Shown here: piece after piece, positions 1 through 64,000 of the stretch
How the letters are laid out: each line of letters opens with the position of its first letter
How positions within the stretch are numbered: the stretch's first letter is position 1
Assembly: GCA_030272155.1 (NCBI GenBank)
Contig: CP126193.1
Location: 3,286,001 to 3,350,000 of the forward strand
Reading direction: 5' to 3'
From: Tetradesmus obliquus
Taxonomy: Eukaryota > Chlorophyta > Chlorophyceae > Sphaeropleales > Scenedesmaceae
Length of the DNA: 64,000 nt
Notes under the pieces: model-generated
The model's database searches: none
What the model was told of the DNA's origin: nothing
Seen by the model: the letters and a program-made list of their open reading frames with translations, nothing else
Translations under genes and position numbers: made by a program

Positions 1-1431
1 AGGCTGATATTGATAGCCTCCCAGCAACCTACCAGGCAATCATTAACAGTGGTGGGCTGTATGCCCCACCAGGCCTGAGGTAGAGGTTGGTGCATGCACT
101 GCTTGCGCAACTCATGCAGATGGGTTGCCTGCTGCTGTTCAACTTGGTTGCTGCAAGCTGTTGCAACAGCTGATGTGGTGTAGTGACAGCACTGCATATG
201 CTGGATGCATTTCATACCTGCTGCAACGTGATTGTCTTGGTTGTTGATGGGCATGGTGTGTTGGCACCCACAGCTGCTGGCGGCACTCGCGCTGCTGCTG
301 CTGCCGAGTGCCTGGCAGCAATGCTCCATGCCTGACATGTGCCTGCAGGAGGCAATGGCACAGTAGAGATGGTATGTTACTGGCGGAGGTTCTGGTGCTG
401 ATAAGTAAATCGTGTAGAGCCTGGCTGCTGCTGAAATGCAGCAGACCAGTTCTGCCAGGAGGGCGCAGCTGCTGCTCTGGCCAGCATGCTGCACAGCTGC
501 AATGCTCATGCTAGGTAGCACGCTGTGTGTTCTACTGAAATATCACTTCTGAACTGCGGATGCGTGTTGCAATACATCGATGTCTGGCCAGGTTGTTGCT
601 CCTCACCTGCTGCACGATTGCGTGATGCCTGCTCGTCCTCGCCCGACCTCCTGCTCCTGCCGTGCTCCTATCCGACATTTGAAGCCATATAGTATATTTC
701 CGCGGTTGTGATCAGGGATTCCTGTCGCGCTACAGCAAGCAAGGTGGTAAGATCATGCCGAGTCAAACTTGGCAACGGCAAAGCTATGCGTGCAGCGATG
801 CTTACATCCGGTGATAGTAGTCAGAAACTGCGAACTTCGATGCTGTATCACTGCAAATATTACCAGCGGCTGAGCTGCTGGTTCGCAACACACGTCAACA
901 GCCCTAAACCCATGCCATGCAGGGGCTCGATACTCACTGGGTCTCATATTCATTCTCACAGGGCCTTTTGCCTGCCAAGTATCTGAGTTGCAACAGTATC
1001 AATCGCAAACTCGTACGTGTAAGGACGGTTACCACAGGCACACAATGCAGGGCTGAAGAGGCTGAATGCATGCACTCCTGCTGTGCTGCGTGCTGCTGCT
1101 GCTGTCGACCCCCCAGAAGTACTGCTTTTCAGCACATGTAACTTCCGCACAGAACAGCAACGAAAACGGTACTTGGGGCAAGGCTGCCAACAGCACACAT
1201 CAGCACAGCAAGGGGCCAGGAGCTGGTTGCAGGCAGCAGGTGGGCCAGCTGGGCTGCTGCTGCAGCGCGCTGCATCACTGTGTCACACCCAAATTATCGA
1301 GATGCACAAAACGCGTTATTTGCAAGTAGCAAAGCCAGGCAGGGCGAACATCACGAGTGCACACCAGCAATGTAATGCCATCACAGAAGCACACACAAGC
1401 CCACAGTGCATGGTCAGCCCTGCTGCTGCTG
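1..1431. other. unresolved stretch below the beta-helix gene
   Basis: No convincing coding exon is visible on either strand. The minus-strand gene whose last clear exon lies at 1612-2638 may continue here: a possible splice donor sits at 1610-1611, and its family often has further C-terminal membrane exons. No open segment here has recognisable protein character. Several are short Cys/Gln/Ser-rich frames from CAG/CTG-rich DNA. Confidence 0.4.
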
Positions 1432-2036
1432 TCAGATGCAAGCATACTTTTTATGTTTCACTCGAAGCAGCACAGCAGGGCCAAAACACGCAAATCCCCG
1501 CAGTTTCTTAGGGCGCCCAGGGACATACGTAAACTCGGTTTTCTGGACATGCACGCAGGCTGCGCACAATCTGAGCACACCAATAGATGCATACGGATCT
1601 TGACTATGTACCTGCATGTACGAGGCGAGAATCTTTATGAGACCCAGTGGATGGTAACCAGCCAAGCACTGCTGGTCCATATCTAGCTCCCACCACAATC
1701 CAACTGCATTTGCAATCAACGGGGGCTGCACAGGGTCATCCAAGCGCATGCAGGCAAACATGGACAGCACAGTCCTGCTGAGCATCGGCCAGAAGAAAAA
1801 CAGCACCACAAGTGATAGCTGGCTAAGCTGGATGCCAATGTTGCTCACGCTGTCATCAGCAATGTCCTGACGTGCAGCAGATTGAGCACGCACATGCCAG
1901 CCGCTACTCATGTGTTGCTGATACAGTGATTTTGCCACTGCTTGCAGACCTTGAAGTCCCAGCAGCACTAGCAGCACCACAAGTGGCATCACCAAGGCAA
2001 GCAGCAGCTTCTGTACTGGCAGCGGCACACTGGTGC

Positions 2037-2069
<33 letters not shown>

Positions 2070-5000
2070 GAAACAGGCACTCGATGCTGAGCGTGTGTGA
2101 GCTTGTGGGTGCCCACAGCCAGCCCAGTGCCTTGAACAGCGGCCACACTGCCTGCCACTCGATGTTCAGTGTGCCTATGATCAACATGTACTGCATGTAC
2201 AGGATGAGGGGCTTGAGCAGCTCACTTGGCAGCACCTGCTGCTGTGGCGCGGCTGCTGCATGCACACTGGCTCGCTGGATTGCAGGTGCCAGGCATGGCA
2301 AGCTTCCGACCCTCACCTCGCTGCCATCACCACCAGCAGCAGCAGCAGCAGTGCTGCTGGCACTGCTCTGTATACGTATTGCATCGTTGAGTGTGAAGTG
2401 GCACGCCAGCTTGATGAGGGCAAGCATTGCAATGCCAGCCAGCACATACAGCGCAAGCAGCGTGGGCCATGGCATGCATCTGCTGCAGGAGCCTGTGTGG
2501 GACCTGCCATAGCCGGCTGCACAGACAGCACACAGATTGCCCTGGTAGCCCTGTGCGCACTGCGCCTGCTTGAACTGCTGATCCTCCATGTGGGCGGCAG
2601 CAGGCACCGACAGGCTGCATGCTGCTGGATTCAAGCACCTGCACACGGCGCATTGAAGAATAGAGGAAATGCCATGGTTGCTGGCATGCAGACTTGTTGG
2701 CATGCCAACCCAACGCTGAAATAGCAGCTTGAAGTTACACGTGTTGACGGTTGTGGCTTCTGGCGCTGGTTACGCCAGGCATGCAGCATGATGATGCAGC
2801 AGGTGGTACAAGCACCTTACCTCAGGCTGGCACCAGCAGCTGGTTTGCTTGCTTGTCGAGCGCCTGCTGCTCCCGTTATGGCTGGTGAAGCTACGTGCCA
2901 TGTTGCACGGCGCCATGCGTAGCTAGCTGCAGCACCTGCTTACCATATGGCTCTTGGCACGGATGGCGCAGCAGGTGCCTGCAGGCATCTGTTCAGCTGG
3001 AAGCAGCGGCCCACCTGTGCAGCTGGTTGGAGCGGCGTGAAGACAGCCAGAAGCCGGGCCCTGGCCATATGCTGCTGCCCTCACACTCAGCAGAGGCGGG
3101 GCAGGGCGAGCATGCACTGGCGCTTGGGTTGAAGCTGCAGCCAGGCCACGCAGCGCAGCAGAGCAACACAGATTGGAGGGTGTGTGACAGTAAGGCGGCA
3201 GTATTGGCCTTCGTCGGCACCACAATGCAGGAAGGGTGTGGCTACCAGCAGCACGTGCAAAGCCTGCACTGCAAATTGCTCTGACACATTAGCCAAACTA
3301 GAGATTGTGCAGCGGTCAGATTGCTGCTCATCCAGCAACATCAGGTGAAATGCTGTCTGCATTACATCCAAGGCACATGCCGACTGTGCTGAGCGCCGCA
3401 TGCAAACTACACATGCTCACCTGTAGTAGCCGACTGGGCAAGTCAGGCAGGCGTCCGTCGCTGCGGTCACGTCACCCAGCGGACACGGCACCACCTCCAC
3501 ACTCATGTTCGCTGGCGGCACGTCATTGTCAACACCAGCTGTGCTCAGCACCGGAAACTGCAGCGTGTACACCCCAGGAGGCTGCCGAAGCTTTAAATTC
3601 ATGTGCACCACGCCATCAGCACCACTGCAATTCACCATGATGTTCGCACCATCCAGCTGTGCAGCTACATCTACTTCGCAAGGAAGTTCATGCAGGCCGG
3701 TGACGTTGAGTGTCACCGGCAGCATCCCAGCGTCACTGCCCAGACGGCTGACAAAGCCAGACATGATTGGGCTGCCCAACAACACAATGCGTAATGTGGC
3801 TACCGCCACGTTTGGGCTGTATACTGCAGTGTTATGCAGCACTTCGGGCTCCAGCTGAGCTACTGCAAAATTGACACTGCTCAACATAACTCCGCCACCA
3901 AACCGTGCTGTATTTTTGGTGATGCTGCTGTTCACAACTTGCAGCGCAGCACGGCCGGATGCTGCAATGCCCCCACCACTGAGCGCTGCACTATTGTCTG
4001 CAACCAGCACAGACTGCAGCTGCGTCTCTGTTCGGTCCTGCAAACTCAATGCTCCGCCGTGCTTTGCTGTGTTGCCAGAGAAGCGGCTGTAGCGAAGTAC
4101 GCTAGTTGCTGCACCTTTGGAGAACATCGCGCCACCTTCTTCTGCATGGTTAGCTGTCATGAAGCAGCCAGTTGCTGTCAGGCGTGCCTTTTCATTCAGA
4201 TACACTGCACCACCTTGGCGGGAAGGCACCGCATTGCCCTGCAGGGTGGTGTCCTGCAGCACAATAGCAGCAGATCCAAACGCTGCAAGGCCACCTCCGC
4301 AGCAGCCCTGGTTGCTGTTATTGCTGACTGTGCTGCCGGTGATGTTGACAGCAGCTGTGTCGCCGATCATCAGCGCTCCGCCATTGCCACTGTATGCAGC
4401 AGGCGGGCAGCAGGAGCAGAACATGCAGGCGTGTAGCAGCAGCTGCACCAGCAAACGTACATGTACAAGCCTGGCACACATCACAACACCAAGCAACTCC
4501 GCAGCAACACGAGTTTTATTGAACATCTTTTACCCACATCAAGCACTTGCTGTAGCAACTTACCTTGCCAGATAGCTGCTGCTGATGGTGCTGTTGGTGA
4601 TGCTTGTGGCAGAGTTGCCGTACAGTGCAAAGCAGCCGCCCGCTGATGTGGCACGGTTGCCGACAAGGACTGTGTCAGCAATGCTGAGCTGCGCCTCAGC
4701 ATCAACATACATACAGCCACCACCACCTGCAAGGGTGCCCAGTGCAGCAGCAGCAGAAGCAGCAGCAGCACACCAGGGTGTTTGGCTTGGATGCGTGGCA
4801 GGCTAGGAACCAGCGTGCTGGGCAGCGGCAGGCACAGATGCTGCAGCCGGAGGTGCTGGCACAGCTTGCTTGGTGGCATAAGCCTGGCCCAGATAATCGT
4901 GCACGCCCGCCCTTGTGTGCTGGTTTTGATTACAACAACAAGGCAGGCAGCTGTATGGGGCTTGTAGAGGTTGTGAACATGCAGCAGCATTTGCTGTGTC

Positions 5001-5890
5001 CTGCGAGACGCACCTTGGCCATTTGCCACATTCATGCTGATGTTGCAGCCTCTGATACTGACTCGTGTCTGCTGCCCAGCAAGCAGAGCGCCGCCCACCC
5101 CTGCCGAGTTGTTATGCAGCAGCGATTGCTGCAGCAGCAGCGTTGCTGAATCATACGCCATCAGTGCGCCTCCTGGCTGCTCCTGTGTGTTGCTGCCTTG
5201 TGCAGGCAGCGCATAGTTGTGGGTCAAGCTGGTGTTGCTGACAGTCAGGGTGGCCTGCTGCATCACTACCAGTGGCTTGAGCGAGTTGCCTGCTAGGTTG
5301 CCACTGGTAACTTCTGCAATGACACTGCCAGCAAGGCACAGTGCTCCTCCTGCAGGCAAGTGGTCAGCCAGCAGCAGCAGCAGCAGTGCGCCTGGGTCCT
5401 CTGGGCATGATCTGTGCGTCACAAGCTACCTCAGGAATACGCGAATGATGTTACACACACGCTGACAGTGCATGCCTAGTCAGCGTCATGTGGCAGGCTG
5501 CTCTCAAATTCCAACAGACAGGAGCGCCGCTGGGTTGCGTGTATTGAACATGGCGCTTGACCACACAATTTGCAGCATATGTGTCTGCTCAAACAACATG
5601 GCATACCTTCTGCAAAGCCCTGCAGTTGGACACCTGTGACCGACGGTGCATCAAACACCACGCGTGCATCGCTGCACAGCGCAACGAGGCATGGCTGGTA
5701 AAGCTGGCAGTCTATGAAGCTGACCCCAGTGATTTTGGACTGAAACTGCTCCAGTGCTGGGTGCAATGTCACGTTCAAGGGGCCTCCTTGACAGTGTAAG
5801 CTTGCACTGGAGATCCCAGGCTTGATGACGTGACCTGATATACTCAGCTTGCACTGCACAGCTGGTGCTTCAGGTGTTGGCGCTGCTGCA

Positions 5891-5922
<32 letters not shown>

Positions 5923-6006
5923 CTGTATGTGAACCAGTACAAGGCAAAGCACGTAAATGAGCGGTCTTAATGATCTCTTTTGGTTTGTTGGGCGAACTGA
6001 GCACAT
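1432..6006 (-). CDS. secreted/membrane right-handed beta-helix (POMP-like) protein
   Basis: Six phase-consistent exons read 6006-5607, 5349-5014, 4726-4564, 4389-3421, 3134-3015 and 2638-1612. The last may run unspliced to a stop at 1432, or splice onward at 1611. The protein starts with a basic stretch and a hydrophobic signal segment (LIYVLCLVLVHIQP) followed by poly-Ala. Residues 130-540 carry repeated GGAL / GGGI / GGAV turns with Asn-rich rungs, typical of parallel beta-helix and polymorphic-outer-membrane-protein-like repeats. A Cys-rich GCC2/GCC3-like stretch follows (TCPVGYY, CSPCPASAEC, CAVCAAGYG). After about residue 718 come several hydrophobic helices (LLALYVLAGIAMLALIKL, LSLVVLFFFWPML). 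Large algal cell-surface proteins often have this order, so a surface adhesion or sensing role is inference; no substrate is known. It is divergent to the channel gene at 6842. Confidence 0.72.
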
Positions 6007-6841
6007 CGCGCAATGCTCCGAGTTGGCCAAGGTGCGCAACAGAGCCTGCGGATTCTGTCGTATTTGCAGATGAGACGCACCAGAACCTTGTTGAACAGCC
6101 TGACATGATCAAAAAGGAGCGTCATGTTAGCGGTTTCCGGTGGATCAAGCGCTTGGGTACAAACCGGCCGGAGCTTAAGCCAAGCTTGGACTGGCACGGC
6201 GATTGCAACCGACCCCGCCACTGTGTAACAACACCATGTTAAGTCCAGCTCACGTGTCAAACGTGATAGCTACTGCAAAAAATTTGAACTGTGTTGGCGT
6301 ACTGTGCCACATACTGTACACGCAAATCGATGTCCGGCAGAAACTAGACTGTACTGCTAGCTGGGCAGCAGGCTAAGGCTGCAGCAAGATGCCGGCGCAA
6401 GCCGTTTGCTCAGTAGCTAAGTAGATCCAAACTTCTGGATTTTGAAGACAATCTGATCTGCATGGTGCCAGATAGGCCTGCAGTGCACTGCAGAGCAGCC
6501 ACACAACTGGTCAAAACAGGCTGATTAGGTGAAGCAAGCCGGCATCAATGGCTGTAATGCATGCAGACTGGAGTTCTGTACCTGTCAGCGTGTGTTAGCT
6601 CGTGTTCAGCGTGCTGATGACTAAACGAGCTTCCTGCCTGTTACAAGAACCCTAGGCCAGCGGGCTGACTGTGCACGTGATGTCGTTGGCATACATCAGC
6701 AGCTTTAACATCGTTTGCGACCGGCATCCAACAATATGAATCGAACGGGATGCAGTGCTCAGCAGCGTTGCATCGCATGTTGAATAGGCTCACGCGTGAA
6801 GACGTAGTCAAGCAGGCGCCCACTGGGCGCACAATCATCTT
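6007..6841. promoter_or_regulatory. shared upstream region of a head-to-head gene pair
   Basis: This 835-bp stretch separates the start codons of the minus-strand beta-helix gene and the plus-strand channel gene, so it must hold both promoters and 5' leaders. I could not assign a TATA box or other defined element with confidence. It is less CAG-rich than the flanking genes. Confidence 0.4.
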
Positions 6842-9800
6842 ATGGACGCTTTAGACTTTGGTCATGGCAGCTCTAGTGCTGCTGCGCCGGCAGCAGGGGC
6901 AGCTAGCGGCAGCACCACTTCTGCTGAAGGCTGGGCAGCATCACAAGCAGCAGCAGCAGGCCCCATCGCAGCCACACGCAGGCCAAGTCGCCTCAGTGCA
7001 ACGCTGGCATCTCCTACTGCTGTACAAGAGCCCGCAGGACGCCCCTTTGCCTTACAGCATACAGGGTCAAGTGCACTGCAGCAGCTGCCACGAATTGACA
7101 GCGTGTCTGATGTAGATGCAAAGGGCAACGCCAGCCCCCAGCCAAGCCGCACTCCTGACAAGGTAAGCTTGATAGCAGACGCCAGCTTTGGTGGACTGAA
7201 TTCAGTGGATGGCCTTCCTGCAAGCAAGGCAGTTAGCGCAACGACTTCTTGCTTTTCTGTCCTGCCAGGTGCCACCTTCATCTACAGTAGCTGCAGCAGC
7301 ATCAACAGCTGTCCCAGCATCCAAAGCACCGCCAACACCAGCAGCAGTCATAGCAGCAACAACAGCAGCGGCTGCGGCAGCAACAGCCAAAGCAGCGCTG
7401 CCGGCAGCGCCACTGCTGAACAAGCCAAACATCACCCACAGTGACACAGATGATGGAGACAGCGCAGGCAGCACCAGCTGTTCTAGACAAAGCAGCTGCC
7501 TGCTGCCCCTCGATGACAGCCGGCTACCATGGCACAAGAGTCCTGCAAAGTTAGCGGTGCTGCTGCTGCTGGTGCTGTCTGCGGGGCTCGTGCTGGCAGC
7601 ACTTCTGCTGCAGCTGGTGCTAGAGAGGAGCCCAAACCAGGAGAAGCTGGCTGCCACAACCGTTTCAAGGCTTCTCAAGGTGAGTTGCAACATTTGAAGG
7701 CGCGTGCATGTGCTACTTCTGTGCACACAATATTGACAGCTTAGAATGTTGCGTTGCTGGTCCCCACGCATGCTCATCTGCTGAGCAGTGCCTGGCGTGG
7801 TGAAATGCTGCAAGGAAACAACAGCACGTGTCCATTTGCGTGCTGCCCTTGCTACATCACAACAGCACCATGCCTGCTTGTTTGCCCTGCGAATGAAATT
7901 GCAGGCGTACCCTTGGCTGTATTTCCTGTCTGCTATTGCCCCGCTGGCCCTGGCTTTGCGGTGGCTGTGCTGGCGGCTGTACAAGGTGAGTGGTGCAACC
8001 GCTCAAGCTGTTCAGCAGCACCTCCTTGCAGGAAGCCAGATATGCTTGCTTTTCAACAACAGCCCTGCCTGGTCATGGACTGTGCCCCAAGTGGTGCAAA
8101 AAATCCGCGGCCAGCAGTTTCCTGCAAGTATGATGAGCTGCACTGTGCAAAAGTGATATCATGTGTCACACTGCAAACTACATGGCACTCGCTTCTGCCT
8201 CTGCCAATTTGTGTGTCTTCTGCAGGCCGCTGAGTACACCGCAATCCGTGAGGAGCTGTACTTCCTGCGGCCTCTAAAGGCCAAGGTGGCGGGTGTGCTG
8301 TTCTGGCTCGCCATCTTGCTGTGGTTTCAGGTGAGCAAGCAGCGGCATGTGCAGCTCTGCACTGGCAGGTAATGCAATCTGAGTGTATCCACTTTGAGTG
8401 TATCCATTGACATGGGTTGAGTGTAATCTTTCTTGAGATCCCGCAAAGGAGTGTTCCTGCAGTTTACACTTGAATGCTAATGTCTGGTCTCCTCTTAATA
8501 ACACCGCTGCTGTCTGCCTTCCATGTCTGCTCCTGCATGCTGCAGGTTTGCTTCACATGGGTATGGTGTGATGCCGGCCGCTGTGACCAGCCGGCTTACC
8601 AGGAAGCCATGAATGTGGTGTGGAAGCTGATCATCTGCCTCACGCTGTTCTCAGTGGCTGGCTTCATCAAGTGCAGCCTGGCGAGGCTGCTGTCTTACCA
8701 GTTCTACCGGACGGCCCACTTCCAGAAAGTCAAGCAGGCTATTGAGCGGGTGGGTTTATGACCTGGCTGCTGGCCGCTGCAGCTGGTCGCAGAGACAAGC
8801 AACTTCCCAGTGCAATCATGACCTGCAACATGTCCACCTAGTCGTGCGCATGTTTACATGATGTTCATGTGCAGCTGTGCACATGTAGCTGACAGGGTTG
8901 AGGGGACGCTTGCCTCTCCTGTCTTGGCTGAGCAAACTGCAGTTTTCCTGCAGCTCATTTGCTTTTGTGGCCTGCCCTGTCTACCCTCCCCCACCAACTG
9001 CCTGCACTGCATGTGCGCACTTGCACAGGAACTTTACCTCATACGCTTGTCAAAGGCGCGGCGCACGCTGGTGTGCTCACCGCCAACGCCATCGCCAGCA
9101 GTGCCTGGGACTGGTGTGTGCAGCCAGGCTTACGCAGGTCATCCCTATGCAGGCATGACAGTGGCTGGCAAGGCAGGTGCCTGGCTGGCAGAGCGCGGCA
9201 GCACCATCTGGCGCAGGGGCAGCGCCATAATGAACCCTGGGCATCTGCGGAACCTAGCAGATGAGAATGAGGTTGAAGTCTGCGACAGCGGCTTTAGCCA
9301 AATGCATGAGGCTGATGTGGCAACTGGCGATGGCAGAGCGAGTCCTTTCAGCTTGGTAGCAAGAGACTCTTCCCGGCACAGCTGCAAAAGTGCCACAGCT
9401 GCAGCAGACTCCTCACGGCACAGCTGCAAAAGCTTTGCGGCAGACGAGGAGCGCACGGATGGGATGGGAGGGGAGATCGATTGTGTGGAAGTAACAGCAT
9501 ACATTGTGCCAGCTGGCAGCGGTCAAAAGCAGCACCAGCAACCGCCCCCTCGCATGCATACCAGCAGCAGCGATGGCATCCCGCTGCTGTCACCACCAGG
9601 AACCAGGACACACAGCTTGTCAGCAGGCATCGGCGCTGCTCCTGCAGCCCTGTCTGACAAGCCAAGCGGCAGCTACAGCAAGCCAGGCAAGCAGCAGGCG
9701 CAATGCGAGCTACAAGGCAGTCTTAGCAGTGGGCTCAACAACATGCAGCGGGCAGCAGTGCAGAATAGCAGGCAACCGAGCTTTGAGGAATTCTGCAGGG

Positions 9801-12800
9801 CACCGTCACTGCTGGGGCCAGCAGCAAAGCAGAAGGCAGGGATGCAGGGTGTGCGCAACTGGCTTGGTGTTGGGGGCCCCCGGGGCAGCAGGACCAGCAA
9901 GGCTGCAGGCAGCAGGATCGGCAGCCACGTGTCGCTGCGCGACATGGTGCCAGGTGTTGATGGCATGCTGCTGCAGCCTGAGGTTGTTGAGGAGGTCACC
10001 AACAATGGCAGGACAATGGTGAGGCACAAGCAAAGCTTGCTACCTAGCCTGATAGGGCCAAATATGTGTTCATGTGGAGCATTGGTGTGCGCATGCCATA
10101 GAGTGCTGCTGGCGCAACGTACGATCTGGCATTCACTAGTTGTCCTAACATCTGCAACCAACAGCAATGTGAACACCTGCACGCTCTGCTGTACTGCACC
10201 CGCCATTTCAGTCTGATGGTGGTGATGGCCTGGGCAAGCCCATGACGGAGCAGGAGCTGGCTGTGCTGCGCAAGGCCATGGGGGTGAACAGCTACGGCAC
10301 CTTTGTCGACAGGTCAGCAGCAAACTCAACACTTGTGTAGCTGCGTGTGTTTTCTATGCCTGGTGTCTGCCTTGCGTAACCGCGGGCTAGCAGCATTTGA
10401 CACAACCCCAGCCTATCCAGTGCGTCATTCAGGGGTAACATCACAAGTTTCCTCTGTTGTGTGCTGCTGCCGCTGTGCTGCAGGTACTATGGGCTGAGCC
10501 CCAAGGAGGAGGCTGCGCACCTGCGCCATGTCAAGCGCTACGCCAAGGGCCTGTTCCACAACATCAGGGGCGATGCCGACAGGTGAGCGGCAGCCACAGG
10601 GGAAGTTCAAAAGTGCAAAGCTCATGCAGCACAGCTGCACTGTTTCCAGAAAACATCCAGAACTCTGCTGCAGTGCTGTTGCAGGCGCTGTTTTGATGCA
10701 GCAATATAATTGCGCAGGGCAAGCCAGGGCAGTCCATCATGTGCCGGCTGTGCCAGTGAGCAGGGGTACATGTTCCCTGTCTCAGCCTGCTCATCGCAGT
10801 ATCTTGCTGTCATCTGCTATGCCTGCAGAGACTACCTGCTGCCGTCAGACTTCTGGCTTTTCTTTGACGGCGACATTGACACCGCCACCGAGGCCTTTGC
10901 CTACTTTGACCGCAACGGCGATGGCAGCATCAGCTGCAGTGAGCTGCAGGAGAGCGCAGCGGAGATGCTGTGTGAGCGCAAAAACATTGCAGCTTCTATC
11001 AAGGTGAGCTGGCTTCACGATGGGGAGCTCTTGCCTTGTTGGCAACACTAGCTGCATGTCGTCTGGGAGCCGCAAGCAAAGTATTGTCTGATCAAGTCCA
11101 GGTGCTGCTTCCTGGTCCGCTGCCAGGTTCAAAAATAGCAGCCTGCTGTCGCTTTGACCCTTGAGCTTGCAATGCTGTTGCGCTCTGCGCACTGCAGGAC
11201 ACGGACTCTGTTGTGGACAGCCTTGAGACTGGCATGGGCTTGCTGGTTCACCTGATCTTCTTCTGCTTCTATCTGCTGGTCTGGGGCATCAACATTGTCA
11301 AGGGCTTCACCACCTTCTCAGCCACTGTGCTGGCGCTCACCTTCGTGTTTGGCAACAGCGCAAGGAGTGTGTTTGAGGTGAGGTGCCTGCTGGCTAGCTC
11401 CTCTGCCACAAACATCATGTTGAGCGCACACCAGCAATGACTTGACCAGCAGTATAACAGCTGGTGCAGATTGTTTGGCTTGCATGATGGCTTGCAGGGA
11501 GCGCGATGCAACAAATATTCTTGTGCACTGCCTCAGTGCAGCACACAAGGCAGCGCCTAAGAGAGCTTCGCTGCTGCTGTCCTGCAGTCCGCCATCTTCC
11601 TCTTTGTTGAGCACCCATATGATGTTGGCGATCTGCTTGGCATGCCAGACAGCTCCATGGCGCGCGTGAAGAAGGTCAGCAGGAGTAGTTGAAGTGCAGG
11701 GGGCTGGCACACTAGCATGAATTATCACAGTCTATCTTCTGCTCCACCGCCAGCAGAGCGCACATGGCATGATGTTGGTGCTTATCTGCATTGGCTACAG
11801 CTAGCTGTAGCAATGCGTGCTACCGACAGCTGTAGCCAATGCGTACTCTAGTTGTTTGCTAGGTTGCAGAGCATGTCAGCTGCTTCCTGCAGGTCGCCAA
11901 CAGCATGTGAATGCTGTGCTTGCCCCACCCTCTGTATGCGCAGATCAACCTGCTGTACACACAGCTCACGAAGGGCTCCGGTGAGCTGGTGTGGTACCCC
12001 AACACGCAGCTGCAGCAGATGGCCCTCATCAACATCTCGCGCAGCGGGCCACGCTGGGAGGGGCACACCTGGCTCGTGGACATTGACACACCAGACGAGG
12101 TGTGCGAGCAGACAGGTGGCGGAAAGCTTGGGTGCAAGTCCAGTTCAACATGCTGATCATGATGTGATTCTGACAGCAGCAGCGGTGTGCACTGCCCGGA
12201 ACAAGTATCCGCACAATGTACGAGCTTTAGCCCTAGAGTGACAGACAGCGGTAGGGCAACCTCAATGCGCTGCCGCTGCGGGATCATAGGCCGTCTTGTC
12301 GTCTGCTTCAATTGTGCTGGGCCAAGACGTCAACAGTGCCTGGGCTTGAAACTGTGCACTCATGCAGGTGCTGGAATCTGTTAACGCTGCCGTGGCTGAG
12401 CACGTGGCCAATCACGCAGCGCACTTCAATGGCAGGCCGCTGGTGACGTGGCGCGGCCTGGAGGAGCCGCTGAAAATCCGGCTGCAGATCGGCGTTACAT
12501 ATAGCTTCTCAGGTACGGGGCTGGTGGCGATGCCTGTGTGACAGTGATCTGCTCCATGCATCATCTGCAATCAGCTGTGTTTGGCAGGCTCGTGACGCTT
12601 CTCGTGGCATGGTGTGTGTACTGTGGTGGACGTCCTCTTGCTGCTCGACACGATCTATTATTGTTGCCTGACCGATCGGTCAGGCAACAATCTTTATGTT
12701 ATGCAGCAAGCTTGCTTTGAAGCACTGCCACAACACGTAACATTGCAGTTGCTGTGTATGCTGTGTGCAGGGGAGGACCTGCGGCGCTTGGGCACCACGC

Positions 12801-12913
12801 GCTCTGCGCTGCTGGGGGTGGTGCGCAAGGAGCTGCATCGCCTAGGCGTGCACTACACTCTGCCTGCCACGGGCTCTGGCCAGCCAGCAGTGGTGTACCC
12901 TGCAAAGTTCTGA
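6842..12913 (+). CDS. MscS-like mechanosensitive ion channel with EF-hand
   Basis: Fourteen exons keep one frame and give 1,065 residues: 6842-7162, 7269-7679, 7905-7985, 8226-8330, 8546-8749, 9029-10018, 10212-10312, 10484-10582, 10829-11003, 11198-11377, 11588-11674, 11944-12099, 12368-12512 and 12771-12913. A Ser/Ala-rich N terminus precedes membrane helices (LAVLLLLVLSAGLVLAALLL; YPWLYFLSAIAPLALALRW; AGVLFWLAILLWFQ; LIICLTLFSVAGFIK). A 330-residue hydrophilic loop follows. A canonical EF-hand loop spans Asp798-Glu809 (DRNGDGSISCSE). The conserved MscS core then has two hydrophobic helices (HLIFFCFYLLVWGI; TVLALTFVFGNS), the sequence FVEHPYDVGD and the beta-domain motif WYPNTQL. This matches plant MSL and fungal Msy channels; the EF-hand recalls the Ca2+-linked fungal forms. 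Membrane location and tension-gated ion release are inferred from the family. Confidence 0.9.
11788..11842. repeat. inverted repeat in channel intron 11
   Basis: Two exactly complementary 15-base arms, GCATTGGCTACAGCT at 11788-11802 and its reverse complement at 11828-11842, are separated by 25 bases. They lie inside the intron between the exons ending at 11674 and starting at 11944. A hairpin could form in RNA or DNA. It may be a small mobile-element remnant. Confidence 0.6.
12660..12691. repeat. perfect 32-bp palindrome in channel intron 13
   Basis: The left arm ATTGTTGCCTGACCGA (12660-12675) is followed directly by its exact reverse complement (12676-12691) with no loop. It lies in the 258-bp intron between exons ending at 12512 and starting at 12771. 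A loopless perfect palindrome of this size is unusual and would form a cruciform or a strong RNA hairpin. Confidence 0.85.
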
Positions 12914-15226
12914 ATAGGCACCAAGGGCCAAAAGTTGGGTTCTGCTCAGACGTGCCTGGCGACAGCTGCTGAGGTGGACGTATGTCGTGTCTGACAGTGT
13001 TGCTGCTGTGCCTAGGCAATACATGTGCATGTTGGATCAGCATTGAAACCACTGATGCATTGCTAGCTCTTTTGTTGAGGCAGAACTCAGAACTAGTTAT
13101 TGTTGCAGCAGGTAGATAGCAGGCAGCAGTTAGGCAGCTCAGGTACCTGACCAGGTAGGGGAGAGATCTGCCCGCAGGGCTTTGGCAATGGCACTTCTTT
13201 ACAATACTGCGCTCTTACACCCTTACAACTGGATGTGCAATGCACTGCTCAAGTGCTTTACGCTGTGGTGCGATGTATGAGCTCTGCGTTCGATAGCCAA
13301 TGGTGTTTGGTGTGCTGTTTACAGCTCAGCTGTACAGCCACTTTCATATGTGCAGCTAACTGCTGCCAGGGGATGCCAGTGACAACACCATGTGGGCCGC
13401 ACCATCTGTGGGGCCAACTATGACAGCTACATACATGACTGTTGGTTGACAAAGTACCATGTGCTGATGCTTCACGCGCGTCCAAGAATATACTCTGACA
13501 CACACTTGCTAAGCACTTGCACAGCCGGCTAATGTAGCATGCACAGGCATGCAGCTGTGACGATTTGCTTACGTTGTCACTGCCCACAATAAAGGATACG
13601 CACCAGTGGCAACTGCTTGAGTGCCACTCTTGGCATGAGTGTGCTGGCCCCAGCATCGACATGTGTGGCACCATGCTGAACATTCATTGTGTTTTTTGGA
13701 GAGGAGCTGCTTGTGGGTGCAGCTGCTTTATTGGTCAGAAGCCTGCCAATTGCTGCAAGCCTGGTGGCCTTGTTGGTGCAGTAGTTGTGTCTGCTCTGCG
13801 CCCAACGATGCTGGTCTCTTCAGGTGATGTTCTTTGTGGATCCCACAATGTGTTACAACAGCAGAACATTGGTCCGACGTAATGCTTATATGCAGTAGAG
13901 CTAATCAAGGGTCTTCTTAAGCATGCTGTTCTAATATCGGGGGTCCATTTTAAGAAACTGTGCTGTGAGGTCTTGGATGTATCATCAGCTTTGACAAGTG
14001 GTCATAACTACCTGTGTGGTGTGTGGTGTCGAGGTCCACCAGCATGTGGTGTGGTGGTGCTGGCGGCTGCGAACATGCGGGGGTGGCATCGGCATAAACC
14101 AATGCTTTCAATTGCTCCCTTTGCCCAGTGAGCTTGTACGCGGCTCTAAATCGCAGACAGGTGCAGCCAAGTGACTGGTGATGTGCGTGTGTGCATCAGC
14201 AGGTGTGACTGGTGTGGCGTGTATTGCAGAAGATATCTGCCATTATAATCCTAATTAGGACACTTACGCACTCTCAGGTGCGTTGTAGGGAGTGTGCAAG
14301 TGGCTGATTGTCTGTTGTGTGTTGTCGCACGTCTGCATGTAGTGATTCAAATACATGAGACACTCCTGCTGCAAAGCAGTGAGACTAGCATACTGTCGTG
14401 TGTGTGCATCTAGGATGAAACAGCATATCACCAAAGGGCGTTCTTTTATAATCCCCGCTGCAAGCAGGCCTGTTTTGTTTGTGCAATACACGGGAAACTT
14501 GACCTGGTGTTCGGCGGCTTGACACCTCTGACACCTGTAAGGAAGCCCATGGGCTGGCCAACAATCATATGGTACATGTCTGCTGTCAGAAACTCGTACA
14601 TATCTGGCGCGTGGAAACCTTGGAATGGAAGCAGTACATGTTCGAGATCAGTGGGGTTTTCAGTGGTTGAATTGTACACAACAGCAATAATTCTGCCAAA
14701 AGCAAACATGCGCACAACTGCAAAAACCGAATGTCTTTCCTGCAACTCATAATACTAAAAGCCGGCGCTGCCGCCACCACCGTGCTCAAAGACAGTAAGC
14801 AGATCCACAACAGTGTCGCACATCAACCGGGCTTAGGCAACCGGTTGCGGTACCGCCCTTTTCCAACTTCAGTGTATGCAACCCTACAAAGTATGCTGTC
14901 AGCTGAATGTGCTGCATTGTGTGGCACCAGCGCGAGTTTGCAATGAAACCCAGCACTGGAACAGATTTCTGAGTGCCGCTGCCATCACTGGCAGTGTGAC
15001 AGGCAGGGAAAACTTCCCTCAACTGCAGGCACCCACAATGCGCCAACAAGTGCTTGCAGCTGAGCTCGTACTCCGCTTGCCGTGCACAGCTCGCCACAGC
15101 ACCATGTCTTCTCTTGCACTGCAGATAGCTCCCTGTTGCTGTCACTGCAGTAACATGACGCCATCAGCAACCTACACAGACGACCAGGTTTGGCAAATCA
15201 TAAACCAGTTGAAATCAACTTTTGCA
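12914..15226. other. long gap between channel and MICOS-like genes
   Basis: The gap holds the 3' UTR of the channel gene and about 2 kb without a recognisable gene. The stretch 14264-14810 is poorer in CAG triplets and AT-richer than its surroundings and is treated separately. I saw no tRNA-like cloverleaf or long tandem array. Confidence 0.4.
14264..14745 (-). other. AT-rich segment with possible coding remnant
   Basis: Two minus-strand open segments, at 14446-14745 and 14264-14491, have protein-like composition without Gln/Ala runs. Examples are VVRMFAFGRIIAVVYNSTTE and HAPDMYEFLTADMYHMIVG in the first, and TGLLAAGIIKERPLVICC in the second. I do not recognise a family. Codons often end in A or T, unlike nearby genes, which suggests an old inserted element or foreign DNA. 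It could equally be chance. Confidence 0.2.
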
Positions 15227-15907
15227 TCAGATTCCCCTCTTGCCCAGCTCCTGTGCCAGCCTGCCCAGCGTATCATCAACGAGGCCGTTCCACTGCGCAG
15301 CAAGCGTGGCGCGTGCCGCAGGGCCAAACAGGCGCTCCGGCTGCTGCTGTGGCTGCTGCGGAGGAAGCGTGCCGTGCGCCTGCGCTACCTGCAGACACAG
15401 CAGGGGCCAGGTTAGGAAGTAAGACGATTGGCCAGCAGGCGGTAGTGTAACAGCGTGCTGTGCCGCTTTGGGCATCCTGCGCAGGGTAACAGCTGTAGTG
15501 CAGCTGCAGGCTGCTTCATTGCCTGCTGGCTGTGCTTATGTGAGTTGATGTTTTGTGTGCAATGCACACGTGCAACCATTGCTGCGACTGCCCTGCAAAT
15601 CATCCGTGCTTACTATGCTGTTGCCACTTATGTGTAAGCACACATGGTGCTGTAGCTGCTGCTGCGCGTGGCTGTGCATATACAACCAACTGCGCCAGAC
15701 TGCGCCAGACTGCACCAAATACTGCTGCCAGTTGTCACGCAATAAGTGCAATGTGTTGAAACCTGGCCTTCCCAGGCAGCAGCTCACCTGCTTGGCTCCA
15801 GTCCACAAGTCCTTGTGAAGCTTCAGGTACGCTGCATATGCTGCTCCTGTGCCAACGCTGAACCACAGTGCCTTGATCACAGCACTAGGCTTGACCACTA
15901 GTGCCAT
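15227..15907 (-). CDS. small single-pass protein, candidate MIC12/MIC13-type MICOS subunit
   Basis: Two exons (15907-15788 and 15388-15227) with clean donor (CAAGCAG/GTGAGC) and acceptor (CTGCAG) give 93 residues in one frame. The start has a strong context (GCAGCCATGGC). Residues 10-28 form one hydrophobic, Gly/Ala-rich segment (VIKALWFSVGTGAAYAAYL). A charged segment follows, then a Pro/Gln linker, and a C-terminal amphipathic region with QWNGLVDDTLGRLAQELGK. Small MICOS subunits (animal MIC13/QIL1, yeast Mic12/Aim5) share this plan: short N-terminal membrane helix, about 100 residues, and a conserved Trp-Asn before a terminal helix. If correct, it acts at mitochondrial crista junctions. 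The assignment rests on layout and a few residues; it could be another small organelle membrane protein. It is head-to-head with the TRIP4 gene. Confidence 0.5.
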
Positions 15908-16698
15908 GGCTGCTGCTGGCCGCTGTAGCAGCCGCTGCTGATGCACGCGCTGCTGCTGCTGCTGCTGCTGCGCTGCCTGCGAAATGCTTGACAGCGCACA
16001 GTTGAGTGATGAGTGACTGTGGGGCCTGTAGTGAGATGCAGAGGCAGCAACAGCAGGGTGAGAGCGAGCAGCTGCTGCTGCTGTAGATTATTGAAGTGAG
16101 GCTACTAAGCAGTCCAGAAGCACAGCTGGTGTGCATTGTTGCAGGTGAGGGCAGCAGTGACAGTCCTGCACAGTCCTGCTGCTAAAGTCATGGAAGCCTT
16201 GCAACGCTGCCAGGCTTCCAGCAGGCACAGTTTATGACTCACCAGTACTTGTTGAAGCGTTGAACGATGCAGTGCACGGTACAAGTGTGATGATCTCTGG
16301 CAGTGTCGATGAGCAGGGTTTGTTTGTGCAAACTTATCAGAGTGCACCACGATCCCACCAAAAAACAAAACACATATCATGTGAAGCATGAAAGGCAGGT
16401 GTAGGAGAATCGCTTGCAGGCTTTGCGACCACATGGACGCATGACAGTAACAGGGTGCCACTGACACTTACCGGATGCCAGACGGCCAGGCTGTACCCCG
16501 AACGCTGTATGTTTCATACGAGAACGAGCAACAAGTGCTGTACATCTGCTGGCAAGGCAGCAAGCTCAGAACAGTCGTGCTGTACAGCCTGTTACAAGCA
16601 GCAGCAGGTACACAGCCTTAACTGCCACAAAGCACTTGCTGCGACGCCTGCATCAGCAAACTCATAACCGTGTAGCTAGTTTATCGCTTTGAATCAAG
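15908..16698. promoter_or_regulatory. shared upstream region, MICOS-like and TRIP4 genes
   Basis: This 791-bp region lies between two divergent start codons. It contains a CTG run near 15950-15970 and a second near 16070-16082. No exon with a good splice context was found, although a 5' noncoding exon of either gene could lie here. Confidence 0.35.
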
Positions 16699-17272
16699 AT
16701 GGCGCACGAAAAGTGGCTGAAGCAGGAGCTGATGAAGGCACTCAGCTGGGACGACATGATTGTGGATGGAGTGGTGGACGTCATCTCAAAGGCCAGCTCA
16801 GCTGATGATGAGCATGTGCAGGACATTGTGCAGGTGAGCCTTACAGGACAGAACAGGCAGCAGCACTGTGCAGCAACAACGCTGCTGGTGGCAGCAACAA
16901 TGCTACTGGTGGCAGCAGCAGCAGCAGCAGCAGCTTGGCATTGCCAGCAGCCATGACACTGCTATGCCTTGTCCTGTCCTCTAAGCTATATCATGTGTAT
17001 GTGCATCTGCATTGCAGGCATGTGCTGCTGCAGCGCAGGACGTTAGGCTGCTGCCAATGCCATGCATGTGTGCATTGTCACATGCCTGGCGGTGTTGCAG
17101 CCTACAGTCTGAGCCATGTCATTGAGGCCTCAGGGTGACCTCTGGTATGTTGCAGTCATTTGAGTTCCTTTGCTGCTGCTGCTGCCGCTGCACCTTGCAG
17201 AACTTTATGGAGAATAGCCCAGTGGCAATCAGCATCATTGCTGACTACATGGACGCAAAGCGGGGCAACACC

Positions 17273-17307
<35 letters not shown>

Positions 17308-20292
17308 CAGACAGCCTGGTGCTCTCAGACAGGCCACACCCGTACTAGCCCCAGCACCCCAGCAGCAGCAGCAACAACAGCAGCAGCAGCAGAGGGCCAG
17401 CTACAGCACCAGTGTTGCAGCGGCACCCAAGCCAAGCCCTGCGCAGCGAGCAGCAGCAGTGAAGCAGGAGCAGGACAAGTGGCTCAACCTTGGCGGCAAG
17501 CAGCAGCCCCAGCTTGCCGAGCAGGCTGGCGATGCAGCAAAGGTGAGGCAGCAGATAAACAGGGTATGCTTGTAGTTTATTGTGTTGTGCTATGGTGTGC
17601 TGCACTGCGTTGTCGTAGGGTGCGCCATGTGGTGATGTGCTATGCTGTGTGCCAGAGCTGCTGCATGCCCACTCACGGCAGTAGCTTGAGCAATACCGAC
17701 ATGCTGCAGGCCTGAAAAAAAAACAAAGGTGCTGGCATCATGCATGTCAGGTACGGTGCTGGCATCATGCATGTCAGGTACAGCAAGTGAGGTGTGTCTG
17801 TTCAGACAATGCCTGCTGATTTGGATGCTGCACGTGCACTTGCATCTTAATGCGGTTGTGCTCTCACGGTTGTCATCGCAGACTGCTGAAGCCGGCAAGA
17901 GCAGCGCCAAGCAGTCAGCAGAAGCCACGCTGTCGATGTTCAAGCGCGGCGGCCGCATTCAAGCACGGCCCAAGCCAGGCGAAGCAGCAGCAGCAGGCAG
18001 CGCTGGCAGCAGCAGCAGCGGCGGCCAGTCAGGTGGCCAGCGCAAGGGGCCTGTGAGTCAGTTGGAGCAGTTGACGGGCGGCTTGGAGCGCAAGGTGGCC
18101 AACTGCTTGAGCTGCGGCAAAATATTTGACTGCAGGAGCCTGACCAATGACATCATTGCATTCATACGTGAGTGTTACAGCGGCTGCTGCTGCAGGGTTC
18201 TGTGTGGGTTTGGTTGCAGTGCTTGCTGCTTTGCCTCACTAATGACATCATCGCGTTCATACGTAAGTGTTACAGCGGGTGCTGGTCCCTAGGGTTGGTA
18301 TGGGTCTGGCTGCAGTGGTGGCTGCTTGCGTGTTGGCTCTTGGCTGGTTGGGAGATGGTAGTAGCTGTGGGGTTGCAGGTGTTGTGTGTCACTTTGCTGT
18401 TGCTTTTGCTGCTGCTGCTGCTGCTGCGCTGTTGTGCAGATGGCAAGTTTGCCTGCACCTACTGTGGTGCACAGGTGGCCATGACGCAGCAGCAGCGCAT
18501 CGCGCAGGCGCAGCAGCCGCCACACAGCAGCAGCAGCACAGAGGCAGCCGGCGATGCTGGCAGTGCTGCTGCAGCTGAAGATGATGCAACTGCCAAGGCG
18601 ATTGCGTTTAAGGACCGGCTGGTGGATTATGACAGGCACTCGCAGAAGCGCACGACAGTGATTGACGACCAGAGTGACTACTTTGAGATTGACACCAATG
18701 CCTGGCTGTCAGAGGAGGTGAGGATGCGGCGCTGCAGGCTGCTGCTGCTGCTGCTATTGTGGCATTACCATCGGCGCAGCCCTGTGCCTGCTTCGTCTGC
18801 ACTGATTATCTCGTGCAATGACCAAATTACGACGTCTGTCTGACTGGTGGGCCTGCTTGCGTGGAGGCATCGGCTGGCTCGTCATATTGCACTGCACCAC
18901 TGGTGCATGTGCTGCTGTTCAGCTGGCCTGCCCGGTCTCCATGCGGACGTTTGTGCGTGGCTGCTGCTGCCTGTGATGCATGCAGGAGCGAGCTGAGCTG
19001 AAGCGCCGGGCTGAGGCAGAGGAGGCAGCAGCAGCAGCACGCCGCAACAGGGTGGTCGTCACGCTTGACCTGCTGGGACGCAAGGTGGGTGGCAGCTGCT
19101 GCTGGTATGCTGCTGCAAGACTGTGCCTGCTGTTGCAAGCGCCTGCTGCATACAATGAGGATCGAAAGCATTGTGTGTCGCTTACAAATGCTAGAGCATG
19201 GCGAGAACCAGCAGTGCAGGTTGAGCAAGTGCCTTGTGGAGCAGTGAGCGACAGCATGCAACCGCTGTGACCGGCAGCATCGCACTGGCTGGTGAATGCA
19301 GTTGGGAACTCCTTGATGAAGCGAGAGCCTGAGTTGCCGACAGCTATGCTGCTGCTGCTGCTGTGGTGGTGGCTGCTTCTGCTTATTTTGTCCTGCAGGT
19401 GCTGATGACAGAGGGGCCTGACGGTGCTGCTGCTGGCGGCAGCAGCGACGGTGCATCCTTCCAGACCATGAGCGCCACTGAGGCACTGAGGCAGGGCGTG
19501 GACGTCACCGCAGCAGCGGGCGGGGCAGCAGCAGCAGCGGGTGGAACAGCAGCAGCAGCAGGTGGTGGAGGTGGTGCAGCAGGGGCGGCTGGTGCTGCTG
19601 ATGACCAGGTGATTGGCAGCAATGCTGCAGCTGCTGCTGGCTAACACTTTTTTGCAGTCCAGACGCATCAGGCTGGGAAGAGACGTGCTGCTGTCTGACC
19701 ACAATGTGTGCATTCAACATGTACGAGGCGAGTTTACTAAGTTTATGACTGCCCTTCCCGTGTGCCTGGCTGGTGGTGCCTGGCTGGTGGTGTTGCTGCT
19801 GACCTGCTGCTGGCCTGATTCCTGCTGTGCTGCCTGCAGGGTGTTGCTGCAGCAGAAGCGCTGCAGCAGGCGCTGGCAGCAATCCGTGACCTGCGCATCA
19901 GCGTTAACCCAACGCTGTCAACGCCACCACCCGTCTTTGTTCCCGTTCGGCAGCAGCAGAAGCAGCAGCAGCAGCAGGGTGGTGGCCAGGCAGACAAGAA
20001 GCAGCGGCAACACGGCAACAAGGGCAAGCAGGAGCAGCAGCACCAGCAGCAGCAGCAAGGGGCAGCAGGTAGCAGCTGCCAGAAACAGAAGCAGGGCGGC
20101 GGCAGCGCGAGAGGGCAGCGGCGTGGAGGTGCTGCAGCACGGGCTGCTGCTGCAGATGCGCGTGTGCAAGATGACAGCATCTTCACAGAGTTTGAGGCAG
20201 AGCTGCTGCTGGATGAGCAGCTGGCCCATGGCAGCAGCAGTAGCAAGCAGAGGCAGCAGCAGGCACAGCAGCGTGCTGTTCCTGCAAGCTGA
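16699..20292 (+). CDS. TRIP4: activating signal cointegrator 1 (TRIP4/ASC-1) homologue, no ASCH domain
   Basis: Eight phase-consistent exons (16699-16833, 17201-17542, 17882-18167, 18440-18717, 18986-19084, 19399-19608, 19658-19720, 19840-20292) encode 621 residues. The N-terminal 65 residues form a helical module (WLKQELMKALSWDDMIVDGV) like that of animal TRIP4. The C2HC5 zinc finger follows with C234-x2-C237 (CLSCGKIFDC) and C260-x2-C263 (CTYCG). The diagnostic stretch after it reads KDRLVDYDRHSQKRT, VIDDQSDYF and NAWLSEE, then VTLDLLGRK, matching TRIP4 closely. Poly-Gln and poly-Ala inserts separate the blocks. TRIP4 is a subunit of the ASC complex, with roles in transcription coactivation and collided-ribosome rescue. 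The C-terminal ASCH domain is absent: the protein stops after a short motif resembling the pre-ASCH segment. Confidence 0.9.
17728..17780. repeat. 26-27 bp tandem duplication in TRIP4 intron 2
   Basis: The unit GCTGGCATCATGCATGTCAG with flanks occurs twice head-to-tail at about 17728-17753 and 17755-17780. It lies in the intron between the exons ending at 17542 and starting at 17882. Confidence 0.75.
18137..18285 (+). repeat. duplicated exon 3 end and 5' splice site in TRIP4
   Basis: The last 25 or so bases of TRIP4 exon 3 and the following donor (AATGACATCATTGCATTC, then ATAC/GTGAGTGTTACAGCGG) start at 18145. They recur 96 bp downstream at 18241 with a few substitutions and an intact GTAAGT donor. 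The copy lies inside intron 3. Using the downstream donor instead would lengthen the exon. Confidence 0.85.
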
Positions 20293-20496
20293 GCTGTGCA
20301 GAGCTGAGTGGTAGCTCAGCAACAGCAGTGCTCAGCCCGTGGCGGTGTTGCTTGCTCTATATCTGTGTGTGTGCTGTACAAGAAGTCGCGTTCCTTACTT
20401 TGCAGTGATGCAGCTACACAGCCGATGCTGGTTGGCTCAACTACTATCGAGCAACTGAAGGTGAAAACCCACACGGCTGAAGTGTGGCAGGTTCAC

Positions 20497-20501
20497 TGTA
20501 A
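20497..20501 (+). terminator. TGTAA poly(A) signal, TRIP4 gene
   Basis: TGTAA lies 205 bases past the stop. This pentamer is the usual poly(A) signal of chlorophyte algae. Confidence 0.5.
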
Positions 20502-20767
20502 AGATAGTGCTGCATGTTACACAGACACACTGACTCAGTAGTCGGACTAATCTGCAGCCCACCACACAGCACGAATAACACCGCATGACAACACAGCACG
20601 CTGCACTGATCAATTTCTAGCACCAGCTGACTTGCCAAATCACAACCAGCAGTACTCTGGTTGTACTCCATTGTTACGCAAAGAGCACGTGGTCATCAAG
20701 CACAGCCCTGCTAAGTCGATTATTTTGACGCACATTTCGATCGCAAGTGCTCAAGATGTCTACATGC

Positions 20768-20772
20768 TTACA
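20768..20772 (-). terminator. TGTAA poly(A) signal, duplicated membrane-protein gene
   Basis: TTACA on the plus strand reads TGTAA on the gene strand, about 145 bases past the stop at 20916. The TRIP4 gene converges on this gene here. Confidence 0.5.
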
Positions 20773-20915
20773 TGCTATATGCAAACTCTCTGTGTACAGC
20801 TTGAGCAGTGCAGCGGCTGTGCTTTAAAGTGACAGTTTCAGCTGTGCTGCTGGCCACACCCGGTATTGTCGGGCCGACACGCACCCCCTGCGCACAACAG
20901 GGACTGCCACGCCTC

Positions 20916-22841
20916 TCACTTCTCTGACTTGTCATTCGTGACGTACTGATACAGGCAGTACAGCGTAATACCAGCAGACCCCGCCAGGTTTGACCAGCTG
21001 CTTCCATCGTTGACCGCCAGCCCCGAAGCAATGCTCCACCCAAACACAGCAGTATAACCCGCCTCCACTGCCGCAAGCCCCAGATTCAACCTCCTAAATG
21101 TGCTTGCGCCCAGCCTGCCTCTATCTGCTGCATCTGCAAGCACCCAGCAGGCTGCTCCTGCAAGTAGGAAGCCAGGGGCCCAGGTGTGCTTCAGAAGCTG
21201 CCCTGCTGCTGTCATGGGCTGGCCTGTGAAGATGACCTCTGGAGCGTAGCACGCAGCAACTGCAGCGGCAGCAGCAGCAGCAGCAGCAGCAAGGTCAGCA
21301 ATACTGCGGCTGCGTCGCACAGACCGCATCAGCAATGCATGCAGCGGACAGTAGTAGGTGACGCATTTACCCTGTAGCACCCTGCACAAAAACAGCAAAA
21401 CGTTCAGCAATATTGCGGCTGCATCGCACAAGCAGCATCAGCAATGCATGCAGCGTACCGTAGGAGGCGATGCGCCTACCTGTAGTGCCTGCACAACCAC
21501 CAAGACTTGGTGGAGTCCAAGTGGTGGATCAAGCCCTGCATGCAGCTGCTCATGCTCTTCTCACTACACACTTAACTCGTGCAAGCAGCGCCCACCTGTG
21601 GCAGCATACAGCAGGATGAACACGCTGTACGTCCAGCCAGCTGGGGTCTTGGGCTCGCTGAAACCTGCAACTGAGGCCAGACCGGCGCGTATGCTTGCTG
21701 CTCCTGACTGCGCAAAGCCTGAGCACAGCGTTGCTGCATTGATCACGATGGATGCTGCTGCCGCTGTTGGGTAGAAGCTGAAGAGCACAGGGCTCCACAG
21801 GCCAGGAGACTACACAGCATGCAGCAGCAGCAGCGACAACCGTCACGCCACTCAGTCAGTGGGCTACTTGCGTATGCTGGGAGGGATGTTCGCGATGTAC
21901 AACAAAATGCAGCACTTGGGAGGCGAATGTGGCTTGCAGCAGCTCCCAAGTGCCTGCAGAGACAATTGGTGTGACAGCTTCACTATTGATCTGCCAACCA
22001 GTGTAGCGATCATTGGCGACTGCTTTTATTGCGATCTGCTGCTGTGCCGGTGCTGCTGCCGGGGCCCCACCAGTGCAAAGGCGGCCAGGTAGAGGCAGTT
22101 CTTGCCCAGTATGGCCAGCATCAGCCGCTGGTAGGTGGACGACTTGAGGTGGCCAGCCACAACAGCATCCTGCAGGGCAGCAGGCACACACAAGCAGCAG
22201 CAGCAGCAGCAGTAGCAGCAGCAGCGGCAGCAGCAGCAGCAGCAGCAGCAGTAGTGACAGCTGTGGGGTCAGTGATGTTGCCGACATAGGCCTGGTTGCT
22301 AAACACACCTGGATGGAGCAATGCAGCATCTGCCGCACGCCTGCAACTGGCACGTGCGTGCATGAGTGCGCTTCCACCGCGCCTCACTTCACGCCCTGCT
22401 TCTTGGCTGTGGCGCACACAGTGAAACCAGCCCCAATTTGAAGTGCAGTGTGCACAGCAGCCTCACCTGCAGGCTGTACTCTACTGCTGCACTGATGGCC
22501 ATAGTAGCCCCAGCAATGCGGGTGAAAGCCACATCCAGCGGCGTGGCATCCACCCCTAGGGCCAGCGTCAGCAGCAGCTGCGGCGCTGCAAGCGCTGCTA
22601 CGCCAAAGGCTACAGAAGTGCCGGTGAGGAAATTGTATGCTGCGGACTGCTGCTGTGGTGAGGAGAGCAAACCTCCTGCAAGTCCTGGCTGCACCTGGCT
22701 GCTGCTGCTGCTGCTGCTAGATGTGTCCTGCTTGGTGGCTGTAGAAGAGCTGTTGCTTTTGGGGTTGGCTCTGGTGAGGAGCCTGGCTGCTCGCTGCAGC
22801 TGCTGCTGTTGCTGTGCAGCTGGGCGCACTGCGCCGCATCT
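20916..22841 (-). CDS. internally duplicated multi-pass membrane protein, family unknown
   Basis: Four phase-consistent exons are clear: about 22841-22467, 22169-22071, 21809-21596 and 21259-20916 (stop). At least 339 residues are supported. The true N terminus is unresolved because no in-frame ATG opens the first exon, so a further 5' exon is likely. After a Gln/Ser-rich leader come hydrophobic helices in two matching halves. Half one has AFGVAALAAPQLLLTLALGV, TRIAGATMAISAAVEY and STYQRLMLAILGKNCLYLAA. Half two has ASIVINAATLCSGFAQ, WTYSVFILLYAATG and STFRRLNLGLAAVEAGYTA. The basic leader with many hydroxylated residues would fit a plastid transit peptide (inference). I do not recognise the family and assign no function. 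It is head-to-head with the SET gene. Confidence 0.65.
21296..21480. repeat. 111-bp tandem duplication in an intron
   Basis: A block beginning CAATACTGCGGCTGCGTCGC near 21299 recurs about 111 bases later near 21410 with scattered changes. The matching parts include TCAGCAATGCATGCAGCG. It lies within the last intron of the minus-strand membrane-protein gene (21260-21595). Confidence 0.7.
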
Positions 22842-23416
22842 GCAGCAGTGGCCAAGGCAGCAGCGGTGTGCAGGGTGGCATATTCAGGTTGGTGAGTGTT
22901 GTTGTTATGTTGAGAACTGTGGCAGAGATGCTGAGCAGCAGCAGCTACCTACTTGTGTGGTTGCTGCTGCGTTATCTGGCCCCTAGCAGCGGGGGCCTGC
23001 AGGACAACCCCAAACAGAATTGTTAGCTCATGGAAGATACCCACGCACTGACCACAGCAGTTCATTTGCGTTGCACGCACATGTTGCCTGTGGATGTTCA
23101 GCATCGCAGTGCTGCTGCAGCTCAACGTGTGCTGAGCAGAGTCCAAAGGAGTGTTGGAGGGAACAGCAGGAACACGTTCAACACCAGCGAGACTATACAC
23201 CGGGACTGCTAATCACTGCTGATGTGTAACTAATGCTTTATTTGAACGTTCAAAACCATAGCAGAGATCGAGGTGCCAGGGCACAGGAGGCGAGAGGCAC
23301 TACGACTCCCAGTGGTTAAGAGGCGCTGGTGACACCGCTGCACGTCCTCACATAAGCTGTTACGGGCTTTACATCAAGACATTACGTTCGATTGTGTTTG
23401 TGATGCATCCTTAACA

Positions 23417-23815
23417 ATGCGTGCCCTAGGCTTCGCAGCGCACCAGCTGGGCAGCAGGCCCAGGTGTGTCAGGCACTTTGCAACCAACTCCGCTGCAGCA
23501 GCTACATTTGAAGATGCAGATAGAACACTTCAAGATCTCTGCCGTCTATACGGTGTAGATGCAGCAGTCAGGGTGTCCAGGGGCACTTGGGGCCTCAGCC
23601 TGTTCCGTAACAACAGCAGCCAGCAGCGCCAGGCAGTGGATGCTTCTGCTGCTGCTCAGGCTACATCAGCAAGTAGCCACGTGGACATCAGCTTGCAGCA
23701 ATGCAATCCTGTACTACACCAGCAGCGCAGGAAACCGCAGACACTGGAAGAACCACACAATCAGCATCACGGCAGCACAGCCACGAGCAACCAGGACACT
23801 CTGTCCCAAGCGAGA

Positions 23816-23852
<37 letters not shown>

Positions 23853-23973
23853 TGCAACTCAACGATGATGAGCTGCTTGTGTCAGTCCCATTACACCTGG
23901 TGCTCAGCTGCAACATCCCAGGCTGCAGCCCAGCCCCAGACGCAACCCCACCAGCACTACACACCCTGCTGTA

Positions 23974-24019
<46 letters not shown>

Positions 24020-25891
24020 TGCAGCAGCCACTGGGAAATGCAGCTTGCTGTGCTGCTGCTGTGGGCAGTACGGCAGCCTCAGGACAGCCAGCTGGGCGGG
24101 TTCTGGCGTCGATATGCTTCTGAGCTAATCCCAAGCTTGGATGACCAGGCTGGTCTGCTGCTGTGGAGTGAGCAGGAGCTTGAGCAGCTGCAGGATGGCC
24201 AGCTGCAAGCAACAGCTCTGGCGTGGCAGGAGGAGGTGCACCAGGCTTACTACAGTGCAGTGCAGCCAGCGTTTGAGAGCATGGCCAGCACCCGCAGCGG
24301 CTCACAGCAAACTGGCAGCAACAGCAGCAGCAGTTGTAGTAGTAGTAGCAGCAGCAGCAGCAGCCAGGGGTGCTCCCTGGAGGAGTGGCTGTGGGCTGTG
24401 GCAGCTGTAGAGAGTCGGGCCTTTGGCGTCATGCGGACACAGGTGAGCAGTAGCGCCCAGCAATGAACATACGCATCAGCAGCCAGCACCCACACAACTA
24501 ACAGCCAGCTTATGTAAGCTCAGCTGCAGTAGGTCAGTGCGGATATGCTGTTGCTGTGGTTGCATCTTGAAAAGCATCGCCAGCCTTGGCACGCGGACGG
24601 CTTGCAACTGTCATGGGTTCAAACCTTTTTGCATAGAACGGCTGCTGTCGCGCCAGCCTTTGCGACAAACCTGCAACCTGCGACCCATGCATTGATGTAC
24701 GCAGGGCACTCCATCAACAGCCTGTCTGGAAACTTCGCGCAGCAGCAGCAGCAGCAGCAGCAGTGAGGGCGCAGCTGCGGATCCCCAGTCAGCGCACAGT
24801 GCAGCGCAGCAACCAGCTGCTGATGTATGCAGCAGGCTGGTGGGCATGGTGCCTGTGCTGGACTTGGCCAATCATGCCTGCCGCTCAGCCAGCCACCATG
24901 CTGTGAATTACGACACTGGCAAGTTCAACCTGTACAGCAGCAGCAGTGGTTTGAGCCAGCAACAGAAGGTTGCTAGCGGCAGCAGCACTGGCTCCATGCA
25001 GCCGGCGCAGCAGGAGGTGCTTATCACGTATGGCGACAAGCATAACAGGCGAGGCTCCACAGGCAGCCTGCTGTGGCAGAGCAGGCCGGTGCCTGCAGCG
25101 GTGCAGGCGTGTGCTTGCAGTGAACCGACTGAGGGACTTCATGTGCCACATGCAGTGCAACACACCAGCACACGTCCTAACACACTGCGCCCAGAGCATG
25201 TTGCGTATGTAGAGCTGTGCTAGCGTGCGATGCCTGTCAACAGTCGCACAATGAGCCATACTCAGCCTGTGTGCATTGTGCCGGGGTGCTGTGCAGGCAC
25301 CTGATGGAGCAGTACGGCTTTGTTGTACCTGGAAACCCTTATGACAGGGTGCACTTTGACGAGCACACCCAGCAGCAGCAGCAGCAGGTGCACTGGATGA
25401 GCCATACAGCAGTGAAGCAGGCAGCACAGCAGGTCAAGCAGCAGCTTACGCAATGCCAGAGCCAGGCAGCAGCAGGTGCTGCAGCTGCAGCAGATGCTGC
25501 AGCTGCAGCAGATGCGCTGCAATTCACACATGTGGATGCTGCTGTTGCTTCCGTGATTTCAGCAGCAGGCTGGACAAACCTCAGGCAGTACAAACAGGTC
25601 ACACCCGGCAGTACACTTGCTCGTGCCCAGCAGCTGCTGGCGAGTGTGCAAGCGCAACTATCCGGCTTCCCAACCAGCATTGCTGATGACCAGCTGCTGC
25701 TGCAGCAGATAAGCAGGCGGCTGCGCAAGGGGCAGCTTGCTTGGAAGGTGAGACCAGGCAGCAGCAGCAGCCAGTCTGCTGTAGCAGACAGGAGGCTGTC
25801 TGCTGCTGTGCAGTATCGGTTGGAACGAAAACTGTTGCTTGAAGCTGCGGTGCACGTGCTTCAAGCTGTTCAGCGAGGCTTGCAGGAGTAG
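23417..25891 (+). CDS. SET-domain protein lysine methyltransferase (LSMT/SETD-like)
   Basis: Three exons (23417-24442, 24705-25048, 25297-25891) read in one frame for 654 residues. The N terminus looks like an organelle-targeting leader (basic and Ala/Ser-rich, up to about residue 30). SET features follow: LLVSVPLHLVL; a WEMQLAVLLLW helix; the core GMVPVLDLANHA (matching the family motif with Asn-His); then VLITYGDKHN continuing across a splice to HLMEQYGFVVPGNPYD. This order is that of the Rubisco large-subunit methyltransferase/SETD3/SETD6 family with a helical substrate-binding C terminus. The reaction is S-adenosylmethionine-dependent lysine methylation; the substrate is unknown, and plastid location is inference. 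Poly-Gln and poly-Ser runs interrupt the SET fold as inserts. The second intron appears to use a GC-AG boundary (ACAG/GCGAGG at 25049). Confidence 0.82.
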
Positions 25892-26272
25892 TGTTATCAG
25901 GCAGGGGTCGTGTGGCTCAGGCTGCCATGACACCGTTGGCCCTATGAGGTAATGTAACTGATATACCGTTGCGGACCTCACGATGGTTGGCTGATAGCAT
26001 GCACTGCGCCAATATCTTGCTGTATGTTCCTGCAACTGCAAGACTCTCGCCCACACGTGTCTGCTGCTGTTCCTGGCAAGGCCAATTATTCATCAGCCGC
26101 TGCATCATCGTTGAATTATTGAACGCAAAACTCTTGATTGCTCTCTTTTCGTGGTGCGTAGCCGTGAACGCCTTGTGCGTGCGTGGCCACTACTACGCCA
26201 CGTTTGTGTCAGCAGGCGTCTCTCCGTACAAAGTTACGAGCCTTTGAACATGTGGATATTTCCTTGCAGATC
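25892..26272. other. SET-BKT intergenic region
   Basis: This contains the 3' end of the SET gene, with a TGTAA signal at 25953-25957 (62 bases past the stop), and the promoter/leader of the ketolase gene. No further coding exon is apparent. Confidence 0.5.
25953..25957 (+). terminator. TGTAA poly(A) signal, SET gene
   Basis: TGTAA lies 62 bases past the SET stop codon. Confidence 0.5.
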
Positions 26273-28700
26273 ATGGCGCCGCGGCTACGCATGCAGCGGT
26301 CGCCAGGCTCAGAAGGTGGCAACACTGGACGGACAGCAGAAGAGCAGACAGACACCAGGTTGAGTGCATGGAAGGCTCAGTACCCGCTTCCAGACGAGTC
26401 ATCGGGAGACAGTGGCAACGAAGTGGTGCAGCTGTACAGGTGACCTGCGTTGAGCGAGGACCTTCTGCTCCAGCTGCTGCTGCTGCTGCTGAAAGCTGTG
26501 GCTGATGCGGGCTGCCAGTTGCATTTCGAGACAGCATGCGCTGAGAACAACCAGCGAGCCATGCTTAAGGGTTGCAATCATCTCAAAACCATGATCACAC
26601 CGTCAATCTTGCTTTGATACGAATGTCAGACGGATGTGCTTCTTGCTGGCCAGAGCATGTGAGCAGCCCGATTCATTACACCCAGCCTCTGCAACCTCAG
26701 CTCCTTGCTTGCATTATCCTGTGCTGCCTACAACCACAGGCCTCCTCGTGATGACGTGAAGGGCATCGCAATCGCCTGCAGCATCATCGCAGCCTGGGCA
26801 GCGCTGTTCTACCACGGCTGCTTCCAGATCAGGCTGGCCCCTGGGCCTGAGCAGTCGTCCTGGCTGGACATTGCAGGGACTTTCCTGCTGCTGGAGTTTG
26901 TCAACACGGGGCTGTTCATCACCACACACGATGCCATGCACGGCACCATCTGCTACAAGTGAGTGAATCACAATTGCATTGCTACAACAGCACCAGCAGT
27001 GCGTAACTCTATGAGGAAATGCATGCCAGTTGCGGTTCTGGGTGTTATGACTGAACTCATGAACAGGAAGCAGTGTACTGCATGTCTCCAGCTGCTTGGC
27101 AATGGCAGTATTGGTGCCGGCAGCACTGATATGGCATCGCTGACGTTGCTGACGTGTGTTTGCTGGTGCTGGTGCCATGCAGGAACCGCGCACTGAACGA
27201 CTGGATCGGGCGCATCGCCATCAGCCTGTACGCATGGTGAGGGACACGGGCGCAGCGCAGCACAGCACGGCACAGCACAGCGCAGACATGCCAGCAGCTG
27301 CTGACATGCATTGTCGCTGTGCAGAGCAGCAGCTCGCCTGTGATGCTTAGCAGTTACATATCACAGGGGTTAGGAGGTGCTAAAGTGCTGCTAGAGCTCG
27401 ATGATGTCATGCCAGTGCGAAGACAGTAATTACCACTTGTGCTAATCAGTGTTACACCTTCGTTTTGTCACCCTAGAGCTCGATGATGTCATGCCAGTGT
27501 GAAGACAGTAATCACCACTTGTGCTAATCACTGTTACACCTTTGTTTTGTTGCCCTCTTTGCCAGGTTTGACTTTGGCATGCTGCACCGCAAGCACTGGG
27601 AGCACCACGGCTTCACTGGGCAGCCCGGCAAGGACCCAGACTTCCACAGCGGCAACCCACACCTGCTGGCCTGGTTCGTCAGGTGAGGCCGGCGCTTTTG
27701 GCAGTTACATGCAGTGCACGGGCTGGGCCAGTGATCAAGCGCTGAATGAAATTGGCGTCTGTGATGCTCGTTGGTGCCTGGCATGTGTGCTCTTGCTGCC
27801 TCTTGATGGCTGTCCTCAGCCGGGTACTTCAGCTGACGCATTGGCTTGTCAAGTAACGCTGCTGCTGCTGCTGCTGCTGCTGCCGCCGCCAGGTTCATGT
27901 TGGAGTACTCCACGCCGCTGCAGTTTGCCAAGATCATCCTCGTCAGCCAGCTGCTGCAGGCGGCAGGCGTGCCCTACGCAAACCTCTGCGTGTACATGGC
28001 AGGTGGGCACCCAAACACAGACAGCGTGCTGCCGCTCTTCCTGCATGACTGGCTGCTGCTTGCGTTGTCAATGCGATGCTCACTTGCGCGTGACTACTAC
28101 CAGCAGCTGCCTTACAACTTCGCCAAGTGTGGCCAACCTCAGACCGTTGTTTGCTGCTGCTGCTGCGCTGCTGTTGTTGCTGCTGCTGCCTCCACTACTG
28201 CAGCCGCGCCAATCATGGCAGCCTTCCGGCTGTTCTACTTTGGCACCTACCTGCCGCACCTGCCGCCCAATGCCGCGGAGGTGATGCACTGGCAGAAAAG
28301 CCACTCGCCCGATGATCCTGCCTGGCTCAGCTTCCTCAAGTGCTACAACTTCGGCTACCACTGGGAGCACCACAGGTGAGCCTGGTTGTGGCTGCGTTGT
28401 GGGAATGTGACGGGGAACCTCACTTGAGAGCTGTGTTTAACCTGCTTGTGATCTGGCTGTTTTATTTACTGTCACATGTTTTATTTGAGTGGGGGCCCTG
28501 GTCTGTAGGTCAGCACTGCAGTACGCAAGCGGCACTGGACCGAGCGAAATTGGGGCATACAGCATGACTTAGCCAATATCTTACAAGTTACCGTCTGCTG
28601 CTGCAGGTGGCCGTATGCGCCCTGGTGGGACCTGCCCAAGGCCAAGCAGATCACACGCGCATGGCGGCAGCAGCGGACGCTGCAGCAGGCGACACAGTGA
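26273..28700 (+). CDS. BKT: beta-carotene 4-ketolase (BKT, CrtW-type)
   Basis: Seven phase-consistent exons (26273-26439, 26740-26958, 27183-27236, 27566-27682, 27893-28002, 28204-28375, 28607-28700) give 310 residues, the usual algal BKT length. The three iron-binding histidine clusters of membrane di-iron ketolases are present: HDAMH at 119-123, HRKHWEHH at 154-161 and HWEHHR from 275. Family signatures around them include GKDPDFHSGNP, AFRLFYFGTYLPH and RWPYAPWWDLP. Hydrophobic helices (GIAIACSIIAAWAALFY; LLLEFVNTGLFI) fit an integral membrane enzyme. The enzyme adds keto groups at C4 of beta-ionone rings, giving echinenone and canthaxanthin and, with hydroxylase, astaxanthin. In algae it acts in the plastid or at lipid droplets and is often induced by stress; nothing here shows its regulation. 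The start at 26273 has no in-frame competitor with better context. Confidence 0.93.
27391..27554. repeat. 82-bp tandem duplication in BKT intron 3
   Basis: The unit starting CTAGAGCTCGATGATGTCAT at 27391 is repeated head-to-tail at 27473 with only a handful of differences. The second copy ends just before the pyrimidine tract and acceptor of exon 4. Confidence 0.85.
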
Positions 28701-28737
28701 AGGCTGGTTGCGGTATTAGCAGCACAACCAGCACCAG

Positions 28738-28780
<43 letters not shown>

Positions 28781-29979
28781 TGTGGTGGTTGCGGCGGCAG
28801 TGGCGGCGCCCTAGAGCTGCAGCGCAGCAACAACTGCGATGGTAGCCGATCGCAGTGGTGACGTGGAGGTCGCATGTACATTGTTGGGTATTCTGCAGAG
28901 GTGAGTGTTGTATTGTTTTGTATCGTGTGTAGATATGCTGGCTTGCGTACTACAGGTGCTGTAGTGTCGCAATGCTTTTGGTATCGCAGGACAGGACATG
29001 TTGATATTGCAGGTGGATTATCTCTTTGAGGTGCATTACCGTCGAATGAAAGAGCTGCAGCTGTCACAGCTGATCAAGTGTGCAATGCCTCAATGGCGTC
29101 TGCACAAAGTCTTTGATTTACATGCATATTGTGTATCGGAACAAAAATGTGTGACACACTGTGCATCCTTGATGAGGCAGCACAGGTGTAGGAAGGAAAG
29201 GGCATATTTTAGATCTAAACAGGCATGCAAGGCATTTGGGTGTGCTGCATAAGTACATCACCTGTTGAATGCATTGTGCACTGCATTGTGAGAGGGGCTT
29301 GCAGGACGTCTCAGACATCGTCTGCGGTTGTTCTGTCTACTGTCAGTGTGGTCAGCTGACCATGTGGATGGACTGTATCTGTGCTGGAGGCTGCACGACT
29401 GAGCCTATTACGCTGATAGCAGCGGTCGATTGTTGTTGCCTGGGTCTGTGCAGTGAAGGCAGGAGAAGATTTGGTTTGGAAGATGTGGTGGGAAAGAATA
29501 TTGCCAGGCTGCAGCTGTTCCAGAATGTTGCCAGGCTGCAGCTGTTCCGGATTTTTTCCCCTGAAGTTGGTGAGGAGGATGTGTGTAATGCTGCGGCCTT
29601 ATTTTCTGGCTTCCTTACTTTCCCTTAGTGGCTCAGATCTGAGGAGGAACAGTGCACCAACTTCACCCTTTGTAACAGTGGCATGGACAGCTGGGTTCAT
29701 GTCTGGACAAAAATTCCTGTCACACACATACATGGACAGCACAATTGTCAGCCGATGGATCCAACAGTTGAGGTCGCACGTATCAGCGAACAAAGCCCCA
29801 CACGTGACGACTCTGGCAAATGCACGCAACTGTCGGAGTTCGGAACGTTTGCAGGTGTCACTTGCGTTCAGCTATCAGAGGAAGGAAGGCGTTTGCTGCT
29901 ATGGCGTCTGCTGATACTATTAACGCAGAGTGGAAGCTGTGGTACTGGCCCGGTACGTGAGAGCAGCAGAAAGAAGGCT

Positions 29980-30046
<67 letters not shown>

Positions 30047-30145
30047 ACTGCATGTTGATGTGGGTCGTACACTGGAGGCAGTGGCTGTAGCAGTGCTAAG
30101 CAACTGCAGATGTCCAAAAGTCAAACGCGCGTGTTGTGCCTGCAG
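28701..30145. other. BKT 3' region and upstream part of the GST gene
   Basis: This begins with the BKT 3' UTR, which has CAG runs at 28742-28780. It must end with the missing first exon(s) of the GST, but I could not place that exon. Open segments near 29450-29900 have no family resemblance. A near-duplicate of about 25 bp (TTGCCAGGCTGCAGCTGTTC) occurs at about 29498 and 29528. Confidence 0.4.
29981..30045. repeat. uninterrupted (CAG)n microsatellite, about 21 units
   Basis: This is the longest pure CAG tract in the window, about 65 bases without interruption. It lies just upstream of the first recognised GST exon, in probable intron or leader. Confidence 0.9.
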
Positions 30146-31819
30146 GCATCAAAGGCAGAGGCGAGTACGTCAGGCTGGTGTTCGAAGAGGTATGGTTGGC
30201 CCCTCGTGCTGTGCCCAGCACAATAGAACTGCCAGCAGCTGTGAGCACACGTCGGTCAGCACCGCAAGCCACAGATGACGAAAGATCCAAACACAGGCAC
30301 TTACACCAGCGGGTCTTAGCCAGTATCACAGATGCTAATTATGGTTCTGGGAGCTGATGGCTGCAGGCTGGAGTGCCATATGAGGATGTGGGTGTCAAGG
30401 AAGGTGGGTGGGAGGCCGCACCTCTTGCTGTCAGTAATTGTTTTTGACATTGATTATCCTTGTATGAAGATGCTAAGTCAGGCATGCTGACCGTGTCTCA
30501 GGCATTGCTGCAACGAAGCTGTCATGAATGCAGTGCAGTGGCAGTAGGAGCTGTAGCGGGCAGCAGCGGGTGTTCTGTGTGCGCAGCAAGCCGCTGCCCC
30601 TTTTATTTACTCTAGCTGCCAATGCCATTGTATCGACATGCACTAGCATGCTGCACATGGGTCAACTGCTACAGCTTGGTGTCCTGTTTTATAATTGAAC
30701 TTTTGCTGCTGCAGGCTTTGACAGCGTTGTGCAGTTCTGCTTCAAGGGCGGCAACAAGCACTTCCCTGTGCGGGCGCCACCAGTGCTGCAGAAGGGAGAC
30801 TTTGTGCTGTGCGGCACAAATGTGAGTCATGCTGGGCTGTATTTGCTGCTGTCAGGGATGATGGCTGGCACGTGTATGCATGCCATGCAAACCATGTGAA
30901 ACATGCCTACATGCACAGGTGGCAATGCTACACTCGCTGCTCGACATCTCTGGAAAATCCAGTCATCATGTGGTTGGTTTGTAACTTGATGCGCAGCAGC
31001 ATCAGCGCATAAAGGGACCAACCAACAAGATTACGTTGTCTGTTATGACTGTTACATCCCCCGCCTGTAACATCCTTGCCACACCAGGTCATCATGAACT
31101 ACCTCAACACCAAGTTTGGCTGGGGCCCTGCAGATGCTGAGTCGCGCGCACACATCGAGCAGATCCTGGCCGTGGTGACTGACGCTGTGGCTGAGGGCAG
31201 GCTGGCCTTCCACCCCAAGGACTTCTACGCCAGCCACAAGATACAGGTGCGGCATGCAGGGACAGCAGCAGTGTTGCTGCTGTGCGTTGCTGCTGGTAGC
31301 AGCAGCAAGGGCTGTTCAAACGCAGGTTGGAGGTGTGAAATATGGCCTGCAGCTCACGCGTACAGTGATGGTGAGTGGCACCCTGTTGCCCATTTTGCGA
31401 TTTTGCATGCGAGTGCCGCTACCTTCAACTGCTCTGCCGCGGCTGCATCTGTGTTGTGCAGGTGGAAGAAAGCAAGCCGTATGTGAAGCAGTATGGCGAG
31501 CAGCGCCTGCCCAAGTACATGCAGGTGGGACGCCAGGGACATCCTGGAGCATAATTAGTCCAGCATTTGTTTTTGTCTAGGCACAGACCTGCCGCTCAGC
31601 AATCAGGCAGCAGGCCCCACACTGCAATTGTTTGTGGTTTCCATCAAGCTGTAGCACTACAGCAGTTCGTAAGTAGCGCTGTCTTTGCAGCTGCTGGGCA
31701 TGGTCAGTAAGTGCGCTGGCTGGGCTGGCGCAGTGCTCCCTGACCCACTTTCATGTTCTGCCAGCGTGTCAGCAGTACCTGCTAAGAAACTGTGCAACAC
31801 AATGATAACACCGTGCCTA

Positions 31820-31859
<40 letters not shown>

Positions 31860-32044
31860 GCTGGTTTCCTATAGCACTTTGAGGACATCCTGAAGCAGAA
31901 TGGAGGGGGCACCCCTGAGGCCCCTGGCTACCTTGTGGGGTCCTCCATCACTGCTGCTGACCTGGCGGTGTACCACTACCTGGCAGCAGCAGAGCAGCAC
32001 TACAGGTGAGGCGCCGCCGCCGCAGCAGCAGCAGCAGCAGCATG

Positions 32045-32093
<49 letters not shown>

Positions 32094-32105
32094 CTACAGG
32101 GGAGG

Positions 32106-32151
<46 letters not shown>

Positions 32152-32588
32152 CTACAGGGGAGGCGTGGCAGCAGTCACAGCAGCACAGCAGCAATACAGG
32201 CGAGGCCTGGACGACATGGGACACACTGACTGACGGCAGCACAGCTTACAAAGCTGCTAGTTCGCGCACCATGTGCACCTGGCGCTACAAGATACGTGTT
32301 GGGCGCGTGGTGCATGCTCCTACAGCGCAGTATTGCCTGTGTTTTGAGTGCCGCGCTTTGCAGCCGTCTGCTGCCTGGTGCCAGCATTTCAAATGCCACT
32401 GCGCTGAACCCCACATGCCTCAATGTCCATGTGCTGTGCACATGTGCATGTGCTGCAGGCCATATTTTGAGGCGCAGGCTGCCCCTCTGGCCAAGGCCTT
32501 CCAGGCCAGCATCGCGCAGCGGCCACGCATTGCTGCCTACCTGGCCTCACCCCGCTGCCAGCCCTGGGATAAAGACTCCATGATGTGA
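30146..32588 (+). CDS. glutathione S-transferase (sigma-like), first exon not located
   Basis: Seven phase-consistent exons are clear: 30146-30189, 30367-30403, 30715-30821, 31088-31246, 31462-31524, 31875-32005 and 32459-32588. They encode about 224 residues; one short 5' exon with the start codon and first strand is missing from the model. The thioredoxin-like half shows IKGRGEYVRLVFEE, AGVPYED, then FPVRAPPVL, the expected cis-Pro segment before the glutathione-binding loop (VLCGTNVIMNYL). The helical half has the usual SITAADLAVYHYL motif and ends RIAAYLASPRCQPW. This matches sigma/prostaglandin-D-synthase-like GSTs seen in algae. It would conjugate glutathione to electrophiles or peroxides in the cytosol. 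It lies directly downstream of BKT in the same orientation; a link to ketocarotenoid stress physiology is possible but not shown. Confidence 0.82.
31816..31863. repeat. (CCTG)n microsatellite before a GST acceptor
   Basis: About ten CCTG/CTGC units precede the exon beginning at 31875 and seem to serve as its pyrimidine tract. Confidence 0.85.
31995..32210 (+). repeat. minisatellite derived from a GST exon end
   Basis: The exon ends GCAGCACTACAG/GTGAGGC at 32005. Three further copies follow in the intron, near 32091, 32150 and 32193, as GCACTACAGGGGAGGC, CACTACAGGGGAGGC and GCAATACAGGCGAGGC, separated by CAG runs. In the copies the donor GT has become GG or GC, so only the first is a normal splice site. 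Confidence 0.8.
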
Positions 32589-33240
32589 CAGATCACCAGC
32601 AACGGTCAGCCAACACAACGTGTCCAGCAACTCTAGCAGCAGTGCTGCCTCTAGGTCTAGCGGGACAGCCACCAGCAAGCTTGCTTGAGCACTGTGTGGC
32701 GGGTGCGTGTGAGCTGCTGGCGCATTGGGAGGCAGTAGTGTGTCTTGGGAGCTGCTGACAGTGTTTGCAGTGTTGTAGATTGAGATGGGTTGCTGCTAGC
32801 TTTCTTGCTGTCGACAGTCGTGCAGACGGCGCATGCTTGTCAATGAATATGCCTACTGTGCCTGTGGTCGCAGCACATGCTGGCATCATGCTGCTTGTAA
32901 GCGCTAACCAGCCGGCTAGCTTATAAGCTAACCAGCCTTAATCAAGGCGCCGCAACACCATCAGCAAGCCAATTGTTGTGGCTGCATGCATGTATGTAAC
33001 ATGCGAGACTGTTCAATGACGTCATTTAACATTGCATCTTATCTGGGCGCTAACCAAATAAATATGCAATATCGTTGTAATGGTTGCAGCACTACTGATA
33101 GTAGCTGTGACGCCATCAACGTGAAAGAGACCCCCTCAAGTTTAAGCAAGCCTAACTGTGCTCCTCTAACCAGATTCCTGCAATTGTGTCCAGCACATGT
33201 TGCACACTTGCGAAGCTGACTGAAAGAAAGGCTTCACTTA
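32589..33240. other. GST 3' region
   Basis: The GST 3' UTR is followed by sequence without a gene. A candidate TGTAA lies at 32896-32900. A short inverted motif built on GCTAACCAGCCGGCTAGCTT occurs near 32900-32930. AT content rises toward the repeat island. Confidence 0.4.
32896..32900 (+). terminator. TGTAA poly(A) signal, GST gene
   Basis: TGTAA lies about 310 bases past the GST stop. It is the first such pentamer downstream. Confidence 0.4.
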
Positions 33241-33500
33241 TACTCTTCCCTACGGACCATGCCCCGCGGACTTTTTGCGGGCTTGCGCCCTCCCATTCGT
33301 CGCAGCGAGGCTTGATACTGTGGCGTGCACAGCGTGTGCGGGTGGGGTGGGGTGGGGGGCTACCTGCCTGCGCTGCAGCAGCGGCGGCTGGCGCACCTGC
33401 GCTGTGCAGCGCTGGGCGAATGCAAAAAGTGCCAAAAAGATCAAAAAGCCAGTTTGCAGAAACTAAGGCCTTGGGTGCCCTGCTTACTGTCAAAGTGCAT
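33241..33500 (+). repeat. module A, copy 1
   Basis: It starts ACTCTTCCCTACGGACCATG and then has a G-rich block (GGGTGGGGTGGGGTGGGG) and CAAAAAGTGCCAAAAAGATC. It matches copy 2 at 34361-34625 with many substitutions. Confidence 0.75.
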
Positions 33501-34291
33501 CGTGATGCTGGACGAATTGCATGGTAAGAGAGTCGCAGTTCTTCGTGGTGTTCCAGGAAACTTTGGCACGTTATCATACGTCAGCTGTCAGCTGCGTGTC
33601 AGCAGCCTGGCCGTAGGTTGTGGCGAACATACGTAAACGTATTATTTTGTGCTGCTCCGTGTCGCCCGATATTATATATTGATGCAATGCTCAACAAAGT
33701 GCAACCTCGTGTGCTGGGCATTCGCTGACGCTGCACGACAGCGGACTGTCGATAAGCGCAGCAGCAGAGATCCATACAGACACATATTGCACAGTGTCCG
33801 AGTCGGCTAACTTGAGATAGTGCAGCACAGCAAGTCGCCAGTTGTGATGGGTGGTGGCAGTGACGATCTGTTTCGTTGGTTCTGGCACGCCATGTCCCCG
33901 TATCGCAGGATGGCAACGACTACCCATCACGACTTCAATCATCGAATCGGATGCGATAGTTATTAGCGGGGAGTCTTGCAGCAGCTGCTCACTGCAGACT
34001 GCATCAGGCCAAACTCCCAATTTCTCTTGCAGTGACAGCAGCTCGCATCCATGCTTGTAGGCTGCGGCAGTCACACAGCAAACAGTGCCAGCTGCGCAGC
34101 TGCGGCAGCTGCCCAGTGCAGCTATGCTGCGTTTATGCACATGATCTGCATGGCGGCACTGCGCTGCACTGCGGAGGGTTAAGGGCTGCAAGTTGTGACG
34201 TGCTGAACCCTAGTGCTGACCACCAACAGTCTATAACTGCAAACCTATGCAAACAGCCCCACAGTGGGCGCAACTGAACAAAGTCCTTTTG

Positions 34292-34309
34292 GACTTTTTG
34301 CAAAAAGTC
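34292..34309. repeat. perfect 18-bp palindrome within module B
   Basis: GACTTTTTGCAAAAAGTC equals its own reverse complement. It overlaps a second inverted pair (AAAGTCC at 34280, GGACTTT at 34291). A related palindrome lies at 36885-36900. Such nested hairpins are common near transposon ends or replication origins. Confidence 0.85.
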
Positions 34310-34360
34310 AAAAAGTCTAAAAGGTGGGGCTTGCTCCACATGGTATAGTACATAGTATAG

Positions 34361-34625
34361 TATACTCTTCCCTACGGACCATGCCCTGCGAGCTTTTTGC
34401 CGGTGTCTTCCTGCCATCTGTTAAAGCAAAGACTTGTTATGCGACGTGCATAGTGTATGCGAGTGGGATGGGGTGGGGCCCACCTGCCTGCACTGCAGCA
34501 TCGGCGGCTGGCACGTGCTGTGCTGTGCACCGCTGGCCCACACATGATTGTCTCAAAAAGTCCAAAAAGCTCGAGTGCAAAAACCAAAGCCTGTCAAGGC
34601 CTGCATGCTGTCAAAAGAGTCATCT
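34361..34625 (+). repeat. module A, copy 2
   Basis: It begins TACTCTTCCCTACGGACCAT immediately after module B and its TATAGTA tract, so B and A are abutted here. It is diverged from copy 1 but collinear over about 260 bp. Confidence 0.75.
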
Positions 34626-34878
34626 TGAAAGGAAGAGTTGACGGACATGCCAGCTGCAGTGTGTCGTTGTGTTCCACTGAACGGCATGGTCATGCCACGT
34701 TGGCACCGTCATCTGACAGGGTGCCTGTTTTGGATATCAGGTTCTAGAACTTATGATGCCGTGGGCTGAAAAAAGCGTACTTTTTCGCTGCTTTGTCACG
34801 CTCAGAGTGTTTAATCGAAGCAAATCACAGTTATAGGCAAGTCTTAGCTACGGACCATGCCCCGCGAGCTTTTTGCAC

Positions 34879-36789
34879 ATGGCGAGTTGCTCGTCGACAG
34901 CGTATGATGGTGGAGTTATCTCGTTGAGCGGCACCTGTGGCTTCTGCAACCTCGCGTTCTCTGTGAGCATCGTGAGTCCCAAAGATACCGCCCAGCGTTG
35001 TATCGAGTACAACGGTTGTCCAGGCTGCGTGAACAAGTTACAGGATAGGAGTCAGAGGAGGAAGTACAGCATCCGTGATTGGTGCCTGAAGCGCCACTGT
35101 GCCACCCTGGGCTGCACCAACGTCTTCCGCTGCAGCAAAATCCCGGCGTCGGGTGAGCGACACAGATATTGCTTATCTCTTCACGACATGCATTATCCGG
35201 GTCGGTAAAACGTATATTCGGAACACCGCAGCGGATGTGCGCCTGGCATGCATGTCTTGTTAGGGGGTATGTGCCAGCAAACACAGCTATACACGGATTG
35301 CACGCAGCGCAGGATACTACACCGTATATTTTCTACGAATAAAATTCTACGTATTTCTGATTGACGCAGGCATCCTGCAGCACATCAACCCGCAGCTGTC
35401 TTTCCACTGCCCTGTGTGCTGTGACCGCGCCAGCGCAGCAGCATTGCACACAGAAGACGCAGACGCAGGCAACCCGCTGCTGGCGACACCTGATAGCCCC
35501 AAGGTGCGATCGCTTGATTCCGTGTGCTGGCAGCAACGACAACACAGTGCATAGCTCAACTTGTTGACCTGATATGCAGGCTGCAGACGTAGCATCATAT
35601 TCAATGTACAAGTGGATTTGCGCGCCCATCGCCGCTCACAAGCGTGAACACGTAAGTAACTGCTGCAGTACACGCACTGGTATTGGTGGAATGCTTGTTG
35701 TTGGTCTCAGATGTTGGGCCATCGCTGTTACTGCTGCTGTGTACATAGTGCTGCTGCCGCCGCTGCTGTTGTTACCACTGCTACTTGTAGGGCGGCGCAC
35801 AGGGGGCAACTATTCAGCAGCCCACAGACGACTACATCCCGTTTGCCAGCGTTTCAGCACCCAGCCCACACAGCGATATCTCTCTGTCAGCTGCAGATCT
35901 GGCAGAGCTGGACCAGCTAGAGGCAGACTACGCAGGATGGGATACAATACCGCAGCAAGTGAAAATGACAATCAATCCTTTGAGTGAGGGGCAAACAATA
36001 GAACACATGTTGGGATACGTGCAAAAGGATCGAGGTAAGCCACATTATGCTTTACTAAGCCATAATGTGACAGATGGTGAACTGCAGGCTGGTATCAAAG
36101 CATATAATGAAGTTGCTGGTGATTATCGCCTTAATAAGGTGATTATCACCAAGAAGGGCTTTGTGGGTCGTCTTTGGGCATACTGGCATGCTAACTACTG
36201 GCCATTTATTGTCCCTGTAGATGTTGTTGTGCTGTGCATGATTCGCGGCGGCTCATATGTTGCTGATGCCAGCTGGTGTACATCACCCTTGGGTCATGCC
36301 GATGACTTTAGGAGAGATACAGCATGGTGGGTGATGTCCACACGTCCTGCACGAGCAACTCTTGAACAAATACGTTCTGTGTTTTGGGGCTGGGCAGAAG
36401 TGCCAGATGGCAAACACTGGAGGTACTTCAGCAGCCGCGACTTTCGTGAGAATGCTAATTTGACGTCTGCAGAAGTTGCATGTTGCAACGTATGGTATGA
36501 TCACTGCACTGAAGTGGATGTTATGTGCACTGTTTGCTTTGAGCTTCGTAAATTGCTGCAGCGTCGTCTCACAGACTTTTCTAGATATGAACTTGTGGAT
36601 GGCGCTTTCTTGCGCCTCTTCTCCAGTGTTTATGATGATGTTATTGTGTCTGGCAGCGTGCAAGCTCCTGATCTGCCAGAGCACACACATAGGTTTCAGC
36701 ATGAGAATGCAGCACATGATGAAGCAATGGAGGTGTTTGATGGAGATGATGAGGATGAAAATATGACTGAGGCAGCTGGCATTATGTAA
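34879..36789 (+). CDS. zinc-finger / Rep-like protein of a putative mobile element
   Basis: Four exons (34879-35152, 35370-35503, 35580-35651, 35791-36789) join in one frame to a complete 492-residue protein. The N terminus is Cys/His-rich: CGFCNLAF, then C-x5-C-x2-C (CIEYNGCPGC) and CLKRHCATLGC, with a second group FHCPVCCDR, so it probably binds zinc. The last exon holds EHMLGYVQKDRGKPHY followed by a helical region (YRLNKVIITKKGFVGRLW; MIRGGSYVADASW). The YVQK sequence resembles motif III (Y-x2-K) of HUH/Rep rolling-circle endonucleases. I see no FTxxN motif I or His-hydrophobic-His motif II upstream. Codons often end in T or A and the exon lacks Gln/Ala runs, unlike neighbouring genes. 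The island context suggests a transposon gene, possibly Replitron-like; a domesticated gene is an alternative. The family call is tentative. Confidence 0.55.
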
Positions 36790-36884
36790 TCATCGCCTAT
36801 TTGCCGTAGCTTACAATGAATCCCATCTTCACCAGCCTGGGAACAGTCCGTTCACAACACGTCCCCTCACTGACCTTTTTGGCG

Positions 36885-36985
36885 CTTTTTGCAAAAAGTC
36901 AAAAAGTCAAAAGGTGGAGCGTGCTCCACATAGTATCTATCATAGTATAGTATAGTATAGTATGTATGTGGAGTGTCCATACATA
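36885..36985 (+). repeat. module B, copy 2, and TATAGTA tract
   Basis: CTTTTTGCAAAAAGTC is followed by AAAAAGTCAAAAGGTGG and GCTCCACATAGTA, then by several ATAGT repeats and a short inverted motif around GTGGAGTGTCC. It lies about 95 bases past the stop of the Rep-like gene. Confidence 0.75.
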
Positions 36986-37102
36986 GTATACAGTAATGGT
37001 CACAGGCTGTAATGCCGATTTAGACTATGGAAAAGGATCAACTTATCCCTTCGAAAGAGAAGGCCAACGCTGGGATACATCAACATTTTTTCACAATGAC
37101 AT

Positions 37103-37107
37103 TTACA
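37103..37107 (-). terminator. TGTAA poly(A) signal, intronless membrane-protein gene
   Basis: TTACA on the plus strand reads TGTAA on the gene strand, about 56 bases past the stop at 37163. Confidence 0.5.
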
Positions 37108-37162
37108 ATCATCATCATGTTTATCAGACAGCTGCACTATAAATAATGTAGCTACACCTCTA

Positions 37163-38384
37163 CTACAGCATGCTGTGCAAGCCCGGACCCACCCTGCCAA
37201 GCACTGCCAAAGCATACACGCCAGCACACGCACCAACCAGCCCCACATCAACACCCAGCCAGAAGCAACTGCCAATACATTGGTGCAGTCTTACTGCAGC
37301 AGCCGCTGCCGCCCCCACTAGCTGCCCTGGCGGTGCTGCCGCTGCAATGCAGCAGCTCATGTTCTGCACACCCGCCACACTACCAGCCCATGCTGCAGCT
37401 GCTGCTGGCCCCTGCTGCTGCCACAACAGACAGCCCGCACTGCACAAACACCACACCCTGAAGGCATCACCGACCAACTGCAGCACCCTGTACAGCCACA
37501 GGGTAACCATGGCTATCCCGCTGCGGCTGCTGCTTCTACTGCTGCTGCTGAAAGTCTGGCTTGCCAGTACACTTGACGGTGCAGGCACCCACCACCCATG
37601 TGAAGAGGGCGGCACACTGCTGCTGCCGTTCTCCTGCTCTAGACTGGTGCCAGTAGGCCCCTCTTGCTGCTGCCTGTGCTGCTCCTCCTGATGCACAACA
37701 CTAGGTGGTTGACGGCGGGTTGACTCAGCAGTCCGTACTTTGGCTGGCCGCTTCGCGCCACGCTGCAGCATCACCAGCAGCAGGTTGCCATATGATTGCG
37801 CCACCAAGCTGCCTGCCCACAGCAGCAGCAGCTGCAGCACTGCCGGCTGCCTGAAGTGCAGCACTGCCAGCAGCAGGCCAGGCACGACCGCAAGCGCCAT
37901 GGCCGTCCATGGCGGCAGCAGGCCAAGCAGGGGAGGCCGACCACTGCTTGCGGCCCTGCTGCTGCTGTTGCCAGCCTTGCTATTGCTGCTGCTAGTGTTT
38001 ATCCCTGGCAGCTGCTGGCGAGGAAGGGCGCTGACTGCACTGCTGCTGCCACTTCTGGCACCATTGCTCGTCCATGCAGCATGGGTGCTGCTGCTACTGC
38101 TGCTGCTGGCTGCAAAGGCAGCTTCTGAAGGCCAAGCATCCTGCTGATGCCTGCTGCTTGTTGCCTGCCCAACAGTGTCTGGCTGCTGTATTACCGCTGC
38201 TGCTGCTGCTGCTGCTGCCGCGCTGCTGCGCGAAGCCAGGTGCAGCTGAATGTGCTTGGCCTGGCACACAGCCATGCACGCGCGCTCAGCAACGTCCAGC
38301 ACCAGTATCAGTGGTGTGGCTGCAAAGGCAGCTGATGCCAGCATTGCACACTGCACAAACACCCTCCATGCATGCAGCAGTTGC

Positions 38385-38420
<36 letters not shown>

Positions 38421-38707
38421 CTCTTCCATGCATCTGAGGCTTGCTCTCTTGAACCGCCGGCTGCACCTCCATCTGACCGTCCATGCATTGCAACAGGTGT
38501 TAGCTGTACTCCTGAATCTGCATACTGTCTGCTGTTATCGCTGCTGGCAGCATCAGTGCCGCCTGTGGCTGGGCCTGATGCTGCTTCAGCACCAACCACT
38601 ACTACAGGACTCGCCACCCTACACGGCCTGAGGCTGCGCGCATGTGCGAAAGCTGTGGTGCATGGCGTGCTGAACCTAGGTGCATGGCAATGGGCAGCAA
38701 GTGGCAT
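37163..38707 (-). CDS. intronless multi-pass membrane protein, family unknown
   Basis: A single open frame of 514 residues starts at an ATG with an upstream noncoding flank. The N-terminal 45 residues are rich in Arg, Ser and Ala without acidic residues until VVVVGAEA, compatible with a plastid or mitochondrial presequence. At least four hydrophobic stretches follow: VQCAMLASAAFAATPLILVL; TAMALAVVPGLLLAVLHF with LQLLLLWAGSLVAQ; LYRVLQLVGDAFRVWCLCSA; and LGVDVGLVGACAGVYALAVL. Hydrophilic Ser/Gln-rich linkers separate them, including a poly-Gln run. The absence of introns contrasts with the other genes here. I recognise no family and assign no function. It is head-to-head with the RING ligase gene (541 bp between starts). 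Confidence 0.6.
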
Positions 38708-39248
38708 GAGTTTGGCCAGTGCAGGTGAAGGAAGAGTAAACAGAGTTAGGGTGGTGGTGGCAGCAACAGTGATGCTGTGAGGTGGCCACCCAAGACAAGC
38801 AGCGTACTGGAGGGTGTGATACGCCTTGAGGTGAGGGTTGACAGCAGATAGCCATGCAAGCCTATCAGCCGTGCAACTCTTGACAATGAGCAGAACAGGC
38901 TAGCAGGACAGGCACAACCTGTTGTGACATGTCACACAACCATTCCAGGGTTCTTGCTCTGCTGGATACCTCTATCCAACAGCATTTCGTGTTGCAGCTG
39001 TCCAAAAGTAGGTTTGCTATGAAACGGGATCTGTTTCTCCACTTGTTGGGGCACCGGAGATGAGCGCGTTTCCTGGGACTTACGTGCTTTGCGTCTCGAG
39101 CGCCTTGATACGCATTGATGTGTCTATAGTATGCTGACATGCTGATCCAAGGGCGCATGCTGAGCCCACCGGCAGTCCCGACTACTTAAACTGTCGTGCA
39201 GCTGCAGTCCGGCTTAGGGTGTGAAGGCTTATCAAACATCGCATGGCA
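38708..39248. promoter_or_regulatory. shared upstream region of two divergent genes
   Basis: This 541-bp stretch lies between start codons on opposite strands. It is less repetitive than the flanks. No defined promoter element could be assigned. Confidence 0.35.
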
Positions 39249-39964
39249 ATGCAGCTGCGTAATACATGGCGATTGCAGCGCACGGCGCTGCTCTGGCTCC
39301 TGCTGGCAGTAGCCTGCCTGCACACACAGGCCCAAGTTCTGGGTGACGTGTTCATTTACACGTGAGGACCGTACTGGCTTCCTTGGTGCATCTTTCTGAA
39401 GCTTGTTCTAATTTGGATGAATGCAGAAAGCTGCAGGCAGCGCAGCCTTGCAGCAGCTGCTGGGGCGCCATCAGCAGAAGCAGCAGCAGTCGCAGCGGCA
39501 GCTGCGCATCGCTACCTCCTGTGCCTTGCCCTCTGTTACTTTGCCTGCAACTGATCACAGCAAACTCTGTTACATATGAAAACGAGCTGCTTTTCCAAAG
39601 CTGTCTTCATTGCACCTTTGCATGCGCGCATGGCCTTGCCCACGGATTTTGCGACACGCCCCCTCACAGTGTGTTGCTGCTCTGCTGCTGATGCTGCTTG
39701 CAGGAATAACTACACGTTTGACCCGTTCCCAGACCTGCCAGCTGACTTTGGTCCAGAAGTGCCAGATGAAGGCATCGACGGCCTGCTGAGGGTGCGCACC
39801 TTACCAGCAGTTTGTCTTGAGCAGCATGACGCTCGGCGCTCCTCAGCACGCATGGTTACAAAGTCCAGCAAAAAGCAGCAATGCACTCAGTTGTAGTGCC
39901 AATACTGCTCACGTAACAAGCATCCTTGGTTACTGCCAGTCTCATTTCACACTCCTGCTGCTTG

Positions 39965-40013
<49 letters not shown>

Positions 40014-41320
40014 TGGCCGACCCAGAGGATGCCTGCAGCCCCTTCACCTTCAGCGACACTTCGCAGACATGGGTGGCGCTCATCAGCAGGTCACAGCAGC
40101 TGCATCCAACCAACTGCACTTTTGACGTCAAGGTGCGGGCAGCGCTAACAGCAGCAATTCGTCTTGGCAGCAGCAGCAGCAGCAGCAGCGAGAGACACAG
40201 CTGAGCATGGCATACGAATGCTTTGCCTTGCTGAGTCTGTTTTGCTCGCTCACAGCCCAACACGTGGGTGGCTGTTGAGCAGGTTGTGCTAGCTGCACTG
40301 CGCCGCAGTCCGCGCGTGGCGCCTCTGTGTCATGCTGCGCCACTGTCATGCTGCGCCGACATCCGCACTACTACCCAGCTGACAAGCTTGATGCTGCCTG
40401 TGCTGTGCATGCATGCTGTGCAGGTGCGCTATGCGGAGGCTGCTGGAGCTGCTGCTGCAATCGTGTACGATGACGTGTACGAGGTAAGGGCCGCTGGGCA
40501 GGCCCGGCTAGCACTGCACACATCATACGGCAGCAGCTCGCTATTGCAGTTGTGTGGGCAGCGGCACGGTAATGCCGCCGTGGCGGCGGCAAGCCAGGTG
40601 TTGACAGCTGCAGAGCACACCACTTGCACATGGATCATGCCTTTTCTGCAGCATACACATCAGTGAAACCGCACGCGCTGGCAGATCACACGACCCACCC
40701 CTGTACTTTGTCCATATGCTGCCTCACCTCCCGTGGTCGTGTGTGTCCACTGCCGCTGCCGCCCTGCCTCAGGCGCTGATCATCATGAGCAAGCCGCGCG
40801 ACCACCCCGACCCCGGCATCCCGGCCGTGTTTGTCAGCGAGAAGGCCGGCATCATCATGCGCCGCCTGCTCACGCCTGGGCAGTCTCGCGTGCGCATCGT
40901 GCCGGTGAGCGAGCCGCGTGGCAGTGCTGCGCATGCTCGTCTCTGCCTCCTTGCTGGCTGGCTAGCTTGCTGTTTCTCAGCCTCTGCCGGCTGGTGATGT
41001 GAACCTTGCTTGCTGGCAGTTGTCTCGGCTTGTCGGACGAGCCTGGTGATGACTGCCTTTCGAGCCTCCTCCGCCTCACAGTGCTGCTGCTGCTGTTGCC
41101 GCAGGTTTCTGGCTCTGCCTGGATGAGCCTGGTCATGTCTGCGTTCCTGGGCTTCCTGGCGCTCACAGTGGTGCTGCCTGTGCTAAGTATCTGCTGCTGC
41201 TGCTGCTGCTGCTGCTCCGCTGCTGTTGCCCCAGGTCTCTGTCTCTGCCTGGATGAGCCTGGTCATGTCTGCGTTCCTGGGCTTCCTGGCGCTCACAGTG
41301 GTGCTGCCTGTGCTAAGTAT

Positions 41321-41351
<31 letters not shown>

Positions 41352-41452
41352 GCTGCTGTTGCCGCAGGTCTCTGGCTCTGCCTGGATGAGCCTGGTCATG
41401 TCTGCGTTCCTGGGCTTCCTGGCGCTCACAGTGGTGCTGCCTGTGCTAAGTA

Positions 41453-41488
<36 letters not shown>

Positions 41489-42671
41489 TCAGGTCTCTGG
41501 CTCTGCCTGGATGAGCCTGGTCATGTCTGCGTTCCTGGGATTCCTGGCACTCACAGTGGTGCTGCCTGTGCTAAGTATCTGCTCCTGCTGCTGCTGCTGC
41601 GCTGCTGTTGCCGCAGGTCTCTGGCTCTGCCTGGATGAGCCTGGTCATGTCTGCGTTCCTGGGCTTCCTGGCCCTGACAGTAGTGCTGCCTGTGCTGAGT
41701 ATCTTCTGTTGCTGCTGCTGCTGCTGCTGCTGCTCCGCTGCTGTTGCCGCAGGTCTCCGGCTCTGCCTGGATGAGCCTGGTCATGTCTGCGTTCCTGGGC
41801 TTCCTGGCCCTGACGGTGGTGCTGGCGGCCTTTTATGTGATGCGCTCCTGGAGCGGCTGGCTGGGGCGGGGCCGCTACGGCAGGCGGGGGGCGCAGGAGC
41901 TGGGCGGTGGGCCAGGCTACGGCGGCGTGGCGCAGGTGAGAATAAGGATTGCATCATGTTAGCTGTTGTTGGATGGTGATGGTTATGTGTTGGCTGGGCA
42001 AGGTGGTGGCTGCTTGTTATGCGGTTGCTGGGGTTGCGCTGTTGCCAGGGATGCGTTGCCAGGGCGCTGAGGTCATATGAGTGGTACATTGCAAGCAGTG
42101 GCGGAGTGGGTTTGGCAGTTTCTTCAAGGCTGGAGCTTTCAGGGCTGCTTTGTAGTGCTCCTTGCAAGGCAATTGCCTGCCTGCTGCTGTGTGTTGTCAC
42201 AGCATCCTGACCTTGTGCCCCGCCTGCCTGCCTGCGCATCTCTGCTTGCTGTGCAGCAGCAGCCCATCCCTGCAGGCCTGCCAGCCTGTGCTATCCGCGC
42301 ACTGCCAGTGCTGGTGTATGAAGGGAAGGCCAGCAGGCGGCGGCGCAGCACGCCGCAGCCTGGCCATGCATCTACAGCAGCAGCAGCAGCAGCAGCAGCA
42401 ATGGCCGCAGGCCAGCCGCTCAGCCCCATGTATGCATCCGTATCTGATGTGTCCTGGGCAGCTGCAGCCAGCCGGGCTGGATCGGGCATGCAGCAGCAGC
42501 AGCAGCAGCAGCAAGGCAGCAGGTTGCGGCAGTCAGACAATGCGGGTTGTGATGCAGATGCAGCAGCAGAGGCTGCGCTGAGGGCTGCAGCAGTGTTCTT
42601 TCCCTCAGATGTGCTGTCATCCTCAGCTCCCGCTGTTGTCAGCAGTAGCAGAGGCACCAGCACGTCTGCGC

Positions 42672-42705
<34 letters not shown>

Positions 42706-43861
42706 ACCTCTGCAGCCTGCCGCGCTTCAGCAGCAGCAGCAGCAGAGTGTACTTGCAGGGTTTGCCCAGTCACCCACAGCAGAAGCAGCAGGGTTTGCAG
42801 AGCTGCAGGACTTACCCTTGCAGCGCAGCAGCAGCGGCACACCTCTCAGCTCGCCAGGCTACAGCACTGATGATGAAGAAGAGCCAGAGGCCGTCATGTG
42901 TGCAGTGTCAGGCGTTATAACAGCTGGGCCGCCAGGCGCATGCGGCGGCGCAACCCGCAGGTCGTGCGTGGTGTGCTTGGAGCGGTATCTTGAGGGTGAT
43001 AAGGTGCGGGTGCTGCCATGCCAGCATCGATTCCATGCGCGCTGCATCGATCCCTGGCTGGCGAACCGGCGGCTGTGCCCGGTGTGCAAGCATGATGCCA
43101 GTCAGCTGCCGCCGCCAGCACTTCAGCGGGAGCTGGAAGCAGCAGCAGCACGCGCAGCAGCAGCAGGACTGGGTGCCGCAGGTAACGCAGCAGCAGGAGC
43201 TGGGGTTGGTGCTGCTGGAGATGCGGGAGGTGGAGGCGGCTTCAATCTCTTGCGGCGGCTGAGGGCGCGGTTCCAGCGGGTGCAGCAACAGCAGCAGTCT
43301 GCAGGTGTCACAGGTGCTGGAGCTACAGCACTGGGAGTACCGGCCACTGGAGTTGCGGGGGTGCGAACAGCGGAGGCAGCAGCAGCGCCGCAGGCGGCTG
43401 GTAGCATAGGCCGTGTCGCGCGGCAGCTGCACCCGGCAGCCTTGTATGCAGCAGCGGCAGCGGCAGCAGATGCAGCAGAGGCGGGCCTGCTGCTGCCGGG
43501 TGGCTTGCGGGGAGGGGCAGGGCTGCCTGCCGTGGCAAGCCAGCTGCAGCAGCAGCAGCAGCAGCAACAGCCGCAGCGCTGGCGCTCGCGGCAGCGCAGC
43601 GCACAACGGCAGTTCCGGCAGCTTGCTGGGCTGAGTCAACAGGAGCAGCACGTTGTTGCCGACCTGACGGCGCCCTTGCTTGCTGGCAGCAGCAGCAGTG
43701 CAGGTGGCGGCAGCAGCAGCAGCAGAGCGGGCAGCAGCAGCAGTAGCAGATCCCAGAGCAGGGCAGCGTCACGCATGCTGCCGATTCCGCAGCTGACGCC
43801 TGTGCAATCAGATGCAAGCTCCGCTGGCTCACCGCTGACAGGGTTAGGGCCTGCATCCTGA
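39249..43861 (+). CDS. PA-TM-RING (RMR/GRAIL-type) E3 ubiquitin ligase
   Basis: Seven phase-consistent exons (39249-39361, 39704-39791, 40013-40132, 40424-40483, 40773-40904, 41753-41935, 42257-43861) give 766 residues. A signal peptide opens the protein ([18 protein letters not shown]). A protease-associated domain spans residues 35-170, with [19 protein letters not shown] and [13 protein letters not shown]. One transmembrane helix lies at about 175-202 ([20 protein letters not shown]). After a Ser/Gln-rich linker a RING-H2 finger has C469, C472, C487, H489, H492, C495, C506 and C509 ([20 protein letters not shown] onward). Members of this family sit in endosomal, vacuolar or plasma membranes, sense luminal cargo with the PA domain and ubiquitinate on the cytosolic side; plant RMRs sort vacuolar proteins. 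Five near-copies of the transmembrane exon start lie in the preceding intron. Confidence 0.9.
41105..41827 (+). repeat. six-copy array of the transmembrane-exon start
   Basis: Acceptor plus exon start recur at 41105, 41235, 41368, 41493, 41617 and 41753, with spacings of 130, 133, 125, 124 and 136 bases. Each unit has a CTG run, a TTGCC(G/C/T)CAG acceptor and about 72 exon bases coding for [20 protein letters not shown]. The first five copies then leave the exon with CTGCCTGTGCTAAGTATCTG, or close variants, and re-enter CTG repeats. Only the sixth continues as a full exon with a normal donor at 41936. The units are nearly identical apart from CTG number. Confidence 0.92.
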
Positions 43862-46240
43862 GCGGGGCCTGTGTTTCACCATCGTCGTCGTTATGTTACA
43901 ACATCATGTTACAACAGAAGCGTGTTTGTACCATCGTGTGTCTGCGTGCTCCTGTCATTTGTACAAGGCATCTGTACAAGGCATTGTGAGTTGTTTGTTC
44001 ATGACTTCACTTGTTGCCGGGATGGCATGTGTGTGATGATTTCACAGTGCCTGCGACAGCTGCTGTATGATCAAACGGATAGGCAGTGTGCTGGCTCTTC
44101 TTTTCTTCCCCCTTGCCAGGGTGGTGGGTGAAGTGCGTGTTGCAGCCACACTGCCAGTTGCTGGCAGGACGATTGTGAGTTGCAGCACTCCGGGCTGCTT
44201 TGGCAAGCTCTGGTGCACTTCCTGCACCACAGGGTGGTCTTGAAGGTGGTGTATGGGGCGTGTGCGCGAGTGAGCCTGCTGCAGGCTGCTGCCTCTGTAT
44301 ATTACGATGCATCATTGTAGTGTATTGTGCTGTTTGACCGTGCAGGGCTTGGCATGCAGGCGCTTACTTTCAAAGCTGGCCAGCTGTTGCTGCATGCCAG
44401 CTGCTGGCCGTTGGTTTGTTGACTCGCTTACGCACCAAATCCAATCAGCATTGGAAGCAGAGCGCAGTACCACGAGAGTGGCGTGTGCAAAGCATTTTGT
44501 CTCAGGCTGTTGCATGGACAGGCATTGTCCATGCAACTGTGTGTTGGCGTTGCTTGTGGTTGTTGCTGGTTGGTCTTCAGTTGTGTTGGTGTACGTGCCT
44601 GCCAGGAAGCACCTATCTTCTTTCAGCTTACCAAGCTTGTTGTTGTTGTTACCTTCACAAGTTTGCGTGCTTGCTGTTTTCTGGTGTGGCTGATCTCGGC
44701 GGTGGTTGTCACAACCACCCATTGAATGGGGCCGCTGTCATGTTTTGGCGCAGCAAGCGGCCCATGGTTTGGCTGTCGTGTTCTGGCAATTCGCCTCACA
44801 CTGATGCTGGCGGTGATGCTGGGCCGGCTGCTGGCCCTGCTGCTGCTGCTGCTGCTGGCGTTGGTCGCCGTCAGTGGAGGCCATGCTAGCTGGTTGAGGT
44901 CCTGTGCGTGCTGTGTGGGCATTTTGCCACCGTCCTACGTATGCAGCAGCCACATGACACGTGTAACAGATGCGCCACATGCAGATGCACTGTCTATGCC
45001 AAGTGCTGCGGTTGCTGCAGTGTTGCTGGTCAGGTTACAAGTTACAAGTTGCTGGTCAGCATCTGTTGCAGAGCAGCCAGCTTGCTACAGGTGCTGCTGC
45101 AAATCCTGCCTGAACTACCCTGCTAGCGGTATTAAGCTGTTAGGCGTGTTTCGAAGCGCCTGACATACGGTGTTGTGATGTTTTACTGGGATCTTCAGGT
45201 CAAGATTTTTGACTTTGATTGCTGCAGCCTCTCAGTGCCTGCCAGGCTGGTCCTAAACAGCGCTATCTGCAAGAAACGGGGCAGCTGTGTTGCATAGAAA
45301 GCAGTCCCCTAACATCTTAGCAACTATGACGCCGTCTCGTCACAGCTACCAGGTGCTGCTGCCGACTCGGCAGCTGCCTGCAGCGGTTGGTGTCGGAGCA
45401 CCGACATGTCAGTACTGCCAAGTGTCGGACTGGTTGCAGTCGAAGGATCCACGTATTTACTTGATTGAGGGGTATAAAATCATAAACAGTTAATGTACAC
45501 TGAGTTTTCGTGCACAATGTGCTGGAGACACTGAAACCACAGGTCCCGCATCGGCTGGCTCGAACAGGCTGTGCTAGCAACTCCTCATTGCACCAAACGG
45601 CGGTTCGACACGCACGCATGAAGTGATAACCACCCTTTTAATTCATTGGAATGATCTTCTGGAGTACAAAAGCAGCAGGCGCACTACAGGCGCAGAGGTT
45701 GTGGTCGCTCCAAGAGACTGCCTGGGAGGTACGTGGGCTGCCTAAAAACAATCATATGTGGTTGTTATGGATGATCGAGACGCTGATCGTCCCAGAGGGG
45801 ACACCCATAACCCAGTACTGCCTTCCCTCCCTGCCGGAGTAGAAGGGATGACGTACTGTGCCTGTAGGCGGCGTATCCACCTCCTGCCACCTCATTCGCA
45901 CCGATTCGAGTTACAGGCATAAAAACGTAACAACGCATGCACCGCCTGCAGAACACAAACGCAGAGCTCGTTCACCGATACTTCTTGCAATATGCTATGC
46001 TAATCTGCCTGCGTTTGTTGGTGTTTGCCTCCGCAGAAACCAGGAATCGCACTTGATTAACTTCGAAATGTCTTCACACCGCCGTTGAACCGCTGCAGCC
46101 GCCTTCAAGCCGTCAGCACCACTTCTGGGGCAATCCAGCTGTGCAGATCTGAAGAGCCAGCTGGCTGCAGCTATCCCCAGCATCCTTGTCACATCCAGTC
46201 CAAGTCAGCAGCAGAGCAAGCCAGCAAAACATGGCACACA
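43862..46240. other. gap between RING ligase and poly-Gln genes
   Basis: The gap holds the 3' UTR of the ligase gene, the 5' region of the poly-Gln gene, and about 2 kb in which I see no recognisable coding exon on either strand. A frame open upstream of 46241 has no ATG of its own, so I do not extend the next gene into it. Confidence 0.4.
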
Positions 46241-47327
46241 ATGTGCCACGTTTGGCTGCGTAAACAGATGACGCGTACCAAGCGCTTCGTAACAGAGCCC
46301 AGCCGCAGCCCCCTGCAGTCACGCGCTGGCGTGCTGCTCAACTTGATCTTCCCAGACCTGCGCAGGCCAGCAGCAAGCAGCAAGCGCAACCAGACCCCAG
46401 CTAGATCCTCTACAGCAACAGCAGTAGCTGCAGCAGCAAGCACGACACACTCAGGCACGTCTGCATCAGTGCCAGCTGGCCAGCAGCGCGAAGACTGTTC
46501 TTCCCCAGCACTTGCCCGCAGCTGCAGTCCCAGGCTGGCTGACGTTAGCTCCTCCCAGGCTCAGCAGCTGCCTGCCAGCTTGCTGCATCTGGCCAGCTTG
46601 GATGCAGATGACATCGGCGGGCTGTCAGATCTGCTGGATGATGATGACAACGAGGCTGGCCAACTGACGCTGCCAGGCGTGCAGCCGACACCAGCAGCAG
46701 CAGCAGCAGCAGGTTCAGGTCAGGATGCAGCCGGATCTCTGCACCAGCCAGCCGTACAGCAGCAGCAGCAGCAACAGCAGCAGTCTGCTGCGGCTCAAAG
46801 TGGCAGCAGCCCAGGCAGGAGTGCAGCTGCTGCAGCTGCTGCCTCTAGTGCAGCAGAAGCAGAGCATCATGCTGCTGTAGATGGCAGGGCTACGATTCTG
46901 GAGCATCCAGCAGCAGCAGCAACAGCAGGGTCAGCAGAGGAGGCAGATGGCTTTACCGCTGTTGACAAGATGCTTGAGCAGCTGTCTGTTGATGTCATGC
47001 TGGACCAGCAGTACCTGCTTGAAGAGCAGCAGCGGAAGCAGCGCCACCCGCTGACAGCTACACCTGCTGCAGCTAGCGGCGGGCATGATGCAGAGTTGCC
47101 TTACCCCACAGGCCCTGCAGCAGCAGTAGCAGCAGCAGCAGGACCAGCTGGCAACCCCGCCACTCCCTTGGGGTCCCACCAGGTGCCTATTGCCATGGTG
47201 GGGCAGAAGCAGCAGCAGCAGCAGGCAGCAGATGCAGCAGGCACGCCACCTGGTGCAGGTGCATCGCCTGCTGTTGCTGCTGCCAGCGCAGGGGTTGGCG
47301 TGTCCCAGATGCGAAGTGTCAGCAATG

Positions 47328-47368
<41 letters not shown>

Positions 47369-47943
47369 TTTGCTCTTGGCAGTGTTCCACCTGGCTGGCA
47401 GCTGCAGCAGTCCTTCAGCGCTCCAGTGCTGGTGACGCACACAAGCACTGAAGGCGCAGGAGGCCAGCAGGAGCCACAAGCGTCACATAACATGTCAAAT
47501 AACAGCTCAGATCGCCCCTTCAGCTTCCAGGACCTGCTGATGTCAGATGAGCCGCCACATCAGCATGCAACAAGCAGCAGCATTGCCAGCAGGGGCCCAG
47601 GCATGGATAGCCATCACCAGCAGCAGCAGCAGCAGCAAGTGTGGGCTCCCTACCACCAGCCACAGTTTCCGCCACAGCTGCACAGCTCACACTCTGCTCC
47701 GGCACCTTTGCCAGCAGCAGCAGCAGCAGCAGCGCCCTTCCCCTACCAAGGCCACCCCTCCTACCCTCCTGCAAGCTTCCCACCCCAGCAGCAGCAGCAG
47801 CAGCAGCAGTGGCAGCAGAGCATGCAGCCACACCAGGTCCCCACCCCCAGCGGCCAACCTCCCATCCCCTTCTACCAGCAGCAGCCATACCACCACCACC
47901 AGCAGCAGCAGCAATACCCACACCCGCACCCCCAGCAGCACCC

Positions 47944-47975
<32 letters not shown>

Positions 47976-48298
47976 TGTACCAGCCAGCTCAGCAGCATGC
48001 AACATTCGCAGGCCAGCAGCAGCAGCAGCAGCCACAGCCAGGCTCAGGCCCCGCCCTCAGCGCCCACCAGGCCGAGCTAGAAGCACTAAAGCAGCAGATC
48101 GCAGAGGAGAAGCGGCGCCGCAAGGAGCGCAAGCAACTCAAGAAGATGCGCAAGATCATGCTGCAGCAGCAGCAGCAGGGATTGGCGCACCAGGTGCTGT
48201 ATGCTGCCTCCAGCCAGCCGCCGCTGCCGCTGCCAGCAGGCAGCTCACCCCGCCCTAGGGGCCTGCCACACCCTGCCTGGCCCCCTGCAGCACCCCCA

Positions 48299-48329
<31 letters not shown>

Positions 48330-48879
48330 GCAGGTACCCAGGCATGCATCCAGATACCCCTGGCTCTGCCAGGCTACTGCCAGGCCCTCATGGGACACCC
48401 TACAGCAGCAGCGGCACCAGCAGTAGGGGCGGTGCTGGGCTGATGATGCATGCGGCAGGCAGCCCACCAGGCGCTGCTGCTGCAGCAGCAGCAGCAGCAG
48501 CAGCAGCATCCAGGCAGCATGCTGTGGCGCAAAGCCTGCGGCAGCTGGCTCAGAAGTCCGAGCAGATGCACAGGGCAGGAGCAGCAACAGCAGCAGCAGC
48601 TGGCAGAGAGCTGCCACCCCCTGCTGATAGGCGCGGCCAGGCGCCTTCAAACGTGGCTGGTTTAGGCAGTGGCAGCGGCAGCAGGCATGCAGGCTATGGC
48701 GGCAGGCCGCCTGTGCCTTACCCAGAGACCGATGCCTACATGCGCAACAGCAGCAGCATGGCAGCAGCACCAGTTGCCCTGAAATATGAGATGGACGGTG
48801 GTGGCGCTGGCGGCAGCCATGCATCTGCTGCTGCTGCTGGTGCTGCTGCAGTTGTGCTGGATCTGCAGCACAGTGAGCC

Positions 48880-48920
<41 letters not shown>

Positions 48921-50537
48921 TGCAGCAGGCAGGTGTCAACAGCGACAGCCTCAAACGCAGCAGCAGCACTGAAAACTTCACCAGGAGCAATGTGCAAGCA
49001 ACGCTGGATGCGCCAACAGGTGTGGCTGGCTGGATGCACAGCGATGCTGCTGCTGCTGCTGCTGCTGCTGGCACCAGCCCGCCAGTTGGCCGAACCCTAA
49101 TGGCGCTTGATCTGCGCTCTGCTGGTTCAGCACCGCAGATGGCAGCAGCACGCCACCGAGCATCTTCAGAGGCTGCTGCTGCTGCTGGATCATCAGCGAG
49201 GGATGTGCTGGCTGCAGCCGGACCTGCTGCTGCTGCGCCGCGTGCGGCTTCAGCAGATGCAGCAGATGCATATCATTCCGGCAGCATGCTGATGGGCCAG
49301 CCTGCAGCTGACAAACCAGCTGCTGCTTTTGCTGCTGCTGAGGGTGCTGCTGCAAGCCCAGTTAGCACTACCAGCAGCAGCGGCAGGAAGCGCAGCTGGC
49401 AGCAGGCAGCAGCAGCAGCAGATGCAACGATGTCATCAGGGCACCACCTGGGCTATGATGATGCAGCGGCACACTCCATGCGCAGATATGGCAGCTCAGG
49501 TGGCCTCCAGGCAATGTCATGCGACCAGCCTGACCAGCAGCAGCAGCAGCAACAGCAGCCTCAGCAGCGGCAGCAGCGGCTGCTGCAGCTGCCGTTCAAC
49601 GGGCCTGATCTGGCAGATCGCCGGCCTCCGGTGACAACAGAGCCGCCTGCCCTTCCCAAGCCAGCACACCACCACCAGCAACAGCAGCCTGCAGACAGCG
49701 CCCAAAAAGAGGCAGGCACCAGCAGTGAGATGACTCCAGCTACTGCTGCTCCTGCTAGGGCAGCTGAATCAGGTGCTGATGAAGCTGCAGCTGCTGCAGG
49801 CACTACTGCTGAGCCTGCAGCCGCCGCAGCAGCAGCCGAGCCCGCAGCAGCAGCAGCAGCAGCAGGCCTTGGCAGCCCAGACATCAGCAGCATGTGCACC
49901 AGCAGCGACAACGCCTTCCAGCGCCCAAGGGCCGTCACTGGCCTTAGAGCAGCAGCAAAAACACCCAGAGGAGCAGACAGCGGCAGCGCCAGCAGCAGCA
50001 GCAGGGCCAGGGGCGAAGCAGCAGGCCTCACCTCCCCTGGCCTTACATCTGCTGGCCCGGGCAGGCAGCAGTCATTCAGTGAGGCGACGGCTGCTGCTGC
50101 CGCCGCTGCTGCTGCAGCTGCGGTCGGCAGCAGCGGTGGCTCTGGTGACTTGAGTGGCTACCTGGGAGGCTTTGGCAGCCCTGGGGTGTACAGGACTAGC
50201 AGCGGCAAAGTGCTCAGGTGCGCCAACCACCATTGCCGCACTGTTTCATCTGCGTGTGACTGGGTATGCGTGTGTGTGTCCTTACTGGGAGGTTACTTGC
50301 GCCGGTGGAGGCCACGGCAGGCAATGCAAGATGCTGTTTGCACGGTGCGCTGTGTGCAAGGCGCTTTAGCTTGTGAATGCGTGGTGGGCTTGGGTGTGAC
50401 CCGTTGTCATTGCTGCCGCTGCTGCTGCTGGTGTCTATGGTGCCGTAATGTCACCTGCAGCATGCTAACGCACCCCAGCCTTGTGCGAGGTGCGCGTGTT
50501 GCACATGTGCATAGCGGTTTGGGCATGGCCTCATCTC

Positions 50538-50570
<33 letters not shown>

Positions 50571-51380
50571 ATCTGGGCTCCTGGCATCAACCGCAGGATG
50601 CTGACGCACCCTGTGACTGGCAAGCCGCTGCTGCTGGGCCCTGCCGTGGATGCTAAGTCCAGCAGGCTGGGCAACACCTCCCTTGGAGCCCCTGCCCCTC
50701 AGCTCTTCGGCATGGACCTGCAAGCAACACACCTCAACAGCCTGCCTGCACCTGCACCTGTGCCTACAAGCCCGTATACCCCACTGCCTGGGTATGCCCA
50801 AGCCGGGGGCCTAGCAGCAGCAGCAGGGCCTGGCTTTAGCTCTCCTGGTGCGAGCAGCAGCATGTTGAGCCTGCAGCGGCTGCACAGGGACGGCAGCATT
50901 GCATCTGCTGCTGCTGTTGGTGCAGCTGGCGGCTGTGAGATGGGCAGTGGGGCTGAGCTGGGCATGGCAGCAGGATATGGACTGACCCAGGCGCAGCCGC
51001 AGCAGCAGCAGCAGCAGCAGCAGCAGTCTGGCTACGGCAGCATGCAAGTCCAGCAGGGGCTGTATGCAGGGCCGGTGGCTGCGGGGGATGCGGCATTTGC
51101 TGGTGGGTTGAACGGTAGCAGGAGCATGCAGCATCAAGCAGCGTGGGGCCAACAACCGCAGCAGCAGCAGCAGCAAGGTTACGAGGAGGATGCGCTTGTG
51201 AGCTTGGAGCAGCTGCAGCAGTTTGAGCTGCAGCCTCTGCAGTTTGGTGGAGCGGCTGCCATGGACTTTGTGATGGGTGCTGCAGCACCACAGGGCATGG
51301 CAACAGGGCATGGCTTTGGCATGGATGAGGATGGCTTGGCTGCAGATTTGACAGGCAGCGCTTATGGCGGTACCTTGTGA
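46241..51380 (+). CDS. 1,586-residue poly-Gln/poly-Ala protein, probable nuclear regulator
   Basis: Two exons (46241-50217 and 50597-51380) join in phase at an AG/G boundary, giving GKVLRMLTHPVTGKP across the junction. The start is the first ATG in the frame. Most of the protein is low complexity: Gln runs up to about 15, Ala and Ser runs, and a His/Pro/Gln-rich middle. Ordered patches are few: the N-terminal MTRTKRFVTEPSRSPLQSRA with GVLLNLIFPDLRR; FSFQDLLMSDEPP; a basic, charged helix at about 611-640 (ELEALKQQIAEEKRRRKERK) followed by KKMRKIM; and the junction block at about 1315-1365 (LTHPVTGKPLLLGP). The basic helix could be a nuclear signal or a short coiled coil. Glutamine-rich activators and RNA-binding scaffolds share this style, but no known domain is present. 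Nuclear location is inference. Confidence 0.75.
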
Positions 51381-51720
51381 TCACATTGGTACTAAGGAGT
51401 TGGAGGGGCCATGTGTGGGGCTTCCATCGGCGTGGCATGGCTGCGGACCTGGCAGGGATGGGACCTGGCAGCGGTTATGGCGGTGCCATGTGATCTGACT
51501 GATACTGTAGGTTGTGGTGGCACCATGTGGTCTGGCTGCTGGCGTGGTTTTGTGGGTGCCATGTGATGCGACTGTTCTGGGGTGTGGCTTTGGCAGTGCC
51601 GAGTAATCGTAGTGTGGGTTTGGCGGTGTTGCATGACTCGCTCCTGGAAGGGTTTTGGTGATGCCATGTGATCTGACCTGTCGATCCTGCTAGCGCAGTG
51701 GACAGTGTGATCTGAACTGA
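51350..51720 (+). repeat. degenerate tandem repeat derived from the poly-Gln gene's 3' end
   Basis: The coding end GGCAGCGCTTATGGCGGTAC with its stop is echoed at 51468 as GGCAGCGGTTATGGCGGTGC, followed by CATGTGATCTGACTG. Weaker echoes of GGTGCCATGTGATCTGAC follow at roughly 50-70 base spacing up to about 51690. The array lies in the 3' UTR. Confidence 0.65.
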
Positions 51721-52599
51721 CATTATGGTGGAACAGGCCATGTGGGGAGCGCACGTTTGCAAACGGTGAATCTTTGATGCAACTTGTGTGTTGCGGATGC
51801 CTGCACGCACTTTGTGATCAACGGTGGCTGGGCCTGATGATACAGGGTTTGCCTGCTCAGCAAGGAGTTGGCTGCTACTGTGGTGCTAGCACGAGAGGGC
51901 ACTGTGCACACACGGTGCATGCATGGTTGCAACAGTACCAATGCACATGTTTATATCGGCGAAGAGTGGGCTGCAAATTGGTGCCTGTGCACGCAGCCTG
52001 CCTGACTCTACAGCAACAGCTGCAGCTGCAGGTGCAACTTTGGCCCAAGTCTGAAGAAGACTTTGTGTATGTCCACGTCATGTTTGTGCTGTACACATCA
52101 TGGCTGCAGCAGTGCTTCTGGCATGGTGCTATTGCACGTGCAAGCAGCTGTCATATTTGCGTGTGAGGTTGGGACTGCATGGGGCCCCGGGCCTTGATTT
52201 GGAGGTGGGGGTTGTACGGGGTTGGGTTGGGGTTGTGTGGTTGGGGTTGTATGAGGCCCGGGCCTTGGCTTTGAGGGCTCACTGCACGGATTGCTCAGCC
52301 TCTGAGTTGGCTGCACGGCTGCTGATGGCAATTGAGGCCTGTTGGTATGGCAGGGAGTGAATTGTGGCAGCATGGGTGGTGGAGGAATGTGCAAGGAGTG
52401 GCGGCTGCATTGTGTAGATGCTGCCGCGGCAGCCTGTGTGGCACAGGTCAGTCAGTTTGCTGCAGTGCAGCTGTCTTGGTGCCACGATGTAGTCTGGTTG
52501 ATGCACCAATGCAGCTGATGTTATCTGCAGCACATGTGATCCAACACATACCTGTGTTGTCTGGCGCTTGATAAGTGATCCGAAGCTGAAAAGCATCGC

Positions 52600-52770
52600 A
52601 TTGCTCTGCATTGCAGTGCACAGCATCCCAACAGCAACGGTGCGTGGCATGTTTCTGTGCTGCACCCATCCTGTGGATGGTGGTGCTGCATTGCAGTGCA
52701 GGGCATCTTATCAGCATCGGTGTTTGGCACATTTCTGGTACCACACCAGTCTTTTTGATGGGGGTGTTGC
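52600..52770. repeat. about 81-bp tandem duplication
   Basis: GCATTGCAGTGCACAGCATC at 52609 recurs as GCATTGCAGTGCAGGGCATC at 52690. Both are followed by related (A/T)CAGCA(A/T)CGGTG and GGCA(T/C)(G/A)TTTCT blocks. Confidence 0.7.
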
Positions 52771-54323
52771 GTGCTCTGGCAACCAGCTTGCATCAAATTG
52801 ACGTCAGTTGTAGGCCGCCCCTGGCCTTGTACAGTACATGGCTGCATCAGCGTGCGTGGCGTCTGCATCCATGCATGCGTGCATGCGTCGGCCACTGCTC
52901 TTGCTTGAACGCGAGCTGCATGTGTTCCTGCACCATGCACAGCCTGGTGATCAGTTCCATTCCACCCCCGTGATCATTCTCAGCCCGGAGTTTTGCTCGG
53001 CTGCAGCCGCCATGTGTAGGGTGTAGGGAAAGTGCCAGAGCATGAACTAGTGCGGCACCTGTGAATGTCGTGACATGCACAGCAACAAACAGGCCACAGG
53101 GCCGTCCCTGGTGTAGCACATAGGATGTGATCTATTGGTCGTGTTGTGTTAGGATCGGGGGCGGCAGGCTGCGCTCGTCTCTGAAGTGCTGAGTGAACAC
53201 TGCTCAGCAGTGCGCGTGTTGTGCTGGCATGTGGGAACATTGTGCCCCCATGCTTGGGGCACATGTGCGTCAGTGGCTGCCTCATCACCACGCCACATGT
53301 GGCGTGATGTTTGTGCTCAAGGCTTTCAATTCGACTGGTTGCACTGCATATTGATCGCAGAGAATGCCTGGCTGTTCTGGCTGCCACGTGCGCGTGTGTA
53401 TGACAGCAGGTCACATGCCGTCAAACAGGAGTCAGCTTGAGCTCTGCAGCGATTCCAGATGCCACAAAGGTTGCTGAGTTCTGCTGTGCATGCTGCTCGC
53501 TGCTGCGGCTGCCTCCCGCTGTGATGTTGAAACAGCGGGGAATGGGGCCACAGCGCGGCACATGCACCAAGCTACCGCCTGGTAGGAAGAGTCCCGGGCT
53601 TTTCCAAAGTGCAGCAGCTGGTTGAGTTGAATCCGCTGCCCTGCAGTGCAGCGCCATGGCGCTTGCCGGCGCTGCTTAGCAAAGAGTTTGGCAGCTGATG
53701 TTGCTGAGTTGTAGCAACACTGTGCTTAGCTGGTGTGTCAGACCCCCAGCTCTGCCAGCATCACTTGTGATGCTGTGTGGGTGTGGCTCAATGGAGTGTT
53801 ACTGTGTTGGAAGTATCTTCTGTGCTTTGCTCCAGTTTGGAATGAGCACATGGTTTGCAGTGTTGAGCTTGTCAGCAATGTGTGCAAAGAAGAACGGCAG
53901 GTCACCCAGACGTGCTGCTGTGACGCGCCACGTCCAAGCTGTGGCATGTGGCCGTATGTGACTTGCACAGCAGCAGTGTCCAGTCACACTGCAGCTGTGA
54001 ATGCTCCCCTCCTGCTGGTGATTGTGCATGTGCAGGCAGTGGTTGGCTCCTGTGAGCGCAGTATTAGCCTGTACACAACTCAGGCCTGTATGGTTATTTC
54101 TGGCTGGTTGTGTTTTGTCTTCTGTGCGTGATTTGAAGTGGCTGCAAGGGTGATCGATGCTCCTGGTTGCCTTGCCGACGTGAACCTGAAGTGTGTGCGT
54201 AGGTGAACCTGCCACCATCAGCTGCAGTTTGCATCAACAGCTGGTGGAGTGATGGCAGCAGGATCTATTATGTGCCTTGCTGTTGGCAGCATGCAGCTAG
54301 TTACAATGGCTGCAGCTGCATTA

Positions 54324-54359
<36 letters not shown>

Positions 54360-56056
54360 CGTGGGTGAGGTGTGTCATTTGTTCCGGAGGTGATGTTGCG
54401 CACTAACCGAGCAACAGCAGTAGCAGTATGCTCAGCACAGGCACGCCTGGTACACATGCTTCCAACCGCTTGGTGGCATGTACGGCTGCTCGTAACACAG
54501 CATCTTAGCAGGATCTTAGCAGCATCAGGAGCAGGTCAGCCCTGCAGTAGTAGTATATTGCCGGCCCGCCACGGCATGGCCTTCTTTGTGGAGACAAACA
54601 CGTGGCTCGTCTATCTGTCTGTGTGCGTGTTGCGCTTGAAAGTGCAGCTGATCCGATCAAGGAGTCCCTGCGATGGTGCAGCACTGCAGGCCTTGCTGCT
54701 TCCATGGTGACAGTACATCTCAGCTGCTGCCGCAGTCCCATCAGGATTGCTGGTCTCTGTGCATGATTCATGATGTCCCGATCACTTGCGTGGTTGCTGA
54801 GGGTATGCGTAGCCTATCGGCATATAGGTAGCTACCGAGCTCTCTTTCTTTTTGCTTTGGAACCTCTTTTGCGGCATTTCCGTACTAGTAGTGCAGCAGT
54901 GGCAGGTCTCTGGGGCATTTGTGTGTTTGTGCGGCGCAGCAACAGTGGATGGGTTGAGGGCAACCAAGGTGTGTGTTGTGGTGGAGTTGAACTGCATGGC
55001 GCATGCTCCGGCATGCAGCAGCACAAGTTCTTGGGGCTTGCTTATGCAGGGCCGCACTGCAGTGTTGTTCACACCAGAGTGCTGCTGTCTGTGCCGCCCA
55101 GCAGCACGCGCTGGCAGCAGTGGTGTGTTTTGCGACACTTTGAATTCGAGCTTCACATTTGAATGATGTACGTGACACATTGCACGAGGTGCAGTTGAGG
55201 CCAGGCAAGGCTGCAAGCCTGCTATGGACTCTCTGCTACTCTGCTGCTGTGTTAGCTGCTGGCGGACAGCTGGCGGACTCCGCCAGGCTTGATGCAGCAC
55301 TGTACCTAGGTCTGCATTGTGCAAACTGGTGTGGCAGTGCTGTTCGGGTAACTTGGCTGCTGGTCGGGTGCTGATGTGCCGAATGGAAGTGCTTGTTGAG
55401 GACGACACAATGCATGCCCGCACCATGCACGTGCATGCACCTGCTTGCAAATGGCGGTCAGGGCCGCCCGGGTATGCGCTTGGTGTGCTGCCTGCATTGT
55501 AGGTGCTCTGGTTGTGGACGACTTGTTGCTGTGCATTGCAGGCTGCCTGGATGGCCTGAGTGCTATCTGTCTGGCTGTGCGCAATGCACAAGGCCTGCAC
55601 ACGGTGCTACTAGTAGTACTACATTGCCGACTGCAAACGCATGTTGATGCAGCGTTGACTCTGGCGTTGCCATTCACACTGTTGACCGTTGACTGGATTA
55701 GAGAGCGACATACATCACATTACAGCATCGTTTTGCTGGTTGGGATAACCTGCCAGTGGCGTGCGACTCACAGGGTGTGGTCACTACAATGATGGCCTGA
55801 CGCCAGCATGTGGCGTCACACACATGGTAACACTGTCGCGTGCCCGCTGCGCTACTGCAGCACCTGCAGCCAGCTAGCAGTACCGCTTTAACTCTTTATG
55901 CCGTACTGCCATACTGTGACATTGACTAGCCTTCCCACCACACGCCTGGCTAAGCACCACCCGCCACCCATGCGGGATCCATGCTACCCAACGTACACAA
56001 TCGTTTCGTCCGAGTAAGATACAACCTTTCAGCGCAAGAGCCAGCTTCAGCCCTGC

Positions 56057-56061
56057 TTACA
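56057..56061 (-). terminator. TGTAA poly(A) signal, FKBP42 gene
   Basis: TTACA on the plus strand reads TGTAA on the gene strand, about 153 bases past the stop at 56214. Confidence 0.45.
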
Positions 56062-56213
56062 TGTGGTAAAATGAAAACTCTCCCTTTCAATCGCCTGAGC
56101 TGCTGCCCGTGTCAAGCTGGCAACAGTACACGCATGGCAACACCAGCACCAGCAGCTGCTGTTGATGCTCCAGCCTGCAAGCCGCATAACATGCCAGCCT
56201 GCAATGTGCTGCA

Positions 56214-56381
56214 TCATCTTCTAGCTGCCTGCGGCCGTTTCACCAGCCCCAGCAGCTGACCCAGCCAGCCCAGCAGCGCAGCCAGCAGCGCAAACAGCGG
56301 CTGCAGCAGCCCACCACCACGGCCTCTGCTGCCGCCGCTGCTGCTGCTACCGCTGACGTCACGTGCTGCTGCTGTTCTTCG

Positions 56382-56418
<37 letters not shown>

Positions 56419-58074
56419 TCTGCCGCACCACCTGCTGCTGGCTCTTCCGCTGCTGCTGCTTCTGGCTGCTCCTGCTGCTGCTGTGGCTCCGGTGGCATAT
56501 CATTGAGGCCGCCGCCCGGCTTGGGTTTTGGTGGGGGCCCCAATGCTCCCTTGAAGAGTGAGGCGCCGGCCTTCTGCTCCTCCTTCTGCAGCCGCTTCAG
56601 TGCCAGCAGCTCACGCTGAACTTCACGGTCCTCAGGGTCTCTGCGCAGGCAGCAGATGTACCAAAAGGCAGCTGCGTCAGGCGTGGCGGGGGCCAGTGCT
56701 GGCGGCACATGTGTGAATGCTATCGCCACCCAATGGGCTAGCTGTGCATGGGTGCTGTGCCTTCTTCACCGTACTATCAGCAGGAAGCAGTGAGACAAAA
56801 GACGTACAGCTATAGCATATGACAGCATATCTCTCTGTAGAGGCCACGGTCCACACGCTATCGCCACCCAGCGCGAAGTGGGCTAGTCAGCGAACGTCCT
56901 AGATCACCCTGCCAATGCATGCATTGCAGCAGCTAATTGGCCCTGCCAGGCGATCCACTCACAGTGTTGCTGCGCTGCTGAGGTCCTCCGGCGCCTCTAC
57001 AGCTACAGCAACTGAGACCTAAACCCTCCTCTCACTGCAGGGGGCACGGGCAACACGCCGCCGCCAGCCGACACACTGTCGGCAAGTGCATGGGTTGCTG
57101 TGCCTAAATCACCGTACTATCAGCAGGCAGCAGCGTGACAACGCACGCACAGCTACAGCACACCGACGGCATCCTCTTGCTGCAAGGGGCACAGCCCACA
57201 CAACGCCAACAGGTTCAATAACGTCGCACATCATCCTGACAGTACACACGGTGTAGTACAGCAAGCCACTCACAGTGTTGCTGCGCTGCTGAGGTCCTCC
57301 AGCGCCTCAACTGTCCTGCCCATGCCGGCACGCGCCTTGCCGCGCCTGAACAGCGCCTTGATGTGCTTTGGGTCGCGCACCAGCACCTGCAGCATGATGC
57401 TTGCACGCGTCAGCAGAGCCTCAAGTAGCCACAGATGAAACTAAACTTTGCTTCACACTTCAGCACATGACATAGCATGATGCAGCAGCAGGTGAGGTCG
57501 AGCAATACATCAGCAGCACCAGCAGCAGGAGTGGCAGGAGACAGAACTGGGTAACCAGATAAGAGGCGCTGCACAGCGCCAGCACCTTGCAAGTATGCAT
57601 ACCGCATGCACACTGCCCGTCAACCAGCGGCAACACTTGAACCCTGCAGGACGTGAGCTTGGCATGGCCCATCCTTGCCAGCAGCTCTGATCGAATCAGC
57701 CCTCCTTGACAGCACTGCTGTCACCCACCTGTGTGGCGTTGTGCGCTGCTGCTGCAAAGTCCCCTTGCTTCAGCTGCACTGCTGCCATGTTGAGGTACAC
57801 TGGGTTTGTCACTTCCTCTGCCTTGTCTAGGTGGGGGCCGTGCAGCTGCAGCATGAAGTCCTCATCGCAGTACGACAGCGCCTGCACAAGATAGCCGCAC
57901 GCAACAACACACAGCACAGCAGTACGTCAGTCGGTTGTGCGCCGCACACATGTCCACACCAGTGCAGTAAGGGTGCGGTCGTAAACTGCCGTCTGAAGGA
58001 CAACTGAAGGCCCAACTGCTGAGCAAAGTGACCACGGCGCTATGTGCTGCCAGCTTATGCAGCCACTCTGCAAT

Positions 58075-58121
<47 letters not shown>

Positions 58122-60133
58122 AGCTGCTGCTCACCATGGCATACTTGGCCAGCGCCTCGGTGAACTTGCCATCCCGAACATGCCGCAACGCCAACAAGCA
58201 TAAACGTGTGCGCCTGTGCCTGCTGCACCTGCTGCCGCTGCTCACCATGGCGTACTTGGCCAGCGCCTCGGTGTACTTGCCCTCCCCAAACAGCGCGTTG
58301 CCCTCCTTGCGCCGCCGCTCCGCTGCCTCCAGCCGCTCCTCGTACAACATCGTGCGGCGGTCCACGCCCTGACAGGACACGACAGCAGCAGCAGCAGCAG
58401 CAGCGGTGTCAGCAGGTTCTTGTGCTGCGGCTACATGTAGCCACGGGAGGAAGCCTGCTGCACGTGCTCCTTGATGCGCAAACCTTGATGCAGGAACTGC
58501 TGCTGCTTACAAGATCGTTGACCATGCATCACACAGCAATGCGAACAGTGTGTTGGTATCTGCTGGTTGAATTGTGCCGACCCCTGCTGTGAAGAGCACT
58601 GCTGCTGGCATCGGTCATGTGCCAGGGCACCTCACCCGTGCCTGCCCCTGCTGATAACATTCACCGCCTGCAGCTCCTGCACACACGCCAACTACTGCTT
58701 GCACGAGCCGCCGCACTGTAAGCCACAGCATGGTGGCAGGGGCCCCAGCAAGCCATGTGAGTAAGCATCATGTTGCATTGTGCTTTTGCAAAATGCTGCA
58801 CCTCCTTACAGCAACTGCACCAGCCAGCTGGCCTCACCTCTGCTGGCGGCTCCCAGGCGATCACGCCCACCTCGTACACCAGCAACATTATGTGCCACAT
58901 CACATGCCGCAGCACTGCACCAGCCAGCCGGCCTCACCTCTGCTGGCGGCTCCCATGCAATCATGTCCACCTCATACACCAGCTGGCAGGAGGGGGGCAC
59001 ACTCGGGAAGCTGAAGCTGCCTTTCTCGCCATAGCCATAGGCAGGGTCTGTGACGTACACTGCTGCGCGCTCGCCGGCGCGCATGGTGGCGACAGCCAGG
59101 TTGAGGCCTGTTGCGCGCTGCGTGGTGTCTATTGCATGTGGTGAAAAAGTGTGTAAAAGGAGTGAGAGCAGGTGAGGGGTGAAGCGCAGGGTGATGGCAT
59201 GTGCTGCTTCCTGCAAGCTACCAACTACAGCTGTTGAGCAATCAAAAATTTAAGTTTGTCGCTGTACAGTGTGATGGACCTGTAAAGCAGGAGCTTGCTG
59301 GGTTTGCTGGTGTATAAACATTCCCCTGGCGCTGGGCATCATCTCAACAACAGAGCGTCTGCCGCACTGCTGATGGCATGTGCAGCTTTCTGCAAGCTAC
59401 TGACAGAGCATTTCAAGAAGCTTGCTGCTAATTCTGCTTCAGGCAATGTGGCAATGCAGGGAGTCTGCTGCACAGCTGCTGTTGCCTAACGCTGCAACTG
59501 CTGCTGCTACCTGTCTGTCAGCTGAATGGCGTGTAGAGCACCAGGCCTGGAAAGCCTGCCAAGCTAGATCAGCCACAGGGCAAAACACACAAGTCGGTTA
59601 CAACACGAGCCTGTTGCTGCGCACCTCTGCCTGCCACCACAATGTAGGGCTCTGCTGCTTGGCTGTCCTCCTTGCTGTTCAAAAACACATCGCCACTGGG
59701 CAGGCAGCGTCCAATGAAGTGCACTGCGAACGGGCAGAAGTACACGACAGTACAACAGTTGAGCCAAGATGTTGGGCTGGCATTGCATGTCGTGCTGCGC
59801 CGCTGCTGCTGATGATGTAGCATCTGCTGCACATGCAAGTGCACAGGCTGGGCTGCAGCATCTGCCAGCACGGACACATTTGCTTACACAGCAAAGGTGT
59901 TTATGAACAAAGCTATGTCATTTAAGAATGCTTTTCAAACGATTCCTGCACTCACCGAGGCATCTGGCGTGCAGCATTGGAATTTCTCCTGAGCCTTCTG
60001 TCAGGATGTGCTTCAGCACACCCCCATCCTCCGTTACCTGGACGCAGTCCTCGGGAGGCGACAGAGGCACTGTTATGGGTGGTTGTGGTGGACCTGCATC
60101 CTGCTCATGTTCCTCGTGCGTTGGCTGCTCCAT
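56214..60133 (-). CDS. FKBP42: membrane-anchored FKBP-TPR immunophilin (FKBP42/TWISTED DWARF1-like)
   Basis: Seven phase-consistent exons (60133-59956, 59723-59625, 59128-58938, 58368-58246, 57881-57729, 57386-57274, 56640-56214) give 427 residues. An acidic N terminus leads into an FKBP domain (GGVLKHILTEGSGE; VHFIGRCLPSGDVF; LAVATMRAGERAAVYV; GYGEKGSFSFPSVPP; LVYEVDMIAWEP). Three TPR-type helical repeats follow: RRRKEGNALFGEGKYTEALA; YCDEDFMLQLHGPHLDKAEE with PVYLNMAAVQLKQGDFAAA; and PKHIKALFRRGKARAGMGR. A charged helix comes next (DREVQRELLALKRLQKEEQK). A low-complexity linker ends in a hydrophobic C-terminal anchor (FALLAALLGWLGQLLGLVK). Order and motifs follow Arabidopsis TWD1, which chaperones ABCB transporters with HSP90; its FKBP domain lacks high isomerase activity. 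The alga's client is unknown. Partial exon copies lie in three introns. Confidence 0.9.
56955..57312 (-). repeat. copied end of FKBP42 exon 6 with donor
   Basis: The exon 6 end and its donor (57265-57312, gene strand GAGGACCTCAGCAGCGCAAC then ACT/GTGAGTGG) recur at 56955-56998 in the downstream intron with few changes. Flanking intron motifs (CACCGTACTATCAGCAGG at about 56768 and 57110) are also shared, so a unit of roughly 310-340 bp was duplicated. In the copy the exon end keeps an intact GT donor. Confidence 0.8.
58078..58122. repeat. (CTG)n run next to the copied FKBP42 exon 4 end
   Basis: About 14 CTG units (CAG on the gene strand) directly follow the copied donor at 58125. They suggest replication slippage or recombination at triplet runs as the source of the duplication. 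Confidence 0.8.
58125..58285 (-). repeat. copied end of FKBP42 exon 4 with donor
   Basis: The end of exon 4 (58237-58285, coding for GKYTEALAKYAM, then GTGAGCAGC) recurs at 58125-58174 as GKFTEALAKYAM with the same donor. No AG acceptor precedes the copy closely, so it is probably not an exon by itself. Confidence 0.88.
58817..58983 (-). repeat. copied end of FKBP42 exon 3 with donor
   Basis: The end of exon 3 (58917-58983, coding for LVYEVDMIAWEPPAE, then GTGAGGC) recurs 100 bp downstream at 58817-58883 as LVYEVGVIAWEPPAE with the same donor. The copy differs at several third positions and at two residues. Confidence 0.9.
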
Positions 60134-60575
60134 GACTGAGAACTCTCTCGTGTTGTAGTACAGACGATGCAAGCAAGCTGCGCTGCGGTTGATCAATGCG
60201 TCTGTTGCTTGAAAGATGATGTACGCATGCAAATGCGTATTCTGAAATGGATAGCACCGTGCGCCGTGCAACGTACAAGAAACTCCTACCGTAGTAGAAG
60301 GAAGGCCGAGTGACTGACAATGTGACAGCTGTGAAGCTGCTTGTGGACGCTAACTAATCAACCACTTTTTAGTAGATGATAAGATCAACGAAATTGAGCT
60401 GCTGATGAAGCCTTGCAGGAATGACAACCGCTTGATCAGTGCTGTACAGCAGATGCAGGCTCTCATCACTTCAAGTCGTGTGCACAGCTTGCCTATTGCA
60501 AGGCCTAGGCACTGCTGCACGCATCTGAATAAGGCTACAAAGCGCTGCTCAGCTGCAGCAAGCAGCACAGGAGCA
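60134..60575. promoter_or_regulatory. shared upstream region, FKBP42 and Ap4A phosphorylase genes
   Basis: There are 442 bases between divergent start codons. An in-frame upstream ATG at 60405 exists for the plus-strand gene and would shorten the shared region to about 270 bases. Confidence 0.4.
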
Positions 60576-62351
60576 ATGCCAGCTCAGGAGTGCTCTGCGC
60601 TATGGAGCAAGGTGCTGCAAGTGTACGACGCTGCGCAGGCCAGCGGAGCAGCGACAAAAACAGACACCCAGGTGACAATTGTTCAACTGCTGTGTAAACT
60701 CAACATCATGCAGCAAGCCATTCATCTACGAAGGGCTGTTGTTGGCTGGTGTTGAGGTTGCTGCCTGCTGGCGCTTGGCAGGTGACCACGTGCAGCGATG
60801 CTGGCGTCACGTTTGTGCTCAGGATTGCAGCCGCCCTCAAGGCAAAACCCAAGGGCCTGTCAGGCAGGTGAGGTTTAAAGCGTTGTGCATCCATTGCACG
60901 AGATACAAAGATGCGCAAGGCACACACACACACACAGCAGCGCTTTTCATATCCTCTGGCAGAAGTAGTGTGTACTTCACCTCCCCTAAGCCCTCGCGGT
61001 TGGTGTGCCATTCACCATCTCAACAACCATGATGCTTGTCCTTGCGCATGATCTGTGCATCTGAAGCAGCGCCGCTGGCCCAGCAGCAGCACCAGGCAGC
61101 CAGCCAAGCAGCCAGCAGCAGCAGCAGCAGCAGCAGGGGCCCCCGCCCGGCTTCCGCAACCCGTTCCTGCCTTATGAGGAGGCACTGTGGGTGCAACACC
61201 TCTCGCCCAGCCACACGCTGCTGCTGAACAAGTTCAATGTGGTCCCACACCACGTGCTAGTCGTCACGCGGCAGTTTGAGTCGCAGCAGGACCCTCTCAA
61301 CGCACGCGACCTGGCAGCAACGCAGCAGGTGCGCTGCAGGCCAGACCTGCGCGCCAACAACGCACACTCTAGCTTGCGGCAGCGATGTTGCGTTTGCATC
61401 GTCGCACAGAGCTTTGGATAGGCAGGCACTGATTGATCCTGCAGCAGCGGCATGCACCCACTGTTGTTCAGCGTACCTGCAGCCAGCCTTGGTAATGCAA
61501 GGTTCCGGTGCCTGTGCAACTTCTGCTTGCATGTCCCGTGCAGGTGCTGGCTGCCATGCCTCGCGGCGGCGTTGCATTCTACAACTGCGGGGAGCACTCA
61601 GGGCGCAGCCAGCCGCACAAGCACCTGCAGGTGTGATGCTGCAGGGGGCTAGCCAGTTGCTCTCAGTGTAAGCCGGCTGGGCAGATGTCCAGTAGTTTGA
61701 CTGGACATAAGGCAGCTTGACTAGGGGTGTTGGCTTGGTAGGATACCGGCCCCTGCAGATGCTGTGGTGTTTCTGGCAGTGCTTCAAGCTGCCCGCAATG
61801 CGTGGATGTGCAGCTGTTGCAGGACACTTTGCAGTGGAGCTGCGAGCTTGATGCTGACAATTTTTTTTCTGCCGCACCAGATTGTGCCACTGCCTTTCAA
61901 CGAAGAGGAACAGCAGCAGACTGGCGTTGCTCAGCCACCTGTGCAGCAGCTCATAAATGCAGCACAGGCAGCTGCTGGTGCACAGCCGCTGCAGCCATTC
62001 CCTGTGAGGCAGCTTCCCTTCAGGGCTTATGCAGTTGCGCTAGATAACAGGTGGGTGCTGCAGTCGTTGAGAATGTGCGCCGCTTTGAGGCAGGCACACC
62101 ATGTGCTTTGTGCAGCGTTTGCTGGAGGAACAACAGGCAGGCACCATTCAGCATGCCAAAGGGCACGGCAGTGCATGCCCACCTGGATGCAGGCATCTAC
62201 CTACCAAAGCATGTACCTGCCAAAGCACCTATTTGCCAAAGCATCTACTTGCCAAAGCACATTGCGCTTGTGGGTGGCCGATGATTATAGGTGGCCATTT
62301 AAATCAGGCCCCCTCTGCTGCGCTTGCTGATGACCTGCACATGCCTGCCTG

Positions 62352-62387
<36 letters not shown>

Positions 62388-63104
62388 CAGCACGACTGCT
62401 GAGCAGTTGGAGGCAGCTGCCAGCCAGCTGCTGGCACACTGCCAGGCAGGGCTGCCTGCGCCTGTGTCATATAACGTCATTCTAACAAGGGAGCTGATGC
62501 TCATGGTGCCGCGCAAGCAGGAGTCCTGCGGACGCATTGCCATCAAGTGAGTGCATGCAGGTTGCAGTGCGGAGTCGGCATGGCAGCAACCTTGGTGAAG
62601 GAAAGGGACATTGTACTGGCGCGCTCCATGCTGTGTTGTTGATGCCACTGCAGCAAGTAGTGTCAAGTTGACTGTTGGGGCATGCCAAGGCCTGCACGTT
62701 CCGTCATCAGTCGACGGATGGATCAGAGTTTGATGCAACCGTTGCAGACGCCTTCTGCTTCCAGTGGAAGCACCTGCAGAGCATGTGAAGCTAACTGCTT
62801 TGCAAGCTGTTTTGATGGCATGCTGCAGCTTGAGCTCATGTGCAGACCGCATCACTAGACTGCTTACACACATCGAGATGCAAAACCTCTGTCAACATGT
62901 AACACCCTTGTTCACTCATTCTAGAACTACTGCTGCTGTGCCGTGGCATGCGCCGTCTACTTCTGCAGCTCGCTTGGCTTTGCTGGCACCATCCTGCTGC
63001 GCTCCCAGGATGACCTGCAGTTCACGCAGCAGCAGGGGCCCATGAGCATGCTGGCTGAAGTGGGGCATCCGTGGAGCAGTGAGCCCGCAGAGGCAACGAT
63101 TTGA
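60576..63104 (+). CDS. Ap4A phosphorylase (ATP adenylyltransferase, HIT-like)
   Basis: Seven phase-consistent exons (60576-60671, 60782-60867, 61067-61328, 61544-61630, 61881-62050, 62391-62546, 62969-63104) encode 330 residues, near the 320-330 of yeast Apa1/Apa2. An in-frame ATG at 60405 would add 57 residues; I prefer 60576 because the extension has no family resemblance. Motifs include NPFLPYEEALWV, LLNKFNVVPHHVLVVTRQFE, the active site SGRSQPHKHLQ (167-177, with the H-x-H-x-Q triad at 173-177), VPLPF, SYNVILTRELMLMVPR and INSLGFAGTILLRS. The enzyme splits diadenosine tetraphosphate with phosphate to ATP and ADP, removing a stress-linked nucleotide; a soluble cytosolic or organellar location is expected. 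A long Gln/Ser run interrupts the N-terminal part. Confidence 0.88.
62342..62385. repeat. (CCTG)n microsatellite before an Ap4A phosphorylase acceptor
   Basis: About ten CCTG units end directly in CGCAG/C, the acceptor of the exon at 62391. This is the same arrangement as at 31816-31863 in the GST gene. Confidence 0.85.
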
Positions 63105-63676
63105 GAGAAGCATCTTCTGTGGTGTTGGCTAGGCTAGTCAGCAAATGAACCCGGGACACCACAGATGTGCCGACAACCCAAGATCCTGACTGCGTGTACT
63201 TGCTCCATCTCCTGCAAGCAACCCTCTTTCGCTTTCTAGTTTTTATTGAGGGACGTATTCATTCGTGCTGTGCGCATCCAGGTGAATCAGTTGAACAGTT
63301 GTGTCCCACCGGCCACACGGCGTGCGTGCACGTGCGCTTCAGCTGTTTCTCTGGGCTCGACGTAGTTCACTATGGCTGAAAGATGTGCAACACAGTTTTC
63401 AAGGGGGAATCACTCTGCATATGCGGGCGTCACTGAGTGTTCGCAGGGACAAGACCCTGCACATCATGCCGCGTCGTCAACGGTTTGCTTCTGACCTAAT
63501 CCTTCAAAGGCTAAGTCGATAGCCATTCAGCGAGTGACGAGCAACTTTGAATTGGCGAATGGTGCATGTCTTCAACAATGAACGACGCTCAGTCATGCAA
63601 CAGCTAGACTAGCCTGAAATATCGCAGTGCTGCGTGAGGCACCGTACGGAAAGCGATAGCAGCGGCACCAGCCATC
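63105..63676. other. intergenic region after Ap4A phosphorylase
   Basis: The 3' UTR is followed by about 400 bases of lower CAG content. I see no coding exon and no TGTAA within it. Confidence 0.4.
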
Positions 63677-64000
63677 ATGCTGTTGTGCTTCTCTGATACA
63701 AGAGCCGAGCAGGCGTTTCAGCTTCATTATGGCTGGCCGGCGTGCGCAGTGGGCCTCGCCACAGCCTCCATGGGCTTGCTTGCTCATGCCATGTACCTGC
63801 TGCGCGCGCTGCTGCTGCCTGATGAGGTGTGTGCATTCGCTCCCCAATTCTGGCACTTTGCACCTTCAATGGCAGCTGGAGCATTCTAATTGACGCTGTA
63901 TGCTCTGCTGGGATGGAGCCGCTTTGTTGTGGGCAGGGGATTGCACAGCGTGTGGCACCGCCTCCTGTTTGCAACAGATGTGCTGTTTTACAGCAGGCCC
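63677..64000 (+). CDS. 5' part of a membrane-protein gene, cut by the window end
   Basis: A first exon of 50 codons (63677-63826) ends in GATGAG/GTGTGT. It encodes FSDTRAEQAFQLHYGWPACA, then VGLATASMGLLAHAMYLLRA, a hydrophobic segment typical of a first transmembrane helix. Sequence from about 63910 to the end reads in one frame as SRFVVGRGLHSVWHRLLFAT, which may belong to the next exon, but I could not fix its acceptor. Family and function are unknown. Confidence 0.4.

What the first reader, a model, noticed from the sequence alone, without database searches (positions are those of the whole stretch)
41105..41935. Five extra tandem copies of a transmembrane exon start in a RING ligase gene
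Acceptor plus about 72 coding bases of the only TM helix occur six times at 124-136 bp spacing, nearly identical in the coding part while CTG length varies. Only the last copy is a complete exon. The array could offer competing acceptors, act as a splicing buffer, or be a very recent exon-containing minisatellite.
Basis: seen in the sequence. Interest (0 to 1): 0.78.

Follow-up and report, generated by a model that had tools for sequence, protein, structure and literature searches.

The report
Repeated splice-site and exon-start array
In a green alga's gene, the end of an intron together with the start of the next exon has been copied head-to-tail several times, and arrays of the same kind turn up at splice junctions of other genes sampled from the same genome, which raises the question of how its splicing machinery picks the right copy.

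Summary
Six copies (acceptors 41105-41753, spacing 124-136) lie in intron 5 of a seven-exon PA-TM-RING gene; only the last is a complete exon, as the geometry of a tandem duplication across an acceptor demands. The extra acceptors look unproductive: from acceptors 1-4 the frame meets stops, acceptor 5 enters exon 6 in the wrong frame, and none of 47 GTs in the region fits the gene's own donors. The array is not unique: by eye, splice-site-crossing arrays occur in 17 of 73 other loci sampled (DEAD-box 11 of 25, RING/PA 6 of 40, LHC 0 of 8; a reading frame was assigned in 11 of the 17). In 13 arrays, changes in extra copies are mostly synonymous (80 of 122; 45 expected under a strongly biased spectrum), strongly so for shared changes (35:4), less for private ones (45:38). 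Best reading: repeated tandem duplication across exon-intron boundaries, with copies that descend from, or exchange with, the functional exon. Which acceptor is used in RNA was not tested.

The parts
39243..43861 (+). PA-TM-RING-H2 gene, seven exons: 39243-39361, 39704-39791, 40013-40132, 40424-40483, 40773-40904, 41753-41935, 42260-43861
   Evidence: open joined frame; PF02225 43.7 bits and PF13639 53.7 bits, both over cut-off (first 529 residues); the 5' end of the last exon is one of several neighbouring CAG options; no RNA evidence
40905..41752 (+). intron 5, 848 nt, holding the array (the other five introns of the model are 221-342 nt)
41016..41089 (+). decayed seventh copy ('copy 0'): GCAG at 41016-41019 and exon-derived 41022-41089, with several one-base indels
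41105..41176 (+). extra copy 1 of the exon start (72 nt)
41235..41306 (+). extra copy 2 (holds the only nonsynonymous change among the five extra copies, Gly3 to Val)
41368..41439 (+). extra copy 3
41493..41564 (+). extra copy 4
41617..41688 (+). extra copy 5, closest to the functional copy (3 mismatches of 72)
41689..41752 (+). intron-derived part of the last unit: branch-point-like CTGAG, CTG-rich tract, CCGCAG; its counterpart lies before copies 2-5 (CTAAG there)
   Evidence: sequence; the branch-point reading is inference
41753..41935 (+). exon 6, the one complete copy; its first 72 nt are the repeated part and encode the hydrophobic (TM) stretch [24 protein letters not shown]

Best explanation
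The array is a series of tandem duplications of one segment that crosses the 3' splice site of intron 5 (end of the intron plus the first 72 nt of exon 6). Breakpoints probably lie in CTG-type sequence at both ends (inferred). It has grown and turned over by unequal exchange or gene conversion (inferred). The last copy is the exon used for the full-length protein (inferred from reading frames); the others sit in the intron as unproductive 3' splice sites, each with its pyrimidine/CTG tract and CAG kept. They stay similar to the exon because they descend from it, or are overwritten by it, while it is held by selection. Arrays of this kind lie at acceptors and donors of a good share of the genes sampled in this genome. 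How the spliceosome passes five good-looking acceptors is not known; the simplest suggestion is exon definition, because only the last acceptor forms a short exon (183 nt) with the donor at 41935, the others giving 319-831 nt.
For: Array anatomy and decayed copy. Acceptors 1-4 lead to stops and acceptor 5 enters exon 6 in a shifted frame; 0 of 47 GTs in 41105-41752 fit GTRMG, while 6 of 6 introns of the gene model start that way. Same architecture elsewhere in the genome, assigned by eye: splice-site-crossing arrays in 11 of 25 DEAD-box loci and 6 of 40 RING/PA loci (three arrays in one RING gene). In the 11 DEAD loci with TRF arrays of period 45 or more (union) the unit holds a splice site. 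Ancestry signal over 13 arrays: 80 synonymous, 42 nonsynonymous; expected synonymous 35.1 (kappa 2) or 45.5 (ts x6, GC>AT x3), P about 2e-10; shared changes 35S:4N, private 45S:38N (Fisher P 8e-5). The two wrong frames give 22 of 122 each, and 45-nt (window: 40-nt) intron parts of the same arrays show no 3-base periodicity (23/16/13, P 0.22). Simple extension from the extra splice site stays open and in frame in 7 of 49 extra copies.
Against: No transcript data: which acceptor is used is inferred. Divergence from the functional copy does not rise steadily with distance (rank correlations from -0.87 to +1.0 over the nine arrays with three or more extra copies), so stepwise growth from the functional end alone is not supported and exchange must be invoked. 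Private changes too are more synonymous than expected (45 of 83, P 0.001), and none of the 42 nonsynonymous changes makes a stop; some translation of the copies could explain both. Seven of 49 extra copies would give an open in-frame extension. The eight LHC loci had no array, so the habit may not be uniform (only 15.2 kb, shorter loci; by my own rough arithmetic zero is not significant). For 6 of the 17 other loci (L009, L015, L037, L077, L079, L080) no reading frame was worked out.
Confidence: 0.74

Rival explanations
1. Regulated competing acceptors: use of acceptors 1-5 makes truncated membrane-anchored PA proteins without RING (decoy receptors), or targets for mRNA decay, tuning the ligase.
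For: All five extra acceptors keep the CTG/pyrimidine tract and CAG; reading from them gives the whole TM stretch, then a tail and a stop or a shifted frame. The window copies alone show 6 synonymous to 1 nonsynonymous change (P 0.004 with kappa 2), and over 13 arrays none of 42 nonsynonymous changes makes a stop.
Against: Tails are junk-like (poly-Cys, poly-Leu). The synonymous excess is seen over arrays of unrelated genes and is strongest for shared changes, as expected from ancestry. In the other arrays most extra copies lead to stops or a shifted frame (42 of 49 over all 13 arrays).
Confidence: 0.13
2. Random tandem duplication with no tie to splice junctions: units of about 100-170 bp in intron-rich genes often cross a junction by chance. 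(Not exclusive of the best explanation: it concerns where such arrays arise.)
For: Unit sizes are mostly about 90-180 bp; a purely intronic array exists at window 27391-27550. With the published T. obliquus mean intron of 462 bp (PMC5966456, passage) and an assumed 150-bp exon, my own arithmetic lets a 130-bp unit cross a junction about 43% of the time.
Against: In 11 of 11 DEAD loci with TRF arrays of period 45 or more the unit holds a splice site. This is a small sample read by eye, loci are centred on exons, and a functional exon may merely keep such arrays detectable. In the RING/PA loci arrays not assigned to a splice site exist too (L008, L010, L034, L036, a second one in L041).
Confidence: 0.3
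3. In-frame mini-exons: each unit is spliced as a 75-nt exon using the GTGCTA donor, adding further TM segments.
For: 75 nt is a multiple of three, and GTGCTA occurs four times among the five units.
Against: No GT in the region fits GTRMG, while all six introns of the gene model start GTRMG; copy 5 reads GTGCTG at this place.
Confidence: 0.03
4. Assembly artefact.
For: Short near-identical units with CTG tracts are hard to assemble.
Against: Copies carry private substitutions and different CTG lengths, there is a decayed copy, and more diverged arrays of the kind exist elsewhere.
Confidence: 0.03

Closest known systems
Potato RdRp gene: tandem duplication across the intron-1/exon-2 boundary creating a new intron (PMC4974935; abstract and passages seen)
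   Same: The duplicated segment is the 3' side of an intron plus the 5' side of the next exon, and carries the putative branch site, pyrimidine tract and acceptor along.
   Different: Two copies in one gene, with a cryptic donor used and a new intron formed; here up to seven copies, no donor-like GT in the unit, and similar arrays in other genes.
[quoted passage not shown] review PMC3443670, passages seen; Drosophila cases PMC2891723, abstract seen; Gao and Lynch 2009, recalled, not held)
   Same: Internal gene duplication that multiplies splice signals.
   Different: The model concerns exonic AGGT segments and new introns; here an existing intron is lengthened.
Human 6-16/IFI6 minisatellite with repeated splice donors (recalled only; the search did not find it)
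   Same: Tandem units, each carrying a splice site, at an exon end.
   Different: As recalled, a single gene, short units, several donors in use; here several genes, more often acceptors, use unknown.

Membership tests
PA-TM-RING ubiquitin ligases (RMR/RNF13-like) | PA domain in the N-terminal part | tested here: met
   PF02225, 43.7 bits, cut-off 23.9, residues 73-155
PA-TM-RING ubiquitin ligases (RMR/RNF13-like) | RING-H2 after the TM segment | tested here: met
   PF13639, 53.7 bits, cut-off 27.3, residues 469-511
PA-TM-RING ubiquitin ligases (RMR/RNF13-like) | signal peptide and one TM helix between the two domains | tested here: inconclusive
   hydrophobic N-terminus and one hydrophobic stretch seen by eye in the translation; no predictor run
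Tandem duplication across an exon-intron boundary | head-to-tail copies of a segment holding both intron and exon sequence | tested here: met
   exon and intron parts follow from the gene model
[quoted passage not shown]
   no GT fitting GTRMG in the array, so none is expected, but no RNA was seen
Competing tandem acceptors with regulated use | more than one acceptor used in transcripts | not testable with these tools
   no RNA data
Introners (intron-making transposable elements) | similar introns dispersed over many genes | tested here: not met
   the unit of this array was found only here; arrays of other genes have units of their own

The most novel reading that the evidence does not exclude
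This alga's genome runs a continuing process that makes and turns over arrays of splice junctions (intron end plus exon start, or exon end plus intron start) in a large share of its genes. The arrays exchange sequence with the functional exon, so they hold a record of its past synonymous states and a reservoir that can feed back into it, and its splicing must rest on exon definition or a similar rule to tolerate them.
Probability: 0.4. Interest if true: 0.8.

Novelty: new variant of a known kind. Interest (0 to 1): 0.62.

Why it matters
Single boundary-crossing duplications are known. Splice-site arrays of several copies in a sizeable share of genes did not show up in the searches made here (listings, often capped, of open-licence papers; six papers opened in part). 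If transcripts always use the one correct copy, these arrays are natural experiments on how a spliceosome chooses among near-identical sites, in a group of algae where short introns have led others to presume intron definition (Volvox paper PMC4378016, passages). They may also give a record of the functional exon's history and a source of new exons or introns.

Tried and rejected
In-frame mini-exon model: rejected for lack of donor-like sites. Growth from the functional end as the only process: not supported by distance gradients. Further decayed copies between 40905 and 41030: none above chance (747 of 1000 shuffles reach the score). A paralogue with a single-copy junction: none found for exons 5-6 (7 matches at E up to 10, all in this gene). 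Introners: the unit is found only here (PMC9860276, two passages). HMM tables for LHC and actin showed no clear repeated profile segments, but this view is insensitive: the DEAD table does not show the DEAD arrays either. Species name: not established; 104.66 Mb, GC 54-63% over 4-kb stretches of the window and LHC genes suggest a green alga, and the figures resemble Tetradesmus obliquus in PMC5966456 (108 Mb, 57% GC, mean intron 462 bp; passage seen), which is inference; one search was a search for such a genome paper that did not settle it.

Limits of the counts. Loci were those the tool cut out: 12 of 12 PA matches, 30 of 61 RING matches, 30 of 35 DEAD matches, 8 hand-picked stretches covering part of the 52 LHC matches, none of 21 ABC matches. 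The window gene's own RING locus was dropped and overlapping loci merged, leaving 12 PA + 28 RING, 25 DEAD and 8 LHC = 73. Loci are about 3.1-3.7 kb (LHC 1.8-2.3 kb), so arrays further out in these genes are not seen. Assignment to splice sites was by eye; 11 of the 17 loci had a frame assigned (L029, L041, L056, L063, L064, L066, L067, L070, L071, L076, L084), six had not. L077 shows its array only, L080 only. Arrays not assigned to a splice site: L008, L010, L034, L036, a second one in L041, and one in L056 (8557-9370).

The synonymous test used 13 arrays of 12 genes with fragments and frames set by hand; splice-crossing arrays in L009, L015, L037, L077, L079, L080 and a two-copy one in L056 were not in it (few or short copies, or no frame assigned). 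Copies scoring below 45% of the full alignment score, such as the decayed window copy, were not counted, and changes shared by all extra copies were set aside (7 synonymous, 0 nonsynonymous). Two arrays go the other way: L029 and L041 have 0 synonymous and 3 nonsynonymous each. Without L071 and L084 the excess is 38 of 62 (24.2 expected, P 3e-4). Changes inside an array are not independent, so P values are rough. In one search the printed splice-dinucleotide count (35 of 49) is too low, because the fragment ends of two L056 arrays were set off by one to four bases; read by eye against, 47 of 49 keep the dinucleotide.

Full report
WHAT IS THERE. The window is bases 3286001-3350000 of contig 3 of an unnamed 104.66 Mb, 17-contig genome with 52 matches to the chlorophyll a/b-binding family, so most likely a green alga. 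The finding lies in a seven-exon gene on the + strand, 39243-43861, whose joined frame is open and whose product has a PA domain and a RING-H2 domain above the Pfam cut-offs: a PA-TM-RING type ubiquitin ligase. Five of its introns are 221-342 nt; intron 5 is 848 nt.

THE ARRAY. Intron 5 ends in a tandem array. Acceptors lie at 41105, 41235, 41368, 41493, 41617 and 41753 (spacing 130/133/125/124/136). Each is followed by the same 72 exon-type bases encoding the hydrophobic TM stretch (3-5 mismatches to the last copy), and, in the first five, by an intron-type piece (CCTGTGCTAAGTATCTG or a variant, a CTG tract, then TTGCCNCAG). Only the last copy runs on into the complete exon, 41753-41935. It missed an older copy: the exon-derived part at 41022-41089, with several one-base indels, scores 54 against a maximum of 29 in 2421 control stretches (with the CTG tract left in the query, 11 of 627 stretches score as high). 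The unit was found nowhere else in the genome, and exons 5-6 gave no paralogue.

WHAT THE EXTRA COPIES COULD ENCODE. A duplication that crosses an acceptor must give incomplete copies followed by one complete one; this is geometry. Reading on from acceptors 1-4 meets a stop; acceptor 5 reaches the exon's end but in a shifted frame. Between 41105 and 41752 none of 47 GTs fits GTRMG, while all six introns of the gene model start that way. So neither simple extension nor consensus mini-exons make a RING protein; only acceptor 6 does. This is inference from reading frames; there are no transcript data.

NOT ALONE. The RING search showed fragments of a RING repeated near one another on contig 15. 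That gene (L056) has three arrays: acceptor plus exon start x2, exon end plus donor (nine places at 60% identity or more, complete copy included), and acceptor plus exon start x4 with an older fifth (the older one by eye and). Tandem Repeats Finder on loci already cut out for RING and PA matches and on DEAD-box loci, then reading of the oriented arrays, gave splice-site-crossing arrays in 6 of 40 RING/PA loci and 11 of 25 DEAD loci; eight LHC loci had none. Seven of the DEAD loci are on the acceptor side (L064, L066, L070, L071, L077, L080, L084) and four on the donor side (L063, L067, L076, L079). L071 shows the exon start with helicase motif I eight times by eye, complete and decayed copies included. 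In 11 of 11 DEAD loci with TRF arrays of period 45 or more (union) the unit holds a splice site; my rough estimate for random placement is 43%. That enrichment rests on few loci, read by eye, and frames were not worked out for six of the 17 loci.

THE COPIES CARRY A CODING SIGNATURE. In 13 arrays I compared the exon parts of the extra copies with the complete copy, setting aside changes shared by all extra copies (7 synonymous, 0 nonsynonymous). Of 122 changes 80 are synonymous, where 35.1 are expected with kappa 2 and 45.5 with a strongly transition- and AT-biased spectrum (P about 2e-10); codon positions are 24/22/76. Read in the two wrong frames the same changes give 22 of 122 each, and the adjoining intron parts show no three-base pattern (23/16/13). 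Without the two largest arrays it is 38 of 62 (24.2 expected, P 3e-4). The window array alone has 6 of 7; two small arrays (L029, L041) have 0 of 3 each. Changes seen in more than one extra copy are 35 synonymous to 4 nonsynonymous; those in a single copy 45 to 38 (Fisher P 8e-5).

READING OF THIS SIGNATURE. If the copies were translated, private and shared changes should both be constrained. If the copies descend from the functional exon, or are overwritten by it, old (shared) changes passed selection while the sequence was functional and young (private) ones arose freely. The data lean to the second. That private changes remain above the neutral expectation (45 of 83, P 0.001) and that no change makes a stop fit a mixture, but leave room for some translation. 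Simple extension from an extra splice site is open and in frame in only 7 of 49 extra copies. Distance from the functional copy does not order the divergence consistently, so exchange among copies is needed besides stepwise growth.

HOW IT MAY WORK. Shown: repeated duplication across the modelled junction, kept splice signals, decayed and fresh copies, and a coding signature. Inferred: ancestry or exchange as its cause, CTG-rich ends as breakpoints, gene conversion or unequal exchange, and sole productive use of the last acceptor. A rule that could let the gene tolerate five decoy acceptors is exon definition: the last acceptor makes a 183-nt exon with the donor at 41935, the others 319-831 nt. 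For Volvox others argue from short introns for intron definition (PMC4378016, passages), so this is testable.

KNOWN OR NEW. The nearest published case I found is a potato RdRp gene in which one duplication across the intron-exon boundary made a new intron (PMC4974935, abstract and passages). [quoted passage not shown] A human minisatellite with repeated donors (6-16/IFI6) is recalled only. The array here is of that general kind; multi-copy splice-junction arrays in a good part of the genes sampled look like a new variant. No report of it appeared in the listings, which cover open-licence papers only and were often capped (for example 20 of 1,396 listed).

VERDICT. As a single case it would be a curiosity; as one member of a habit seen in several gene families of this genome, with a coding signature, it deserves a proper survey.

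Noticed in passing
L056 (G000:C15:1575501-1585500): 3621-3804, 3918-5640, 6032-6348: A RING-H2 gene with three splice-junction arrays, on acceptor and donor sides, one with a 354-bp higher-order period.
   Followed up: partly
L071 oriented 553-1592; L084 oriented 663-1609: DEAD-box genes whose exon starts (motif I in L071; VAEHLQALGKHVGIRVAALVGG in L084) are repeated with their acceptors, eight and six times by eye.
   Followed up: partly
window 39955-40012: A CTG tract sits right before the acceptor of exon 3, as in the array; such tracts may serve as the polypyrimidine tract here and may also seed duplications.
   Followed up: no
window 27391-27550: An 82-bp unit repeated twice, apparently intronic, ending shortly before an acceptor-like TTTGCCAG and holding a branch-point-like TGCTAAT.
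   Followed up: no
L072 and L073 (G000:C2:8541825 and 8545417): Two DEAD-box matches 3.6 kb apart with identical scores, perhaps a recent tandem gene duplication.
   Followed up: no
L067 oriented, about 2236-2260: A run of about 24 G shortly after a donor-side array; real or a sequencing problem.
   Followed up: no
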